Of a DNA stretch of 52,790 nucleotides, positions 1 through 52,790 are shown one piece after another (positions within the stretch are counted from its first letter, which is position 1; the number at the start of each line of letters is the position of its first letter). The notes beneath the pieces are model-generated. The model saw nothing but the letters and a program-made list of their open reading frames with translations. It ran no database searches and had not been told where the DNA came from. Made by a program: the position numbers and the translations under genes. Source of the stretch: a virus. The DNA is taken from positions 1-52,790 of the IMG/VR virus record IMGVR_UViG_3300049846_001564, one strand, 5' to 3'.

Positions 1-567
1 ATCATAGACAATCTGTATAGTCTTATCATTATAATATTCAGTATACTTATCTCTATTTGATTTATTCGAGTGCATATTTCCTATCTCAATCGGTAACTTT
101 ACATTTTGTAAAATTCCGGGCTTACTAAAATCTTCCATTTTAATATAATTAGATTTGGGAATGTTAGCCCATTCACACATTTGTGCATATCTTTTAGTAT
201 GTAATCCTGAATTATCAAATACCAACGAATCACGATTATATTGAATATATTCAATAAAATATTCGAATCCTTTATCTAATATTTCATATTCTTTTCTAAA
301 ATCAATATCATTTTTATGGTGAAACTTTAAGAAATGATACCAAGAAACATACCAATCCCATGGATTTCGAATAGTGGTAAAGACTATCGATTTTTCCAAT
401 TGCAAATTGGGAGCTACTTGTTTAATATCATCTAAGTTTATATGTCCTTCTAAATAATCAATATGAATATTGTTTCGTTGAAGTACGTGTTCAATAGTAG
501 TACCTCCCGTTTTAGGTATATGAACGTACACATATTGTGTATTATCATGTTTAAATAAGTATGCCAT
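1..567 (-). CDS. Sulfotransferase-family protein (C-terminus beyond the window)
   Basis: Minus-strand frame open from an ATG at 567 to the window edge, 189 residues read. Near the N-terminus is HIPKTGGTT, the 5'-phosphosulfate-binding loop typical of sulfotransferases. Around residue 65 is IRNPWDWYVSWYHF, which fits the 3'-phosphate-binding RNP/S region. The family moves a sulfonate from PAPS to a hydroxyl or amine, often on a glycan. The start lies 3 bases after the stop of the GT10-FkbM gene, so the two are probably co-transcribed. An APS kinase (4187-4639) in the same gene chain would supply PAPS, which supports a sulfation role; the acceptor is unknown. The missing C-terminus prevents a subfamily call. 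Confidence 0.85.
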   Translation of the reverse strand, partial: MAYLFKHDNTQYVYVHIPKTGGTTIEHVLQRNNIHIDYLEGHINLDDIKQVAPNLQLEKSIVFTTIRNPWDWYVSWYHFLKFHHKNDIDFRKEYEILDKGFEYFIEYIQYNRDSLVFDNSGLHTKRYAQMCEWANIPKSNYIKMEDFSKPGILQNVKLPIEIGNMHSNKSNRDKYTEYYNDKTIQIVYD

Positions 568-569
568 TT

Positions 570-2084
570 TTATCGTTTAAAAAATTCCCATACATATGGG
601 TAGTTTATGTTAGTATGTTTAAATCCTGAATTTAGTAACTTATCTATAATATAAGTCCTTTTTTCGATACAATCAAAGGTATAATGAAATTGTATTAATA
701 ACGAATTAATTTTATTAATGTTGCCGGATTCTATTAAACTCTCTAATAGAACGTATTCAGACCCTTCTACATTAAGTTTTAATAAATCGATAACTTCAAT
801 GTTATTATCCTCAATAAATTTATTTATCCCAATAGCACGTACTTCTTCAGATTCTGAATCGCCTACATTCATCAAAAATGTACTACTGTTATCACTTTTT
901 GATATGGACAGATAACCATCATATTTCCATCCCACCAATGCAATATTGAATGTTTTTATTTTATTACTCTCTAATTTTTTTAATTCTTCATAATATTTTT
1001 TAACTGGTTCAAAACTATATATGTATGAATCATACTTTGATACCAATTTAATATATTCACCATCATAACCACCCACATCAAATATAATTGAATTGGATGA
1101 AAGATCCAAAATATCACTAGATAATAATGAATCCCCGCCAGCTTTAAAATAGTTATCTAAATAATATTGTTGAACATGGCCATCTACCATGGTCCTAGGG
1201 TCGTTGCTATCTATATTATCAAATTTTAAATTATTGGATTCCGTTTCAACTATTCTACAAATTATATTATTGTATATCCAATCTTCTTGGCAAATAAAAT
1301 CCATGGCTTTATGATAATTTTCAACTGCATATGGTAAATAATAATCATAATCATGTTTAGAATTTAATATATCCTTCAATTCATTAATAGTATTAAATGA
1401 TAATATTCCTGATTTATTAAGTGTCATTAATTCTGAAGCACCGTAGTATATAGGAATAGTTCCTACCATAATACAATTTAATAATTTTTCCGAAAAATAA
1501 TATGGTGACTTAGTGTTTTCAACTACAACGGCAAATTTATACGGTGCTAATATCTCTTCCATATATACGAAAGGTTTATTTACGCCACTCCCGTAGTAGT
1601 CTATATTAGATATTTCTTCTACTATTTTATGTCGCAATTTATGCCCCGTAGTATTTCGTTTATCGGACAACACCATACATACATCTTTAGTTTTTTCGTA
1701 TATACCGTCATTACCTGGCAGGATCCATGATCCTCCAAATGGGTAATATACAAACTTATTATGCAATTTTAGTAACGTGTCGTCATATGTCAATATTAAA
1801 TGAAAATCATTAGTACTAACATATTGTAATATATCTTCGTACAATTTAGGATTGGTTTCTCTATTTTCTACTAACCATGCTATTTTAACTTTTGACTTTA
1901 CATTTTTTGCTTCATGTATATGTTTATCCGTGAATATAGTTATACCATCAAACTCAGGTAAATCATGCACGTACCTAATATATTTGGGGGTTCTATTATC
2001 AGTAATGGAATACACCCCAGAAGAATTTCTAAGATGTTTAAATGATGAATCAAAAAGATTTATTGTTATCATAATTGAATCCAA
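570..2084 (-). CDS. Fusion of GT10 fucosyltransferase-like domain and FkbM methyltransferase
   Basis: 504 residues with two domains. Residues about 1-285 resemble the C-terminal domain of family 10 alpha-1,3/4-fucosyltransferases, with the donor-site pattern YKFAVVVENTKSPYYFSEKL followed by GTIPIYYGA. Residues about 320-500 are an FkbM-type SAM-dependent methyltransferase, with IIFDVGGYDGEYIKL as the SAM loop, YSFEPVKKYYEEL, and DLLKLNVEGSEYVLLESL. A glycosyltransferase fused to an O-methyltransferase suggests one enzyme that adds and caps a sugar. The gene overlaps the upstream GT11 gene by 16 bases and is followed by the sulfotransferase, so three glycan-decorating activities are adjacent. 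The sugar and target are not known. Confidence 0.85.
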   Translation of the reverse strand: MDSIMITINLFDSSFKHLRNSSGVYSITDNRTPKYIRYVHDLPEFDGITIFTDKHIHEAKNVKSKVKIAWLVENRETNPKLYEDILQYVSTNDFHLILTYDDTLLKLHNKFVYYPFGGSWILPGNDGIYEKTKDVCMVLSDKRNTTGHKLRHKIVEEISNIDYYGSGVNKPFVYMEEILAPYKFAVVVENTKSPYYFSEKLLNCIMVGTIPIYYGASELMTLNKSGILSFNTINELKDILNSKHDYDYYLPYAVENYHKAMDFICQEDWIYNNIICRIVETESNNLKFDNIDSNDPRTMVDGHVQQYYLDNYFKAGGDSLLSSDILDLSSNSIIFDVGGYDGEYIKLVSKYDSYIYSFEPVKKYYEELKKLESNKIKTFNIALVGWKYDGYLSISKSDNSSTFLMNVGDSESEEVRAIGINKFIEDNNIEVIDLLKLNVEGSEYVLLESLIESGNINKINSLLIQFHYTFDCIEKRTYIIDKLLNSGFKHTNINYPYVWEFFKR

Positions 2085-2884
2085 TTTTCAGGTATTATAT
2101 CACTCGTATCTAAATTTTTACTAGGACCAAACCATTTTTTAGGTGATACTACTATTTGATTTTCATTACATTTACTTAACCAAGCACCCCACCATGAAAA
2201 TGATGAATTAGCAATTACGTGATAACCGCATCTCGACATTAAAAATAAATCTATATAATCCTTTTCATTATTGATGAAATATATATTTTGCTCCGGAGCA
2301 AAAATTGTAGTACAATAATTTATATCATCACTAAATACTGCAATATTTTTAATATCAAATTCCTTTGAATTATCTACTATATACTTTAAAGCATCTGAAT
2401 AATATTCATTTGAACATAATGGGTGGTAATCTTGTTTTTCTACGTAATCACCGCGCCTAACATGAACAGCAATCGTGTGTTTGTCTATAATTGAACCATA
2501 TTTAGTATTAATGTATTCAGTCACATACTGTGGTTCGGAAAATAAATCTAATATTAATTTTCTATTGTGCTTAAAGTATTTTTCGGATTGAAAATAACCA
2601 CGTAATTTCAAATTAACGGTTATCGGCAATGGAGTATAAGAAAATTTAGGTTCATAATAATAGGTAAACATATCATCATATATACGTTCAGTATTTACTT
2701 TAGAAAAAATATTATTATGATATGAACCATATTCAGCTAATTTTATTTGTGGTACCGAAACTGTGCAGTTGTTATCCTTAGCATAACTGTATAAAGTAGC
2801 TATTTGAAACATTTGGTTGCCTAATCCAAAATTAAATTTTCCATCACCTGGGCCTAATAAATCACAAGTTATATATGAGTTCAT
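2069..2884 (-). CDS. Family 11 glycosyltransferase (alpha-1,2-fucosyltransferase-like)
   Basis: 271 residues, close to the usual GT11 length. N-terminal GLGNQMFQIA is the family's first motif, and HVRRGDYVEK near residue 145 is the HxRRGDY GDP-fucose motif. A later FSWWGAWLSKC segment matches the conserved SSFSWWGAWL block. GT11 enzymes move fucose from GDP-fucose to the 2-OH of galactose. The start overlaps the preceding GT2 gene by 23 bases and the end overlaps the GT10-FkbM gene. With GT10 next door, two fucosyltransferase-type enzymes are encoded together, suggesting a multiply fucosylated glycan. No GDP-fucose synthesis gene is seen in the window, so host GDP-fucose is probably used. Confidence 0.88.
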   Translation of the reverse strand: MNSYITCDLLGPGDGKFNFGLGNQMFQIATLYSYAKDNNCTVSVPQIKLAEYGSYHNNIFSKVNTERIYDDMFTYYYEPKFSYTPLPITVNLKLRGYFQSEKYFKHNRKLILDLFSEPQYVTEYINTKYGSIIDKHTIAVHVRRGDYVEKQDYHPLCSNEYYSDALKYIVDNSKEFDIKNIAVFSDDINYCTTIFAPEQNIYFINNEKDYIDLFLMSRCGYHVIANSSFSWWGAWLSKCNENQIVVSPKKWFGPSKNLDTSDIIPENWIQL

Positions 2885-3623
2885 AACTATTTTTATTTCT
2901 TATTTGTTGTTCTATTAGTTTCTGTGTGCTAGTATTTATAGAACCCTCATTTTGTAATTCAGGATGCCTATTTAAAATATATAAAACATCTTCACATCTA
3001 TGAATTTTATTATTACCGGCCATTTCAACCATAGGAATACACAGGACGTGATCCCATGCAGCTGAATAATATTCATTAGTGGCCGGGTTAATTAAATCAT
3101 TTCTATTTACTTTTTTTAATAGTCCTAGTTTATATGTCTTTAAATGAGAATATGCAAACGGGTGCAATCTACATTCTGTAGTAGGAGCTAATAGCATATC
3201 ATAATGCCCGCCAGTAGCTCCCGTCGGGAATATTTGGTATTGACCGAAAGTCATCCAAATATTTGGATTTTGGTATACTAAATTTAGATAATCTAAAACA
3301 AATACTGATGACAACCAATCATCACCATCTATCTCAACTATAATATCATTATCCGACACATCCAAATCACGTAATATCCAATCAAGACCACACATATATG
3401 CTTTTGATTGGCTTCCATTATTATAGTTATCAATTTTATGAAATCTAGAATCTAGAGATTCGTATTCTTGTATAATATTAGGTGTACTGTCTGATGATTT
3501 ATCATTAACGTATACGGCTATAAAATTTTTATATGATTGTGCACGCAATATTTCCAAATTAGTACGAACCCATTGTTCTACATTATAACAAGTAGATAAT
3601 ATTATAAATTTATTTTTTATCAT
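2862..3623 (-). CDS. Family 2 glycosyltransferase
   Basis: 253 residues from the ATG at 3623. A longer frame reaches 3665, but the first 14 codons would lie deep in the upstream gene, whereas the 3623 start gives a short 14-base overlap. The start IILSTCYNVEQW and then VNDKSSDST form the GT2 nucleotide-binding beginning, and EIDGDDWL near residue 100 is the DxD-type metal site. GT-A fold enzymes of this family use UDP- or GDP-sugars. It lies between the DUF2061 membrane protein and the GT11 gene. Substrate cannot be told from sequence. Confidence 0.82.
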   Translation of the reverse strand: MIKNKFIILSTCYNVEQWVRTNLEILRAQSYKNFIAVYVNDKSSDSTPNIIQEYESLDSRFHKIDNYNNGSQSKAYMCGLDWILRDLDVSDNDIIVEIDGDDWLSSVFVLDYLNLVYQNPNIWMTFGQYQIFPTGATGGHYDMLLAPTTECRLHPFAYSHLKTYKLGLLKKVNRNDLINPATNEYYSAAWDHVLCIPMVEMAGNNKIHRCEDVLYILNRHPELQNEGSINTSTQKLIEQQIRNKNSYELIYNL

Positions 3624-3831
3624 CGTAGAGACCGTATTTAATATATCGATACCACACGCGTTCATGTATATAATACTGTAATGGTTTATATACTAATTCC
3701 ACTACGCCGAACGCTGCGCCTATTTTAATTGACCCGCTCATCGCCCATAATAATATAAATCCTACGAGCGTACTAATTATTCTGTAACTAATTGTTTTTG
3801 CTATATGCCGTTTCTTCCTAACATGAATCAT
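3610..3831 (-). CDS. DUF2061 small membrane protein
   Basis: 73 residues: a basic N-terminus (VRKKRHIAKTISYR), one or two hydrophobic segments (about 15-50), then the typical ending VVELVYKPLQYYIHERVW. These match the DUF2061 family. Its function is unknown; to my knowledge DUF2061 proteins occur near sulfate-activation genes in bacteria, which would fit the APS kinase two genes upstream here. It overlaps the nucleotidyltransferase start by ATGA and the GT2 gene by 14 bases, so translation is probably coupled. Confidence 0.8.
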   Translation of the reverse strand: MIHVRKKRHIAKTISYRIISTLVGFILLWAMSGSIKIGAAFGVVELVYKPLQYYIHERVWYRYIKYGLYDDKK

Positions 3832-4190
3832 AATAACCCTCGTGACTTCATTGATTCGCGAATAGCTGTTGCGGATATATCATGAATATCTGCTGGGGGA
3901 ACGTGTTCAATAATTTTATATCCTACACCTCTACCATAATTTATAGATTCAATGTCCGGTATAATCATAACTTTAACAGTTCCATCTAATATTAGATCCG
4001 AATAATGGTTTTCAATATTTTCCAATACTTCATGAGCTGTCCATGGGTTTTTATCATCCGGTTCCACATCGCGAATGCAAATCAAAATATTTTTATTTTC
4101 TTTAAGTGCTTGGTTAAATAACCATAAATGCCCGTCATGTAATGGTTGCCATCTACCGACGAACATAGCATATTGTTTCTTATTTTTCAT
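3828..4190 (-). CDS. NMNAT/cytidylyltransferase-like nucleotidyltransferase
   Basis: 120 residues. VGRWQPLHDGHLWLFNQAL holds the HxGH nucleotidyltransferase signature, and ISATAIRESM near the end corresponds to the ISxTxIR motif. The NPWTAHEV segment resembles NMN adenylyltransferases (NadM/NadR type). Family members join a nucleoside monophosphate from ATP or CTP to a phosphate substrate. At 120 residues it is shorter than NadM (about 170), so it is a minimal domain. It overlaps the APS kinase by ATGA. The family suggests NAD synthesis; the neighbourhood would allow an ATP-sulfurylase-like role, but no sequence feature shows that. Confidence 0.75.
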   Translation of the reverse strand: MKNKKQYAMFVGRWQPLHDGHLWLFNQALKENKNILICIRDVEPDDKNPWTAHEVLENIENHYSDLILDGTVKVMIIPDIESINYGRGVGYKIIEHVPPADIHDISATAIRESMKSRGLL

Positions 4191-4639
4191 AAATGTTTGA
4201 TTATTTCAATTAATGAATCCTCAGGATCAATATTAGTAGTATCAATATCAATAAAATTAGATACCGGCGGTTCATAATCATTTACTTTATATGATTCGCG
4301 TTCTCTACTTTCAGATGTATGTATATAAAATTCTTTTATATTATCACCCATCAGCTGTTTAAAATTTTCTCGTTGCTCACGATATGGTGACACTAATGAA
4401 ACTACTATCTTATTATATAATTTTAGATTATTTAAATAATGAGCTATTTTCTGCGCCGTTTCTATATTATTTATCCTGCCTTGTTTAGAATAATCTACAT
4501 TAGAAGTCAACTTACGCAAATCATCGCCATCTATGTGGTACACCCAATCTTTATCATATCCTTTATTAAAATGATCAACTAATAATCTTGCAAGGGTTGT
4601 TTTACCTGCGCAGGGTTGCCCCGTAAACCAATATATCAT
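4187..4639 (-). CDS. cysC: Adenylylsulfate (APS) kinase-like protein
   Basis: 150 residues. The P-loop FTGQPCAGKTTLA is near the N-terminus, followed by HIDGDDLRKLTSN, the family's DGDxxR motif. GRINNIETAQKIAH corresponds to the RxxNIxR region and VSLVSPYREQRENF to the SPyrxxR lid. APS kinase phosphorylates adenylylsulfate to PAPS, the donor for sulfotransferases. The protein is somewhat shorter than bacterial CysC (about 200 residues), and the P-loop carries GQPCAGKT instead of the usual GLSGSGKS. It overlaps genes on both sides by 4 bases. Together with the sulfotransferase at 1-567 it suggests a phage-directed sulfation route. A related small-molecule kinase is the main alternative. Confidence 0.8.
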   Translation of the reverse strand: MIYWFTGQPCAGKTTLARLLVDHFNKGYDKDWVYHIDGDDLRKLTSNVDYSKQGRINNIETAQKIAHYLNNLKLYNKIVVSLVSPYREQRENFKQLMGDNIKEFYIHTSESRERESYKVNDYEPPVSNFIDIDTTNIDPEDSLIEIIKHL

Positions 4640-5688
4640 ATACTTTTTTCTATTAATTCCTTAGCTTTGTCGAATGACATTGCATAGTATTTTTTCTTAT
4701 TATTACTAGTCTTTAAGATATCTAATTCTTGACAATACGCCAAAAAATCATTTATATCTTTTTGTCTCAAATCTAATTTCTGGTTAGAGACTAATGCTTT
4801 AAATTTAGAAGCTGACATCGATGGGTCTCCTTCTTTTCTAGATCCGTTCTGGTACAATAAATGCAATAACTTTAAATTGGTTTGCATTTGTTTATATTGC
4901 GGCGTATTCATTAATACCTTCATATCAGTAAAACTTTTTGTGATATAAAAAGCATTAAACCCGACACCCAACAAAATTATAAATTCCATAAATAAAGTTA
5001 GTAATACTAACGCCAATGTATTAGACTCATTCTCAGATTTCTTAGATTGATCTTTATTTTTGAAATCGCTTTCTAATGTAGAAATACGGGTAGTTCTCTC
5101 TTGTTCCAATGCTTTAATATTAGATTCATAGGTTTTTAGATCTTGCTTATCGCGAGTCCTAATGCGGCCATTTAAAGAGTTTTCGTATATCTGTTTAGCT
5201 TGTGTTTCATATACCGTTATTTTATTTTGGTAATACCCGAATATAGAATCCCTCTCCTGTTTGAATAATGAATCACTGCTAGTTTCTATTTTCTCAGTTT
5301 GGTCGATTAATCGATGTGCTCCATTTAGGCTTAAATAAAAAGACCCACCTACTAACATGATCACTAATAATGAACTCATAAATAATTGTATAGTAAATCT
5401 TTTTAGTTTTACCATATACATTACCAATTGTTCAAAAGCAAATCTCTTTAATAATTCATATCCACTCATAAAGACTATTATGAATCCGGATATTAGGAAT
5501 ACCTGATTGTTAAAAAATTCCGGAATAGAATCCGTAGCGTCTTTAACAAAAAAGTATGAAAAAATAACTGAGAATATATTACCTAAAAATGAAAAGTAAT
5601 ATAGCACTTTATCTAAAGTTAGAAAGTTATGCTCAAACGCGTTTACTTCAAACTTTTGTTTTAATTTTTCAAATAATTCTAATTTCAT
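4636..5688 (-). CDS. Membrane protein with long coiled coil, unknown function
   Basis: 350 residues, no recognised family. Hydrophobic segments lie at about 28-48, 62-82 and 98-122, then a charged coiled-coil stretch (about 130-220, rich in E, K, Q), a further membrane segment at about 222-248 (ALVLLTLFMEFIILLGVGF), and a soluble C-terminal domain of roughly 100 residues. The layout suggests an inner-membrane protein with a coiled coil between two membrane parts. It overlaps both neighbours by 4 bases, so it belongs to the same chain as the sulfation genes. Confidence 0.75.
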   Translation of the reverse strand: MKLELFEKLKQKFEVNAFEHNFLTLDKVLYYFSFLGNIFSVIFSYFFVKDATDSIPEFFNNQVFLISGFIIVFMSGYELLKRFAFEQLVMYMVKLKRFTIQLFMSSLLVIMLVGGSFYLSLNGAHRLIDQTEKIETSSDSLFKQERDSIFGYYQNKITVYETQAKQIYENSLNGRIRTRDKQDLKTYESNIKALEQERTTRISTLESDFKNKDQSKKSENESNTLALVLLTLFMEFIILLGVGFNAFYITKSFTDMKVLMNTPQYKQMQTNLKLLHLLYQNGSRKEGDPSMSASKFKALVSNQKLDLRQKDINDFLAYCQELDILKTSNNKKKYYAMSFDKAKELIEKSI

Positions 5689-5996
5689 CTTATATCGTAT
5701 ATTTTACCTATTAAATCTTTATATTCTAATACAGTTTCTTCCCATGGATATTCACCATCTAAACTATACCACCAACCCCAATTACCAGTTTCTCCATTAA
5801 ATGCTTTCATAGCTTTTTTGCATTCTTCTTCTGTTTTAAATACAAATGTTTCCTCGCATAAAGCAATAGTTATTTTAATCGGATTAAAACCTAGGTGTCG
5901 TAAATATTCAATTGATTTGGACCTAGGAGTACCGAATCCTTCAACGAGCCCGTTAATAAAATCTGAACCCTTATTAAAAACATCATCTCTGGTCAT
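5685..5996 (-). CDS. Hypothetical protein
   Basis: 103 residues, not recognised. A Trp-rich stretch (NWGWWYSLDGEYPWEE) precedes the C-terminus; no signal peptide or membrane segment. It overlaps the membrane-protein gene by ATGA and shares one base with the upstream GT2 stop, so it is read as part of the same chain. The small size and acidic, aromatic make-up suggest a soluble accessory protein. Confidence 0.7.
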   Translation of the reverse strand: MTRDDVFNKGSDFINGLVEGFGTPRSKSIEYLRHLGFNPIKITIALCEETFVFKTEEECKKAMKAFNGETGNWGWWYSLDGEYPWEETVLEYKDLIGKIYDIR

Positions 5997-6625
5997 TACA
6001 TTTTATTATATTTATCATTTTGATTTTCCTGCCTATCTATATCTTTAATATGTATAATGCAGTGTTCTTTACTGTCTATTGGTAAAAATGAATAATTCTT
6101 ATAACCATTTAATACTTCATGTACCATGCCTAACCAATATATAGATGGTACATTTTTATATATTCGCATTTGCCAATCAGGAAAATTAATATGACCTTCT
6201 TTATCAATTTTCCATCCCCACTTAGCTAAATGTTCTTGCGTCAAGCCATTAACGATATTGATTCTAGGAACCCAAATCGCATCGATGGTTTCATTTAAAT
6301 CAATAAAATCATGAATATTTAAGGCTAATGATTCCGATAATAATTCATCGGCATCTAAATTAACTATCCACTTTTTATTGCACTTCATATTTAAAAAATT
6401 CTTCTGTGCGCCAAAATTATAATTTAATGACCTTTTATGTATCGTAATATTTTTATATTCATCATACTTAATTAATAATTTTTTAGTTGTAGCATCTTCC
6501 GAGAAATCATCCACTATAACGATCTCATCATCCGGACGCATAATACCTAGAAGTTGTTCAACTAAGTTTTCTATATACTTGCCCTCATTGTGCGTGCATA
6601 TACCAAATGATACTGTATTAATCAT
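5996..6625 (-). CDS. Family 2 glycosyltransferase (WaaE/KdtX-like)
   Basis: 209 residues. FGICTHNEGKYIENLV and EIVIVDDFSEDATT form the nucleotide-binding start. NFGAQKNFLNMKCNKKWIVN and LDADELLS give the DxD site and match short GT2 enzymes such as LPS core glucosyltransferases. A WQMRIYKNVPSIYWLGMVHE segment is also typical of that subgroup. It starts 4 bases inside the zinc-ribbon gene. Acceptor unknown; context points to a phage-directed glycan. Confidence 0.82.
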   Translation of the reverse strand: MINTVSFGICTHNEGKYIENLVEQLLGIMRPDDEIVIVDDFSEDATTKKLLIKYDEYKNITIHKRSLNYNFGAQKNFLNMKCNKKWIVNLDADELLSESLALNIHDFIDLNETIDAIWVPRINIVNGLTQEHLAKWGWKIDKEGHINFPDWQMRIYKNVPSIYWLGMVHEVLNGYKNYSFLPIDSKEHCIIHIKDIDRQENQNDKYNKM

Positions 6626-7092
6626 ATTGCTTTTTGTAAAATACCAAGCTCTTCGCAGGCAGTTTTAAATTCATTCCTTTCAAATAATTTACTTCCTCCC
6701 ATATTAATTCTAGAAGAATAATATTCATCCTTTTTACCCGGTACCGGGTACTTGGTTCTTTCTTCTTCAGGTATTTGTACTACCGGAGCCATTCTCCATT
6801 TCCAGTTAGATTCGTTAGTACCATCAGGAAATATTAATCCTTTACTAGGGAAATTAAGTACTGATGGATACCATACTAAGTTAGTGTTCGTGTCTACGAA
6901 CTTAGATGCTTTTATAATTTCGGCAGTGACTTGTTCCCATTGTCTTAAATCAATTGAATTATGCACGTGCTTACTAGTAGTAGTATATCCGCATCCTACA
7001 CAAAGGTAGGAGTCAATTCCCGATTCAGCTTCTACATAGCATTCAATTTGCTTGCATACCGGACATTCTATTTTACCATTATCTTGTTCCAT
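6622..7092 (-). CDS. Zinc-ribbon protein, unknown function
   Basis: 156 residues. The N-terminus carries two Cys pairs, CPVCKQ and CVGCGY, spaced about 20 residues apart, a classic zinc ribbon. The rest contains Trp- and Pro-rich segments and no known domain. It overlaps the GT2 gene by 4 bases and begins one base before the GT4 stop. A DNA- or RNA-binding accessory role is possible but not shown. Confidence 0.7.
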   Translation of the reverse strand: MEQDNGKIECPVCKQIECYVEAESGIDSYLCVGCGYTTTSKHVHNSIDLRQWEQVTAEIIKASKFVDTNTNLVWYPSVLNFPSKGLIFPDGTNESNWKWRMAPVVQIPEEERTKYPVPGKKDEYYSSRINMGGSKLFERNEFKTACEELGILQKAI

Positions 7093-7093
7093 G

Positions 7094-8458
7094 TTATTTA
7101 GTATTTACGCCATCGTTTGCACCCTCATTTACAGATACGGGATCCGGTTTAACGGGCACATCTAATTTTGGCAATTCTATTTTTTTCAATTTAGGTAATT
7201 TTAAAGGTACTGGCTTAGGTATATTATCATATCCAGCATCTAAAATAGATAACAACTTTTTAGTCATTTCATCTAAATTAAACATCGTCCTAGAACGATA
7301 TGCCTGTCGCTTACCTACCTCCTTGTATTTATCATAATGTTCATATACATCCCTCATTATACCGGATGCACTTCTATAATCAACCGTTGCCCAACTAGTA
7401 CCTGCATTTAAAACGCCTTGCCACTGTGCCGACGGATGAATAGGAGTTAATTGGAACGGTAAGAACACGGCGTGCTCCATAAAATCAACATAACCAGAAT
7501 ACTTAGGTATTATAACAGGTTTAGCTGATATAGAAGCTTCCAATATTGGTCTTCCAAATCCTTCTCCCTTAGTAAAGGAAATATGTGCTTTCACTTTAGG
7601 ATGATTATACAAATCATTCATTTGAGAATCAGATAAATTGCCATGTAATAAATACACATTTGGTAATTCATCTTTGGGATTGCACGTCTTTCTAATTGCG
7701 TCTATCTTTTCCAAGACAGTTTTTCTATCAGTATAAGAATTAGTGACTTGACTTGTCTTTAATATTAGTCCCGGAGCTTCCTTTTTATTTTTAAAAGTTT
7801 CAAAGAAAGTCTTAATCAGCATTCCCACATCCTTCCTATCTTGTCCTAAATCACCTTGTAACCAATGGCCCACGAATAAAAAATTAAATTTTTCGGGAAT
7901 AGTGTTTAAAATAGAATCCGTGGCATAATCATCTCTTTTGAAAAATTTAGTTAAGTCAGCTCCTTCAAATAATACTTCTACTGGTATATTTAATTTCAAT
8001 TCGTTGATGATAGGGCTATTCGGATTGTTATCTCTACGTTGGTGATACATTGTATTGGTAAACCCCGTTTTCGCATGCTCCGATGATACTACTAATAAGT
8101 GCATTCTATTTGCTCCTTCTAACCAACTAGGATCGACGTGATCCGTTTCAATACCTGCTGTCATACCTATATTGTATTTACCTACGGGCTGAAATTCACT
8201 AGGTACTGAAATATGTATATGAATATCAGGTTGTTTAGGTAAATCCGGATTTTGCATAATACATTCCTTGATTTTGTTATCCATCGGATCATTAGGGTCT
8301 AATCCATAAAATGGAGTATTGCCCCAATTTATAGGCCATATCTTTAATTCAAATTTATCTGAACTTAAAATAGCTCTTGCAATATCCCTTGCTCTAGCAC
8401 CATATCCTGATCTAGTAGATATCGGCGCTATCATACTAACTAATATTTTTTGTTCCAT
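7094..8458 (-). CDS. GT4-like glycosyltransferase with proline/lysine-rich tail
   Basis: 454 residues. The N-terminal Rossmann half starts SMIAPISTRSGYGARARDIA. The C-terminal half holds NFLFVGHWLQGDLGQDRKDV and FTKGEGFGRPILEASISAKP, the latter being the E(x7)E donor-site region of GT-B enzymes. After about residue 415 there is a low-complexity PVPLKLPKLKKIELPKLDVP tail. The next gene downstream (8460-9401) is another GT-B piece, so this is a glycosyltransferase block. Substrates unknown. Confidence 0.8.
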   Translation of the reverse strand: MEQKILVSMIAPISTRSGYGARARDIARAILSSDKFELKIWPINWGNTPFYGLDPNDPMDNKIKECIMQNPDLPKQPDIHIHISVPSEFQPVGKYNIGMTAGIETDHVDPSWLEGANRMHLLVVSSEHAKTGFTNTMYHQRRDNNPNSPIINELKLNIPVEVLFEGADLTKFFKRDDYATDSILNTIPEKFNFLFVGHWLQGDLGQDRKDVGMLIKTFFETFKNKKEAPGLILKTSQVTNSYTDRKTVLEKIDAIRKTCNPKDELPNVYLLHGNLSDSQMNDLYNHPKVKAHISFTKGEGFGRPILEASISAKPVIIPKYSGYVDFMEHAVFLPFQLTPIHPSAQWQGVLNAGTSWATVDYRSASGIMRDVYEHYDKYKEVGKRQAYRSRTMFNLDEMTKKLLSILDAGYDNIPKPVPLKLPKLKKIELPKLDVPVKPDPVSVNEGANDGVNTK

Positions 8459-8459
8459 A

Positions 8460-9401
8460 TTATTTTACTAAAACTCCATTATATTTAGGTCTAAATTCAT
8501 AATCCTTAGTGTTAATTAACTCTAAAGACTTTATCGGTTTCCAATTATCAAATAAGTAATCTAAACATTTAGTTGCGCCGGCTCCTAAATATTTTATAGA
8601 CATCCTACTTTCAGACGATTCTACCCACTCTCTTCCCAATTGTCCTAGAGCTTCTCTCATATCCGGACTCACTGAATACCAGGATTGCATAGCTTTAGCT
8701 AAATCCTCAAATGCTACTCTATCATCAAAAATATATGGAGTAGGAACCGATCCTTGTATACTTCGATTGCTAGGAAATACCGGTGCGGCCCAGCGACCAT
8801 GTTTTTGATATAGACCGGTATGATTACTTGATATAATAGCATCAAAGTCTATCCAATTGCCGTCATCATCTTCAAATCTCATTTGATCTTGTAATCCACC
8901 GGTAACGTTTGCTATCACAGGAGTCCCTGCCATAAGAGATTCAGTACATGATAAGCCCCATCCTTCATTACTACCTATACATACCGTAACATCAGCTATG
9001 TTATATAGGTAATTTAAAATTTTAGTATCCGTGATTCCTTTTGTGAATCTAACATCATATATAGGACATAAATGTTTAATGACTTCAAGTAAATTAGTAC
9101 CATTTTCATCTACAGGTTGTGTGTGCAATAACAACGAACACTTCTTAGCATATTCTTCTGGTAATTCATTACAAAAAGTATTAAATGCTAAAATAATATC
9201 CGGTATCATTTTGCGGCGGATATTCCTACTATTAAAAAATAAAATGAATTCTATTTCATTATTTTTATCACCATAGAGTTCGGCCCGTATTTGTTCCATA
9301 TTAGCGTACTCTTGATGATTTCGATCAATTGGAAAAAACATATCAGGGTTTATCCCATGTGGTACATATGCCACGATCGGTTTGTGTTTTAAAACTTTCA
9401 T
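8460..9401 (-). CDS. C-terminal half of a split GT-B (GT4) glycosyltransferase
   Basis: 313 residues. It opens directly with KPIVAYVPHGINPDMFFP, which in intact GT4 proteins sits just after the linker between the two Rossmann domains. It then carries the donor-binding C-terminal domain with GSNEGWGLSCTESLMAGTPV (the E(x7)E motif). No N-terminal acceptor domain is present. That domain is encoded by the preceding gene (9401-9970), whose stop shares a base with this start (TAATG). The pair probably forms one enzyme from two chains, or is a recent gene split by a stop codon. Confidence 0.82.
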   Translation of the reverse strand: MKVLKHKPIVAYVPHGINPDMFFPIDRNHQEYANMEQIRAELYGDKNNEIEFILFFNSRNIRRKMIPDIILAFNTFCNELPEEYAKKCSLLLHTQPVDENGTNLLEVIKHLCPIYDVRFTKGITDTKILNYLYNIADVTVCIGSNEGWGLSCTESLMAGTPVIANVTGGLQDQMRFEDDDGNWIDFDAIISSNHTGLYQKHGRWAAPVFPSNRSIQGSVPTPYIFDDRVAFEDLAKAMQSWYSVSPDMREALGQLGREWVESSESRMSIKYLGAGATKCLDYLFDNWKPIKSLELINTKDYEFRPKYNGVLVK

Positions 9402-9970
9402 TATTTTTTCAATTCATAATTGTTCATAAAATCTAACTCAATATAATTACCTGGGCCTAATACTTCTCTATTAATGTTAGTAGTTTGTTTACTAATTCCC
9501 ATTAATAAATCGCATGATGCATAATAAGGTCGATTCCACATTGGGTATGGTAAATCATCCCATATATTCCAGTATATAATTGGCATTTGTTCACGGATTT
9601 CATCCTCAATATCAAATAACCAAGTGAAAAATCTAGGATCAGTAAATATCATCAATCCATCTATTTTTTCTAATCGCATAATATCGCGAATTAACATAAC
9701 ATTACCATATCCCTCAAATGGAAATACTCTAACATATGCATCTACCACTCCTGTTATTTGTTCTACATCCTTACTAATATCTAATATCTTACCAGTATCC
9801 GGATGCTTAATGGCAGCCCCGACTTGTAAATAATTATATCTATGACAAGTGCTTAAAACAAATTCCCTAGATTGTGTTCCTATACCACTAGGAAGACGTA
9901 AATCATCACTTAGCAGTAAAATCGTTTTTCTTTGTTCTTTAGGTAAATAACCTTCTCTTTGTTCAATCAT
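9401..9970 (-). CDS. N-terminal half of a split GT-B glycosyltransferase
   Basis: 189 residues. TILLLSDDLRLPSGIGTQSREF is the glycine-rich start of a GT4 acceptor domain. DLLMGISKQTTNINREVLG near the end is the usual run-up to the interdomain linker. The frame stops (TAA) where an intact enzyme would continue with the VPHGIN block found at the start of the next gene. Because the TAATG overlap couples translation, the two halves are likely made in equal amounts and assemble. Confidence 0.8.
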   Translation of the reverse strand: MIEQREGYLPKEQRKTILLLSDDLRLPSGIGTQSREFVLSTCHRYNYLQVGAAIKHPDTGKILDISKDVEQITGVVDAYVRVFPFEGYGNVMLIRDIMRLEKIDGLMIFTDPRFFTWLFDIEDEIREQMPIIYWNIWDDLPYPMWNRPYYASCDLLMGISKQTTNINREVLGPGNYIELDFMNNYELKK

Positions 9971-9999
9971 ATAAAACCTTATTTCTAATAAATATTATT

Positions 10000-10398
10000 C
10001 TACGATAAAACCACAAATTTTTTATCGTTTTTTTCTAACTGTTTAATACAAGTTCGTACTGATGGGTCATCTACATTTTCAGTCATACAAAAACAAACAT
10101 CTACGTATTTAGAAAAAATCTTATCACGTAAAATAAAATTAAATGCTCTGTATGGTTTATTATAAAATGATTCATTCATCGCTGAATATAGATTATGTGT
10201 AGAGTGAGCCGGATTGAATTCTTTGTATTGCAACCCAAATTCCAACGCGCACTTCTTAATATATTTATCGGTAGGTGTATTACCGCCCCTACTAACTATT
10301 TCAACTAAAGAACCATATTTACGTTTTAATTCGAATATGATATCTTTAATTTTTTGTTTATTAGTATATTTTAATTCATTTATTATTCCGACTTTCAT
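10000..10398 (-). CDS. DUF2493/SLOG-like protein
   Basis: 132 residues. Starts KVGIINELKYTNKQKIKDII, has VEIVSRGGNTPTDKYIKKCA (compare the VSGGAxGaD nucleotide-binding loop of DUF2493/YspA proteins), and ends VVLS. DUF2493 belongs to the SLOG superfamily of nucleotide-sensing or nucleotide-hydrolysing Rossmann proteins, common in phages, function unknown. The gene ends with TAG, one of few amber stops here. It overlaps the upstream zinc-finger gene by ATGA. Confidence 0.65.
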   Translation of the reverse strand: MKVGIINELKYTNKQKIKDIIFELKRKYGSLVEIVSRGGNTPTDKYIKKCALEFGLQYKEFNPAHSTHNLYSAMNESFYNKPYRAFNFILRDKIFSKYVDVCFCMTENVDDPSVRTCIKQLEKNDKKFVVLS

Positions 10399-10661
10399 TT
10401 TCCTGGTGGTTTACCGGTTTTTAAATTAATAATCATTTTCCCCTCACATACTTCACACTTATGAAATCTCATAGGGCCCAATAAATAATCTTCTACTTCA
10501 CCTCTACCATTACATTTAGGGCACACTTGCCATCCTGGGTGCGCGTCCTGTTGCTGAAAGGTATATAATAATTTAGGATTAGATGGACACGCGGCACAAT
10601 AAATACCATTGTGACCGCATTCCTTTTGTGTCACTTGGCACATTTCAGCTTTTTCTCCCAT
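10395..10661 (-). CDS. Small zinc-finger protein (DnaJ-like CxxCxGxG)
   Basis: 88 residues with at least eight cysteines. The central CPKCNGRGEV and CEVCEGK pair matches the DnaJ-type CxxCxGxG repeats, and C-terminal to an N-terminal CQVTQKECGHNGIYCAAC cluster. Probably binds one or two zinc ions; function unknown. It overlaps the downstream gene by 4 bases. Confidence 0.65.
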   Translation of the reverse strand: MGEKAEMCQVTQKECGHNGIYCAACPSNPKLLYTFQQQDAHPGWQVCPKCNGRGEVEDYLLGPMRFHKCEVCEGKMIINLKTGKPPGK

Positions 10662-10662
10662 A

Positions 10663-10800
10663 TTAATTTTTACTTAAATTAGATGTTTTTAATGCTTTTA
10701 ATTCCTTTAAAGAATTAATTATAGCATTAATTATTGGAACATTCATATATTTTTTACAATCTTCCAAAAATTTAATTTGGGAATTTATATCCGTATTCAT
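10663..10800 (-). CDS. Small hypothetical protein, 45 residues
   Basis: ATG at 10800 overlaps the stop of the RecB-like nuclease gene as ATGA, and the TAA ends 1 base before the next gene's ATG. This placement is typical of real genes in this chain. The product is 45 residues (begins MNTDINSQIKFLEDCKK), helical and charged, with no known domain. Confidence 0.65.
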   Translation of the reverse strand: MNTDINSQIKFLEDCKKYMNVPIINAIINSLKELKALKTSNLSKN

Positions 10801-11723
10801 CGTATTCTATTTTCTACGGGACATAAGTCATGCCTATCTTTAAATACACAATATTTACAATGAGATTCGTTATTGCCTGTGATAGCATCATACTTAACAT
10901 CAGTTCGGTACTTCCCATCTGCGTCAAACGCGTAATTAACAAATCCCAATAGCTTCTCATTTACTCTTTTCCGTATTAATTTACCACTTGGTGGCTTAAA
11001 TAATTGAACGCGTTTTTGCGGAAAATCTCCTCCTTCAAATATTTTTCTTTTTAAAATGAAAAATACTACATCAACGGTATCCACAGGTAAACCGAATTGC
11101 TTAGCGAAATACTCTTTATAAATAATTATTTGCGCCTTCTTATTTTCATTCTTTTTATCATCTTCGGACCATCCGCGGGTCGAAGTCTTAAAATCATATA
11201 CTATAATTCTATTTTCAATTTCATCAGAAATAACTATATCAATAAATCCTTTAAGATAAACTGCAGTGCCATCTATTTTTTCTAATAATGGTATTTCAAT
11301 ACCTAATAATTTATGATTTTTAGTTGGGAAGTATTCACCACGATGTTTTTTAATGAAGTCTAAAGTAGCTATACCATCTCTATAAAAAGAATCTAATTCT
11401 AATCTATTCGAAAAATGCACATTGTTATTCTTCTCCAATTCCAATTTATAATTTTCAAATATCCTAGTATATAAATAATTATTTAAATCGATGGAATCGG
11501 CCTTTACTACAGAATCATTAAATGCTACATCTAAATAATGCTGAAGCGTTTCGTGCATACTAGTACCATATATTAAATGTATACTGGGATCATTAGGTTT
11601 TAATTTATCAATATAAGACAATTTCCATTTTAATGGGCACTCATTAAATAATGAAAATTGTGAATATGATATAGTTTTACTTCCCTCAGGTATGGTTCGT
11701 GCTAATCCGAAAATAGTACTCAT
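10797..11723 (-). CDS. PD-(D/E)XK nuclease, RecB/Cas4-like with Fe-S cysteines
   Basis: 308 residues. ISYSQFSLFNECPLKWKLSY is the N-terminal SxSxxxxxxxCP motif of RecB-family nucleases. YGTSMHETLQHYLD carries the conserved His, GFIDIVISDE the metal-binding Asp, and VYDFKTSTRGW the DxK of the active site. Three cysteines at the end (CKYCVFKDRHDLC) plus the early one give the four-Cys set that binds a 4Fe-4S cluster in AddB/Cas4-type enzymes. Lying beside clamp-loader genes, it is probably a replication or recombination nuclease. No cas genes or CRISPR array are seen nearby. Confidence 0.88.
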   Translation of the reverse strand: MSTIFGLARTIPEGSKTISYSQFSLFNECPLKWKLSYIDKLKPNDPSIHLIYGTSMHETLQHYLDVAFNDSVVKADSIDLNNYLYTRIFENYKLELEKNNNVHFSNRLELDSFYRDGIATLDFIKKHRGEYFPTKNHKLLGIEIPLLEKIDGTAVYLKGFIDIVISDEIENRIIVYDFKTSTRGWSEDDKKNENKKAQIIIYKEYFAKQFGLPVDTVDVVFFILKRKIFEGGDFPQKRVQLFKPPSGKLIRKRVNEKLLGFVNYAFDADGKYRTDVKYDAITGNNESHCKYCVFKDRHDLCPVENRIR

Positions 11724-12166
11724 TTTAATATCTTTTTAATTTCCTTTGGATCCACCCCGAATGCCTGCAAAATACTTGTTATATGAGCTTGTGCTTCCTT
11801 CGATAAAAATAGTATATCTAAATACTCTTCGGCTTCTTTAAATGAGCAGACGTAGTATTTAGCTGTATATTCTATTAGTTTAGGGTTGTATTTATCCTCA
11901 CTTTTACCTTTAATATATTTAAAGAAAATTTTCTTTTTTGGTAAAATATCAGAGTATAGTTTATATACTTCCCTAGGCTTTAAAACACTAATAGTATATT
12001 TTTGGTATTCAGCTATAAATTCAGTTAAATCCATATTCATGGATAAAAACCTATTTATCATATAAGCACCGAAAGTTTTTCTATCAGCTTCATCTAAATC
12101 TTCCCATTTAGTTTTCTTATTTGTAATACCGTCTAAATGATCAAATAAGGTTAATTGCTTACTCAT
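11720..12166 (-). CDS. Clamp loader small subunit, gp62-like
   Basis: 148 residues. The pattern MINRFLSMNMDLTEFIAEYQ, PKKKIFFKYIKGK and YYVCSFKEAEEYLDIL matches the small clamp-loader subunit of T4-like phages (gp62, clamp loader A subunit). T4 gp62 is 187 residues, so this is a compact version. It would form the 4:1 loader with the gp44-like ATPase at 14584-15516 and load the clamp at 17996-18715. It is joined by ATGA overlaps to the nuclease downstream and the zinc-ribbon gene upstream. Similarity is weak, as usual in this family. Confidence 0.65.
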   Translation of the reverse strand: MSKQLTLFDHLDGITNKKTKWEDLDEADRKTFGAYMINRFLSMNMDLTEFIAEYQKYTISVLKPREVYKLYSDILPKKKIFFKYIKGKSEDKYNPKLIEYTAKYYVCSFKEAEEYLDILFLSKEAQAHITSILQAFGVDPKEIKKILK

Positions 12167-12390
12167 ATAGAAGTATTAAACGCACTTAGAAAATCATCAT
12201 GTACAGTATTGCATTTAGAGCAAGCAAACACTGCGATAGGATGGTGCATCACTTTGCCTGTTGGTGACAATAATGCTGATATTTTTTTAATTACATAAAC
12301 CGCCTTAAATGTTTTATTTTGGCATTCATGGCAAGTTAAATCGATAGCATCCTTACTTAGATCTACCGTTACGTTTTGATTTTGATTCAT
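12163..12390 (-). CDS. Small zinc-ribbon protein
   Basis: 75 residues with CHEC and CSKC pairs about 38 residues apart, a four-Cys zinc ribbon. Function unknown. Its ATGA overlap with the gp62-like gene suggests a part in replication or transcription, as with many small phage zinc-ribbon proteins, but nothing in the sequence proves it. Confidence 0.65.
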   Translation of the reverse strand: MNQNQNVTVDLSKDAIDLTCHECQNKTFKAVYVIKKISALLSPTGKVMHHPIAVFACSKCNTVHDDFLSAFNTSI

Positions 12391-12410
12391 AATTTATTTT
12401 AATTTATTTG

Positions 12411-13550
12411 TTAATTATTTAATGGTGCTTTAATAGCTGGGTGTGATACATAATTTTCTAATTCAAAATTATATATTGAATATGAATCCAACTTTAATCT
12501 TTCTGGATATGGGTTACCATGTTCATATAATGTTTCACTTATAATTAATTTTGGTAACTCAAATGGTTCTCTCGTTATTTGTTCTTTTACTTGATCTAAA
12601 TGATTCAAATATAAATGAGTATCTCCTAAATTGCCTATCAATTCATCAGGTACCATATTAACTTCTTTAGCTAATATTTCAAGCAATAAACCATAGGAAG
12701 CAATGTTAAATGGTAATCCTAAGAATGTATCTACTGAACGCTGATTCCACATTAAAGAGATTGCTCTAGTTGGTATGTTCGTATTATCCATACAATTCTT
12801 ATCAAATTGAACTGTCGCATTACCCCATGCTCGTTTCCATTCTTCTAAATATAATATTCTTCTTTCACTATTACTCAACTCTCTTGTATAAACTTGAAAT
12901 CCATAATGACAAGGTGGAAGAACCATTTGGTCTAGTTCTCCAACATTCCAAGCATTAACCATTAGTCGTCTTGAGTCTGGGTTTGTTTTAAGGTCGTTGA
13001 TTAGGTTTGCGATTTGGTCTATGTAGATAACTTCACTTCCTCCAACCCAATTAACATTTCTTGTTTGAGCAAATCTACCTCCTTTAGGGACTTCTCTGAC
13101 TTGTCTAGTATAAACCTTCTCGCTAAATTTAGCCCAACTTCTCCATTGCTTACCATAAATTGGACCTAATTCACCCCACTTCTTAGCGAACTCATCATCT
13201 GTTTTAATATTTTCAACAAACATTTTTTGAGTCATTCCTGCGGTATTAGGATATGTTTTATGCCACCAAGTTATATAATTCTTATAAGCATCGCCATCCC
13301 ATATATGACAATCATTATCAATTAAATATTTGATATTGGTATCGCCTTTTAAGAACCACAACAATTCAGCTACGATTCCTTTCCAATACATTTTTTTAGT
13401 TGTAATTAAAGGGAATCCCTCAGACATTTTATGTAGTATCTGTTTACCGAATAATGATTTGGTGCCTACACCCGTTCTATCGGTTTTGGTTATTCCGTTA
13501 GATAAAATATCTTGAAGCAAATCAGTATATTGTTTATCTAGATTATTCAT
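12411..13550 (-). CDS. thyA: Thymidylate synthase with two insertions
   Basis: 379 residues against about 264 in bacteria. Catalytic Cys in LPPCHYGFQ, the WGELGPIYGKQWR block, the phosphate-binding Arg pair DSRRLM, and MWNQRSVDTFLGLPFNIASY are all present. The Asn of FNIAS, which selects dUMP over dCMP, is kept, so this should be a true dTMP synthase rather than a dCMP hydroxymethylase. The extra length sits in two insertions, roughly residues 150-180 (after QWRSW) and 228-262 (after FQVYT). They look like surface extensions. With the dUTPase and RNR it supports phage dTTP supply. Confidence 0.95.
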   Translation of the reverse strand: MNNLDKQYTDLLQDILSNGITKTDRTGVGTKSLFGKQILHKMSEGFPLITTKKMYWKGIVAELLWFLKGDTNIKYLIDNDCHIWDGDAYKNYITWWHKTYPNTAGMTQKMFVENIKTDDEFAKKWGELGPIYGKQWRSWAKFSEKVYTRQVREVPKGGRFAQTRNVNWVGGSEVIYIDQIANLINDLKTNPDSRRLMVNAWNVGELDQMVLPPCHYGFQVYTRELSNSERRILYLEEWKRAWGNATVQFDKNCMDNTNIPTRAISLMWNQRSVDTFLGLPFNIASYGLLLEILAKEVNMVPDELIGNLGDTHLYLNHLDQVKEQITREPFELPKLIISETLYEHGNPYPERLKLDSYSIYNFELENYVSHPAIKAPLNN

Positions 13551-13775
13551 TTATTTTTTATTTTTAATAGGCTGCTCGCATAAGGTTGCAAAAATAAATC
13601 CAGACCCATCAAATATTATTGCCGGGTGACCGTCTTCGGAATAATGTCTTCTTAAATATAATTCAAGTTTATCCATTAATTCATTTGTTAACTGATCATC
13701 TAATAATATTGAATAAATTAATCCTTTAACAGTTAACGTATATGTAGTACTATCCTTTGTTTTTTTCTTTGCCAT
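13551..13775 (-). CDS. Hypothetical protein
   Basis: 74 residues, basic N-terminus (MAKKKTKDS), then TYTLTVKGLIYSILLDDQLT and a C-terminus with Gly and aromatic residues. No recognised domain. It starts just before thyA (the thyA start is one base after this stop), suggesting co-transcription. Confidence 0.6.
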   Translation of the reverse strand: MAKKKTKDSTTYTLTVKGLIYSILLDDQLTNELMDKLELYLRRHYSEDGHPAIIFDGSGFIFATLCEQPIKNKK

Positions 13776-13793
13776 ATTTTTATTTTTTTTTTT

Positions 13794-14369
13794 TTAGTCC
13801 CACCAATGATTACCGAATCGGTTCAATATCTCAAATAATAACCGTCTATTTTTCAATTGTAAATAATAATTGAAACGCACGGCTAAAGAATGTTTCTCAT
13901 CCATTGTCATGTGTGGGTAGTTCAAATATTCCTTTCCTTCTTTAGAATTCATGAATTTCCTAAACGAACTTTTATATTTTTTAAAGTATAAATCGAACCA
14001 TTCTCTCTTAATAAATCGCATACTATTATCATCAACTTCATAATATCCACATAATTCATCAAAATAATAATCGCAGGTTTCCCGTTCCAATAAATTCAGA
14101 ACGACTGTCATCCAATAGTTATCAATTTCAATATTAGTATGTCTATTACCATCAACTAAATATTCTCTTTGGAATTCAATTTTTTTCTTTAGAATCTGCA
14201 AAATATAATATTCATCCCAATCCCTGTCTTTATATACAGTAGGCGCCCAACGAATGATATTGCAGATGCCATCATATACATTAAGGATACGACTCGGAAT
14301 ATAGTCTCGTATCCTAAATCTTTCAAATGCTGAATCATCAGGTATTGGTAATTTGGTGTACACTTTCAT
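13794..14369 (-). CDS. Conserved-looking phage protein of unknown function
   Basis: 191 residues, rich in aromatic and charged residues, no membrane segment. Features include WAPTVYKDRDWDEYYILQIL and a C-terminal NRFGNHWWD. The WxxVxxDRDWD pattern recurs in uncharacterised proteins of large phages as I recall, but I cannot name a function. The stop abuts a long T-run (13776-13796). The start directly follows the stop of the small membrane protein. Confidence 0.65.
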   Translation of the reverse strand: MKVYTKLPIPDDSAFERFRIRDYIPSRILNVYDGICNIIRWAPTVYKDRDWDEYYILQILKKKIEFQREYLVDGNRHTNIEIDNYWMTVVLNLLERETCDYYFDELCGYYEVDDNSMRFIKREWFDLYFKKYKSSFRKFMNSKEGKEYLNYPHMTMDEKHSLAVRFNYYLQLKNRRLLFEILNRFGNHWWD

Positions 14370-14594
14370 TTACTTTTTATTCATTATTTTATAAATACCA
14401 TATACATTTAAGATAATAATAATAGTGCTAAGTCCCAAATGCGGGTATATCTCTCGGATAATATCATATGCTATCCATAACAAATCACCTAAAATCCAAG
14501 TGCCCATAGCTGCCATATACATTTTGTTTGAATTAAACCAATAACCAAACAATACTAACACGGTGGCTACCCATCCGATTATATCAATTTCCAT
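14370..14594 (-). CDS. Small polytopic membrane protein
   Basis: 74 residues with three hydrophobic segments (about 5-22, 28-46, 52-70) and a conserved-looking WILGDLLWIAYDIIRE centre. The size and layout resemble SemiSWEET/PnuC-like small membrane proteins seen in phages; transport of a vitamin or nucleoside is possible but unproven. It overlaps the clamp-loader gene by 11 bases. Confidence 0.65.
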   Translation of the reverse strand: MEIDIIGWVATVLVLFGYWFNSNKMYMAAMGTWILGDLLWIAYDIIREIYPHLGLSTIIIILNVYGIYKIMNKK

Positions 14595-15516
14595 TTCCTA
14601 ATTCACTTAAAATTTTAACGAACATGGCGCTAATATGTATTTCCTTATCCACCACAAATGATTCTTGCCATTGTGATTCAGCTATAATCAAAATTAAAGG
14701 AGCAATATGTCCTTGTCCATATGTATCTATTTCATCATATAAAAATTGGTATAATGAAGTAAAATCATTTTGGGATACTTCAGAAAGAATCTTCCGTATT
14801 TCAGTAAATGCTTTCTTCTTATCCGATAATTTCAATAACTCTACCAACTTTAATTGATAATTTGATTCGATAGTTGCTTCTTTATCAATAGTTAAAGTTC
14901 CAGATGTAGATTGTTTTTGCAAACTATTAATGGTTCTTCGGATATCCGGATATGTACTATTAATTACCAATGCTACATCTTCTTTACTATATTCTATACC
15001 TTGCTCATCTAATATATTTACAACCCGAATAGCTACATCTTTTTTACTTGGTGGGGCTATTTTAAATACTTGACATCGGCTTTGTATAGGATCGATAATC
15101 TTTTCTACATAATTACAAGTAATAATAAACCTAGTGTGCTTACTAAATGTTTCCATAGTGTTACGTAGTGCTGCCTGGAAATTGGGTGAAGCATAATCCA
15201 TCTCATCCAATATTACAATTTTAATATCATTAAATCCAACACTAGAAGCAAAGGGTATAATATCAGTTCTGATGAAATCTACACCGCCTTTATCACTGGC
15301 ATTTATATAAATGTAATCACAATTCATTGATTTAACTAAGATCTTAGCTAACGTAGTTTTACCGGACCCGGCTTTACCGCATAATAGTAAATGCGGTATA
15401 TCATTATTATCAATGAAAGATCGCATTTTGGAAACTACCTCTTCATTACCGATATATGAATCCAAATTATCAGGCCTAAATTTTTCAACCCAAAGGGTAT
15501 TGTCTTTTCTAAACAT
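14584..15516 (-). CDS. Clamp loader ATPase subunit, gp44-like
   Basis: 310 residues, AAA+ ATPase. N-terminal LWVEKFRPDNLDSYIGN is the clamp-loader start. LLLCGKAGSGKTTLAKIL is the Walker A loop, IVILDEMDYAS the Walker B/DExD box, and FIITCNYVEKIIDPIQSRCQ holds sensor 1 and the SRC arginine-finger motif. T4 gp44 is 319 residues. Four copies plus a gp62-like subunit would open and load the gp45-like clamp. A terminator-like hairpin lies upstream (15530-15562), so this gene probably has its own start signal or depends on read-through. Confidence 0.92.
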   Translation of the reverse strand: MFRKDNTLWVEKFRPDNLDSYIGNEEVVSKMRSFIDNNDIPHLLLCGKAGSGKTTLAKILVKSMNCDYIYINASDKGGVDFIRTDIIPFASSVGFNDIKIVILDEMDYASPNFQAALRNTMETFSKHTRFIITCNYVEKIIDPIQSRCQVFKIAPPSKKDVAIRVVNILDEQGIEYSKEDVALVINSTYPDIRRTINSLQKQSTSGTLTIDKEATIESNYQLKLVELLKLSDKKKAFTEIRKILSEVSQNDFTSLYQFLYDEIDTYGQGHIAPLILIIAESQWQESFVVDKEIHISAMFVKILSELGNGN

Positions 15517-15529
15517 ATTTTTTTTTCCA

Positions 15530-15562
15530 ATTAAAAAGGGTGAACAATATTGCCCACCCTTA
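15530..15562 (-). terminator. Intrinsic terminator-like hairpin before the clamp-loader gene
   Basis: On the minus strand a 7-bp stem AAGGGTG/CACCCTT closes a 12-nt loop and is followed by a T-tract (15531-15537). It sits between the frameshift-candidate gene and the clamp-loader gene, so it would end or reduce transcription of the upstream groEL-containing unit. Confidence 0.75.
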
Positions 15563-15588
15563 AATATAGAATAAATTATTCTAATATA

Positions 15589-15807
15589 CTAATTAGATGC
15601 TAAATCAGCTGCTGACATATATGTAGCAGTATTAGTAGATGTCGCTCCAAAATTCATATTACTTATTCCGATACTAGATCCATCACCAACAGTATAATAT
15701 CCTGAATTACCAGTCGTAAATATCGAATCCTTATTAAACGGGGTTCGTATATTAGTAGTGCTAGGTTTCACGATATCTTCTAGTTTAACTCGGCTGTTGG
15801 GTCTTAA
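15589..15807 (-). CDS. Downstream -1 frame extension (possible frameshift product)
   Basis: Open frame of 72 codons that begins, in the -1 frame, exactly where the 70-residue upstream ORF stops. Its first residues LRPNSRVKLEDIV continue the character of the upstream protein. The remainder is Ser/Thr/Gly/Asn-rich and ends DLASN with a TAG stop. No ATG lies near its start; the only independent start would be a GTG at 15771, leaving 60 residues. Reading it as the tail of the upstream protein by -1 frameshift explains the missing start codon and the continuous frame. A GTG-started small protein is the alternative. Confidence 0.55.
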   Translation of the reverse strand, partial: LRPNSRVKLEDIVKPSTTNIRTPFNKDSIFTTGNSGYYTVGDGSSIGISNMNFGATSTNTATYMSAADLASN

Positions 15808-16016
15808 AAAGGGCGTACTGCAATTTTGATTTGATCCATGTCATCCTTAGCATACTTCTCAGGAATATCTCGTACTGCAATCATAAATGCTGACTTATCA
15901 TTATTAGCAATAATAGTTTTAGGTGCTACTAAAATTTCAGCTTTCTTACCTTTTTCAGCTTCTTTTTCTGTCGGGATTCGAAATATCGAATACTCAAACA
16001 ATTGTTGTTGTTCCAT
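15804..16016 (-). CDS. Hypothetical protein, zero-frame part of a possible frameshift gene
   Basis: 70 residues (starts MEQQQLFEYSIFRIPTEKEA), charged, with segments EILVAPKTIIANNDKSAFMI and PEKYAKDDMDQIKIAV. Looks like a small beta-rich domain; no family recognised. The last codons are CCT TTT followed at once by TAA, and the base before makes the slippery heptamer C CCT TTT. A -1 slip would give a product of about 142 residues. The gene lies just downstream of groEL, 26 bases after its stop. Confidence 0.65.
   Translation of the reverse strand: MEQQQLFEYSIFRIPTEKEAEKGKKAEILVAPKTIIANNDKSAFMIAVRDIPEKYAKDDMDQIKIAVRPF
15807..15813 (-). promoter_or_regulatory. Candidate -1 ribosomal slippery heptamer
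   Basis: Reads C CCT TTT on the minus strand in the zero frame, matching X XXY YYZ, directly before a TAA stop. Both re-pairings in the -1 frame (CCC, TTT) are good. The frame entered is open for 72 codons. No obvious strong stem-loop was found just 3', apart from the terminator hairpin about 245 bases on. Confidence 0.5.
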
Positions 16017-16042
16017 TGTTGTTTTATTTATTGGTTATTGAA

Positions 16043-17686
16043 TTAATACATCATTTGCGATGCATCGTTATTTTTATTTGTTTCCGGAATTATACTTACA
16101 ACTGCATCAGTAGTTAACATAATACTAGAAATTGATACTGCATTTTCCAATGCTGATCTAGTAACTTTAACTGGGTCTACAATCCCTGCAGTCATAAAAT
16201 CAACTACGGCGTTGCTCCTAAAATCATATCCGATATCACCTAAGAATGTGTCTTTACTTTCATCACTCATAGCATTATCAATTTTATGCATAACTATATA
16301 TGGAACCATGCCCGCATTAGTGCATATCAAATTAAAAGGCTCTTTACAGGCTTCATATACAATACTAGCGCCTATCTTTTTTGATTTAGGCATATTGATA
16401 TTATCAAATTCCAATCCTCGCGCTATGTTATATAGAGTAACACCACCACCTGGTATAATGCCTTCTTCAACAGCAGCACGGGTTGCATGTAACGCATCAT
16501 CCACACGGTCTTTCTTTTCTTTCATTTCTACTTCGGTATGAGCTCCAATATATAAAACTGCAACCCCACCTGACAATTTACCTAATCTAGATTGTAACTT
16601 TTCGATATCAAAATCAGATGAAGCAGTATCAATTTGTTTTTTGATTTCCGCAATCCTATTTTGAATCGCGGTATCATCACCTCTACCATCAACGATTGTT
16701 GTCTTATCTTTAGTTACAGTAACTGTTTTAGCTCTTCCCAATTTGTCTAATCCAACGGTAGACAGCTTAATCATCTTTTGTTCAGATAAATATGTACCGC
16801 CGGTAATGGTAGCTAAGTCTTCCATAACGTGAATTCTTCTATCACCAAATTCCGGAGCTTTTACTGCTACTGTCCGTATAGTTCCTCTTGCTTTATTAAC
16901 TATCAACATAGCTAATGCTTCATCAGCTATATCATCACATACAATAAGTAATGATCCACCCGATGCACTAACCTTTTCTAATATAGGTAGTAGCTCTTTT
17001 ACATTATTTAATTTGCCGCCATACAATAAAATATACGGATCATCCAAAGTAGCTTGCATAGTCGTTTGATCAGTAACAAAATAAGGCGATACAAACCCTC
17101 TTTCAAATTGCATACCTTCTACAATGTCTAAATATGTTTCGGATGTCTTACTTTCCTCTACTGTAATTACACCATCTTTACCAACCTTTTCCATAGCAGT
17201 AGATATAAGCACGCCTATACTATTATCATTATTAGCAGAAATAGTAGCTACATTCTTTATATCTGTATTGGTAGTTACATTAGTTTTGATTTCTTTTAAT
17301 TTAGAAACAATTTGTTTAGTAGCATATTCCATACCTTCTTTAAGTTCAACTGGGTTCGCACCTTGGTTTAATGCTTCCAAACCTTTATTGTATAAAGCCT
17401 GAGCAAGAACGGTAGCAGTAGTTGTACCATCGCCCGCGTCCGTTGCCGTTTTCGCTGCCGCTTCCTTAACCAACTGCGCTCCTATATTTTCAAATGGATC
17501 ACTTAAATTAATTTCTTTTGCTACTGAAACACCGTCTTTTGTTGATACTGGTGCTCCAAAGGACTTTTCTAAAATAACATTTCTACCTGCAGGTCCTAAT
17601 GTAGCACCTACCGTATCGGCTAATTTATTAACACCTACTTGAATTTTAGATCTCGCTTCTTTTTTACTTAAAATTTCTTTCTTCAT
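16043..17686 (-). CDS. groEL: GroEL chaperonin
   Basis: 547 residues, the normal GroEL length. ATLGPAGRNVILEKSFGAP, the ATP-binding GDGTTTATVLAQ and the AVEEGIIPGGGVTLY block are intact. The usual C-terminal GGM repeats are absent; the protein ends NDASQMMY. It follows groES with one base between, so the pair is an operon. Phage-encoded full-length GroEL is uncommon; it could fold abundant virion proteins independently of the host. Confidence 0.97.
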   Translation of the reverse strand: MKKEILSKKEARSKIQVGVNKLADTVGATLGPAGRNVILEKSFGAPVSTKDGVSVAKEINLSDPFENIGAQLVKEAAAKTATDAGDGTTTATVLAQALYNKGLEALNQGANPVELKEGMEYATKQIVSKLKEIKTNVTTNTDIKNVATISANNDNSIGVLISTAMEKVGKDGVITVEESKTSETYLDIVEGMQFERGFVSPYFVTDQTTMQATLDDPYILLYGGKLNNVKELLPILEKVSASGGSLLIVCDDIADEALAMLIVNKARGTIRTVAVKAPEFGDRRIHVMEDLATITGGTYLSEQKMIKLSTVGLDKLGRAKTVTVTKDKTTIVDGRGDDTAIQNRIAEIKKQIDTASSDFDIEKLQSRLGKLSGGVAVLYIGAHTEVEMKEKKDRVDDALHATRAAVEEGIIPGGGVTLYNIARGLEFDNINMPKSKKIGASIVYEACKEPFNLICTNAGMVPYIVMHKIDNAMSDESKDTFLGDIGYDFRSNAVVDFMTAGIVDPVKVTRSALENAVSISSIMLTTDAVVSIIPETNKNNDASQMMY

Positions 17687-17687
17687 A

Positions 17688-17984
17688 TTATTGTCCCAAA
17701 TTTAAAAATAATTCACTTTCTTTACAAACCAAAAATTCTTCACCATCAATTTCAAAAGTATGGCATCCGTATTTAGGATATATAACCGTATCACCTACTT
17801 TCGTAACAGTAGGCATTAGTTTATTGTCAACTAACGACACTACACCTGGCCCTACAGCTATTACTTTTCCTGGCATTGCTTTTTCTTTTCCTGCATCAGG
17901 AACAATGATCCCCCCTGAGGATATTTCATTTGGCTCAATAGCCTTAATAATTACGCGTTCTCCGTATGGTATTCCTTTAAACAT
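17688..17984 (-). CDS. groES: GroES co-chaperonin
   Basis: 98 residues. Starts FKGIPYGERVIIKAIEPNEI, then GGIIVPDAGKEKAMPGKVIA, where GGIIVPD is the mobile loop that contacts GroEL, and a typical VGDTVIYPKYGCHTFEIDGE ending. Bacterial-length GroES, unlike T4 gp31. It is directly upstream of groEL and downstream of the sliding clamp gene. Confidence 0.95.
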   Translation of the reverse strand: MFKGIPYGERVIIKAIEPNEISSGGIIVPDAGKEKAMPGKVIAVGPGVVSLVDNKLMPTVTKVGDTVIYPKYGCHTFEIDGEEFLVCKESELFLNLGQ

Positions 17985-17995
17985 TTTTTTTTAAT

Positions 17996-18715
17996 TTATA
18001 CGTGTGATACTTCAACTAAATAATATGCAACTTCAAAATCAGTTCCTGCACATTTTACTTCCATTAAACCATTATTACTAACATTTACGGAGATAGACTT
18101 AGCATCAGAATTTGCTGATAGAATTTCCTTTAAATAGTTTGAATTAAATGATTTATATTTGATTTCATTATCAAATTTGCCTGACACCGGCAATGTAATT
18201 TTAGTAGTATTATTATTATTTGAATAACCGAAAATTAATTCACTCTTCGCGCTAGTACAATTTAATGTTACGTGGCACAATTCAGGTAAAGCAGATTTAG
18301 CTTTGAAAAATTTAGTTAAGAAATCCTGAGTTACATCCAGGCTAAAATCAAAAGCCGGAATCTGTTTTAATTTTGCTGAAGCTGGAATTACGGATAAATC
18401 AGCTAACACATATGATACTGCAGTGTCTTTATCTTTTAATTCCAAGGATATAGGTTTATCACCTATTTTATTGGTATTAACCGTTACATCCTTATCAAAG
18501 ATGGAAATTAATTTTAACAATTGAGACGTGGTGTATATACCTAATTCTGAATCAGGAATATCTATACCCGTTACCTTCAAAGCACCAATTAAGGTTTTAT
18601 CAGAAGTAACAAAATCTACTGTGGCTTCTTTATTAGATACTACCCACTTTACAGAATCTATATTACCACCTAAATGGTAACGCTGTATCAAATCTATTAA
18701 CTTATTTTTATTCAT
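17996..18715 (-). CDS. Sliding clamp, gp45-like
   Basis: 239 residues, near T4 gp45 (228). Opens MNKNKLIDLIQRYHLGGNID, with VDFVTSDKTLIGALKVTGID and LGIYTTSQLLKLISIFDKDV matching the gp45 clamp pattern. It forms a trimeric ring that tethers the polymerase and, in T4, also activates late transcription. It is next to groES/groEL, and its loader subunits are encoded at 11.7-15.5 kb. Confidence 0.88.
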   Translation of the reverse strand: MNKNKLIDLIQRYHLGGNIDSVKWVVSNKEATVDFVTSDKTLIGALKVTGIDIPDSELGIYTTSQLLKLISIFDKDVTVNTNKIGDKPISLELKDKDTAVSYVLADLSVIPASAKLKQIPAFDFSLDVTQDFLTKFFKAKSALPELCHVTLNCTSAKSELIFGYSNNNNTTKITLPVSGKFDNEIKYKSFNSNYLKEILSANSDAKSISVNVSNNGLMEVKCAGTDFEVAYYLVEVSHV

Positions 18716-18759
18716 AAAACTTTTTTTTAAATATAACTAAAACTTATTTCTACTACAAA

Positions 18760-19134
18760 TTAATTTACAATATTAACGGTAAATGTTGGATTTGATGCTA
18801 TTATTATATCTTTAATTCTATCATGTACCCAATAATCATGCTTTATTAATAAATCACCGCCGGGCTGTGCTCCATAATTTGACGAAGGAGCGGTAGCTAA
18901 AATATCAGCACCCAGTTCGTATCGTCTTTCCAATTCATTCAATGAAGGTATTGAATCAGTAATTGGTCGTTTTCCATTGTCATACGCGTTTTTAGATTTC
19001 CATAAATGTAATACGACTGATATTGAATTTGCGTCTTGTCGTTTTACTATATCCAACCTAGCGTAAAGTGATCCTTCACCAATGATAATATTATCATCAC
19101 CCGTTGTAAATGTACCCGTAATATTTAATGCCAT
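18760..19134 (-). CDS. Hypothetical protein, possibly structural
   Basis: 124 residues. Starts MALNITGTFTTGDDNIIIGE; mostly beta-type sequence with SISVVLHLWKSKNAYDNGKR. No known domain. A TATATTTATA-type motif lies just upstream (19146-19157), so it may be separately promoted. Its composition resembles small phage virion proteins, which is only an impression. Confidence 0.6.
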   Translation of the reverse strand: MALNITGTFTTGDDNIIIGEGSLYARLDIVKRQDANSISVVLHLWKSKNAYDNGKRPITDSIPSLNELERRYELGADILATAPSSNYGAQPGGDLLIKHDYWVHDRIKDIIIASNPTFTVNIVN

Positions 19135-19145
19135 GTTTCTTTTTT

Positions 19146-19157
19146 TATATAAATATT
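19146..19157 (-). promoter_or_regulatory. TATATTTATA-type promoter-like motif
   Basis: AATATTTATATA on the minus strand, about 11 bases before the ATG of the 18760-19134 gene. Same motif as found before several other genes and the RNA transcription units. Confidence 0.4.
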
Positions 19158-20391
19158 AATTAAAATCAAAATGCGAATTTATTGCTTCCGGCTTGCCATC
19201 CGGATTACCAGTTGTCTTTTTATAACCAAATTCACGCATACCAAACATATTATTAAATTTAGAATATACTGGTTTATACTTCTCATAAACCTGAATTGGA
19301 TCATTGCTTTCAAACATTTCTTTCATAGCCTTACAAATATTTACGGCAACTGGATCTACTAAACTTTCCATTAAATCAAAATGAGATTGTTGCAATCTCT
19401 TTATAGTTCGAATAGTATCTAAAAAGATATGCATATTATGATTAGTCATATACATATAACTAGAAGTTTTCCATTCTATAATATCCTTATATGTTCTACC
19501 AGCACATGCTGGGCAATTAACTAACTTACAAGGTAATTCACCATTCTCATTAAAGTTCATATTACGTTCCATATAAGCAGTAACGAATCCGCCATACTTA
19601 TAATCAGCATCGAAATAATACCCACCGTACACAGTCATTAGCGCCGGACTTGATGAGTCGGTTGACACTTGTACTTTACCGCCGGTATAGTCATTTAAGC
19701 ACATCTGCAAATATTCATATAAGAAAAAATCATATAATTTAGACGCACCTAATATATGTAGATAATTATTATTAGGCTTTAAGAACTCTTTATTTTTAAT
19801 CATTAAAGCTAATGAATACATTAAGTTAGTTACATTCCTACAATTACCGAAGGCCCAACCTCTAAAATTAAAATCCTTTACCTTGTTATACCAGTAATTA
19901 TATTCCTGTTCGTTATCACCTTGCAATACAGTTAGATAAGCAGTTTTACCTGATTGGTGTGTTTCAAAGTATTTAAAATTTTCTAAGCTAATATCTAAAC
20001 ATTCATTAAATTTACCTTGTAATGTTACCCTAGGTGGTAAATCTAAGTTCATAGCTATATCAGAATTTTCTTCTAACCAATTAAAAATAGTCTCTTTAAA
20101 AGAAGGATCCCATTGAATAGCACCTGTAGCTAATTGGAATCCACCGCTATCACCCATTACTTGAACAGATGGATCTAAACCCATACGTTGCCTAAAATCC
20201 ATCTTTTTATAATGATGTCCGGCAGTAATTAGAAAATATTTATGCCTCCATTCCTCAGGATATGTATCGGAATAAAATCTACTAGATATACCCGGGGCTA
20301 TCTCCACATCTTTCTGTAGCCAACTTTTACTTGCCCCGGACGATAAACTCGGGAAATATATAAACTTATCGTATGTTGTTGATTGAGCCAT
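19156..20391 (-). CDS. dpdA: DpdA-like transglycosylase (TGT superfamily) for 7-deazaguanine DNA modification
   Basis: 411 residues. QVMGDSGGFQLATGAIQWDP matches the (S/G)DSGGFQ catalytic loop of tRNA-guanine transglycosylases, including the first catalytic Asp. VQVSTDSSSPALM supplies a second Asp in the style of the DNA-acting DpdA family, and PCKLVNCPACAGRTY with later His residues may form the zinc site. TGT proper exchanges guanine for preQ1 in tRNA; DpdA does so in DNA. FolE, QueD and QueE in the same window support the DNA role. It overlaps the next gene upstream by one base. Which deazaguanine it inserts cannot be read from sequence. Confidence 0.82.
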   Translation of the reverse strand: MAQSTTYDKFIYFPSLSSGASKSWLQKDVEIAPGISSRFYSDTYPEEWRHKYFLITAGHHYKKMDFRQRMGLDPSVQVMGDSGGFQLATGAIQWDPSFKETIFNWLEENSDIAMNLDLPPRVTLQGKFNECLDISLENFKYFETHQSGKTAYLTVLQGDNEQEYNYWYNKVKDFNFRGWAFGNCRNVTNLMYSLALMIKNKEFLKPNNNYLHILGASKLYDFFLYEYLQMCLNDYTGGKVQVSTDSSSPALMTVYGGYYFDADYKYGGFVTAYMERNMNFNENGELPCKLVNCPACAGRTYKDIIEWKTSSYMYMTNHNMHIFLDTIRTIKRLQQSHFDLMESLVDPVAVNICKAMKEMFESNDPIQVYEKYKPVYSKFNNMFGMREFGYKKTTGNPDGKPEAINSHFDFN

Positions 20392-20900
20392 TATTTTTCT
20401 GATTTATAAACATAATTAATTTTTTCCACCGGGCCGGATGTACTAGAGGTGCGTGGCATTTGTTCCTTATCTTCTTTCGGGACTTCCGAAATTGTCAATT
20501 TACTAATATCTTTTTCAGCAAACAATTCACTCATCGTAGGCTCAGGACAAATATATTCAGCCCCATTTTCTCCATCTTCCAATACTTCGCAGTAATTTAA
20601 CCCAAAGTATTTAGTCAATTCTTCAGCTATCATTTCACAACTCATAGTATTGAAATAAAAGCACTCGGCATTCTCCGCATAATATCTTCTGGTTAGATAG
20701 CTATGTATAGCACGTTTAAACATAATTATTTCAACATCCCTATCAGTATGCGCTACTTTCTTTTTAGCGGTAATGTGAAATGTATGTCGATGCGGTGCTG
20801 ATAGAAAATGTACCTTTTCTAATCCAGGATGATCTAATACTCCGGGCCAACTATGTATGCCCTCTATTTGTAATTTAATTACTATGTTTGTCGTATTCAT
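20391..20900 (-). CDS. Divergent PTPS/QueD-fold-like protein
   Basis: 169 residues. IEGIHSWPGVLDHPGLEKVH then SAPHRHTFHITAKKKVAHTD resembles the His-containing part of the 6-pyruvoyl tetrahydropterin synthase fold. RDVEIIMFKRAIHSYL corresponds to the DFxxLK helix, and MIAEELTKYFGLNYCEVLED to the last helix-strand. The catalytic Cys and LDHxxLN motif of true QueD are not evident, and a charged C-terminal extension follows residue about 125. It is directly upstream of the DpdA-like gene (one shared base), so a binding or accessory role in deazaguanine modification is an inference. Confidence 0.55.
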   Translation of the reverse strand: MNTTNIVIKLQIEGIHSWPGVLDHPGLEKVHFLSAPHRHTFHITAKKKVAHTDRDVEIIMFKRAIHSYLTRRYYAENAECFYFNTMSCEMIAEELTKYFGLNYCEVLEDGENGAEYICPEPTMSELFAEKDISKLTISEVPKEDKEQMPRTSSTSGPVEKINYVYKSEK

Positions 20901-21990
20901 GTTTTAATTCAAATATATTTTCTAAAAATTTATTGGCTGAAAAATAATTCTTTTCTAGAAATTTTTCAGTATCTTTCCATTCTATACTATTAATAATATG
21001 GTCGTAATTATTAATATAAGACTGTATCAATTTAATAATTTCTTCCTTATTTTCCAAATATTTTTGATAATTTATTGTCCAATCACTATTATAGCACATA
21101 CCACTAAACATTTCATGGTAACTTAATCTATCTGGAACCATTGGTATTGCTCCTGCTAATAATCCTTCCATCATACTAATACCTAATGTTTCTTGTAAAT
21201 TAGCTGAAAATACTATCTTAGCTTCACCTAAGAGCTCATGATACTGATCTTTAGTTAGTCTTCGTTCTTGACATACCACCCATTCATATTCCGGTAAAGA
21301 TAAAGCTAAATCCTTAAATATTTCTATTTGTTTTTCAGGGGCAACTCTATGCGGAAACAAAATTAAATCTCGTTTTTTAGCTTCTTTATATGGACTTAAT
21401 AAACTAGGTAGATATTCAAAAGGCAATCCCGTTCTAACTATTTTATCATAATATTCCTTAGCATCATCATTCTTTAATATCACATTTTTAAAAATATCAA
21501 TATGATATTCAGATGCAAAATAGTTTTTATCACAGGCATAAAATATTGAACGTTCAAAATTATAACTCCAGGTTTTATTCTTTATTCGTCTACCTAAAAA
21601 ATCATTTTCATCATATGACCCGGCGTGCCATATAGCATGAATTTTAAAATCTAAAAATAATAAATCGCTAATATACTTACATTGAATTATACCGGGATGC
21701 CATGCATCCGGAAATATTAATGTAGCTCCAGGTAAAATAGTTTCATCGGAAACCATTTCTATCAATTTATTTATTTGAGTATTTTTATAAATGTTAGTAT
21801 TTTTAAAATCCAAAAATGCCCCATCGGTAGTTTGATTCGGTATACTTTCTCCGCCTACTACTACTACTTCCGTATCGACTATTTCATTATTGATGATGAA
21901 ATCACTCATCAATTTAGGTAAATGCCAATACCATTGACCGGTGTACCTAGTATCAATAGGTTCCAATGGTAATATAACTAGTTGTTTCAT
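20875..21990 (-). CDS. GT-B glycosyltransferase-like protein
   Basis: 371 residues. Two Rossmann-like halves: an N-terminal part beginning LVILPLEPIDTRYTGQWYWH, and a C-terminal part with DLILFPHRVAPEKQIEIFKD and FSANLQETLGISMMEGLLAG, which carries the E(x7)E-type donor site of GT4 enzymes. It overlaps the PTPS-like gene by 26 bases. It could glycosylate modified DNA or a surface glycan; context alone does not decide. Confidence 0.72.
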   Translation of the reverse strand: MKQLVILPLEPIDTRYTGQWYWHLPKLMSDFIINNEIVDTEVVVVGGESIPNQTTDGAFLDFKNTNIYKNTQINKLIEMVSDETILPGATLIFPDAWHPGIIQCKYISDLLFLDFKIHAIWHAGSYDENDFLGRRIKNKTWSYNFERSIFYACDKNYFASEYHIDIFKNVILKNDDAKEYYDKIVRTGLPFEYLPSLLSPYKEAKKRDLILFPHRVAPEKQIEIFKDLALSLPEYEWVVCQERRLTKDQYHELLGEAKIVFSANLQETLGISMMEGLLAGAIPMVPDRLSYHEMFSGMCYNSDWTINYQKYLENKEEIIKLIQSYINNYDHIINSIEWKDTEKFLEKNYFSANKFLENIFELKHEYDKHSN

Positions 21991-21991
21991 A

Positions 21992-22588
21992 TCAATTACA
22001 TAAATCTAATTTCTTAAATGCAGCCACCAAATCATCTATTTTAGAAACCACTACATTATTACAATTTCCAGTTACTAAACATAAATTAAATGTGCCTCTA
22101 TTGCTTCCACCTATTTGTATAGCAAATATATCTATTTGAGATAATATATTATTTGTTTCTATATAATCCAATAAATACTGTATATCAGTTATGTCTCCGT
22201 CAGATAACATAATGATTATATTATATTTTGCTGGATCTGCATTTGCTAATTGATATACCGCATCCTCTGTTGCATTTAAAGCAAATGTGCCGCAACAAAC
22301 TTCCATTAATGACAATTTGTATATAGCAGTTATTATTGAATCTTTATTTTCACTAAGCGGTACTAAGTTAGCGGTAATTGAATTAAACATAGTAATACCT
22401 ATGCGTACCCTATCCTTTCCTATTACCATATTAGACACAAAATCATAAACAGCGGACGCTAAAATAGGTTCATTCCCAGCTTCGCTGTCTGACATATCTA
22501 CTAATAAAATGATATTAGCATTTAGACACCCTTGTGCTTTCACCTGGCTACCTAAAAATAAAAATAATATAATGATTATATACTTCAT
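21992..22588 (-). CDS. Secreted von Willebrand factor A domain protein
   Basis: 198 residues. The first 18 (MKYIIIILFLFLGSQVKA) form a Sec signal peptide. LVDMSDSEAG is a DxSxS MIDAS metal site, and IIIMLSDGDITD supplies the later Asp of the vWA fold. Six cysteines suggest disulfides. A single vWA domain with a signal peptide would be exported and bind a protein or surface ligand through Mg2+/Mn2+. It abuts a glycosyltransferase and a dehydrogenase gene; its function in the phage is unclear. Confidence 0.82.
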   Translation of the reverse strand: MKYIIIILFLFLGSQVKAQGCLNANIILLVDMSDSEAGNEPILASAVYDFVSNMVIGKDRVRIGITMFNSITANLVPLSENKDSIITAIYKLSLMEVCCGTFALNATEDAVYQLANADPAKYNIIIMLSDGDITDIQYLLDYIETNNILSQIDIFAIQIGGSNRGTFNLCLVTGNCNNVVVSKIDDLVAAFKKLDLCN

Positions 22589-23559
22589 TAAAACTTTAAA
22601 TAACCACGTAAATACCCCGGTATTCGAGAACTACCATCATCAAAAGCCTTTTTAACTTGGGCCATGTCATGTCTGTCATAACCGGCGGACCATATTTTAT
22701 TTACTATTCCTAAGCTATCAGTCTCAATTAAGTCGCGAGCCATTACCATGGCCGCATTAAAACTAGAATTTCTAGGTGAAGGAAATATTAAAGTATGGCA
22801 ATTCCAACATGTATCAAAGAAATTAGTAGTAACCGGAGTAAATGGAGTTGCTGCATAACAAACCAGTGCTTCCAAATCAGCTAATTTTTTTGATATTATA
22901 TCAAACATTTCTGATTTACTAGTTAAATCAATAACTATATTATACTTTTTACCGGATGCTAATATTTCATCTAATGAATGTAATTCATATCCCATCCATT
23001 CCCATAGGTCCTTATTACTGTTTCCTACTACTATTAACTTCTTTGTAAATGTTTTACAATATGATCCTATAACCAAACTCATAAATCCTGAACCTAATAA
23101 CAATATAGGTTCATCCTGACTAAATCCCATTACATATGAAGTAACTTCAGTATTCTGGAATATATTTAAAGCACACGCTACAGGTTGTAAAATATATTTA
23201 TGATGTAATTCCGGTATTACTACGAATTCGTTTTCCTTTGCGTAATAATATTCAGCATACCCTGGGTCACTCCAAGTGGAAACGAAATCTCCTACATTTA
23301 CTTTTCCGCGTAGCCCCGGTCCTACTTCTACGACAGTACCTATAGCTTCATGTCCCCATGTACCTATCTTACCATTAGGATGAAATTCATCACTGTATGG
23401 CATTTTTTCTGCACCCGTATAATTTCCTATATCACTTCTACACACACCGCAGTATGCAGTTTTAATTTTAATTTGGTCAAATCCAATAGCTGGCATTTCC
23501 CAATCTACTTCGGACACGTTCCCAGCACCGAAGCAATGTAATGTTTTTACTATTCCCAT
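22588..23559 (-). CDS. Zinc-dependent alcohol dehydrogenase (MDR) family protein
   Basis: 323 residues. CGVCRSDIGNYTGAEKMPYS has the catalytic-zinc Cys, GTWGHEAIGTVVEVG the GHE motif, and PILLLGSGFMSLVIGSYC a GxGxxx NAD(P)-binding turn. The structural-zinc lobe with four clustered Cys is missing. Family members oxidise secondary alcohols of sugars or polyols. It shares a base with the Gfo/Idh gene upstream, so the two oxidoreductases may act on one sugar or cyclitol substrate. No substrate can be named. Confidence 0.85.
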   Translation of the reverse strand: MGIVKTLHCFGAGNVSEVDWEMPAIGFDQIKIKTAYCGVCRSDIGNYTGAEKMPYSDEFHPNGKIGTWGHEAIGTVVEVGPGLRGKVNVGDFVSTWSDPGYAEYYYAKENEFVVIPELHHKYILQPVACALNIFQNTEVTSYVMGFSQDEPILLLGSGFMSLVIGSYCKTFTKKLIVVGNSNKDLWEWMGYELHSLDEILASGKKYNIVIDLTSKSEMFDIISKKLADLEALVCYAATPFTPVTTNFFDTCWNCHTLIFPSPRNSSFNAAMVMARDLIETDSLGIVNKIWSAGYDRHDMAQVKKAFDDGSSRIPGYLRGYLKF

Positions 23560-24464
23560 TATTCAATTATTTTATGAATCCATGTATCAATAACTACGTG
23601 TTTTTGATATTCATCATTAGTACTATCAAAAATATCATTTATCATCTTAAGATAATATTTTTCCGGACAAAAACCATATTCGAAAAATACTTTCGAACCA
23701 TTTGTAAATTCTATTTCCGCTCCTACCTTAGGTGCAGGTAATTCAGATTTCCATTGAGCAACAAATTCTACCTGGATAGGTTTATTTAATATATACGCAG
23801 TCCATTGTGCTTTCGAACTATCATCTACATCATATATCGGATTAACCGTACTAATAACACCATACGTAGTAGTTTGCACGTCTTTCAGTGAATACCGTTG
23901 TTCATTATTTAATTTTATATTTTTAGGTAACAAATCAAATATATTAGCATATATACTCAATAAATGTGGCATTAAATCTCTACTAACCCCGCCCCATGAT
24001 AATTTTTTAGTCGTAAACCATGATCCTGGATTCGGTACTCTATTTACATTTATCCAATTAAAAGTTATTTTATCAATATTTTCAGCTTGGTCTCGCACTA
24101 AATCACGAATTTGTTTGTTCATTTCCCGATAGTAATTATTTTTTACCATCATAATTCGTCTTTCCGGATATTTAGTAACATAATGTTGCCAGCTTTCGGA
24201 TTTTTCCAACCCCGGTTTCTCTACTAAAATATTAGTTCCGATACCTAATTCTAAAAGATCGCGAAGCCATTGCTCATGTAAATAATTTGGGCAACATATA
24301 ATTGCTAAATCAAATTTGACAAAAACAATATCCGATAACTCTTTATATGTTGATGGTATTTCCGGATTTGGGTCGAGAGTGTATACTTCAAACTTATTCC
24401 GTACTAATAATTCAGCATACATTTTACCAATGCCTCCCTGGCCTATAATTAAAACTCTTTTCAT
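23559..24464 (-). CDS. Gfo/Idh/MocA-family oxidoreductase
   Basis: 301 residues. RVLIIGQGGIGKMYAELLVR is the NAD(P)-binding start, and NILVEKPGLEKSESW contains the EKP motif of the family. The second domain is beta-rich. Enzymes of this family oxidise or reduce sugars, inositols or nucleotide-sugars. Paired with the MDR dehydrogenase. The start lies one base after the polymerase stop, so expression may follow DNA polymerase. Confidence 0.85.
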   Translation of the reverse strand: MKRVLIIGQGGIGKMYAELLVRNKFEVYTLDPNPEIPSTYKELSDIVFVKFDLAIICCPNYLHEQWLRDLLELGIGTNILVEKPGLEKSESWQHYVTKYPERRIMMVKNNYYREMNKQIRDLVRDQAENIDKITFNWINVNRVPNPGSWFTTKKLSWGGVSRDLMPHLLSIYANIFDLLPKNIKLNNEQRYSLKDVQTTTYGVISTVNPIYDVDDSSKAQWTAYILNKPIQVEFVAQWKSELPAPKVGAEIEFTNGSKVFFEYGFCPEKYYLKMINDIFDSTNDEYQKHVVIDTWIHKIIE

Positions 24465-24465
24465 A

Positions 24466-26997
24466 TTAACTAAATTGAAAGAAATTATTTGATGCTTTCG
24501 TATTTAAAGAAGGTAAATGCCCCCAACCCAACGCTTCATAAAAGTCTTGTAATTTATTTTGCAAATTAGATTCATAATTGCGAGTGTAATCAATATTCTG
24601 CTCAATAAACTTCATAATCTCAGGTGGGTCTGAATATCCTTTAAACGCAATTGCATCTAAATTAAATGTATTATTCTTTAAGTAAACCCATTTTATTTTT
24701 TCGCCACTACGTATGCCTTGAACTTTATTTGCCAACCCATATAATTCTAAAAAGAAGTTATACCCCAATGCCGCCTTTATATGTGCCGGGGTGCCTTTTT
24801 TAAATGCAATTCCTTTACAAACCCATTCATCTAAATTTTTAGCTGATGTAGGCTTAGCTAATTCAGCTAATGAATATGATTTTATATTTTCTTGTAGAGA
24901 TACTATTTTCAAATCAATTGACTCCTGAGATTTAAATTTCAGGATATCACTCAATACATCTTTCATAAATTCTCTAAATAATTTAGGAAAATTACTTCTG
25001 ACAACGTCCAATCCTTTTACTACAATTTTATCTGCGGGTACGTCTTTTTCTAAATCATATATTTTATGATATGCATATCTCTTTTTGGCTAACCAAAAGC
25101 CGGACCTAATTGCGGCTTCTTCCTTAAATACCAACCTATTATTCTTAGAATACAAATGCCTTTCAGCAAATATACTTAAATTAGTATTGATAAAATTACA
25201 TAATTGTTTAGATATATGTTTTACTTGTTCAACTTCCGTACCATCCTTCTTTATGAAATCGGATAACACAAAATAGTTAGAATCCGTATCACTATAAATA
25301 CAATAGTCCGGATTCTTAATACCGTATTTTTTAAGATCTGTAGTTAAATTTTCTTTTATCCATTTATTGCCCATTAAGTCTGCAAACATCAATACGTCCT
25401 GCCCTGTTAGAGTAACTGCTTCAGCATTATCTAAATCGAAAAATCTAAATGATTCTAGTCCCAATACTCCATACATAGAATTCAAAAGAATTTTAGTTAC
25501 ATATTGTAATGTGTCAAAATAATTTTCTTTTTCTTTATCACCTAGATGCGCATATTTAGTCATCAATGATTTATATTCCGTTCTTTCGGCAAACCATTTT
25601 TCTAGAATAGCAGGAATCAATCCTTTATTTTTAGATTCATAAATAGCTCCATTACCGGCAATAGTATATTGGTGTGTATGTAAAAACTTTTCTAAGTCTT
25701 CTTTAGTTCTAATAATTTCCTTTTTACCATTCTTGTATTCAAGCATCATGGTTTCAGGAGTTTTATTTTCCTTAAACTTAGACATCATATTGTTACTAGA
25801 CCACCCATGTAATTTACCTATTTTAGTTTCAGGTGAAATATTTAACGTCATAATATTAGATGGGTACAGACTAGTAGCGTCAATACAATTTAACCATTCA
25901 TATCTCCCAGGTATTGGTGGCTTCACATATGCCCCGGCAAATTTACCTTCATCAGAATCTTCATCTGTTTCTATTCGTTTAGGTTTATTAGGCGCTACAA
26001 TTTCTAGTTGTTTCATATAAGTCAATATCGCTCCTTCCAAATACCGTGATGAAGTAAATATTGCATTATATGGGACGTGGCCCTTATGACAAATCTTTCT
26101 AGTTAATTCTATAAAATCCAGCTTTTCATCTAAATCCCTAACCAACAAAACGTCATTTAAGTTATATTCAATAAACTTTTTAATATCATTCTTATATAAA
26201 TCTTGTAGAGACCCTTCATATTCTGTCTTACCGCGCCCTATTTCTTTTTTACTGATAGCATCTAATGTATAGGATGGCTCTTCACCAATTGAAAACTTTT
26301 TATATAATGCCAAATAATCTAAACAAGTTATCCCGGCAATGGTTAAAATCTTAGATTTACTTTGCTCAACCACGCCTATAGGACTCATCTGCTTACCTAT
26401 CTTTTTGCCCAATACCTTAGATATACGATTGTATAGATATGGTATATCGAAGAAATCTATATTCCATCCCGTTACAATTTGTGGCTCATTTTGCTGCCAC
26501 CATTCTATAAATGAATTTAATAAATCTTCTTCATGTTTAAACGCCATTAAATGCGTCTTAGAATTAGAACTGTCTCGTATTGTTTTGTGCGTATCTAAAA
26601 TAAAAACGAATTCTTCCTTAGTGTCCTTAGTATAAATGGAAATAGCCGTAATAGCATTATCGGCTTTGTCAACATCAGGAAATGAATCAGTTACATCTAC
26701 TTCTATATCTAAAAAAATAACTCTAGGAACATATGACGGTTCATCAGAATCTGAATATCTGTCTATTAATGTACGAAGCTCCGGATTTAAATCCGATTCA
26801 TATAATACACCGCGTGCTTCATCTTCCTTATCCCACGAATAAATCTTATTAACACGCTTGCCATCTAATGCAACAAACTTACCGTTGGTTGATTTAATAT
26901 AGCAATATTTTTTATATGGAAATTCAGAATAACCTGTCCTATCATCCCAAAGAGCAATTGAATTTGAAGCTCTATTGTAATGAATATTTATATACAT
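24466..26997 (-). CDS. Family B DNA polymerase, gp43-like
   Basis: 843 residues (T4 gp43 is 898). Exonuclease motifs: FLDIEVDVTD (ExoI), GWNIDFFDIPYLYNR (ExoII) and YNLNDVLLVRDL (ExoIII region). Polymerase motifs: DATSLYPSNIM (A), KILLNSMYGVLG (B) and YSDTDSNY (C). All catalytic Asp residues are present, so both polymerase and proofreading activity are expected. The C-terminal FFQFS could be a clamp-binding tail. It works with the clamp, loader and helicase encoded in the window. Confidence 0.97.
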   Translation of the reverse strand: MYINIHYNRASNSIALWDDRTGYSEFPYKKYCYIKSTNGKFVALDGKRVNKIYSWDKEDEARGVLYESDLNPELRTLIDRYSDSDEPSYVPRVIFLDIEVDVTDSFPDVDKADNAITAISIYTKDTKEEFVFILDTHKTIRDSSNSKTHLMAFKHEEDLLNSFIEWWQQNEPQIVTGWNIDFFDIPYLYNRISKVLGKKIGKQMSPIGVVEQSKSKILTIAGITCLDYLALYKKFSIGEEPSYTLDAISKKEIGRGKTEYEGSLQDLYKNDIKKFIEYNLNDVLLVRDLDEKLDFIELTRKICHKGHVPYNAIFTSSRYLEGAILTYMKQLEIVAPNKPKRIETDEDSDEGKFAGAYVKPPIPGRYEWLNCIDATSLYPSNIMTLNISPETKIGKLHGWSSNNMMSKFKENKTPETMMLEYKNGKKEIIRTKEDLEKFLHTHQYTIAGNGAIYESKNKGLIPAILEKWFAERTEYKSLMTKYAHLGDKEKENYFDTLQYVTKILLNSMYGVLGLESFRFFDLDNAEAVTLTGQDVLMFADLMGNKWIKENLTTDLKKYGIKNPDYCIYSDTDSNYFVLSDFIKKDGTEVEQVKHISKQLCNFINTNLSIFAERHLYSKNNRLVFKEEAAIRSGFWLAKKRYAYHKIYDLEKDVPADKIVVKGLDVVRSNFPKLFREFMKDVLSDILKFKSQESIDLKIVSLQENIKSYSLAELAKPTSAKNLDEWVCKGIAFKKGTPAHIKAALGYNFFLELYGLANKVQGIRSGEKIKWVYLKNNTFNLDAIAFKGYSDPPEIMKFIEQNIDYTRNYESNLQNKLQDFYEALGWGHLPSLNTKASNNFFQFS

Positions 26998-26998
26998 A

Positions 26999-27592
26999 TT
27001 ATTTTAATCGATTAACGAAATTATAAAACTCTTCTCTTACTTTATCTTCTTCTAAAAACCCACCTGACAATTTACTGGTCATCATGGTACTGTCATGCTT
27101 TACTCCACGAACACAAGCACAAAGGTGATTTGCTTCAATCATTACTGCAACACCCTTATTTCCTTCACATACTTCATCAATGAAATTATGTATTTCCATA
27201 GTTAAATTTTCTTGAACCTGCGGTCTGCGAGCAAAATGTTCTACAATTCTATTCAACTTACTCAACCCTACTACTTTACCATCGGGGCTAGGTATATAAG
27301 CTACGTATGCTTTACCTATAAAAGATAAATGATGGTGCGCGCATAAGCTATTCAATTCAATATCACCCTGGAAAACCATTCCATCATATCCATTATCATT
27401 AGGAAATGCCTTTATGTCAGGTGATTTAGTATATAACCCAGTAACCAAATCATTTACAAAACTCTTTGCCACTCGCATTGGGGTGTCTATTGAATGTGGA
27501 TTTGAATCCGGATCCATGCCTAAAGCAATCATAAATTTTTTATAATGCTTCGCGGCTTCGTCTATCATTATTTGTTTCTCTTTTTGTTTCAT
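26999..27592 (-). CDS. folE: GTP cyclohydrolase I
   Basis: 197 residues. ELNSLCAHHHLSFIGKAYVA carries the zinc Cys and the HHHLxPF-like site (here HHLSF), and LCACVRGVKHDSTMMTSKLS the second zinc Cys and the C-terminal block. It converts GTP to 7,8-dihydroneopterin triphosphate, the entry to folate or, with QueD and QueE, to 7-deazaguanine bases. Encoded directly upstream of polymerase; the start is 15 bases from the dUTPase stop. Confidence 0.95.
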   Translation of the reverse strand: MKQKEKQIMIDEAAKHYKKFMIALGMDPDSNPHSIDTPMRVAKSFVNDLVTGLYTKSPDIKAFPNDNGYDGMVFQGDIELNSLCAHHHLSFIGKAYVAYIPSPDGKVVGLSKLNRIVEHFARRPQVQENLTMEIHNFIDEVCEGNKGVAVMIEANHLCACVRGVKHDSTMMTSKLSGGFLEEDKVREEFYNFVNRLK

Positions 27593-27607
27593 ACACTAAA
27601 TATATGA

Positions 27608-28057
27608 TTATTTCCCGGTACTACCAAATCCACCGGTACCTCTTTCTGAATGTGATAATTCGTCCACCTGTCTAAACACAATAGTTGGACGTTGCTGAAT
27701 AATTATTTGGACTATTTTGTTACCAACTTCATACTTCTTAGATTCATATCCATTAGTCTTTTTAAAGGTAAACATTAATTCACCACGATACCCATGGTCA
27801 ATAACCGCAACACTATTTGCAAGTACTAATTCCTTTCCTCTTATTGATGATCTAGGATAGACAAATCCGACATAGCCATATGGAATTTCCATAGCTATTC
27901 CGGTTCCATATGTTACTGAATCTATCTTATCATCTAACATACTGGTAGCTACTATATCCATACCACCATCTCCATGTGTAGCATACACAGGTATTTCTGC
28001 AAATGGATCTAATAGTTTAATATTTACCCACGTGACTGGTTCTAACATAGTGTCCAT
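27608..28057 (-). CDS. dut: dUTPase
   Basis: 149 residues. All five motifs of trimeric dUTPases are visible: DGGMDIVA (1), PRSSIRGKE (2), NSVAVIDHGYRGEL (3, with catalytic Asp), VQIIIQQ (4) and RGTGGFGSTGK (5). It hydrolyses dUTP to dUMP, protecting DNA from uracil and feeding ThyA. Confidence 0.95.
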   Translation of the reverse strand: MDTMLEPVTWVNIKLLDPFAEIPVYATHGDGGMDIVATSMLDDKIDSVTYGTGIAMEIPYGYVGFVYPRSSIRGKELVLANSVAVIDHGYRGELMFTFKKTNGYESKKYEVGNKIVQIIIQQRPTIVFRQVDELSHSERGTGGFGSTGK

Positions 28058-28063
28058 AATAAT

Positions 28064-28249
28064 TTAATTTTTATTTAATTCTTCGTCAATAAAAAAATAA
28101 AAAGCTGATTTAGTAAAATCCTTTTTGATTTGAGGATACTTTTTTCCTAAGACATCATATATCTTAAACGCCAAATCAGGTGCAATATCGTAATTCGATT
28201 CCTTTATTGAATTCGATTCCTTTATTTGTTTTCCTTTCTTAGAACTCAT
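28064..28249 (-). CDS. Small hypothetical protein with internal repeat
   Basis: 61 residues. N-terminal KKGKQIKESNSIKESNYD contains a duplicated IKESN, encoded by an 18-bp tandem repeat (28193-28226). The rest is a short helical domain (AFKIYDVLGKKYPQIKKDFT). Not recognised. Confidence 0.55.
   Translation of the reverse strand: MSSKKGKQIKESNSIKESNYDIAPDLAFKIYDVLGKKYPQIKKDFTKSAFYFFIDEELNKN
28193..28226. repeat. Tandem 16-bp direct repeat with 2-bp spacing
   Basis: ATTCGATTCCTTTATT occurs twice (28193-28208 and 28211-28226). The period of 18 keeps the reading frame of the gene that holds it, so it duplicates six codons. Confidence 0.85.
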
Positions 28250-28250
28250 A

Positions 28251-28799
28251 TTAATTGTTTTTAGTTGATTGCATTAAATCCTTTACGTTTTCCTTACAAA
28301 AGCCATGGATGTCCCTGGTAATAAATTCATAAATAATACCTGTCAATTCAGATGGTTTAGTGAATACTTGGGAAAGTCCTGGACACGTTAATGGTTTGTC
28401 GGTAGTAAATTCTACATATCCCAATTTCTTTAGCTCATCCATCTTCCGCTCAACAGAATCTACTTGATATGCTATGTGATGAATTCCGCCTACACCACCT
28501 CTTTCTCTAACCCAAATGTCGACAATTGACCCGCGGCTACCATCAGATATGAAAATTTCCGGAGCTAAGTGGTAATTACAATACTCATCACCAAAGTATA
28601 TTTCAGTAGCCCATGGTTGAAATTCTGCTTTTATTTCGGGCGGTAATAAAACTAAACACTTAGCCCATGAACCATCTTCGAATTGAATATCGAACCCCTC
28701 AGGTAATTCTTCGGCTATCCTATAACCGAAAGCATCAATAAAAAAATTAGCTGACTTGAATCTGTCTTTTACTCTATACGCTATGTGATCTATTCTCAT
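28251..28799 (-). CDS. VOC/glyoxalase-superfamily protein
   Basis: 182 residues. RIDHIAYRVKDRFKSANFFI is the metal-binding first strand with His, and GIHHIAYQVDSVERKMDELK the second betaalphabetabetabeta unit. A C-terminal VFTKPSELTGIIYEFITR provides the last Glu ligand. VOC enzymes include glyoxalases, epimerases and dioxygenases, so the reaction cannot be named. It overlaps the small gene upstream by ATGA. Confidence 0.75.
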   Translation of the reverse strand: MRIDHIAYRVKDRFKSANFFIDAFGYRIAEELPEGFDIQFEDGSWAKCLVLLPPEIKAEFQPWATEIYFGDEYCNYHLAPEIFISDGSRGSIVDIWVRERGGVGGIHHIAYQVDSVERKMDELKKLGYVEFTTDKPLTCPGLSQVFTKPSELTGIIYEFITRDIHGFCKENVKDLMQSTKNN

Positions 28800-28933
28800 T
28801 TATATGTATTCTGTCTTTTGTATTCTTTAATTTGTTCTTCCGTGTATTTAGGTGCTTTAGGATTTCGTTTCCTATATGCCGCTAACCATTCTTTGAAGCA
28901 CACTAGCGTTGCATTAATTGAATTCTTACTCAT
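28796..28933 (-). CDS. Small hypothetical protein, 45 residues
   Basis: ATG at 28933; the stop overlaps the VOC gene start as ATGA, the usual join in this genome. Product basic and helical (MSKNSINATLVCFKEWLAAY at the start). It lies just downstream of the suppressor tRNA. Unknown function. Confidence 0.65.
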   Translation of the reverse strand: MSKNSINATLVCFKEWLAAYRKRNPKAPKYTEEQIKEYKRQNTYK

Positions 28934-28953
28934 TTTTTTTTATTTTTATCTAG

Positions 28954-29027
28954 TAGCCTATGAGGGATTCAAACCCTCAGCAGTCGATTTTAGAGATCGA
29001 TTCCGGTATCAGTCCGGATCATAGGCC
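28954..29027 (-). tRNA. Amber-suppressor tRNA, anticodon CTA
   Basis: Full cloverleaf: acceptor GGCCTAT/ATAGGCT (weak G-U first pair), D-stem TCCG/CGGA, anticodon stem TCGAT/ATCGA with loop CTCTAAA, T-arm GAGGG TTTGAAT CCCTC, discriminator A. The 7-nt loop with U33 gives anticodon CTA, which reads UAG. It lies apart from the main tRNA cluster. A weak 1-72 pair also occurs in the Gln(TTG) tRNA here, so Gln charging is plausible but not shown. Confidence 0.82.
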
Positions 29028-29040
29028 ATATATGGGGACA

Positions 29041-29310
29041 TTACGTCCCCATTAATTTTAATTTACTTATCAACTTATCATCGGTTTGAAGCGCAATCGC
29101 TGTAACTTGATTATCGTAATCCGGCTCAATAAATTTTGAATATTTAATTCCTTTTAAATCTAACTTAAACATAAATTTATCAATATCATCTACACTTAAA
29201 TAGATTAAATATTGGTTATTCCAAGTCTGATTCGGATTTTCTAATAACCATTGTGCTAATGCGTGCCCACCTTGTACTCCCTGGTACGCTAATGATATAT
29301 CACTTCGCAC
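29041..29310 (-). CDS. Peptidyl-tRNA hydrolase 2-like protein
   Basis: 89 residues. RSDISLAYQGVQGGHALAQW, YLSVDDIDKFMFKLDL and FIEPDYDNQVTAIALQ resemble the PTH2/PTRHD1 core (start strand, Gln-His helix, and the EPDxxxxxTAIA block). PTH2 frees stalled peptidyl-tRNAs. It is shorter than cellular PTH2 (about 115). The tRNA, tmRNA and this gene together would suit translation rescue. Overlaps the upstream gene by 11 bases. Confidence 0.6.
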   Translation of the reverse strand: MRSDISLAYQGVQGGHALAQWLLENPNQTWNNQYLIYLSVDDIDKFMFKLDLKGIKYSKFIEPDYDNQVTAIALQTDDKLISKLKLMGT

Positions 29311-29599
29311 TACTACGTATAACTTCTAATCGAGCTTCATATTGATTGGTTAATTGGTTAATAAACTCATTACTAAAAACTTCCTTATAATTGATATCTA
29401 TTTGTTCAGGCTTTTTACCTTTAAGAATCCCATATTCCATATAAAGCTTCCTTAATTCAGCTCTATTATTTTGGTGAGTTAAGTATGCTTTCCAAGGTTC
29501 CATTGTTCTTTCACCTTTTAATCGAACAGTACGTTTTTGGTTTCTTAACATAACTTGTTGATCGGCTAAAACTTTTATTTTTTCTTTTAAATTTTCCAT
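29300..29599 (-). CDS. Hypothetical coiled-coil protein
   Basis: 99 residues, almost entirely helical and charged (ENLKEKIKVLADQQVMLRNQ, later YEARLEVIRSSAK). No known family. Upstream 29600-29731 is ORF-free apart from a 15-codon reading frame and holds a promoter-like motif near 29710. Confidence 0.6.
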   Translation of the reverse strand: MENLKEKIKVLADQQVMLRNQKRTVRLKGERTMEPWKAYLTHQNNRAELRKLYMEYGILKGKKPEQIDINYKEVFSNEFINQLTNQYEARLEVIRSSAK

Positions 29600-29731
29600 G
29601 ATTATTTTATTTTTTGATTTTAAAATTTTTTATTAAACGTATTCCGGTTTAATAAATCATGGTCCATCTCGAGATCTGTTCTACATTTTCATAATGCTAT
29701 TCTTTACTATAAATATATATATGGTTTTTAT

Positions 29732-30148
29732 TTAAAAAATTAATTTGGCATATCGTACTGCAATAGTAATACGGATTATCAACGGGTCAGCACTTTTATA
29801 TTCCAAACGTCCGAAATCTATTGATTTTATATCACCAACAACTTCCCATTGTTCTACCGTATCCCCCACCGGGCCTAATATTTTAATTATAATAGATATG
29901 GATTGATCATCTAACTGCATCAATTTTTTAATACCGTTAATGACAACTTGACCGGTAGATGGCGTGATGGGATCATACATACCGAATACCATGTCTTCCC
30001 ATACTATTCCACATTGTGTCTTATTAATAGATGGTCTCGAAGCTTCACATATTACGAAATTCGGTATCTCAAATGGAGCTCCGAATTCAACAATATACCT
30101 ATTTTCAATTTTAGGCTCGAAAGGAACTGATTTAAATTCAAGTGGCAT
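29732..30148 (-). CDS. Tail tube protein, gp19-like
   Basis: 138 residues (T4 gp19 is 163). PKIENRYIVEFGAPFEIPNF is the start typical of contractile-tail tube proteins. The final GDIKSIDFGRLEYKSADPLI then ITIAVRYAKLIF matches the conserved ending. The tube monomer stacks inside the sheath. It is unusual to find it alone among metabolic genes, so a minor tube-like virion protein is also possible. Confidence 0.6.
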   Translation of the reverse strand: MPLEFKSVPFEPKIENRYIVEFGAPFEIPNFVICEASRPSINKTQCGIVWEDMVFGMYDPITPSTGQVVINGIKKLMQLDDQSISIIIKILGPVGDTVEQWEVVGDIKSIDFGRLEYKSADPLIIRITIAVRYAKLIF

Positions 30149-30171
30149 AATTAAAATTTTATTATATTAGA

Positions 30172-31032
30172 TTATACATTTAAGGTCTTATTCCAAGCGG
30201 CAATGTGTAATCTAGTCAACCCGCGGAATCTATACTTCTTAGCCATTTCCATAACGAATCTGGTACGTTCTTCGAAATCATTGACATCATCTAAACCAGG
30301 CATACACACTACATTATGTAGTGGAATATTAAATGGTTCGACAAAGTCTCTAAATATTTCTTTAACGTCTTCTTCTGTACTAATAACAAACTTGAATTGG
30401 TAATTATCATGTTCCATAATACGTTTTATAGCTAAGGGAACTATTCGTTGTTTTTCAGTCATTCCTGAATTGGAAAGTTTAGGGGAACAATTTATTTGAG
30501 ACAACCATGAAAATAATTCATCCCCTATATAAAAAGTTCCATTAGTTTCAATTTCATGGAAAGGAATATAATCTAGATCTACAAGTTCATTCTTAGAATC
30601 TTCTAACTCCCATAATCTCCAATAATTAATAAAATTGACTATTTCTTCCTGATGATGTGGGATAGTAGGCTCACCACCTGTCCATATTAAATGAATAGTG
30701 CCATTCAATATATCATCATATATTCCTTGCTCTTTCCACCTGTCAATCAGATATTGAAAATCTTTATTTTCACCTCTTACAGCCCATTGGGAAACACTAT
30801 CACAAGTCCAAGTAGCTTCACCGGACATATGTAAATCACCGGTAATTACTTCTCCATCCTCAATATTGGATGGGCCGCCTTTAATTATTTCATTCATATG
30901 TCTTCTAGATAACCCACAATGCAAATTGCAATTAGCTAATCTAATAAAATATGATGGTACGCCGGAAGATATTCCTTCTCCTTGAATAGAATAAAAATCC
31001 GAACTAATTAATAGTTTATTTTCGCTGTTCAT
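30172..31032 (-). CDS. queE: 7-carboxy-7-deazaguanine synthase (radical SAM), unusual cysteine spacing
   Basis: 286 residues. SSDFYSIQGEGISSGVPSYF and FIRLANCNLHCGL give the QueE start (FxSIQGEG, then the first two cluster Cys). The third Cys comes about 37 residues later in EATWTCDS, after an insertion, instead of 2 residues later as in most radical SAM enzymes. IWTGGEPTIPHHQEEI is the GGEP SAM-binding motif. QueE turns carboxytetrahydropterin into 7-carboxy-7-deazaguanine. Works after FolE and QueD. Confidence 0.88.
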   Translation of the reverse strand: MNSENKLLISSDFYSIQGEGISSGVPSYFIRLANCNLHCGLSRRHMNEIIKGGPSNIEDGEVITGDLHMSGEATWTCDSVSQWAVRGENKDFQYLIDRWKEQGIYDDILNGTIHLIWTGGEPTIPHHQEEIVNFINYWRLWELEDSKNELVDLDYIPFHEIETNGTFYIGDELFSWLSQINCSPKLSNSGMTEKQRIVPLAIKRIMEHDNYQFKFVISTEEDVKEIFRDFVEPFNIPLHNVVCMPGLDDVNDFEERTRFVMEMAKKYRFRGLTRLHIAAWNKTLNV

Positions 31033-31068
31033 GACTTAAATATATAATAAATAGTACTTAAAATCAAA

Positions 31069-32397
31069 TTACCATTCTTCTATAGGGGCAGCTGAATTGA
31101 ACCCGACCTTCACTTTGCGAGCCCGATCCCGTAAAGGCGAATTTCGATATTTACCTTGCTGTATTGACTTATCAACAAAATCATACATCTTCTTAATTTC
31201 ATCAAGTCTTTTTGATTTATATTCAACAAATGCAGTACTAGTCAATTCATATTCTTGTGCTGCTGATTCAATCAACAGATCTTCACACATACATTTAATT
31301 TCAACACCGGTCATATTATCAAACATGATATGCTGATCAGTCAAAGGTAAAGACTTAAAGACCTTGCTATATTTCCTAGGTCCTAGGTAATGTTTAACAC
31401 AATCAATTGCAGTTGCACCTTTTAATGGACCAAATTCAAGTACTTTATCGATTCTTTGTTTACGTTGTAAAATAGTAGAATCAATACGTTCAGGATAGTT
31501 TGTAGTAAATATTTTAAAACACCCTGCTTTATTTTTCGGTGTATGTACTCCGGATAAACTATTTTTAACGCTAGAATTTACGCGTGCCATATCACCTCCT
31601 ATATTATATTTGGCTAATTCTTCTTCAGCTTCTTCCAAAAATACTATAGTAGGTATTGAATATTTGGCGGCTAATTTTTGATGCCCTAACATATTTGCTA
31701 CGTTATCTGCAAATACTACACAATGCGTATCCTTATACTTTAATGCTATTTGATTTAATAATTCAGTTTTGCCGGTACCGGGAATTGAATATAATAACAA
31801 AGTTCTGTCATGAAATTTTCGTTGCGGTAATCTAGAAAAATGCAACGCCAATTCATCATATATTAATTTAGCATTATCATGTATAACTAAATTCGCAGTT
31901 GGTTGATATTCTGAATAGTCAAACCCATCTATAGTAGTAACTGTTTGATATATACCTATTTTAGGTTTGGCTTGCTGTTCAAATTCATAAAATAGCAATG
32001 TAAATAATTTATTTAAAAAAGATATATCACTTAGATAAAATGATTCTACTCCCGTGTTTTTACCAAAACCAAATTCCCATTTAACTAAATACCCTATTTC
32101 TCCCGTCGATAATGTTATTTTAAATATACCGGTTCTGTCTGATATACACATATTAGCTGGCCGATGTGGTTGAAATATACCTTTGTTACTTAATGAAACG
32201 AAATGCGGTATATTAGATTCAACAATCTCAATATTGGAAATATGATATTTACAAATAGGGATTTGTTTATTTTTCATATTAAAAATTTCCGAATATTTTA
32301 CAGAGCTGTTAGTCCTACTAACTATATATTTTTTAGTAGGGAACTCTTTTTTGTAAAGCTTCTTTACATCATTTACAAGTGTATCGATTCTTCTCAT
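31069..32397 (-). CDS. AAA+ ATPase
   Basis: 442 residues. The N-terminal about 200 residues are of unknown fold. The ATPase core has LLLYSIPGTGKTELLNQIAL (Walker A), PTIVFLEEAEEELAK (Walker B, with LEEA in place of DExx) and FKIFTTNYPERIDSTILQR (sensor 1 and Arg finger region). This resembles BCS1/26S-type AAA proteins. A role in remodelling or packaging is open. The next gene downstream is queE. Confidence 0.8.
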   Translation of the reverse strand: MRRIDTLVNDVKKLYKKEFPTKKYIVSRTNSSVKYSEIFNMKNKQIPICKYHISNIEIVESNIPHFVSLSNKGIFQPHRPANMCISDRTGIFKITLSTGEIGYLVKWEFGFGKNTGVESFYLSDISFLNKLFTLLFYEFEQQAKPKIGIYQTVTTIDGFDYSEYQPTANLVIHDNAKLIYDELALHFSRLPQRKFHDRTLLLYSIPGTGKTELLNQIALKYKDTHCVVFADNVANMLGHQKLAAKYSIPTIVFLEEAEEELAKYNIGGDMARVNSSVKNSLSGVHTPKNKAGCFKIFTTNYPERIDSTILQRKQRIDKVLEFGPLKGATAIDCVKHYLGPRKYSKVFKSLPLTDQHIMFDNMTGVEIKCMCEDLLIESAAQEYELTSTAFVEYKSKRLDEIKKMYDFVDKSIQQGKYRNSPLRDRARKVKVGFNSAAPIEEW

Positions 32398-32410
32398 TTA
32401 TTATTTAGTA

Positions 32411-32659
32411 TTAGTAAATATTTTTATTTTTTATATCTTTCCAAACTTTTATAAACCCATTCTTAACTATTAAGAACGCCATAACCGGACCAATAGCTGA
32501 CGCTATGTAATATAGTATAGGAATACTATCCGGGTCACTTGCCATGTCGATCATTAATGGTGTTATAAATATAGTTAAAATAATTGCTATAACAAATAAA
32601 AGTAAAAATCCATTACTTGATACTACATGAAACCATAATTGTAAATCTGTTTTTTTCAT
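32411..32659 (-). CDS. Small membrane protein
   Basis: 82 residues with two hydrophobic segments (about 16-37 and 46-66) and a basic tail (KVWKDIKNKNIY). No family recognised. Lies between queD and the AAA+ ATPase; the start is 3 bases before the queD stop. Confidence 0.65.
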   Translation of the reverse strand: MKKTDLQLWFHVVSSNGFLLLFVIAIILTIFITPLMIDMASDPDSIPILYYIASAIGPVMAFLIVKNGFIKVWKDIKNKNIY

Positions 32660-32662
32660 ACG

Positions 32663-33451
32663 TTATATTTTTCTATCATCATATTCTACAATACCTTTAT
32701 TAATCGCATATTGGTGTATTTCATGTCCGCGCTCTAAATTAAAAGCATTCCATTCTTTAGTTGAAATAGAATCCTTAGTACACGTTGTATAACAATTAGG
32801 CGTCTCATATAAAGTTATTTTATGAATACGCAAATTATCATACTGCTTAAATAAGATTTCCATAGCTAAAAATATTTCTTTAGCTATATTCTCCGCAGAT
32901 GGATTACAATATTCTCTGGCGCCATTTAGTGACATCAACCATAATTTACTACCTAATTTTTTGGTTACGTCTATTAATTCAGTGTCCTTCGGATTGAGAA
33001 TCATGCCATGATCTAAAATATCATCTATCCATTGACACCCAACTCTTTTTATTTCTTTAAAGTCAATGGCATACCCAATAGCTTCCATTTCATTGAATTC
33101 AAATTCGAGTTCGTATAAATATGTGTGGCCCTAATTTGTTATCGTAGAAGTTCTTTATCATCTACTTCTTATAGTTTCCTATAAGATCGGACTATATCAT
33201 CAGTATATAACTGTCGGGAGCTCGTGGAAGTTTTATTGTTGGGACTCAACTTCTAGTCTCTGAACCTTTTATGAAACTCATAACCCTTCATAACTTGGCT
33301 GCTGATTGGCATATCTTTCGAATTAGCGTTCCAGCAATTCACCCGATTTATAGTGCACCGCTCAATGCACATTAAAACATTTCATTCTTTCATTCATAAC
33401 ACGATGGCCAGAATCAAAGGATCCTTTCCTCGTTATGTATTGTACTTTCAT
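32663..33451 (-). CDS. queD: 6-carboxytetrahydropterin synthase, interrupted by a group I intron
   Basis: Two exons: 33451-33365 (29 codons) and 33130-32663 (155 codons plus stop), joined to a 184-residue protein. Exon 1 gives FDSGHRVMNERMKCFNVH, with the first zinc His and catalytic Cys. Exon 2 starts GHTYLYELEFEFNEMEAIGY, so splicing rebuilds the zinc-binding HGH. Later YAIDFKEIK, DDILDHGMILN and ITLYETPNCY are QueD hallmarks. Unspliced, exon 1 runs straight into TGA. QueD converts dihydroneopterin triphosphate to carboxytetrahydropterin. Exon 1 overlaps the end of the homing endonuclease gene by 38 bases. Confidence 0.92.
33131..33364 (-). ncRNA. Group I intron in queD
   Basis: 234-nt intron without an ORF. 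P1: exon end GTGCAT pairs with GTGCAC 6 nt into the intron, giving the expected U-G pair at the 5' splice site. The intron ends in G (AAATTAG) before exon GGCCAC. Core elements are present in order: AATTGCTGGAACG (P), AATCAGCAGCC (Q), GTTCAGAGACTAG (R) and GATATAGTCC (S), so P4 and P7 can form. It lies between the codons for H and GH of the conserved HGH motif. Confidence 0.92.
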
Positions 33452-34088
33452 ATTCCATTAATTTAAATTTGTTATTGATTATATGTTTATAATGCGGCAA
33501 AAACTTTTTATTTACAATAAATATAACATTAAAATCAGTGTATTCCAAATACGCATAAATTTTTTTTATATTTCGATCTCTGCCTTTACTAGTAGCAGAT
33601 GCTATACCCGATACTTCTATAATGTTATTGTTGACTATAAAATCTGGTTTATATAATGCATCTAATATTTTTAAAGTAGGTTCCCGTAATACGGTGTGCG
33701 TGCATATCAATTTGTAAATTTCAACTTCATATGAACTCCTAAACCAAATATCTTTGTATTTTATTCCTCTATTTATATTGGACAATACTTTATTAAGGCT
33801 ATTTTCATTTGCCATAGGATTGTCTTTACCTCGTTTAAACCCGCATGCCGGTGTACTTGTACCGTATATTTCTTTATATGTTTTGCCTCGAGTCGAACAT
33901 CCCATTCCAAATCTACGACCCGGGGTTTTTATTATTTTACCACAACCGCATGCACATTCACGTGGTTGTTTGCACTCGGTGCACGTATAACATTTAACAT
34001 CAGCAGCTTTAAAATTTACATTGCAATATTTGCATTTACAATCAAACTTTAATTTTTTAGGAGCGTATTTGCCTCGAATTAAACTCAT
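33414..34088 (-). CDS. Free-standing homing endonuclease, NUMOD3-like and PD-(D/E)XK-like
   Basis: 224 residues. N-terminus has several Cys pairs (CKCKYC, CYTCTECK, CACGCGK), likely zinc fingers. GKTYKEIYGTSTPACGFKRG with KDNPM resembles the NUMOD3 DNA-binding module. The C-terminal part has WFRSSYEVEIYKL and YKPDFIVNNNIIEVSG, the E...PDF...ExxG pattern of PD-(D/E)XK homing enzymes. The gene ends inside queD exon 1, upstream of the intron instead of within it, which suggests collaborative homing of the ORF-less intron. Confidence 0.82.
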   Translation of the reverse strand: MSLIRGKYAPKKLKFDCKCKYCNVNFKAADVKCYTCTECKQPRECACGCGKIIKTPGRRFGMGCSTRGKTYKEIYGTSTPACGFKRGKDNPMANENSLNKVLSNINRGIKYKDIWFRSSYEVEIYKLICTHTVLREPTLKILDALYKPDFIVNNNIIEVSGIASATSKGRDRNIKKIYAYLEYTDFNVIFIVNKKFLPHYKHIINNKFKLMEYESTIHNEERIL

Positions 34089-34110
34089 TGTTGTACATAG
34101 TATTATTTAC

Positions 34111-34120
34111 TATAAATATA
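34111..34120 (-). promoter_or_regulatory. TATATTTATA-type motif upstream of the endonuclease gene
   Basis: TATATTTATA on the minus strand, 22 bases before the ATG at 34088. Fits the recurrent promoter-like motif of this window. Confidence 0.35.
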
Positions 34121-34168
34121 CCAAATGCTAAAAATACCATGCCTATAATAATGATAGTTCAAACAATA

Positions 34169-34321
34169 TTACACGGTTTCTTCCATTATACCTACTATTT
34201 CAGCAACTAAAAAAATACCAGCTGAAATTTCAAACATTTTAGCAAATAAAGCTATACAGGCAACTATACGTAAGCATGATTTAAACATACTTAAGTGAAA
34301 ATGTGTTAATTTTCCTTTCAT
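34169..34321 (-). CDS. Small membrane protein, 50 residues
   Basis: Start ATG at 34321 overlaps the stop of the upstream gene as TAATG. The product has a hydrophobic stretch (CLRIVACIALFAKMFEISAG and on) and ends EETV. Probably one membrane helix pair; function unknown. Confidence 0.6.
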   Translation of the reverse strand: MKGKLTHFHLSMFKSCLRIVACIALFAKMFEISAGIFLVAEIVGIMEETV

Positions 34322-34524
34322 TATATTACAAAATATTCTTGTTTAACTTCATGAAATGCAGGCATACGTAGGCCAGTTTCTTCATCAACCTTAAAACCGA
34401 ATCTAAAAAAATAACGGCCTTGTAAATATGCTTTCAAATGAGCTTTTTCAAAATTAGCATCTTTTTTCTCAGGAAAAAGATTACCTAAAAACTTACGTGA
34501 TAATTTTCTAGTTTGTTTTTTCAT
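34321..34524 (-). CDS. Hypothetical protein
   Basis: 67 residues, basic (starts MKKQTRKLSRKFLGNLFPEK). No membrane segment; a KAHLKAYLQGRYFFRFGF centre. Overlaps the membrane-protein genes on both sides by short joins. Function unknown. Confidence 0.6.
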   Translation of the reverse strand: MKKQTRKLSRKFLGNLFPEKKDANFEKAHLKAYLQGRYFFRFGFKVDEETGLRMPAFHEVKQEYFVI

Positions 34525-34660
34525 TTTTTAACTTTTTAATTTTTATTCGAAATATATTCTTAATATAATAACCACTCGGTATTAAACCAAATAATAGTAG
34601 AAAAATATTTGCATGCGGCTCACCGCATAAACCAAATAAATGTTTTATCGTTTCAATCAT
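34508..34660 (-). CDS. Small membrane protein
   Basis: 50 residues from ATG 34660; an in-frame ATG at 34693 lies inside a perfect hairpin and is less likely. One membrane segment (NIFLLLFGLIPSGYYIKNIF) followed by a lysine-rich tail. Ends with TAG, overlapping the next gene by 17 bases. Unknown function. Confidence 0.55.
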   Translation of the reverse strand: MIETIKHLFGLCGEPHANIFLLLFGLIPSGYYIKNIFRIKIKKLKNEKTN

Positions 34661-34684
34661 TTTAAAACTTTTTAATTGTTGAAT

Positions 34685-34704
34685 AGCACTCATATTTGAG
34701 TGCT
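34685..34704. other. Perfect 8-bp hairpin
   Basis: AGCACTCA and TGAGTGCT flank a 4-nt loop. No T-tract follows on the minus strand, so it is not a standard terminator. It lies between two small membrane-protein genes and could protect or pause the transcript. Confidence 0.7.
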
Positions 34705-34725
34705 ACCCAACGCATACACACTAAA

Positions 34726-34935
34726 CTATTCGTTAACCGAACTTACATTTGATAATTGGATTCGTTTCCTTGCCTGAATTCTAAAATATATAGTTCCACT
34801 TAAACCCACTATGGTTAATATATCTCTTAATGTAGCATCAACATCAAAACCTAATAATTGTGTAAGTATTGGTGCCAATGCAACCACTGCAGACCAAATC
34901 GTTCTCGATTCAATCCAAGATTTTACTTCTACCAT
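34726..34935 (-). CDS. Small membrane protein, holin-like in layout
   Basis: 69 residues. SWIESRTIWSAVVALAPILT leads into a membrane segment, then a second hydrophobic part (ILTIVGLSGTIYFRI) and a basic tail QARKRIQL. The WxxSxTxWxxxxxxxxxxxxQ start and final RI-T/A-RxxI pattern match small phage membrane proteins often listed as holin-like. Ends with TAG. A lysis role is an inference. Confidence 0.55.
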   Translation of the reverse strand: MVEVKSWIESRTIWSAVVALAPILTQLLGFDVDATLRDILTIVGLSGTIYFRIQARKRIQLSNVSSVNE

Positions 34936-34938
34936 ATA

Positions 34939-35283
34939 TTATTTAGATTCAGATAAAGTTTTACGTTGATCACGCAATTTAGCTGCCAACTCAAAATCTT
35001 CTGAATTAATAGCTTCTTCCAGTTGTTTTTCGATGTCTTTTAATTTTAAAGACTTTTCTTTTTGGTCTTCATATCCAATTGGGTATGATTGTGTACTAAT
35101 AATTTTAGTTTCACCGTCAGTCGATGTATATGTATTTGTTACAATAACATATCCATTCTTTTCTTCACGAGAAGTTTCAACGATACCAGACTTTTTTAGT
35201 TCTTCCCAATCGTAATCCATTTTTGGTGATTCGAATCCAAATAAGGATGACAAATCAAATAAACTTTTTCTTCTTCCGAACAT
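34939..35283 (-). CDS. Protein with C-terminal UVR motif
   Basis: 114 residues. The final about 35 residues (KQLEEAINSEDFELAAKLRD) match the UVR motif that joins UvrB and UvrC and occurs in ClpC and McsA. The N-terminal part (FDLSSLFGFESPKMDYDWEE) is not recognised. It might bind a Uvr protein or act as a stress adaptor; that is inference. Confidence 0.7.
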   Translation of the reverse strand: MFGRRKSLFDLSSLFGFESPKMDYDWEELKKSGIVETSREEKNGYVIVTNTYTSTDGETKIISTQSYPIGYEDQKEKSLKLKDIEKQLEEAINSEDFELAAKLRDQRKTLSESK

Positions 35284-35295
35284 AGTATTATAATT

Positions 35296-35478
35296 TTAAA
35301 CGTTAACTGATTTAACTTGTTCACTTATTTCCTTACGATAAGTTTTACAAATTTTACTAATTTCTTGTAAAGCTTTACGAGCCCTACGAGCCGCGGCCTT
35401 ATTTCCTTTTTCAGTAAAGGCCAAAGCATTTGTTTCTAATTCTAACATTAATTGTTTTAAATCACTGATTTGTTGCAT
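35296..35478 (-). CDS. Hc1-type histone-like protein
   Basis: 60 residues. DLKQLMLELETNALAFTEKG then NKAAARRARKALQEISKICK and YRKEISEQ closely follow the short histone H1-like (Hc1) proteins of Bacteroidota, including the KGNKAAxxRxRKxxQE core. These bind DNA without sequence preference. A phage version suggests compaction of phage DNA or interference with the host nucleoid. Confidence 0.8.
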   Translation of the reverse strand: MQQISDLKQLMLELETNALAFTEKGNKAAARRARKALQEISKICKTYRKEISEQVKSVNV

Positions 35479-35528
35479 ATAACTTTTGTTTTAAAGATTT
35501 ATAATAAATATAAGTAACCTAAATTTAT

Positions 35529-36680
35529 CTACCAAATAAAATATTTATTACGTTTAACTAATTTCATTTCCTTTAAGATATTTGAATTAGAATCCGAAAT
35601 AACAACCATATAAATACCCGCAGGAAACTTACTGATATTAATATTGTTAGTGCCTATATGTAATTCATCTGCCTCAACAATATCGCCGGATATACCAAAT
35701 ATATTATAAAATACATACTTATGTTCGTGTTGTGCTATCTCTATAATTAAATTATCCGTAGCTGGATTCGGAAATATATTTATTACTGGATTCATATTAA
35801 TTTTGGTTATACCTACCGACAATGGTGGTTGTGTTATAGTTATAGTTTTACCCGCTACATCAATGGTTCCTGTCCTAAGAGATGAAGTTAAATTATCAGC
35901 AACTGTAATAGATACATTACCGGTACCGGAACCTACCGAATTAGTAGATAACCATGAAGCTCCTTGTGTTACGGTAGCTTGCCATTGACAACCTCCCTGT
36001 ACAGTAACCGTTGATATATTATTATATACTGCAAAATTTGAATTAGGGCACGTAAAAGATGAAGGACCTATTGTATAATTACAAGTCATAGTCGCAGTAA
36101 CATAAAAATCATCCATTCTAAAAACAGTATTGCCGGACGCGTTACTTATAAACCGCATACGTATTCTAACATTTTTATTTTGGTTTACATAACCATATGG
36201 TATAACCAAATAATATGAAGACCATGGTGCGCAGCTTCCATTATTATAACCGGGCTGAGCTTGCAATACTCCTAAATACCCTAGGTCTTTTTTTAATACA
36301 GTACCGGACGCGTCTAATATATCAAAAAATACATAGTCACCCACAGTCAACATCTCGCTCGTACTAATAGATGCTTTTAAGAAAAGAGTACATGCAGTAG
36401 TAGCTTGCGGACACATGAAAAATGGCGACAACAACGTGTCAGCCATATTACTATATCCGGTTTTACCATCCGTAGATCCGGACCAAACATATTTATTTGA
36501 ACTACTTTGTCCGCAGGAATTAGAATCAATCCTTAGTGTGCCTACTTTATCAAACACCCATCCAGTATTACCGTTATTGAAATCGCCATTTGGTATTGAT
36601 ATAGTTACTGTTTGTGCAAAAGTTTGGATGTTACACCAAACTATAAATAATAAAAATAAAATTATCTTTTTCATATTCAA
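35529..36680 (-). CDS. Secreted BACON-domain protein with type IX secretion sorting domain
   Basis: 383 residues. Signal peptide at 1-22 (KKIILFLLFIVWCNIQTFAQ). Residues about 23-200 form a beta-sandwich region with cysteines. About 215-285 is a BACON domain (CQWQATVTQGASWLSTNS then NVSITVADNLTSSLRTGTID and TITQPP). The last about 85 residues (INIFPNPATDNLIIEIAQHE ... FPAGIYMVVISD) are a type A T9SS sorting domain, found on proteins exported by Bacteroidota. The phage product is thus likely sent to or through the host outer membrane. Ends with TAG. Confidence 0.88.
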   Translation of the reverse strand: MNMKKIILFLLFIVWCNIQTFAQTVTISIPNGDFNNGNTGWVFDKVGTLRIDSNSCGQSSSNKYVWSGSTDGKTGYSNMADTLLSPFFMCPQATTACTLFLKASISTSEMLTVGDYVFFDILDASGTVLKKDLGYLGVLQAQPGYNNGSCAPWSSYYLVIPYGYVNQNKNVRIRMRFISNASGNTVFRMDDFYVTATMTCNYTIGPSSFTCPNSNFAVYNNISTVTVQGGCQWQATVTQGASWLSTNSVGSGTGNVSITVADNLTSSLRTGTIDVAGKTITITQPPLSVGITKINMNPVINIFPNPATDNLIIEIAQHEHKYVFYNIFGISGDIVEADELHIGTNNINISKFPAGIYMVVISDSNSNILKEMKLVKRNKYFIW

Positions 36681-36724
36681 AATATAAACATAAAAATAGA
36701 TAATATAATTGATACTACCAAATT

Positions 36725-37540
36725 TTATTTTACGTCCGAATCTTTTGGTGCTATAAAATTGACCATTCCCTTACTCAATAATTTCTTATAATCGGTAGAA
36801 TCATCCGTTTGCGGCATTGATTTTCTATCCGCAGCCCATGGTTTGGGAGCATTATTCTGTTTCATTTTACTAACATTATTCCAAATATATGATGCTAGTG
36901 ATTCAGAATTATTATTTGATATTTTTTCATGCTTATAATACAAGGAAGTGCATTCAGGTATAGCCGTGTCTGTAACATATTTTTTTACCTTACCCTCCGA
37001 TGTATTCAATAAATTTTGTCCTTTTACTGTAGCAGTAGGCATTTCCCCGGTATCAGCTACAATTGCCAAATGAACAGCTTTTAATATGGTTTCCGGGTGT
37101 TGTGGTACTTTAAAGTCAACAACTCGTATGCTAGCTTCCGGGTTACAAATATATAATTGGCTCCAACGATGATGCCCGTCAATAATCCATTTACTATTTA
37201 ATACTACGATAGGACTTGAAACGGTGATTGATCCACCTTCAAGAAATTTATCTACTTGTTTATATTGATCAACCAAAATTACTTTTAATGATTGTTCAAA
37301 TCCTATTTCGTTTTGAGTGGGCAATAAATTCTTTACTGGAATTGATTTTTCCGCAAAAGTTATTTTTTCATCATTAGGTTTACCATCAGTTAAACCGGCT
37401 TGTATAACCGCTTGGATTCTCTTATCACTTGCCAATGTCTTAAACTTATCAGCAAATTTATCGATAGGATAATCAAGTATATGTTGCAATACTTGAGTAG
37501 CCGCATTGGTTTCTAATAAAAGTGATTTAAGTTTAATCAT
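36725..37540 (-). CDS. ParB/sulfiredoxin-like domain protein with MIKLKSLLLE start
   Basis: 271 residues. SPIVVLNSKWIIDGHHRWSQ contains the IxDGHHRW motif of the ParB/Srx nuclease-like fold. The first ten residues, MIKLKSLLLE, resemble the capsid-targeting leaders of T4-like internal proteins and are shared in style with the protein at 39212-39445. The rest lacks clear motifs. It may be a virion-packaged DNA-acting protein; both roles are inferences. Confidence 0.65.
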   Translation of the reverse strand: MIKLKSLLLETNAATQVLQHILDYPIDKFADKFKTLASDKRIQAVIQAGLTDGKPNDEKITFAEKSIPVKNLLPTQNEIGFEQSLKVILVDQYKQVDKFLEGGSITVSSPIVVLNSKWIIDGHHRWSQLYICNPEASIRVVDFKVPQHPETILKAVHLAIVADTGEMPTATVKGQNLLNTSEGKVKKYVTDTAIPECTSLYYKHEKISNNNSESLASYIWNNVSKMKQNNAPKPWAADRKSMPQTDDSTDYKKLLSKGMVNFIAPKDSDVK

Positions 37541-37543
37541 GTT

Positions 37544-38737
37544 TTAATACACAGTCGTAGTTCCGTGCGTAAGCCTATTATATTTAGGAACGGATTTATT
37601 AAAATTACTACCTACACGATTCACCTGAAATTCACTATGGTCATCATATCGATCATCATTTGGTTTGAATATTCGTTTAACATTATTCAGTTTCACTATA
37701 TTATCCGTATAATAATCATAACCAGGGGCGCCAAATGTGAATCCTGTCATTTTACTTAAACGTTTTTCATCTGAAGTCGACATTTCCTTCGTTGTTCTAA
37801 AAAATATTCTAGGATGCGGTTCGCGGCCGTAATCAATATATAACATATCACACGGAGAAGTTTCACCGGTGTACCCGGCGCCACTCGTATATTTTTCCTT
37901 TGCGAGCTTATATCCTAATTTGTGTAATGCTGCCAATACAACATTGCACCTATCATTTATTTGTTTAAGTTCCTCAGGCGAAAATTTCGGTGCTTTTTTC
38001 TTGGTACTTGGTTTAGACTCGTCCTCTGCTTCATCATCTAACATACCCTGCAAAATATCTTTAAATTCCTCTACAGCGACATTAGCAGAAACATATCCAT
38101 TTAGTTCTTCTTGTTCCCAATCATCAGTATAATCTATACCAACTTGCTTAGCGAGTCTAGTCATTTCTTTCTGTGATTCTTCGTATACATCCTCATCTTC
38201 TTTATACCGAGCTCGCTGAGCTAATAATGATTTCAATTTAGAAAAATCTAAATCTTTAATCTTTTTGGGAGTATTGGCTTCCGATAATCTATTAGCTTCG
38301 CTCGTTATTCCAGCGCCGTATTTTTGTTTTAATCTAGTTATAATTGAATCATAAGTGGCATATGGATCTACTAATTGTACATTTATAAATGATATTATAC
38401 CCTTAGATAGTTCCGAATTTTTAATCTTATTTTTAATTAGCATTTTTAATTTAGTCAATTTATCTAAATCAGTTTTAGCTAATTCATTCATACGTTGTTT
38501 AGGTAGCTTATCATATTTTTCAACGTCTTTTTCAAATTCAGATTCATATTTACGTTGTGCCTCGCGTGCATAATATGATGTGTAATCCATACTAGTTCCT
38601 GCTTCATACACGGCAGCAGCATATTCAATACCGTTCTTTTTAGCTACAGCATCTAAGAATTGTGCCTGTGCCGAAGTACCGGACGCAGTAAATCTACTTT
38701 TCTTTAATGCGTTTATTTTATCAAATATAGTACTCAT
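37544..38737 (-). CDS. Hypothetical protein, possibly virion-associated
   Basis: 397 residues, strongly helical N-terminal half with long charged stretches (KYESEFEKDVEKYDKLPKQR), an acidic linker near 235 (DDEAEDESKPSTKKKAPKFS), and a C-terminal domain with YIDYGREPHPRIFF. No family recognised. Lies beside the ParB-like gene with 3 bases between; ATGA overlap with the next gene upstream. A scaffold or virion role is possible. Confidence 0.65.
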   Translation of the reverse strand: MSTIFDKINALKKSRFTASGTSAQAQFLDAVAKKNGIEYAAAVYEAGTSMDYTSYYAREAQRKYESEFEKDVEKYDKLPKQRMNELAKTDLDKLTKLKMLIKNKIKNSELSKGIISFINVQLVDPYATYDSIITRLKQKYGAGITSEANRLSEANTPKKIKDLDFSKLKSLLAQRARYKEDEDVYEESQKEMTRLAKQVGIDYTDDWEQEELNGYVSANVAVEEFKDILQGMLDDEAEDESKPSTKKKAPKFSPEELKQINDRCNVVLAALHKLGYKLAKEKYTSGAGYTGETSPCDMLYIDYGREPHPRIFFRTTKEMSTSDEKRLSKMTGFTFGAPGYDYYTDNIVKLNNVKRIFKPNDDRYDDHSEFQVNRVGSNFNKSVPKYNRLTHGTTTVY

Positions 38738-39201
38738 GATACGACCTTTAATTTAACCCAAATAATAAACTGACCTTCATACCCATCATCTGCGTGATTA
38801 AAAAATTCTACACGATCACCTACAAACCCGTGACCACCCATTCTAGCAATTCGTAATGATTTCGATGTGTCTATCTTATCAGCTAATTGATTTAATTTTT
38901 TATATATTTCATCTTTCAATGATTTTGATTTGGAAAATAATGTATCTTCAACTCGAACTCGAATCTCGATAGCATTATCTTCAGTAAAGATTGAATCAGT
39001 TTCAGTAAAGATTGAATCAGTACCATATTTATTATCTAACGTAACCAAATATTTTTGTATCAATCGTATTTCATCATTGAAATTATCAGACACTATTTTT
39101 AATCCTTGTATCTCAGCTGCCAGACTTTGCATTTTGATTGAAATCTTTTTAGTATATTTGTTTATCAACTCGTCTGGGCGAATCTTACCACTAGTAGCCA
39201 T
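38734..39201 (-). CDS. Hypothetical coiled-coil protein with tandem repeat
   Basis: 155 residues. Helical first half (KKISIKMQSLAAEIQGLKIV), then TDSIFTETDSIFTE, which comes from a 21-bp tandem duplication, and a C-terminal domain with GHGFVGDRVEFFNHADDGYE. Unknown function. Overlaps the next gene by ATGA. Confidence 0.6.
   Translation of the reverse strand: MATSGKIRPDELINKYTKKISIKMQSLAAEIQGLKIVSDNFNDEIRLIQKYLVTLDNKYGTDSIFTETDSIFTEDNAIEIRVRVEDTLFSKSKSLKDEIYKKLNQLADKIDTSKSLRIARMGGHGFVGDRVEFFNHADDGYEGQFIIWVKLKVVS
38980..39021. repeat. Perfect 21-bp tandem duplication
   Basis: The unit TTCAGTAAAGATTGAATCAG plus T occurs twice without gap. It keeps the reading frame and duplicates seven residues, probably by recent slippage. 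Confidence 0.9.
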
Positions 39202-39211
39202 AATTTTTAAT

Positions 39212-39445
39212 TTAATTTCCGGTTCTAACTTTTACTAATTTAGCACAAGTTTTTAATGATTGCCCGATTTTCCCGGCATCCATATTAGATAAACTTTCTT
39301 TATTGTCAGTGAAATATTTTGATAATGCTTCAAAAAATACTTGCATAGATTCAGCATCTAACTCAGTAACCACGTCTAATGCAGCGGCTGCCTGCCGGTT
39401 AGCTTGGTTACTATAATTCTCTTTTAAAATGTCTTTTAGTTTCAT
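39212..39445 (-). CDS. Small protein with MKLKDILKE leader
   Basis: 77 residues from ATG 39445. A TTG further upstream would add six residues but lies inside the TATATTTATTATT motif that precedes the ATG, so the ATG is preferred. It starts MKLKDILKENYSNQANRQAA and is helical throughout. The leader resembles MIKLKSLLLE of the ParB-like protein. Function unknown. Confidence 0.6.
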   Translation of the reverse strand: MKLKDILKENYSNQANRQAAAALDVVTELDAESMQVFFEALSKYFTDNKESLSNMDAGKIGQSLKTCAKLVKVRTGN

Positions 39446-39464
39446 AATAATAAATATATCCAAA

Positions 39465-41321
39465 TTATGTTATTTCACAATTACCACCGGCACACGCTAA
39501 TTCACCCTTTGCATCAGTAGAATCATCTAATTCTACCACTTTGCTTAAATCAATATCATGTAATACTTTTACCAATTCATTATATCTATCTTCCGAAATA
39601 TCCTCAAAAGGAGCTTGTTTGTATGTATGATCCGAAAAAGGAAGTACTGATAATCCGGCATAAAACTCTTTATTCTCCCACATCCATTCCCCGACAATAT
39701 CCCATTCATCTTGTTTAATTGATATAGTTGCGGACACATTATGCTTATTCGACCCACTTCTATGTCCCCTAGCTATCCAATTAGTTTGGATTTGTTTAAC
39801 GCGTTCTAATAAGCTCAAAGGTGGTTCCGTTCTCAAAGTAGCCCCGTTTGGTGCTTTTTGCGGTATTCCAATAACAGCCGTATCATGCGGCCTAAAAAAT
39901 TCATCTTCAATCAATTCCGGATGATAAATAGATAAATAAGTATAGATAGATTCATTCTTACCTACCCTAACTCTTCTTATATAATAATCATTATGCCAAG
40001 CATGGATACCTGAACTAGTACCTAATACACATGAACTAGTACCGGATGGCTTTACGGTAGTGCATCTGGCTGCCTTATTGATACCAATTAAATCAGCTAC
40101 GCGCTCGTTCTCTTTTTTAACTATATCAGCCGCTTCTTTAATATTATAATTAAATACTGCATTAGAAGCTATACCAGTCATTCCTATACCTATTAAAGCT
40201 TCTTTTTCAGTTGTTCTTCTCCAAACATCTCTAAGATAATGGAAATCAGTATATCCGGCCTGCAATGTACCTATTAGCGCGGCCGCCTTAACTCTTTCAT
40301 TTAAATCTTCCTGAGATTCAATATTAGATACATTTACCTCACATAAATTACAAAATTGATATGGTCTAAGAGCAATTTCACAACAAGGATTGGTACCATA
40401 ATCTTTATCATTAGTAAAGAAAATACCTGGTTCACCTGCCCCTGATGCTTCTATTCTTTTCCATAAGTCCATAAAATATTCTTTAGTTATTTTATGTCTT
40501 AATAATACAGCTGAATTATTTGCTCTACCACGTTGGGGGTTTAATTCCCACCAAGATCCTGTCTTACAGGATATCATATCGTGATCATCTGCACTAAATA
40601 AACTAATTAATGCGGCTCTTCTTATACCACCTGCAAGTACCGCATCAGCTATATGGCATACGATATCATGCACTTCTAATGAAGTTAATTTTTCACCATC
40701 GACTTTTCTTTCCAATACTCCCTTAACCTTAACTAAACATTCCATTAATGGTTGCGGGCCTGGTGCTTTACCTCCCGACGTTATTAATCTAGCTCCTTTT
40801 GGTCTGATATCTCTAAAGTCAAATTCTATATCAGAAGTACCTTTAAAATAACTAGCCACTAGCGCTTTAACTGCATCAGCCCATCCTTCTATTGAGTCAC
40901 TGACCAAAAACCGTTTAGTTCGATTTTTATTAGGTTTCCTAATTTCAGGAAGATGTTCTATGTGATGTTTCTGTACGCTAAATCCTACACCAGTGCCTCC
41001 CAATAGTAAAAACATTACCTCGCTAAATGACCTATAATCATCTATAGGTAGATAACAACAATTATATATTCTATTAGGACTAATCTCTATAGGTTTACCT
41101 GCAAATTGTAAAGAACGCATAGACGGTAATACTTTTCTATCATATACCATCTTATACGCATTTTCTATTTCTTTTTTTAATTTAGGGTATTTTTTAATAT
41201 GCATCTCCTTATTTCTGGAGATTAACTCTTCCCACGTTTCTCTTCTTTCTAGGGCCGGTAAATACCGGCTATACTTCATAAAAACTGTTATATCACTTAA
41301 AATTTTGTTTGATAATTCCAT
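39465..41321 (-). CDS. nrdJ: Class II (adenosylcobalamin-dependent) ribonucleotide reductase
   Basis: 618 residues, shorter than Lactobacillus RTPR (about 739). RIYNCCYLPIDD holds a first active-site Cys, GTGVGFSVQK the nucleotide-binding region, and TNPCCEIALRPYQFCNLCEV the thiyl-radical Cys with the nearby Glu. CTTVKPSGTSSCVLGTSSGI is the conserved PSGT phosphate loop. The last residues ACAGGNCEIT give the C-terminal redox Cys pair. It reduces ribonucleotides without oxygen or an iron subunit, which fits a gene alone without nrdB. Confidence 0.92.
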   Translation of the reverse strand: MELSNKILSDITVFMKYSRYLPALERRETWEELISRNKEMHIKKYPKLKKEIENAYKMVYDRKVLPSMRSLQFAGKPIEISPNRIYNCCYLPIDDYRSFSEVMFLLLGGTGVGFSVQKHHIEHLPEIRKPNKNRTKRFLVSDSIEGWADAVKALVASYFKGTSDIEFDFRDIRPKGARLITSGGKAPGPQPLMECLVKVKGVLERKVDGEKLTSLEVHDIVCHIADAVLAGGIRRAALISLFSADDHDMISCKTGSWWELNPQRGRANNSAVLLRHKITKEYFMDLWKRIEASGAGEPGIFFTNDKDYGTNPCCEIALRPYQFCNLCEVNVSNIESQEDLNERVKAAALIGTLQAGYTDFHYLRDVWRRTTEKEALIGIGMTGIASNAVFNYNIKEAADIVKKENERVADLIGINKAARCTTVKPSGTSSCVLGTSSGIHAWHNDYYIRRVRVGKNESIYTYLSIYHPELIEDEFFRPHDTAVIGIPQKAPNGATLRTEPPLSLLERVKQIQTNWIARGHRSGSNKHNVSATISIKQDEWDIVGEWMWENKEFYAGLSVLPFSDHTYKQAPFEDISEDRYNELVKVLHDIDLSKVVELDDSTDAKGELACAGGNCEIT

Positions 41322-41340
41322 TAAAATTATTTTTTTTTAT

Positions 41341-41350
41341 TATAAATATA
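41341..41350 (-). promoter_or_regulatory. TATATTTATA promoter-like motif before the RNR gene
   Basis: Minus-strand TATATTTATA, 19 bases before the ATG at 41321, in the short gap after the helicase stop. Confidence 0.4.
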
Positions 41351-42727
41351 TCACCCTAAACTATCCCCGGACAGTTCTCTATACTTTGATGCTAAACTTT
41401 TACGCATATATTCATTACCATTATTAATCATTTCCTGGGTTTGTTTTCCTTGGTGCGATTCCGGTTCAAATATTTCAATTTTGCAATTTGCCATGTCCAA
41501 CCTACTAGGGAACGTAATTCCATCAACACCGAACCTATTTTTAATAACGGTCCATCTACCAGTACCTGCAATTTTATCAGTCATTTTTCTACTTAAAGAA
41601 ACTACAAAGTCTGCAACCATTAGTTTAGAATATGCTTCAGCTATTTTATCCCCACCAATAATATCCATTTCGGCAGCACTTCTATTTAATTGGGATGCTG
41701 AATATATAGGAAGTCCCAATTCTCCCGCCATACCTCGTAATTCTTCATATATACCGCCTAATATCTCATCTTTTCTAGAATTCTTATTAAAATGAGTACT
41801 AGATTCACGCAATAGATCGGCATAGTCTACTATAATAATATCCGGTTTAAATTCAGTAACTTTACATTTTTCAACGTGCGCCATTAATGTGTTTACTGAT
41901 GCGGTCTTTGTAGGATAATACTTTACTACTATTTTACCGGGCAATTTAGACACTGCGTCTTTAACATCATCCAAATGATACTTTAAATTAGTTTGTGCGA
42001 TGCCGGATACTAAACTATCTATTCTCTTACCTACATATGCTTCATTCAATTCCAATGTATAATATAAAGCATTCAATCCCATTTTGGCTGCATGAACTGC
42101 TATATTTACTAGTCCCATACTCTTACCTCCACCGGGCCCGGCAGCTAATATGATTAGCTCACCACTACCAAAGCCACCTTCGGTTATTTCATTAATGATA
42201 TCCCAGGGCGTAGGACGTACGTTCCTGGCAGCTTCTGAATACCGGACTTCTATATCTTCTTCATATCTATGGCCAATATTAGTATCAGCCCCCGCTTTAA
42301 GAGCAGAATCGATGCACCCTTTTATTGCGTCATAGTTGTTAATTTTTAAAAAATCAACTGACTTTAAAATTGCTTTTTTTAATTCTTGGTTCTTACAAAA
42401 TGCTAATGCTTCATCCTTTATAAATTGTAAATCTGTGGATTCTATTTGCTTAAGTACTTCTTTTAGTACATCAGCAATTAAGATTTTAAGAGGTTCATCA
42501 GCCAATTCCAATATCTTTACTTTCATAACAGACATGGACGGTGCTTCCTTATACTCTTTGTAATACTTAAATATTTGTTCTACAATCCATTGGGATTGTT
42601 CCGATTCAAAATACGTCGGATCTAAAATATCTAAAATTCTTTGGACAAACGCTTTATCCGAAAAAAGGGCGGCTATAACTTTTATTTGAAATGAATAACC
42701 AAAATAACTTAATTTATCTACTGACAT
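41351..42727 (-). CDS. Replicative DNA helicase, DnaB/gp41-like
   Basis: 458 residues. ITEGGFGSGELIILAAGPGG and GKSMGLVNIAVHAAKMG form the RecA-type Walker A region. NALYYTLELNEAYVGKRIDS is motif 1a, DIIIVDYADLLRES Walker B, and PIYSASQLNRSAAE motif 3. T4 gp41 is 475 residues. It unwinds the fork ahead of the family B polymerase. A promoter-like TATATTTATTATA sits just before the ATG. Confidence 0.92.
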   Translation of the reverse strand: MSVDKLSYFGYSFQIKVIAALFSDKAFVQRILDILDPTYFESEQSQWIVEQIFKYYKEYKEAPSMSVMKVKILELADEPLKILIADVLKEVLKQIESTDLQFIKDEALAFCKNQELKKAILKSVDFLKINNYDAIKGCIDSALKAGADTNIGHRYEEDIEVRYSEAARNVRPTPWDIINEITEGGFGSGELIILAAGPGGGKSMGLVNIAVHAAKMGLNALYYTLELNEAYVGKRIDSLVSGIAQTNLKYHLDDVKDAVSKLPGKIVVKYYPTKTASVNTLMAHVEKCKVTEFKPDIIIVDYADLLRESSTHFNKNSRKDEILGGIYEELRGMAGELGLPIYSASQLNRSAAEMDIIGGDKIAEAYSKLMVADFVVSLSRKMTDKIAGTGRWTVIKNRFGVDGITFPSRLDMANCKIEIFEPESHQGKQTQEMINNGNEYMRKSLASKYRELSGDSLG

Positions 42728-42730
42728 CTA

Positions 42731-42744
42731 TAATAAATATATTT
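42731..42744 (-). promoter_or_regulatory. Promoter-like motif directly before the helicase ATG
   Basis: TAAAATATATTTATTA on the minus strand ends 4 bases before the ATG at 42727. If it is a -10 element the mRNA would be almost leaderless. Confidence 0.35.
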
Positions 42745-42781
42745 TACCTGTATTAATTTAATATAAAAAAAATTCTTATAC

Positions 42782-42815
42782 AAAAAAAGATCCACACAAT
42801 TAAGTATGGATCTAT
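42782..42815 (-). terminator. Intrinsic terminator after the YkuK-like gene
   Basis: Stem AGATCCA/TGGATCT with a 12-nt loop followed by seven T on the minus strand, starting 5 bases after the stop at 42818. A standard rho-independent terminator. Confidence 0.85.
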
Positions 42816-42817
42816 TT

Positions 42818-43276
42818 CTATCTACATAATACGTCTGCGATTCTAACTGCAAAAGCCTCGCCTGGTTTACATCTAGTATGGAATCCAGATGCTTCACACA
42901 AACCTACTGCGCTAGGAAGTACTTTGTTACTTTCCCATTTCTTATTAGCATTTAAATCCAAGTCAATGTACTGAATTGGTATATTACAATCATCCCGTAA
43001 AAAGACAGCCACTTCATATGATCTTTGTACTTCACCCCATAACCTGGTGAATTGATCTTTTATTCTAGGTACTTTTTCCTTAGAATAAATTACGTGGCCA
43101 CCATTATTAGAATTAAAATGCAAAACAATAGCTGTAGCATATACCGTATAGTCGCCGTGATTCTGAGAGTCTGTTCCTACATATACACTAGTAAAAGGTA
43201 CCGATTTTAAATGGTCCTTAATATAAGATGATATGTTTTCAACAATAGTATTCGTGTCTAATCGCTTGTATTCCAT
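42818..43276 (-). CDS. YkuK/DUF458 RNase H-like protein
   Basis: 152 residues. FTSVYVGTDSQNHGDYTVYA is the YVGTDSQ start of the DUF458 (YkuK) RNase H-fold family. GGHVIYSKEKVPRIKDQFTR and WGEVQRSYEVAVFL hold the next acidic positions, and an SGFHTRCKPGEAFAVRIADV end follows. A nuclease function is predicted for the family but not proven. Ends TAG, directly before a terminator and after the tRNA region. Confidence 0.8.
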   Translation of the reverse strand: MEYKRLDTNTIVENISSYIKDHLKSVPFTSVYVGTDSQNHGDYTVYATAIVLHFNSNNGGHVIYSKEKVPRIKDQFTRLWGEVQRSYEVAVFLRDDCNIPIQYIDLDLNANKKWESNKVLPSAVGLCEASGFHTRCKPGEAFAVRIADVLCR

Positions 43277-43296
43277 AACATTCTAATTTAAATTGG

Positions 43297-43368
43297 AGGG
43301 CGGAGAGGGAATTGAACCCACATAAATTGTTTTGCAGACAACCACCTTACGCAATCGGACATCCGCCC
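43297..43368 (-). tRNA. tRNA-Cys (GCA)
   Basis: Acceptor GGGCGGA/TCCGCCC, T-arm TGGGTTCAATTCCC, anticodon stem GTTGT/ACAAT (G-U closing) with loop CTGCAAA, anticodon GCA. Confidence 0.88.
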
Positions 43369-43389
43369 TTGTTTATATATTGGTAAATT

Positions 43390-43753
43390 TGGTGGAGGAG
43401 GAGGGATTCGAACCCTCGTTTCCGATACCATTTTAAAGATTTTCTACAAGTTTAGTTATATTTTTCTAAATACACAAACTATCTATTTTTACAGAATAGA
43501 AACTGTTTACCACTCTTATTTATGATCACCTAATGGTCCGTGGTGATGGCTCTATTTTTAGGCTACTTCTAACACTTCAGGCTTGGCTTCCTGAGCAACA
43601 CGTGTAATAAAAGTTGGGATACTCATCATATCCTCAGAGTTATAAATGTTTCCACTTATAGTTACCTATTAATTTTTTAATCGCACACATTAATAGGCAA
43701 TGCGATACTTGCTTGTCAATAAACTAAATATCGGGGCTTTCCATGTCTCCCCC
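43390..43753 (-). ncRNA. ssrA: tmRNA
   Basis: 364 nt with encoded CCA. Ends pair as GGGGGAG/CTCCTCC including a G3-U70 wobble, the alanyl-tRNA synthetase signal. T-arm GAGGGTTCGAATCCCTC. H2 stem CCGATA/TATCGG. PK1: CCTATTAAT pairs with ATTAATAGG while TCGCA pairs with TGCGA in its loop. A tag frame at 43558-43596 reads AQEAKPEVLEVA then TAA and lies in a CTCAGG/CCTGAG hairpin, as in H5. tmRNA frees stalled ribosomes with SmpB; smpB is not seen in the window, so host SmpB is presumably used. Confidence 0.92.
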
Positions 43754-43758
43754 ATAAT

Positions 43759-43914
43759 GATTGCTAACTAAATAACTTTATCAGGTATCCCGTTGTCACG
43801 ACAGACGACTTCACACACCATAAGAAGCCAATGAGTATATAAATACTTGTCTAAGTGTGTACCCTTTCGCACCGTACTTCGTAGCTGTTATTCCACGCGT
43901 TGTAATTAGCAATC
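43759..43914 (-). ncRNA. Structured RNA candidate directly upstream of the tmRNA
   Basis: A perfect 9-bp helix GATTGCTAA/TTAGCAATC closes 138 nt without an ORF. Inside, ACACAC and GTGTGT can pair, as can GTAT and ATAC. The promoter-like CTATATTTATATA ends 7 bases before its first base, as expected for a start site here. It ends 5 bases before the tmRNA. It could be a 5' domain processed from the tmRNA precursor or an independent small RNA. No known family recognised. Confidence 0.6.
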
Positions 43915-43921
43915 TGGATCT

Positions 43922-43934
43922 TATATAAATATAG
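43922..43934 (-). promoter_or_regulatory. CTATATTTATATA promoter-like element
   Basis: Exact 13-mer CTATATTTATATA also present at 50063-50075 and 51156-51168, each time just before an RNA or small-gene unit. Positioned about 7 bases from the start of the structured RNA at 43914. Confidence 0.55.
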
Positions 43935-43940
43935 TTCAAG

Positions 43941-44012
43941 TACCCAATACAAGATTTGAACTCGTATCTTTGCGTTCGAAGCGCAAGATGTTATCCTTTA
44001 CACCAATCGGGC
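43941..44012 (-). tRNA. tRNA-Arg (TCG)
   Basis: Acceptor GCCCGAT/ATTGGGT, anticodon stem TTGCG/CGCAA with loop CTTCGAA. Anticodon TCG reads CGA. Confidence 0.85.
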
Positions 44013-44022
44013 AAATAATTAA

Positions 44023-44108
44023 TTGAGCTTAACCGGAATTCTGCTTTATCGTAACATTTGACTATTCCCTGACCAGAGTTTCGAAGCCTTGCTCACCGGC
44101 TAACTCAA
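44023..44108 (-). ncRNA. Stem-closed small RNA candidate between tRNAs
   Basis: 86 nt closed by a 13-bp helix with one bulge, TTGAGTTAGCCGG against CCGGTTAAGCTCAA. No T-loop or anticodon arm, so not a tRNA. The rest of the gap up to 44222 has a CTCGG/CCGAG hairpin but no ORF. Confidence 0.5.
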
Positions 44109-44222
44109 TTTAGGTTTCTACCTCGGTAGTGCAAATGATTTTTTAAATCTCCTACCTTAAGCAATGTAGTTCCGAGTTTTCTAATACATTTAAGTACTCG
44201 TTACGTTCTCTTATTAATTTAG

Positions 44223-44295
44223 TACCTCTACCGAGATTCGAACTCGGACAAACAGTTTCTAAGACTGTCCTGACTACCAATTACAGCATAGAGGC
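44223..44295 (-). tRNA. tRNA with Leu anticodon (TAG), short variable loop
   Basis: Acceptor GCCTCTA/TAGAGGT, anticodon stem ACAGT/ACTGT, loop CTTAGAA, T-arm CCGAGTTCGAATCTCGG. Variable loop only about 4 nt, unlike normal class II tRNA-Leu. Overlaps the last bases of the denV-like gene. Confidence 0.82.
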
Positions 44296-44652
44296 ATTTT
44301 TTGTTCTTTCTCTTATACGTTCTCTAATTATTAACTCATCTCTTTTAGTTGGAATATAATTATTCATTAAATGATCCGGTACATTATCCCAACAATTACC
44401 ATAGTAAGTAACATTATAGTTTCTACGTTTGCATTCTTTATAAAGTTCTTCATATCTGTTTTTTAAATATAATAACTTATCATAAAAAAATTTTACATGA
44501 CCTTTACCTAAAGTGAATTCTTTCGGCTGATCTTTTAAGTTGTACCTTCCTTTAACTATACAATTAGGAATCCTTTTTATTTCACGATGCTCGGCTATTA
44601 AATGCCTATTTGATAACTCCACAACCGGAATAGCTACATTTATTCTAGTCAT
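44281..44652 (-). CDS. denV: Pyrimidine dimer DNA glycosylase, DenV-like
   Basis: 123 residues against 138 in T4 endonuclease V. MTRINVAIPVVELSNRHLIA keeps the catalytic Thr2, and AEHREIKRIPNCI the Glu that corresponds to T4 Glu23. TLGKGHVKFFYDKLLYLKNR matches the central helix. The aromatic C-terminal tail of the T4 enzyme (WYKYY), which touches the dimer, is absent; the protein ends RERTKNASML. It cuts DNA at UV dimers. Located inside the tRNA cluster; its stop overlaps a tRNA 5' end. Confidence 0.9.
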   Translation of the reverse strand: MTRINVAIPVVELSNRHLIAEHREIKRIPNCIVKGRYNLKDQPKEFTLGKGHVKFFYDKLLYLKNRYEELYKECKRRNYNVTYYGNCWDNVPDHLMNNYIPTKRDELIIRERIRERTKNASML

Positions 44653-44666
44653 TTTTTAAAATTTAG

Positions 44667-44739
44667 TACCCGAACCGAGATTCGAACTCGGACACTTAGG
44701 TTTTGAGTCTAATACGACTACCAATTACGTCATTCGGGC
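44667..44739 (-). tRNA. tRNA with Leu anticodon (CAA), short variable loop
   Basis: Acceptor GCCCGAA/TTCGGGT, T-arm CCGAGTTCGAATCTCGG, anticodon loop CTCAAAA on a stem TTAGA/CCTAA with an A-C pair next to the loop. Class I variable loop. Confidence 0.78.
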
Positions 44740-44743
44740 ATAT

Positions 44744-44814
44744 ACGGATCATTTACCTAATATGATACTAATGGTGATCAAGTCCATAGGTAGGATTCGA
44801 ACCTACTTTTCCGT
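44744..44814 (-). ncRNA. Permuted tRNA-like gene P3
   Basis: 71 nt between two tRNAs. Order on the minus strand: ACGGA, short spacer, T-arm GTAGG TTCGAAT CCTAC, CTATGG, 9-nt linker, CCATTAG, D-arm TATCA...TGAT with GG in the loop, TCCGT. CTATGG pairs with CCATTAG (one bulge) as acceptor, and ACGGA pairs with TCCGT as anticodon stem. Thus every tRNA helix can form, but the gene starts and ends in the anticodon loop. Flanks are only 4-5 nt from the neighbouring tRNAs. Confidence 0.65.
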
Positions 44815-44819
44815 TTTTG

Positions 44820-44892
44820 TACCCCCACTCGGATTCGAACCGAGACACTTAGATTTTAAGCCTAATACGACTACCAATTACGTCATGGGGGC
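44820..44892 (-). tRNA. tRNA with Leu anticodon (TAA), short variable loop
   Basis: Acceptor GCCCCCA/TGGGGGT, anticodon stem TTAGG/TCTAA with loop CTTAAAA, T-arm CTCGGTTCGAATCCGAG. D-arm nearly identical to the CAA tRNA, so the two are paralogues. Confidence 0.82.
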
Positions 44893-44901
44893 AAATTAAA
44901 A

Positions 44902-45645
44902 CTATCCTATTTTATTTATTATATCTTTTTTACTTAATTTCATTGCTTCGGATGCATATATACTAGATTTAGGTCCATTAACCTTACTCTGTCCACTTGA
45001 AAAGCCTTCTGTATAATTAGTGGAATAAGCATACTGCCCCGATATATCTACTACGACAAAATTAGACTTTATATTTACAGACCATATACCGTGCTGTAAT
45101 AATAACTGTATATAAACAGTTTTCCATTTAAATCCTTTCTTTTCTAGATTTTCTAGATTTGCCGCCGTTTGTTTACTAAACGATACTTTATCATACGGTT
45201 TTTTGATACCGGCAAAGTCTACGTTCTTTTTACCTATTTTAAACTTAAAGTGAGTTTTATTTTGTTTTTGAATTAATGCGGTATATAAGCTACTAACTTT
45301 ATCTCTAATCTTCCCAATTGAATATTTTTTTAATTCCGCTTTAGCTTTAGCGTCTTTCGCAATTAAATCTTTAATTTTTTTAGGCGTGCTATTATTATCA
45401 TGCAATAAATCTGAAAGTTCTTTTCCATCAAAAACTTTATGCAAATCCAATCCTCGCGGGACATCATTTAGTGATGTCTGTTTTAAAATTTCAATTGGAT
45501 CATAATATTTTTCATTTAGCTGTGCGTGCTTCCATTCCGAACTACTTTTGTAAATTGTTCCATGTTTATATTCCTTTATGTTATCAAGTATAATTTTGCT
45601 AATAGCAGGAATAATTTCTTTTGCACTTTTCTTAACTAGAGCCAT
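44902..45645 (-). CDS. Hypothetical protein
   Basis: 247 residues, lysine-rich and soluble. Starts MALVKKSAKEIIPAISKIIL; central KIKDLIAKDAKAKAELKKYS; C-terminal part has GIWSVNIKSNFVVVDISGQY. No family recognised. It lies within the tRNA cluster with a TATATTTATA-type motif upstream and ends with TAG. Confidence 0.65.
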   Translation of the reverse strand: MALVKKSAKEIIPAISKIILDNIKEYKHGTIYKSSSEWKHAQLNEKYYDPIEILKQTSLNDVPRGLDLHKVFDGKELSDLLHDNNSTPKKIKDLIAKDAKAKAELKKYSIGKIRDKVSSLYTALIQKQNKTHFKFKIGKKNVDFAGIKKPYDKVSFSKQTAANLENLEKKGFKWKTVYIQLLLQHGIWSVNIKSNFVVVDISGQYAYSTNYTEGFSSGQSKVNGPKSSIYASEAMKLSKKDIINKIG

Positions 45646-45655
45646 TGTTTATTTT

Positions 45656-45667
45656 TATATAAATATT
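45656..45667 (-). promoter_or_regulatory. TATATTTATA-type motif
   Basis: AATATTTATATA about 10 bases before the ATG at 45645. Confidence 0.4.
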
Positions 45668-45682
45668 AAGAATTATTTTTTG

Positions 45683-45754
45683 AGCTTCTAACCGGGATCG
45701 GACCGATGAATCATCTTTACGAAAGACGTAGTTTACCAATTAACTTATAGAAGC
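45683..45754 (-). tRNA. tRNA-Thr (CGT)
   Basis: Acceptor GCTTCTA/TAGAAGC, anticodon stem CGTCT/AGATG with loop TTCGTAA. Confidence 0.83.
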
Positions 45755-45757
45755 GAG

Positions 45758-45830
45758 AGCACCCACCAGGTAACGATCCTGGTTCTCTAGTTTACAAAAC
45801 TAGACATCATCCATTAAATGCTTTGGGTGC
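45758..45830 (-). tRNA. tRNA-Thr (TGT)
   Basis: Acceptor GCACCCA/TGGGTGC, anticodon stem CTAGT/ACTAG with loop TTTGTAA. Confidence 0.87.
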
Positions 45831-45836
45831 TTCATA

Positions 45837-46250
45837 TTACTGATTCTTTTCATAACCAGAAAGATACCCAATAATATTTTGTTTACCAACCGGATTCATA
45901 CTATGAACCAAATAATCAGGTAATTTAAGTTTATGATCTATACAAAAGTCTACTAACCATTTAGCACATTCATATCCTGTCTTTTCTTTAAACCGTGAAT
46001 AGTTTCTATTATATGCATCCGGACCTTCATACATAGTAGGAGCATAATGTTCATCAGCTAAATCATGATCAAATGAAATTAATTCCGGGAAAGCACCATC
46101 CTCATCAAACTTATTAGTTATTTCCTGAATAAACTCATCATACGACCTAACTACTACCCATCGTAAATTATTATACAATGTATTATGAGTATATTTAAAA
46201 GCGTCCATAGGGCTTCTAAAATCATCTAAGAATAAATTATATTTCATCAT
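45837..46250 (-). CDS. Cyclic-phosphate-processing receiver-domain (cREC) protein
   Basis: 137 residues. YNLFLDDFRSPMDAF is the LDDxRxP start, VVVRSYDEFIQEI the VRSxxEA block and LISFDHDLADEH the SFDHDL motif of the cREC family, proposed to act on cyclic phosphates in RNA repair. Its place inside the tRNA cluster supports a tRNA-repair role. Enzyme activity is a family-level prediction. Confidence 0.75.
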   Translation of the reverse strand: MMKYNLFLDDFRSPMDAFKYTHNTLYNNLRWVVVRSYDEFIQEITNKFDEDGAFPELISFDHDLADEHYAPTMYEGPDAYNRNYSRFKEKTGYECAKWLVDFCIDHKLKLPDYLVHSMNPVGKQNIIGYLSGYEKNQ

Positions 46251-46271
46251 AATAACTAATTTTTATTTTTG

Positions 46272-46357
46272 CGGAAGATAATGGTAACGATCCATTCCGG
46301 GTTTAAAGCCCGACCTCTGTTTAGCAAACAGGTACAATACCTCTCTGTCAATCTTCC
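46272..46357 (-). tRNA. tRNA-Ser (GCT)
   Basis: 86 nt, acceptor GGAAGAT/ATCTTCC, loop TTGCTAA, long variable arm, discriminator G. Confidence 0.85.
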
Positions 46358-46365
46358 GTATCAAG

Positions 46366-46449
46366 CGGTAAGTAGAAGTGTCGATCTCCCATCCTTGTAG
46401 ACGCATCCTAGTTTTCAAGACTAGTTCCCAGGCCGCTGGGGTACTTACC
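46366..46449 (-). tRNA. tRNA-Ser (TGA)
   Basis: 84 nt, acceptor GGTAAGT/ACTTACC, anticodon stem CTAGT/ACTAG with loop CTTGAAA, long variable arm, discriminator G. Confidence 0.87.
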
Positions 46450-46457
46450 GTGTTATG

Positions 46458-46530
46458 TAGCTCTATAAGGATTCAAACCTTAACTCAATCATTCGTAGTG
46501 ATTAGTACTATTCAATTATACTATAGAGCC
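46458..46530 (-). tRNA. tRNA-Arg (ACG)
   Basis: Acceptor GGCTCTA/TAGAGCT, anticodon stem AATCA/TGATT with loop CTACGAA. A T-arm-like hairpin fragment lies just upstream at 46531-46575, with no full tRNA. Confidence 0.83.
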
Positions 46531-46575
46531 ATGCTGAATATCAAGCAGTTACCCGAACCGCCCGAAGTTCATTAG

Positions 46576-46648
46576 TACCCCTACTAGGATTCAAACCTAG
46601 ATACTGGGTTTAGAAGACCCAGGTCCTATTCTATTAAACGATAGGGGC
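46576..46648 (-). tRNA. tRNA-Arg (TCT)
   Basis: Acceptor GCCCCTA/TAGGGGT, anticodon stem TGGGT/ACCCA with loop CTTCTAA. Confidence 0.88.
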
Positions 46649-46654
46649 ATTTTG

Positions 46655-46727
46655 TGTTTCTACCAAGATTCAAACTCGGATAATCTCTTTAGGAAAGAGA
46701 TATGTTATTCAATTACATCATAGAAAC
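46655..46727 (-). tRNA. tRNA-Arg (CCT)
   Basis: Acceptor GTTTCTA/TAGAAAC, anticodon stem TCTCT/AGAGA with loop TTCCTAA. Confidence 0.87.
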
Positions 46728-46774
46728 AATATATAAATTTAATTTATTATTACATATAAACCAAATTTATTAAG

Positions 46775-46848
46775 GGTGTCCAATGGGTTACGATCCCATG
46801 TCCTTACTTTCACAGAGTAGCGCACTTACCAATTATGCTATGGACACC
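46775..46848 (-). tRNA. tRNA-His (GTG)
   Basis: Acceptor GTGTCCA/TGGACAC with the extra G at -1 opposite C73, the HisRS identity pair. Anticodon loop CTGTGAA. Confidence 0.88.
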
Positions 46849-46854
46849 ATTTTG

Positions 46855-46926
46855 CGCAAGTGGCAGGATTCGAACCCGCATAAGGCAGTTTTGGAGGCTG
46901 CTACCTAACCATTCGGACACACTTAC
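46855..46926 (-). tRNA. tRNA-Trp (CCA)
   Basis: Acceptor GTAAGTG/CACTTGC, loop CTCCAAA, discriminator G as expected for Trp. The base pair next to the loop is C-A. Confidence 0.82.
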
Positions 46927-46939
46927 GTATTTGTCATTG

Positions 46940-47012
46940 TGGGAAACAGTGGACTCGAACCACATTGCAGTTCGGTTTTACAGACCGTCTGACCAACCCC
47001 GGGCGATTTCCC
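46940..47012 (-). tRNA. tRNA-Tyr (GTA), short variable loop
   Basis: Acceptor GGGAAAT/GTTTCCC, loop CTGTAAA on stem CGGT/ACCG. Bacterial Tyr tRNAs usually have a long variable arm; this one does not. Confidence 0.8.
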
Positions 47013-47017
47013 AATTG

Positions 47018-47089
47018 TGCGTTCGAAGAGACTTGAACTCTTATAGCCTAGTTTAAGAGACTAGTACATTACCATTATGCTACGAACGC
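47018..47089 (-). tRNA. tRNA-Lys (CTT)
   Basis: Acceptor GCGTTCG/CGAACGC, anticodon stem CTAGT/ACTAG with loop CTCTTAA. Confidence 0.88.
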
Positions 47090-47189
47090 AATGTGCGAAC
47101 CTCTCTTCGCGTGTCACCCTCCACTGTTTAGCGCCTATCGGTATATACCGATTAAATTGAGTCCGCGGACAGGTCAACGACTCTCTTGG
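47090..47189 (-). other. ORF-free spacer of chained hairpins
   Basis: Holds a 16-nt perfect palindrome ATCGGTATATACCGAT (47137-47152), a GCGAA/TTCGC hairpin (47095-47110) and a GAGTC/GACTC pair. No T-loop. Possibly a small RNA or processing spacer. Confidence 0.4.
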
Positions 47190-47260
47190 TACCCCCTGAG
47201 AGATTTGAACTCCCACCAATTGCATGTAAAACAATCACGCTACCATTACGCCAAAGGGGC
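47190..47260 (-). tRNA. tRNA-Val (TAC)
   Basis: Acceptor GCCCCTT/AGGGGGT, anticodon stem ATTGT/GCAAT with loop TTTACAT. Confidence 0.85.
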
Positions 47261-47271
47261 ATTTAAAATAG

Positions 47272-47349
47272 TACTCTCGGGGGGACTTGAACCCACATTT
47301 TCAACCAATTACCTTTATGCAAGATATAAGCTTGCGGGGATACGAGAGC
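47272..47349 (-). tRNA. tRNA-like with Ile anticodon (TAT), no D-arm
   Basis: 78 nt. Acceptor GCTCTCG/CGAGAGT, then only TATCCCC before the anticodon arm GCAAG CTTATAT CTTGC, then 22 nt containing AAGGTAATTGGTTGA, then T-arm. The D-arm is missing from its place, and a D-loop-like GG sequence appears after the anticodon arm. The same plan is found in 47466-47543. Confidence 0.65.
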
Positions 47350-47355
47350 AAATTC

Positions 47356-47462
47356 TGACATCACTAGGATTCAATTAACCGCCTTTAAGTTTTTATTGCT
47401 TTCGAGCAGAAACTCCATAATCCGTCGGAGCGTCCTTGAATCATTCGGACTAATAGATGTCA
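47356..47462 (-). ncRNA. Aberrant tRNA-like RNA
   Basis: Ends pair TGACATC/GATGTCA. Inside are hairpins GTCC/GGAC (D-like), CTCC/GGAG (anticodon-like, odd 8-10 nt loop) and TGCT/AGCA (variable-arm-like), then a degenerate T-region. Could be a decayed class II tRNA. Confidence 0.5.
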
Positions 47463-47465
47463 TAG

Positions 47466-47543
47466 TCGGCAAGGAGGGAGTTGAACCCACATTTTCAACC
47501 AATTACCTTACTCCTGTGTATCAGACAGGGCGGATACTTGCCG
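47466..47543 (-). tRNA. tRNA-like with Ile anticodon (GAT), no D-arm
   Basis: 78 nt. Acceptor CGGCAAG/CTTGCCG, TATCCGC, anticodon arm CCTGT CTGATAC ACAGG, then the same 22-nt block as the TAT gene, and T-arm with one mismatch. Shared block GGTAATTGGTTGAAAATG in both. Confidence 0.65.
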
Positions 47544-47547
47544 TGGC

Positions 47548-47615
47548 TGCAAGGGTGGGGTTTCACCACGCATCCGGCTGACAGACCGGTACTCTATTTT
47601 GCTAAGCTACCTTGC
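47548..47615 (-). pseudogene. Degenerate tRNA (Asp-like GTC)
   Basis: Acceptor GCAAGG/CCTTGC, a CCGG/CCGG anticodon stem whose loop is one base off normal and contains GTC, and a T-loop TGAAACC without the usual TTC. A normal Asp tRNA exists at 48839-48910. Confidence 0.45.
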
Positions 47616-47696
47616 GATACGAGCTTTTTATCTTATGACTAATACGTACTCGTCATCTATTATTACCTCGCATTTTTATACATTCCTGTATAAGAG

Positions 47697-47770
47697 TGGA
47701 CACGTTCGGACTTGAACCGAGAACTCTGGACTGCAAAACCAGTGTGATAGCCAAATTTCACCAACGGCCC
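47697..47770 (-). tRNA. tRNA-Ala (TGC), bulged acceptor
   Basis: Acceptor GGGCCGT pairs with ACGTGTCC with one bulged T and keeps a G3-U70-type wobble, the Ala signal. Loop TTTGCAG, discriminator A. Confidence 0.65.
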
Positions 47771-47776
47771 TTATTT

Positions 47777-47867
47777 CCTCGTGCTACCATTACACTATAT
47801 CTCAAATACAACGACGTTGTCGTCGACATTCTCATAGATATCGGAATCGAACCGCTCTTAGGGTAGA
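47777..47867 (-). other. tRNA fragments in reversed order
   Basis: A T-arm-like piece (GCGGTTCGATTCCG) is followed by a TCGACGACAACGTCGT hairpin and then a 5' tRNA piece (AGATAT, D-arm GTGTAATGGTAGCAC). AGATAT can pair with ATATCT of the first piece. No matching anticodon stem was found, so this is weaker than P1-P3. Confidence 0.35.
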
Positions 47868-47935
47868 TGCCTCATTAGGACTTGAACCTAAAATTACTGC
47901 TTCAGAGGCAGTAGTGTTACATTACACTATAAGGC
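47868..47935 (-). tRNA. tRNA-Gln (CTG)
   Basis: Acceptor GCCTTAT/ATGAGGC, anticodon stem ACTGC/GCAGT with loop CTCTGAA. Short (68 nt). Confidence 0.8.
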
Positions 47936-47942
47936 ATTTTAG

Positions 47943-48015
47943 TAGCCCCTATCTGAATCGAACAGATACCCTTCGGGTCAAAGCCGAATACACTCAACCA
48001 TTATGCTAAGGGGCA
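47943..48015 (-). tRNA. tRNA-Gln (TTG)
   Basis: Acceptor TGCCCCT/AGGGGCT with a U-U first pair, anticodon stem TTCGG/CCGAA with loop CTTTGAC. Confidence 0.82.
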
Positions 48016-48018
48016 ATA

Positions 48019-48204
48019 TTAAATACTATCAGAAATTTCTTTTTTAGTTAATCGTTTCAACCAGGTCCTTCTAAGTTTAGAAAATAGATTTCTTTGTATT
48101 TTACTTTTTCTTTTTTTAGACATTTTGTTATCGCAACACGGGCACTTCATGCCTCCTGGACCACCTATATATAGGAATCCAGCCTCTTTATATAAATCTT
48201 TCAT
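48019..48204 (-). CDS. Small zinc-finger basic protein
   Basis: 61 residues from ATG 48204. A longer frame to 48300 would run through the Gly(GCC) tRNA and is rejected. GGPGGMKCPCCDNKMSKKRK has one Cys cluster (CPCC) followed by a very basic part (KLRRTWLKRLTKKEI). Probably nucleic-acid binding; embedded between tRNA genes. Confidence 0.65.
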   Translation of the reverse strand: MKDLYKEAGFLYIGGPGGMKCPCCDNKMSKKRKSKIQRNLFSKLRRTWLKRLTKKEISDSI

Positions 48205-48219
48205 AATATATAATTTTAG

Positions 48220-48290
48220 AGCAGGTAATGGAAATCGAATCCACAACTGCGACTTGGCAAGCCGCTGTATTACCATTATACTATACCTGC
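48220..48290 (-). tRNA. tRNA-Gly (GCC)
   Basis: Acceptor GCAGGTA/TACCTGC, anticodon stem GCGGC/GTCGC with loop TTGCCAA. Confidence 0.86.
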
Positions 48291-48295
48291 TTATG

Positions 48296-48369
48296 AGCAC
48301 GTGATCGGCATCGAACCGACTCTATTCCTGGTTGGAAGCCAGGTGCACCACCATTTATGCGTCACATGC
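48296..48369 (-). tRNA. tRNA-Gly (TCC)
   Basis: Acceptor GCATGTG/CACGTGC, anticodon stem CCTGG/CCAGG with loop CTTCCAA. Confidence 0.86.
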
Positions 48370-48519
48370 TTATTTTAATTGGTGCGGTGAGTGGTAGTTT
48401 ATCCCCACGTCTCCCAGTACTCGACCGGGCACGCTACTTTGAAATATTAACTAGTTTATTAAGAAGGCCTTCTTAATATAGTCGCGACTAAAATATTCCA
48501 TTCTGCGCCATCACCAACG
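48370..48519 (-). other. ORF-free region with palindromes and a stray T-arm
   Basis: Contains the perfect palindromes TTAAGAAGGCCTTCTTAA (48459-48476) and TAGTCGCGACTA (48479-48490), plus a T-arm-like CCCGG/CTGGG hairpin. No full tRNA could be built. Possibly a tRNA disrupted by a palindromic insert. Confidence 0.5.
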
Positions 48520-48591
48520 TACCGATACTGAAACTCGAATTCAGATTAATGCCTTATGAGAGCACTGTAATTGCCTTTATACGATATCGAT
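48520..48591 (-). tRNA. tRNA with CAT anticodon (Met or Ile2)
   Basis: Acceptor ATCGATA/TATCGGT, anticodon stem GTGCT/GGCAT with loop CTCATAA, T-arm CTGAATTCGAGTTTCAG. Confidence 0.8.
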
Positions 48592-48596
48592 ATTAG

Positions 48597-48674
48597 TAGC
48601 GAGGGTGGGATTCGAACCCACATTATGAACTGCTTATGAGACAGACGCTGGTAACCATTCCAGTCCTCCTCGCG
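48597..48674 (-). tRNA. tRNA with CAT anticodon (Met)
   Basis: Acceptor GCGAGG/CCTCGC with an unpaired first position (C1, U72), anticodon loop CTCATAA, T-arm GTGGGTTCGAATCCCAC. The open first pair recalls initiator tRNA, but the anticodon stem lacks the three G-C pairs. Confidence 0.78.
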
Positions 48675-48679
48675 ATATG

Positions 48680-48755
48680 TCTAGCATCCAGGATTCGAAC
48701 CTGGGCTTTCTGCGCCCCAAACGCAGCCGGAAAAACCTGACTTCCGTAATGCTAG
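48680..48755 (-). tRNA. tRNA-Pro (TGG)
   Basis: Acceptor CTAGCAT/ATGCTAG, anticodon stem CTGCG/CGCAG with loop TTTGGGG. Confidence 0.88.
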
Positions 48756-48761
48756 ATAAAA

Positions 48762-48834
48762 AAGAATCCAACGTTCCCCCGAGTGTGCTATTCTACTTTA
48801 CACCATGGGCGCCTCCCAGAGTGTTCTGATTCTT
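48762..48834 (-). ncRNA. tRNA-sized RNA closed by AAGAATC/GATTCTT
   Basis: 73 nt whose ends pair over 7 bp and are followed by T5-6, so it also looks like a terminator. Contains GGGAGGCGCCC and GTGT/ACAC parts. No clear anticodon or T-arm. Confidence 0.45.
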
Positions 48835-48838
48835 TATG

Positions 48839-48910
48839 CGGTCTATGAGGGTTACGATCCCTCTACCCCACCGTGACAGGATGGTATGATAGCCAGTTCA
48901 CCAATAGACC
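48839..48910 (-). tRNA. tRNA-Asp (GTC)
   Basis: Acceptor GGTCTAT/ATAGACC, anticodon stem CCATC/GGTGG with loop CTGTCAC, discriminator G. Confidence 0.86.
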
Positions 48911-48953
48911 GGGTCGCCCTTTTTATTTTAAATGCCGGGCACAGCATTCAAAG

Positions 48954-49027
48954 TAGCCCCAACGGAAGTCGAATCCGTATCGCAGGATTGAAAGTCCTGC
49001 ATCCTAAGCCATTTAGACGATGGGGCC
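48954..49027 (-). tRNA. tRNA-Glu (TTC)
   Basis: Acceptor GGCCCCA/TGGGGCT, anticodon stem CAGGA/TCCTG with loop CTTTCAA. A TTATCCGC/GCGGATAA hairpin follows at 49033-49056. Confidence 0.87.
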
Positions 49028-49108
49028 ATATTATCCGCAATATTCCGCGGATAAGTTTTAAATTTACCAATATGTCAAAGATCAATAATATAATCGAAAT
49101 TTAATTAG

Positions 49109-49199
49109 TGCGCTCGGTTGGATTCGAACCAACGCGGGGATTTGTCATCCCATCGGTTTAAAAGACCGGACCATTCGACCTGACTAAGGATACGAGCGC
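49109..49199 (-). tRNA. tRNA with Lys anticodon (TTT) and long variable arm
   Basis: 91 nt. Acceptor GCGCTCG/CGAGCGC, loop CTTTTAA on stem CGGT/ACCG, long variable arm GGGAT/ATCCC, T-arm GTTGGTTCGAATCCAAC. Lys tRNAs are normally class I, so the charging identity is uncertain. A GCGCTC/GAGCGC hairpin sits directly upstream (49209-49228). Confidence 0.7.
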
Positions 49200-49278
49200 A
49201 TTTATATAGCGCTCTTTCCTTAGAGCGCATTAACGTTTATATTTTCGTTTATATTTCATTTTCATTCTTTTTTTAATC

Positions 49279-49352
49279 GAGCCAACACTGAAAATCGAAT
49301 TCAGATATCTACCTTACCAAGGTAGCGTAATAGCCTTTATACTATGTCGGCT
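49279..49352 (-). tRNA. tRNA-Thr (GGT)
   Basis: Acceptor AGCCGAC/GTTGGCT, anticodon stem CTACC/GGTAG with loop TTGGTAA. Confidence 0.86.
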
Positions 49353-49357
49353 TAATG

Positions 49358-49429
49358 CGGGGGAGATTGGTAACGATCCAATATCCGGTGCTTAACAGGC
49401 ACTCGCTAATCCATTTCAGCTACACCCCC
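49358..49429 (-). tRNA. tRNA-Asn (GTT)
   Basis: Acceptor GGGGGTG/CTCCCCC with one T-T mismatch, stem GTGC/GCAC with loop CTGTTAA, discriminator G. Confidence 0.83.
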
Positions 49430-49441
49430 ATTATGTTGCCC

Positions 49442-49520
49442 TAAACTCTCTTAGGCTTTTATACCTATTGTAGGCGCGGCATTCGGCGCCTCGTTATTCG
49501 GAATTTCTTCCTACAGTTTA
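49442..49520 (-). ncRNA. Structured 79-nt element, copy 1
   Basis: Closed by TAAACT/AGTTTA. Inner pairs AGGCG/CGCCT and TAGG/CCTA. About 80% identical by eye to copy 2 (49602-49679). Lies just after permuted tRNA P2. Confidence 0.6.
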
Positions 49521-49524
49521 TACG

Positions 49525-49590
49525 AAGGGCGTCCTACCTTTGAACGATCTGGCCGAAGCCAGAGTAGGACTCGAACCTACATTTCCCCTT
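49525..49590 (-). ncRNA. Permuted tRNA-like gene P2
   Basis: 66 nt. Order on the minus strand: AAGGG, GAAAT, T-arm GTAGG TTCGAGT CCTAC, TCTGGC, TTCG, GCCAGA, TC, D-arm GTTC AAAGGTA GGAC, G, CCCTT. The acceptor is a hairpin capped by a C(TTCG)G tetraloop; AAGGG and CCCTT make a perfect 5-bp anticodon stem; variable loop GAAAT has normal size. All parts of a tRNA are present but opened in the anticodon loop. Confidence 0.72.
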
Positions 49591-49601
49591 GATCTTGCCG
49601 G

Positions 49602-49679
49602 TAAACTCTCTTGAGATTTTACACCCATTGTAGGCGTAGCATGAACGCCTCGTTGTTCAGAATTTCTTCCTACAGTTTA
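49602..49679 (-). ncRNA. Structured 79-nt element, copy 2
   Basis: Same plan as copy 1. The TAGG/CCTA helix of copy 1 appears here as TGGG/CTCA: one A-U pair changed to G-C on both sides and one G-C to G-U, so pairing is kept. Lies just after permuted tRNA P1. Confidence 0.6.
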
Positions 49680-49684
49680 CCTCG

Positions 49685-49754
49685 ACCGGCGTTTTTCTAT
49701 TAAACTACCTGGACGCTAAGCGTCCTGGGTGGGATTCGAACCCACATCTCCGGT
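49685..49754 (-). ncRNA. Permuted tRNA-like gene P1
   Basis: 70 nt. Order: ACCGG, AGAT, T-arm GTGGG TTCGAAT CCCAC, CCAGGACG, CTTAG, CGTCCAGG, TA, D-arm GTTT AATAGAA AAAC, G, CCGGT. The acceptor pairs over 7 of 8 positions (one A-A) with a 5-nt loop; ACCGG/CCGGT is a perfect anticodon stem. Starts 4 nt after the Phe tRNA. Confidence 0.7.
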
Positions 49755-49758
49755 TTCG

Positions 49759-49831
49759 TGCGATGGGTTGGTACCGAGCCAACATCTACGGATTTTCAGT
49801 CCGCTGCATAGACCATCTTTGCTACCACCGC
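49759..49831 (-). tRNA. tRNA-Phe (GAA)
   Basis: Acceptor GCGGTGG/CCATCGC, anticodon stem GCGGA/TCCGT with loop CTGAAAA, T-arm GTTGGCTCGGTACCAAC. Confidence 0.86.
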
Positions 49832-49845
49832 ATATTCAGATAATA

Positions 49846-49880
49846 AAAAACCCGACTAATCTTTTGGACCGTCGGGTTAA
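49846..49880 (-). terminator. Intrinsic terminator
   Basis: Stem AACCCGAC/GTCGGGTT with a 14-nt loop, then TTTTTT, on the minus strand. Ends the small gene at 49905-50054 before the tRNA cluster. Confidence 0.88.
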
Positions 49881-49904
49881 TTAATCATTAATCTATTCAA
49901 ACCA

Positions 49905-50054
49905 TCAAACCATATCTTTTAACGATTTCAAACCCTGTAGTCCAGTTCCTTTATCACTATTATCAAGCACCGGGCAAAAGCCTATCTGTGCCGATGTAGT
50001 AATCTCGGTTCTTGTATACCAATTCGTATGTTGTAATCGTTTCATTGAAGTCAT
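49905..50054 (-). CDS. Small hypothetical protein, 49 residues
   Basis: ATG at 50054, TGA at 49905, framed by a promoter-like CTATATTTATATA (50063-50075) and a strong terminator, so it is a self-contained unit. Starts MTSMKRLQHTNWYTRTEITT. No family recognised. Confidence 0.6.
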   Translation of the reverse strand: MTSMKRLQHTNWYTRTEITTSAQIGFCPVLDNSDKGTGLQGLKSLKDMV

Positions 50055-50062
50055 TATAATTT

Positions 50063-50075
50063 TATATAAATATAG
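50063..50075 (-). promoter_or_regulatory. CTATATTTATATA promoter-like element
   Basis: Identical over 20 bases (AAATCATCTATATTTATATA) to the element at 51156. Lies 9 bases before the ATG at 50054. Confidence 0.55.
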
Positions 50076-50119
50076 ATGATTTTTAAAAAACCACCAAAAT
50101 AATTTTATTTTTTTTTTCT

Positions 50120-50166
50120 GAACTTATTTTGGAATCGAACCAAATTACCTAACCATTAGATAAGTT
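50120..50166 (-). ncRNA. 47-nt tRNA-like structure without anticodon arm
   Basis: Acceptor AACTTAT/ATAAGTT (perfect 7 bp), D-arm-like CTAATGGTTAG, then GTAA, then T-arm TTTGG TTCGATT CCAAA and base C. The anticodon arm is absent. It lies at the downstream end of the large ncRNA candidate and could be a 3' processing signal cut by RNase P and Z. Confidence 0.65.
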
Positions 50167-51155
50167 AAAATAAAACGCTGAGATTATACGTTTATACGTC
50201 ACGACTTTCAAAGGATTATCTTGTTCCCTTTTTATCCAGAAGCTTTTGACTTCTACCTTGACAATGCCGATTGGTTAGACCAATCACTCCTTGAGTTGCT
50301 ATTTATCGGTTACTCTCTACATACTAACTCTTACTTAACCCTGCCGAGCTAATTAATCCTTGCGAGACTATAAGGCTTTCTACAAAATCAATATCAGCTT
50401 GCGACTAATATTGGCATCCGACAACCGGATACTAGGTAGGCATCTTTCACCTGCAACTGACAAGCACTTTTGCTTTTATGTTTCCAATGAGATTTTCATT
50501 AACAGTGAAATTCATAGTAGCGACTTGTGGATGGATGAAAGTAGTGGCTCGTCATTCCAGCTTTCCCAACTTTTGGAAGGGAAAATACTAAACTACTCTC
50601 TAAGATGTCCCCATCTTCATATTTTAAGATTCTTTCATAAAATGAACTTGGTGAGTTCATAATAAGGAAAACAGCAACACCACTTGGTTATTTTCTTGCT
50701 TTTCAGCTTTAAAGCTCCTCTAATATTGAAACACGCAATAGTACATTTAGATAAATGTATTTCTTACAATACTTCTATGAATTATTCTTATTGGAGTTCC
50801 CCCCTCAACCCAACAACCCACATTGCCGAGTCACCAAATCCGTTCCGTCTCAGTGTTACCCAAACGTACTTGGATCCAATGATATTCCACTTGCCTACTC
50901 GAGTCCAAATATTTCTATTTGGGCCGCAAACTACTTCAGTCAAAGTAATTCACTTTATACCACTTTCATGGTTTATTTAACGACTATAGGCCGCCAATAT
51001 CTTTTCATTAATCCAAATTCCGGACTAATTGGATACAAATGTATCAAAGAACTAAAGTAATTAAATATAGATTAAATTTTTGAATCTAACAAGATATTTT
51101 TTACTTTTTTTAATAACTATTTCAAAATCAATTACTTAATTTTTAAACGTCATAC
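50167..51155 (-). ncRNA. Large structured non-coding RNA candidate (about 1 kb)
   Basis: No credible minus-strand ORF over nearly 1 kb, yet many perfect hairpins: 50238-50254 (AGAAG/CTTCT), 50269-50285 (GATTGG/CCAATC), 50416-50430, 50463-50476, 50742-50759 (TACATTT/AAATGTA... 7 bp), 50905-50922 (CCAAAT/ATTTGG) and 51032-51045. A promoter-like motif lies at its upstream end (51156-51168) and a tRNA-like structure at its downstream end. Position beside tRNAs and size recall the GOLLD and ROOL phage RNAs; I cannot confirm membership by eye. Confidence 0.6.
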
Positions 51156-51168
51156 TATATAAATATAG
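51156..51168 (-). promoter_or_regulatory. CTATATTTATATA promoter-like element of the large RNA
   Basis: Part of a 20-base sequence repeated exactly at 50063. No ORF follows for about 1 kb, so it probably starts the structured RNA. Confidence 0.55.
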
Positions 51169-51206
51169 ATGATTTATTTGAAACTAACAAGAAATATTTA
51201 TTTTTT

Positions 51207-51482
51207 TTATAATTTCAACTGAAATATTTGCTCAACCATTAAAAGTTTCACATATCTGTCGAATGAATCAGGACGATCATACCATATACGAAATTTTCCA
51301 TCTTGTATGATGCCGGACAAGTATTCATGTATTACAAATTTAACGTTGCCATTTATAGTCAATATTTTTTGTGATTCACGTAGCCATGCTATATTACTAC
51401 TGGCACTTATGTCCTCAATTTTGAAGTCTTTTATATCAATCACGACAGATGGATATTGATCTCGGTATGCTACCGTATTCAT
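51207..51482 (-). CDS. Hypothetical protein
   Basis: 91 residues, starts MNTVAYRDQYPSVVIDIKDF, with FRIWYDRPDSFDRYVKLLMV near the end. No domain recognised. Overlaps the next gene upstream by ATGA. Confidence 0.6.
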   Translation of the reverse strand: MNTVAYRDQYPSVVIDIKDFKIEDISASSNIAWLRESQKILTINGNVKFVIHEYLSGIIQDGKFRIWYDRPDSFDRYVKLLMVEQIFQLKL

Positions 51483-51838
51483 AGTATATTTAGTTTTTTA
51501 TTTAATTCTTTCAAACCATTTTCAATACACTCAGACAAACAAGTACCTCCATTATAAAATTGCTGCACAAAGGTGATAGTTCCATCCGAATTTGGAATCA
51601 TAACATCTATATCTTCACCATCTTCGTTTTCAATATGTTCAATAACTTCCCATATAGTATTATCCACTATGAAGAATTTTTTATGGAATTTATCCAAAAA
51701 TGTTTCTGTCCAATCACTATAATAACTTGGTATTTCAGTGATTCCGGCACCATAGCACTTATGCTGGCACCATTCTTCTACTGGCATCCTCGTTTCAATT
51801 TTCCGTAATTTACCGAAGTGTGTTTCTGTTTGGCTCAT
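51479..51838 (-). CDS. Hypothetical protein
   Basis: 119 residues, acidic, with EWCQHKCYGAGITEIPSYYS and TITFVQQFYNGGTCLSECIE. Cysteine-containing but no clear zinc pattern. Unknown function. A TATTTATTATA motif precedes the ATG. Confidence 0.6.
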   Translation of the reverse strand: MSQTETHFGKLRKIETRMPVEEWCQHKCYGAGITEIPSYYSDWTETFLDKFHKKFFIVDNTIWEVIEHIENEDGEDIDVMIPNSDGTITFVQQFYNGGTCLSECIENGLKELNKKLNIL

Positions 51839-51872
51839 TTAATTATAATAAATACAATTTCATTTTTTTAGT

Positions 51873-52073
51873 TTAATTAATAAGAATACATCCCCATTTA
51901 ACAATATAATAAAAACAAATATAAACAACACTTAATCCTACTATTGAAGCAATAAAAGATAATCCCAATATATCATTATTACCATCTTTCCATGATGACC
52001 TCCATAACCAATTTAATAGGTGTTGTATAAGTATGATTATTATAGCAAGACATATAATAGCAAATAATATCAT
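51873..52073 (-). CDS. Small membrane protein
   Basis: 66 residues with two hydrophobic segments (about 2-20 and 38-58) around a charged loop (RSSWKDGNND). No family recognised. Confidence 0.6.
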   Translation of the reverse strand: MILFAIICLAIIIILIQHLLNWLWRSSWKDGNNDILGLSFIASIVGLSVVYICFYYIVKWGCILIN

Positions 52074-52084
52074 AGTTTTAATTT

Positions 52085-52550
52085 TTTAGTTTATTAGCAC
52101 CCTCTTTCTTATCAAGAATCTTAGCTACTACGGCTGCACATTAATATCTCACTAAGATTTACCTACATACAGCTATTACGATAATAAGAGTAGGGTCACG
52201 TAGTTAACATGACGTCTGGCATTATTGGATTTACCCGTTAATAACCGGTTCTTTAACTACTTGCTGAGAACTGTATCACTACAGCTGAGTCCTTACGGAT
52301 ACTCACTCATTTGTGTTGTAGAAATATGTTTACCAAAGCTTTCTCTTGCCAATTTGGACATACATTCCTTTCTCAAGGGAACAACACATCTAGGATTACT
52401 CCATTACTCACAGTGAATTACTCTGTTAATTGTAACATCCTGTCAATTTAGGATTAGTATCTTTATGTGAGACCAATGGTCTAGTTCACGCCCAAAGGTC
52501 GGATAACTGAACTATTTTATCTTTTTCACAAAGGATCAATGTTTAGCCGT
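52085..52550 (-). ncRNA. Second structured non-coding RNA candidate
   Basis: About 465 nt without a minus-strand ORF. Helices: 52279-52283 with 52317-52321 enclosing a GAGTCC/GGATACTC hairpin (52287-52304); GTGA/TCAC around AGACC/GGTCT (52467-52489); ATCC/GGAT (52438-52454). Lies between two small membrane-protein genes. No known RNA family recognised. Confidence 0.45.
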
Positions 52551-52556
52551 TTATTT

Positions 52557-52745
52557 TTATTTCCAATCTTCAAAGAACACCACTTTAATAACGTACCACG
52601 TTACAGTTATAGGCCAAAACACTCCTAGTACGAAGGCCAGGCTTAACGGATTAGCCAAATCATTTTTAAGAGCTTTAAATTGTTTTCCACCTACAAATAT
52701 AGCAGATATTATATATAATATACATATCAACCAAACGATCCCAAT
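52557..52745 (-). CDS. Small membrane protein, start codon uncertain
   Basis: The frame codes two hydrophobic segments (IVWLICILYIISAIFVGG, and SLAFVLGVFWPITVTW) and ends FFEDWK. No ATG is available at the N-terminus; ATT at 52745 or a TTG a few codons later are the options, so the start is unsure. A 36-codon ATG frame (52675-52785) overlaps it in another frame and may be a separate leader or chance. Confidence 0.45.
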   Translation of the reverse strand: MGIVWLICILYIISAIFVGGKQFKALKNDLANPLSLAFVLGVFWPITVTWYVIKVVFFEDWK

Positions 52746-52790
52746 CTTGTAATGAGATTACTTTTTTTGTTTGTACTTTTATCATAGTTT

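What the first reader, a model, noticed from the sequence alone, without database searches (positions are those of the whole stretch)
49525..49590. Circularly permuted tRNA-like gene capped by a TTCG tetraloop (P2)
Read on the minus strand, the 3' half (anticodon-stem strand AAGGG, 5-nt variable loop, T-arm, acceptor strand TCTGGC) comes before the 5' half (GCCAGA, D-arm GTTC/GGAC, CCCTT). Both helices that join the halves are perfect: TCTGGC/GCCAGA across TTCG, and AAGGG/CCCTT. Permuted tRNA genes are known from red algae, other algae and some archaea, but there the linker is removed by RNase P and Z. Here the linker is only a tetraloop, so the RNA may stay closed and serve as a non-aminoacylated tRNA mimic.
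Basis: partly seen in the sequence, partly recalled or inferred. Interest (0 to 1): 0.88.

Follow-up and report, generated by a model that had tools for sequence, protein, structure and literature searches.

The report
Phage Y-RNA-type capped tRNA mimic
A virus of bacteria carries, among its real tRNA genes, a small RNA folded like a tRNA with its parts in swapped order and its working end sealed by a loop; it matches the tRNA-imitating part of bacterial "Y RNAs", so it is most likely a tRNA look-alike rather than a scrambled tRNA gene, and it seems to lack the usual handle for the Ro60 protein.

Summary
In detail: at 49525-49590 (-) a T-arm, a 6-bp acceptor hairpin capped by C(UUCG)G, a D-arm and an anticodon stem lie in the order 3'half-loop-5'half. 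No normal tRNA overlaps it. It has a tandem partner, P1 (49685-49754), and a weaker third copy, P3 (44744-44814).

The architecture is that of the tRNA-mimic module of bacterial Y RNAs (Rfam YrlA). Rfam matches P2 weakly (30.8 bits, below gathering). A model I trained only on modules from Ro60/TROVE-encoding phages ranks P1, P2 and P3 first, second and third in the window. At least ten TROVE-encoding phages carry the same module, most of them next to the TROVE gene.

What differs: P1/P2 lack the Ro60-binding stem (TTACTTC...GTTCCC) of other phage Y RNAs, and no Ro60-type gene lies in this 52.8-kb fragment. Each is followed by an ~80-nt repeated cloverleaf-like element (A, B) whose 3' end can pair with the module's anticodon-stem strand. 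I call it a new variant of a known kind. Function is inferred: a tRNA-shaped adaptor or decoy.

The parts
49525..49590 (-). P2, the reported unit: tRNA-mimic module in YrlA order (AC3' strand, T-arm, capped acceptor hairpin, D-arm, AC5' strand)
   Evidence: sequence; Rfam YrlA 30.8 bits over 49497-49609; model R1 38.9 bits, E 7e-11
49548..49563 (-). acceptor-like hairpin TCTGGC-TTCG-GCCAGA with C(UUCG)G cap; no CCA, no free acceptor end
   Evidence: sequence
49564..49580 (-). T-arm GTAGG-TTCGAGT-CCTAC
   Evidence: sequence; R1 alignment
49531..49545 (-). D-arm GTTC-AAAGGTA-GGAC, loop keeps the GG that docks with the T-loop in tRNA
   Evidence: sequence; R1 alignment
49685..49754 (-). P1, second module in tandem, starts 4 nt after the discriminator A of tRNA-Phe (49759)
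   Evidence: model R1 50.8 bits, E 6e-15, best hit of the window; YrlA 22.3 bits; fold z -2.9
49597..49680 (-). element A: cloverleaf-like repeat between P1 and P2; GTAAACT/AGTTTAC stem plus three hairpins; terminal CGGC (49600-49597) complements GCCG of P1's 5' half
   Evidence: direct repeat, two-sequence consensus fold with 3 pairs changed on both sides, pair lists
49438..49520 (-). element B: second copy, between P2 and tRNA-Asn; terminal GGGC (49441-49438) complements GCCC of P2's 5' half
   Evidence: fold of B with the end of P2: z -2.6
44744..44814 (-). P3, probable third module filling the gap between tRNA-Leu(taa) and tRNA-Leu(caa); long D-loop, acceptor helix imperfect
   Evidence: R1 31.3 bits, E 3e-8, third hit of the window; neither half in a normal tRNA

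Best explanation
P2 (with P1) is the tRNA-mimic ('effector') module of a phage-encoded Y RNA-like (YrlA-type) noncoding RNA, not a tRNA gene. Shown by sequence: it can fold into a tRNA-shaped body (T-arm, D-arm with GG, acceptor helix, anticodon stem) whose acceptor end is sealed by a UUCG tetraloop and whose open side is the anticodon stem. Inferred: it is transcribed with the tRNA array, freed by maturation of the flanking tRNAs (P1 begins just past the 3' end of tRNA-Phe), cannot be charged or decode, and works by being mistaken for a tRNA. It would either tether a tRNA-recognising RNA enzyme, as the Y RNA module does with PNPase in Deinococcus, or occupy tRNA-handling or tRNA-cutting proteins of the host during infection. 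The usual Ro60-binding stem is missing and elements A and B stand in its place, so here the module probably acts without a canonical Ro60 stem.
For: Rfam YrlA covers P2 end to end (30.8 bits, E 8.5e-5 in the 501-nt search) and P1 (22.3 bits). These scores lie in the range of units in Ro60-encoding phages (G005 29.8, G002 32.6; INPHARED phages about 25-50). TROVE phages carry the same module: CcrColossus, Rhizobium Y65, phage G, Quantum, BRock, Papperlapapp, Olaya and Neville near the gene, plus G002 and G005. A model built from six such modules (covariation 0.92 against 0.32 shuffled), none from the window, ranks P1, P2, P3 1st-3rd in the window, above every tandem-tRNA junction there. The Y RNA module is a recognised tRNA mimic modified by DusA and TruB and bound by PNPase (PMC8394870). 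Helices of P1 and P2 are kept despite sequence change. A cREC (cyclic-phosphate-processing, RNA-repair type) protein is encoded inside the same array.
Against: The Rfam score is far below gathering (69). The Ro60-stem signature TTACTTC / GTTCCC is absent from the whole array strand, and the YrlA outer stem pairs poorly. No TROVE, DUF2828 or DUF7788 protein in the window record, though it is a fragment. In the wider survey, junctions of ordinary tandem tRNAs score up to 58 bits with R1, so the score alone does not prove the case. No expression data. Function is by analogy.
Confidence: 0.66

Rival explanations
1. A true circularly permuted tRNA gene: the ends are joined at the anticodon loop by an RNA ligase and the acceptor is opened by RNase P and RNase Z to give a working tRNA.
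For: Half order and all four helices fit. Units in some other phages carry CCA in the linker (L107 tCCAaatcat, L007 tCCAcagtgg, L060 gCCAaag), and three of nine module-bearing records tested without TROVE encode the ligase RtcB. The LR756501 unit would give a 7-nt loop CUAUAAA if trimmed to its tRNA neighbours.
Against: P1 and P2 have G at position 33 and no anticodon; the acceptor of P2 is 6 bp under a UUCG cap with no CCA; no RtcB in the fragment. Known permuted tRNAs use BHB motifs and splicing endonuclease, reported only from algae and one archaeon (PMC3978253).
Confidence: 0.1
2. A canonical Ro60-binding Y RNA whose stem is formed by the end of element A (AGTTTA) and the start of element B (TAAACT) around P2, with the Ro60-type protein encoded elsewhere in the phage or host.
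For: The two 6-nt strands flank P2 and are complementary, and YrlA aligns over 49497-49609 including them. Many module-bearing phages encode TROVE or DUF2828 proteins.
Against: P1 has no such 5' strand because tRNA-Phe abuts it; TTACTTC and GTTCCC are absent; A and B each close their own stem with compensatory changes; the internal loop would be 11 by 4 nt.
Confidence: 0.15
3. A non-functional leftover of recombination between tandem tRNA genes (loss of the outer halves of a duplicated tRNA).
For: It sits in a tRNA array; such loss is the proposed origin of permuted RNAs (PMC3978253); junctions between tandem tRNAs resemble it by chance.
Against: P1 and P2 keep every helix although their sequences differ in most stems; acceptor halves of unrelated tRNAs would not pair 6/6 under a tetraloop; the same architecture recurs in many unrelated phages next to Ro60 genes.
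Confidence: 0.09

Closest known systems
YrlA / bacterial Y RNA (Rfam RF02553)
   Same: Order of parts (AC strand, T-arm, 6-bp acceptor-like hairpin with 3-5-nt loop, D-arm, AC strand); tRNA-mimic module closed at the acceptor end
   Different: Ro60-binding stem with its conserved sequence not found; score below gathering; tandem copies separated by repeated cloverleaf-like elements; no Ro60-type gene in the fragment
Phage Y RNAs next to Ro60/TROVE genes (found here: CcrColossus, Rhizobium Y65, Bacillus phage G, Quantum, BRock and others; Y RNAs of mycobacteriophages are reported by Chen et al. 2014 as cited in PMC12282133)
   Same: Same module; they lie among tRNA genes; a model trained on them finds P1 and P2
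   Different: They carry ..TTACTTC.. upstream and ..GTTCCC.. downstream; P1 and P2 do not
Circularly permuted tRNA genes of red and green algae and Thermofilum (PMC3978253)
   Same: 3' half precedes 5' half; acceptor strands linked by a loop
   Different: Those have an anticodon, a BHB junction and a removable linker; none of these is seen here
Permuted (two-piece) tmRNA (RF04321)
   Same: tRNA-like domain encoded in swapped order
   Different: No tag-peptide module; D-arm intact; the window has its own one-piece tmRNA at 43390-43753

Membership tests
YrlA / bacterial Y RNA | tRNA-like module: T-arm, capped acceptor-like hairpin, D-arm, closing stem, in that order | tested here: met
YrlA / bacterial Y RNA | Rfam gathering score (69 bits) | tested here: not met
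   30.8 bits; modules in TROVE phages score at most 50, so the cut-off is also missed by them
YrlA / bacterial Y RNA | Ro60-binding stem made by the 5' and 3' ends, with the conserved sequence seen in phage Y RNAs | tested here: not met
   TACTTC, TTCTTC and GTTCCC absent from the array strand; outer stem of the YrlA alignment mostly mispaired; only a 6-bp AGTTTA/TAAACT flank for P2, none for P1
YrlA / bacterial Y RNA | linked gene for Ro60/Rsr (TROVE) or a divergent relative | tested here: inconclusive
   no PF05731, PF11443 or PF25043 in the 52.8-kb record, which is a fragment; none by PF05731 in contigs of distant relatives
YrlA / bacterial Y RNA | binds Rsr and PNPase, is a stable RNA | not testable with these tools
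   needs RNA and protein work
Circularly permuted tRNA gene | 3' half before 5' half with all cloverleaf helices | tested here: met
Circularly permuted tRNA gene | functional anticodon loop (U33, anticodon) restored on joining | tested here: not met
   loop flanks GATC|AAGGG and CCCTT|CGTA (P2), CGAA|ACCGG and CCGGT|CGAG (P1): position 33 is G
Circularly permuted tRNA gene | linker that can be removed to free a 7-bp acceptor with CCA | tested here: inconclusive
   no CCA encoded, 6 bp plus UUCG (or 7 bp plus 2 nt); other tRNAs of this array also mostly lack encoded CCA, and 1-nt linkers exist in Thermofilum (PMC3978253)
Circularly permuted tRNA gene | BHB splice motif at the junction | tested here: not met
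   no 3-nt bulge, 4-bp helix, 3-nt bulge around the ends, by inspection; no BHB search program was run

The most novel reading that the evidence does not exclude
A Ro60-independent class of phage tRNA mimics with a built-in switch. The anticodon-stem strand of each module (GCCG in P1, GCCC in P2) can pair either with its own upstream strand, closing the mimic, or with the 3' end of the element that follows (CGGC, GGGC), opening it. Between the two units the nucleotide of the module and both of its alternative partners change together (G with C and C, to C with G and G), as a maintained two-state RNA would.
Probability: 0.15. Interest if true: 0.78.

Novelty: new variant of a known kind. Interest (0 to 1): 0.55.

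Why it matters
It links 'permuted tRNA' sightings in phage genomes to the Y RNA / Ro60 system, whose role in bacteria and phages is still open. It supplies a simple signature (capped acceptor hairpin between T-arm and D-arm, with or without TTACTTC..GTTCCC) for finding phage Y RNAs that tRNA finders miss or break up, and points to units without the Ro60 stem as tests of what the tRNA-mimic part does alone. A suggestion already in print, that the YrlA tRNA-like domain could competitively inhibit an anticodon nuclease (PMC7790460), becomes directly testable with these phage RNAs.

Tried and rejected
BLAST of the 331-nt region against 50,697 phage records: only short tRNA-arm matches, but one led to the LR756501 unit. 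Seeds from elements A/B (25 and 17 nt) in viral contigs and 18 nt in genome contigs: none or only matches that look unrelated and mostly coding, so no homologue of A/B was found and their structure rests on two copies. DnaB relatives of the window's phage lack the array and the module in the stretches held. Known self-cleaving ribozymes, group I intron or other Rfam families for A/B: nothing significant. Ligase RtcB in the window record: absent. Listeria P100 as a phage with transcriptome data for a close relative (PMC12282133): its Ro-like gp165 matches DUF2828/DUF7788, but R1 hits fall mainly in its tRNA gene region and no module was recognised near gp165. Paper searches for permuted tRNA in phages and for YrlA as a permuted tRNA found no report; Chen 2014, Wang 2018 and Sim and Wolin 2018 are not held and are known here only through citing papers. 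A script for base-pair probabilities of the whole region crashed; the MFE of the whole region disrupts the P1 module and pairs across units, so folding energy does not settle which alternative dominates. R1 scores alone do not separate modules from tandem tRNA junctions in tRNA-dense DNA; overlap with complete tRNAs had to be used.

Full report
1. Observation. On the minus strand 49590-49525 the parts run AAGGG, GAAAT, T-arm GTAGG-TTCGAGT-CCTAC, TCTGGC-TTCG-GCCAGA, TC, D-arm GTTC-AAAGGTA-GGAC, G, CCCTT. All four helices are complete. No tRNA is called there, although the surrounding 6.5 kb hold 26 ARAGORN tRNA genes and a tmRNA. Shuffled DNA (1.1 Mb) never reached its score. Junctions of ordinary tandem tRNAs can come close, but there both halves belong to complete tRNAs, which is not so here.

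2. Anatomy around it. P2 is the second of two modules. P1 (49754-49685) begins four bases after the discriminator base of tRNA-Phe. After P1 and again after P2 stands an ~80-nt repeat (elements A and B, about 85% alike). Both can fold as a closed stem TAAACT/AGTTTA with three hairpins, the first capped by GAAA; three pairs change on both sides between the two copies and two change on one side. The last four bases of each element (CGGC, GGGC) are complementary to the first bases of the preceding module's anticodon-stem strand (GCCG, GCCC), so that strand has two possible partners. A third, weaker module (P3, 44814-44744) fills the gap between two tRNA-Leu genes.

3. What it is. A permissive Rfam search gave the lead: the only sub-threshold family that covers P2 and P1 sensibly is YrlA, the bacterial Y RNA (30.8 and 22.3 bits). 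Its consensus is the same arrangement: T-arm, 6-bp hairpin with a 3-nt loop, UA, D-arm, closing stem. Reviews describe this module as a tRNA mimic that is modified by DusA and TruB and bound by PNPase, with a separate stem held by the Ro60 protein Rsr (PMC8394870).

4. Independent test in phages. 93 phage records encode a Ro60/TROVE protein. In eight of the fourteen neighbourhoods fetched from them the same module lies near the gene: CcrColossus, Rhizobium Y65, Bacillus phage G, Streptomyces Quantum and BRock, Brevundimonas Papperlapapp, and Xanthomonas Olaya and Gordonia Neville. Two IMG/VR records with the module also encode TROVE: G005, where it lies within 1 kb of the gene, and G002. Most of these units share a stem signature: GTAG, 7-9 nt, TTACTTC on the 5' side and GTTCCC on the 3' side. 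A covariance model from six of them (17 of 21 pairs with changes on both sides) was then run on the window, which had contributed nothing to it. P1 (50.8 bits), P2 (38.9) and P3 (31.3) are its three best hits.

5. What differs. The window's units lack TTACTTC and GTTCCC, and the outer YrlA stem pairs poorly. The 52.8-kb record has no TROVE, DUF2828, DUF7788 or RtcB gene, but it is a fragment. Among 16 records with orphan modules, found by scanning tRNA-array contigs and LR756501, those with the TTACTTC motif usually encode TROVE (4 of 5: L012, L117, L103, L037; not L095), those without it rarely (1 of 11, L049); Fisher p is about 0.01 by hand, on a small set in which one record (L012) also trained the model. 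TROVE is also found in 4 of 20 comparable tRNA-array records without a detected module in the stretch held. Three motif-less records (LR756501, L060, L096) encode a DUF2828/DUF7788 protein, the kind found in Listeria P100 gp165; a protein of the P100-like phage CKA15 at a similar place was likened to Rsr by its authors (PMC12282133). So a motif-less module does not always mean a phage without a Ro-like protein.

6. Not a tRNA gene. Permuted tRNA genes of algae and archaea rebuild an anticodon loop through a BHB junction and free the acceptor for CCA (PMC3978253). P1 and P2 have G at position 33, no anticodon, no CCA and no BHB; P2's acceptor is sealed by the extra-stable C(UUCG)G cap. Some modules elsewhere do carry CCA in the linker and some phages with modules encode RtcB, so real permuted tRNAs in other phages are not excluded.

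7. Mechanism, with what is shown and what is inferred. Shown by sequence: a tRNA-shaped fold with closed acceptor, kept in two diverged copies. Inferred: transcription with the array, release by maturation of neighbouring tRNAs, and action as a tRNA look-alike. Two roles fit: a tether for a tRNA-binding RNA enzyme, as with PNPase in Deinococcus (PMC7790460, PMC8394870), or a decoy for tRNA-handling or tRNA-cutting proteins, as suggested for the YrlA domain (PMC7790460). The cREC gene in the array is compatible with an RNA-damage setting but proves nothing. That Y RNAs occur in mycobacteriophages is already reported (Chen 2014, cited in PMC12282133), so the module itself is not new. The variant lies in the missing Ro60 stem, the tandem copies and elements A and B.

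8. Verdict. Observation confirmed; interpretation partly right (mimic, closed) and partly replaced (Y RNA module rather than permuted tRNA gene). New variant of a known kind; interest 0.55. The two-state reading (section 2) is the most novel possibility left open; it rests on one triple change between two copies, and folding energies do not decide it.

Noticed in passing
window 44025-44210 (-): Sub-threshold match to archaeal RNase P RNA (RF00373, 28.3 bits, E 1.7e-6 in the 401-nt search), with AGAAAACUC, GUAGAAACCUAAAU, UAGUCAAAUG and GCAGAAUUCCGGUUA in order: possible phage-encoded RNase P RNA inside the tRNA array.
   Followed up: partly
window 50118-50164 (-), next to GOLLD RNA 50175-50600: tRNA-like AACTTAT..ATAAGTT with a short D-arm-like hairpin and T-arm but no anticodon arm, directly after GOLLD RNA.
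   Followed up: no
window 47269-47345 and 47463-47543 (-): Two tRNA-like units with good acceptor and T-arm in which a D-arm-like GGTAATTGGTTGAAA lies after the anticodon hairpin instead of before it; the second reaches only 31.8 bits as tRNA.
   Followed up: no
window 47775-47864 (-): Possible fourth swapped-order unit with a long (about 33-nt) linker; weak (R1 14.3 bits).
   Followed up: partly
window 45837-46250 and 44281-44652 (-): Genes inside the tRNA array: a cREC (cyclic-phosphate processing receiver) protein and a pyrimidine-dimer glycosylase family protein.
   Followed up: no
window 33168-33421 (-): Group I intron (RF00028, 91.6 bits), directly beside ORF 33414-34088.
   Followed up: no
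L012 5441-5560 and 5900-6000 (+): Ro60-type stems (TTACTTC...TTTCCG) that appear to enclose complete, normal-order tRNA-Val(tac) and tRNA-Thr(tgt) sequences: Y RNA stem carrying what looks like a real tRNA.
   Followed up: no
L211 4484-4600 and L216 4845-4960 (+): Phage Y RNAs next to TROVE genes that keep an anticodon hairpin with loop CTGTTAA (Asn GUU) before the T-arm, capped acceptor hairpin and D-arm.
   Followed up: no
LR756501 340834-343182 (-): Huge-phage DUF2828/DUF7788 (Ro-like) gene beside an RtcB ligase gene, an arrangement like bacterial rsr-rtcB operons; a capped module lies about 22 kb away.
   Followed up: partly
L049 8200-8950 (-): Several swapped-order modules separated by repeats ending GAGCCGGA..GGTTATC, in a phage with TROVE nearby and no tRNA found by ARAGORN in the stretch held: a different Ro-stem type may exist.
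   Followed up: no
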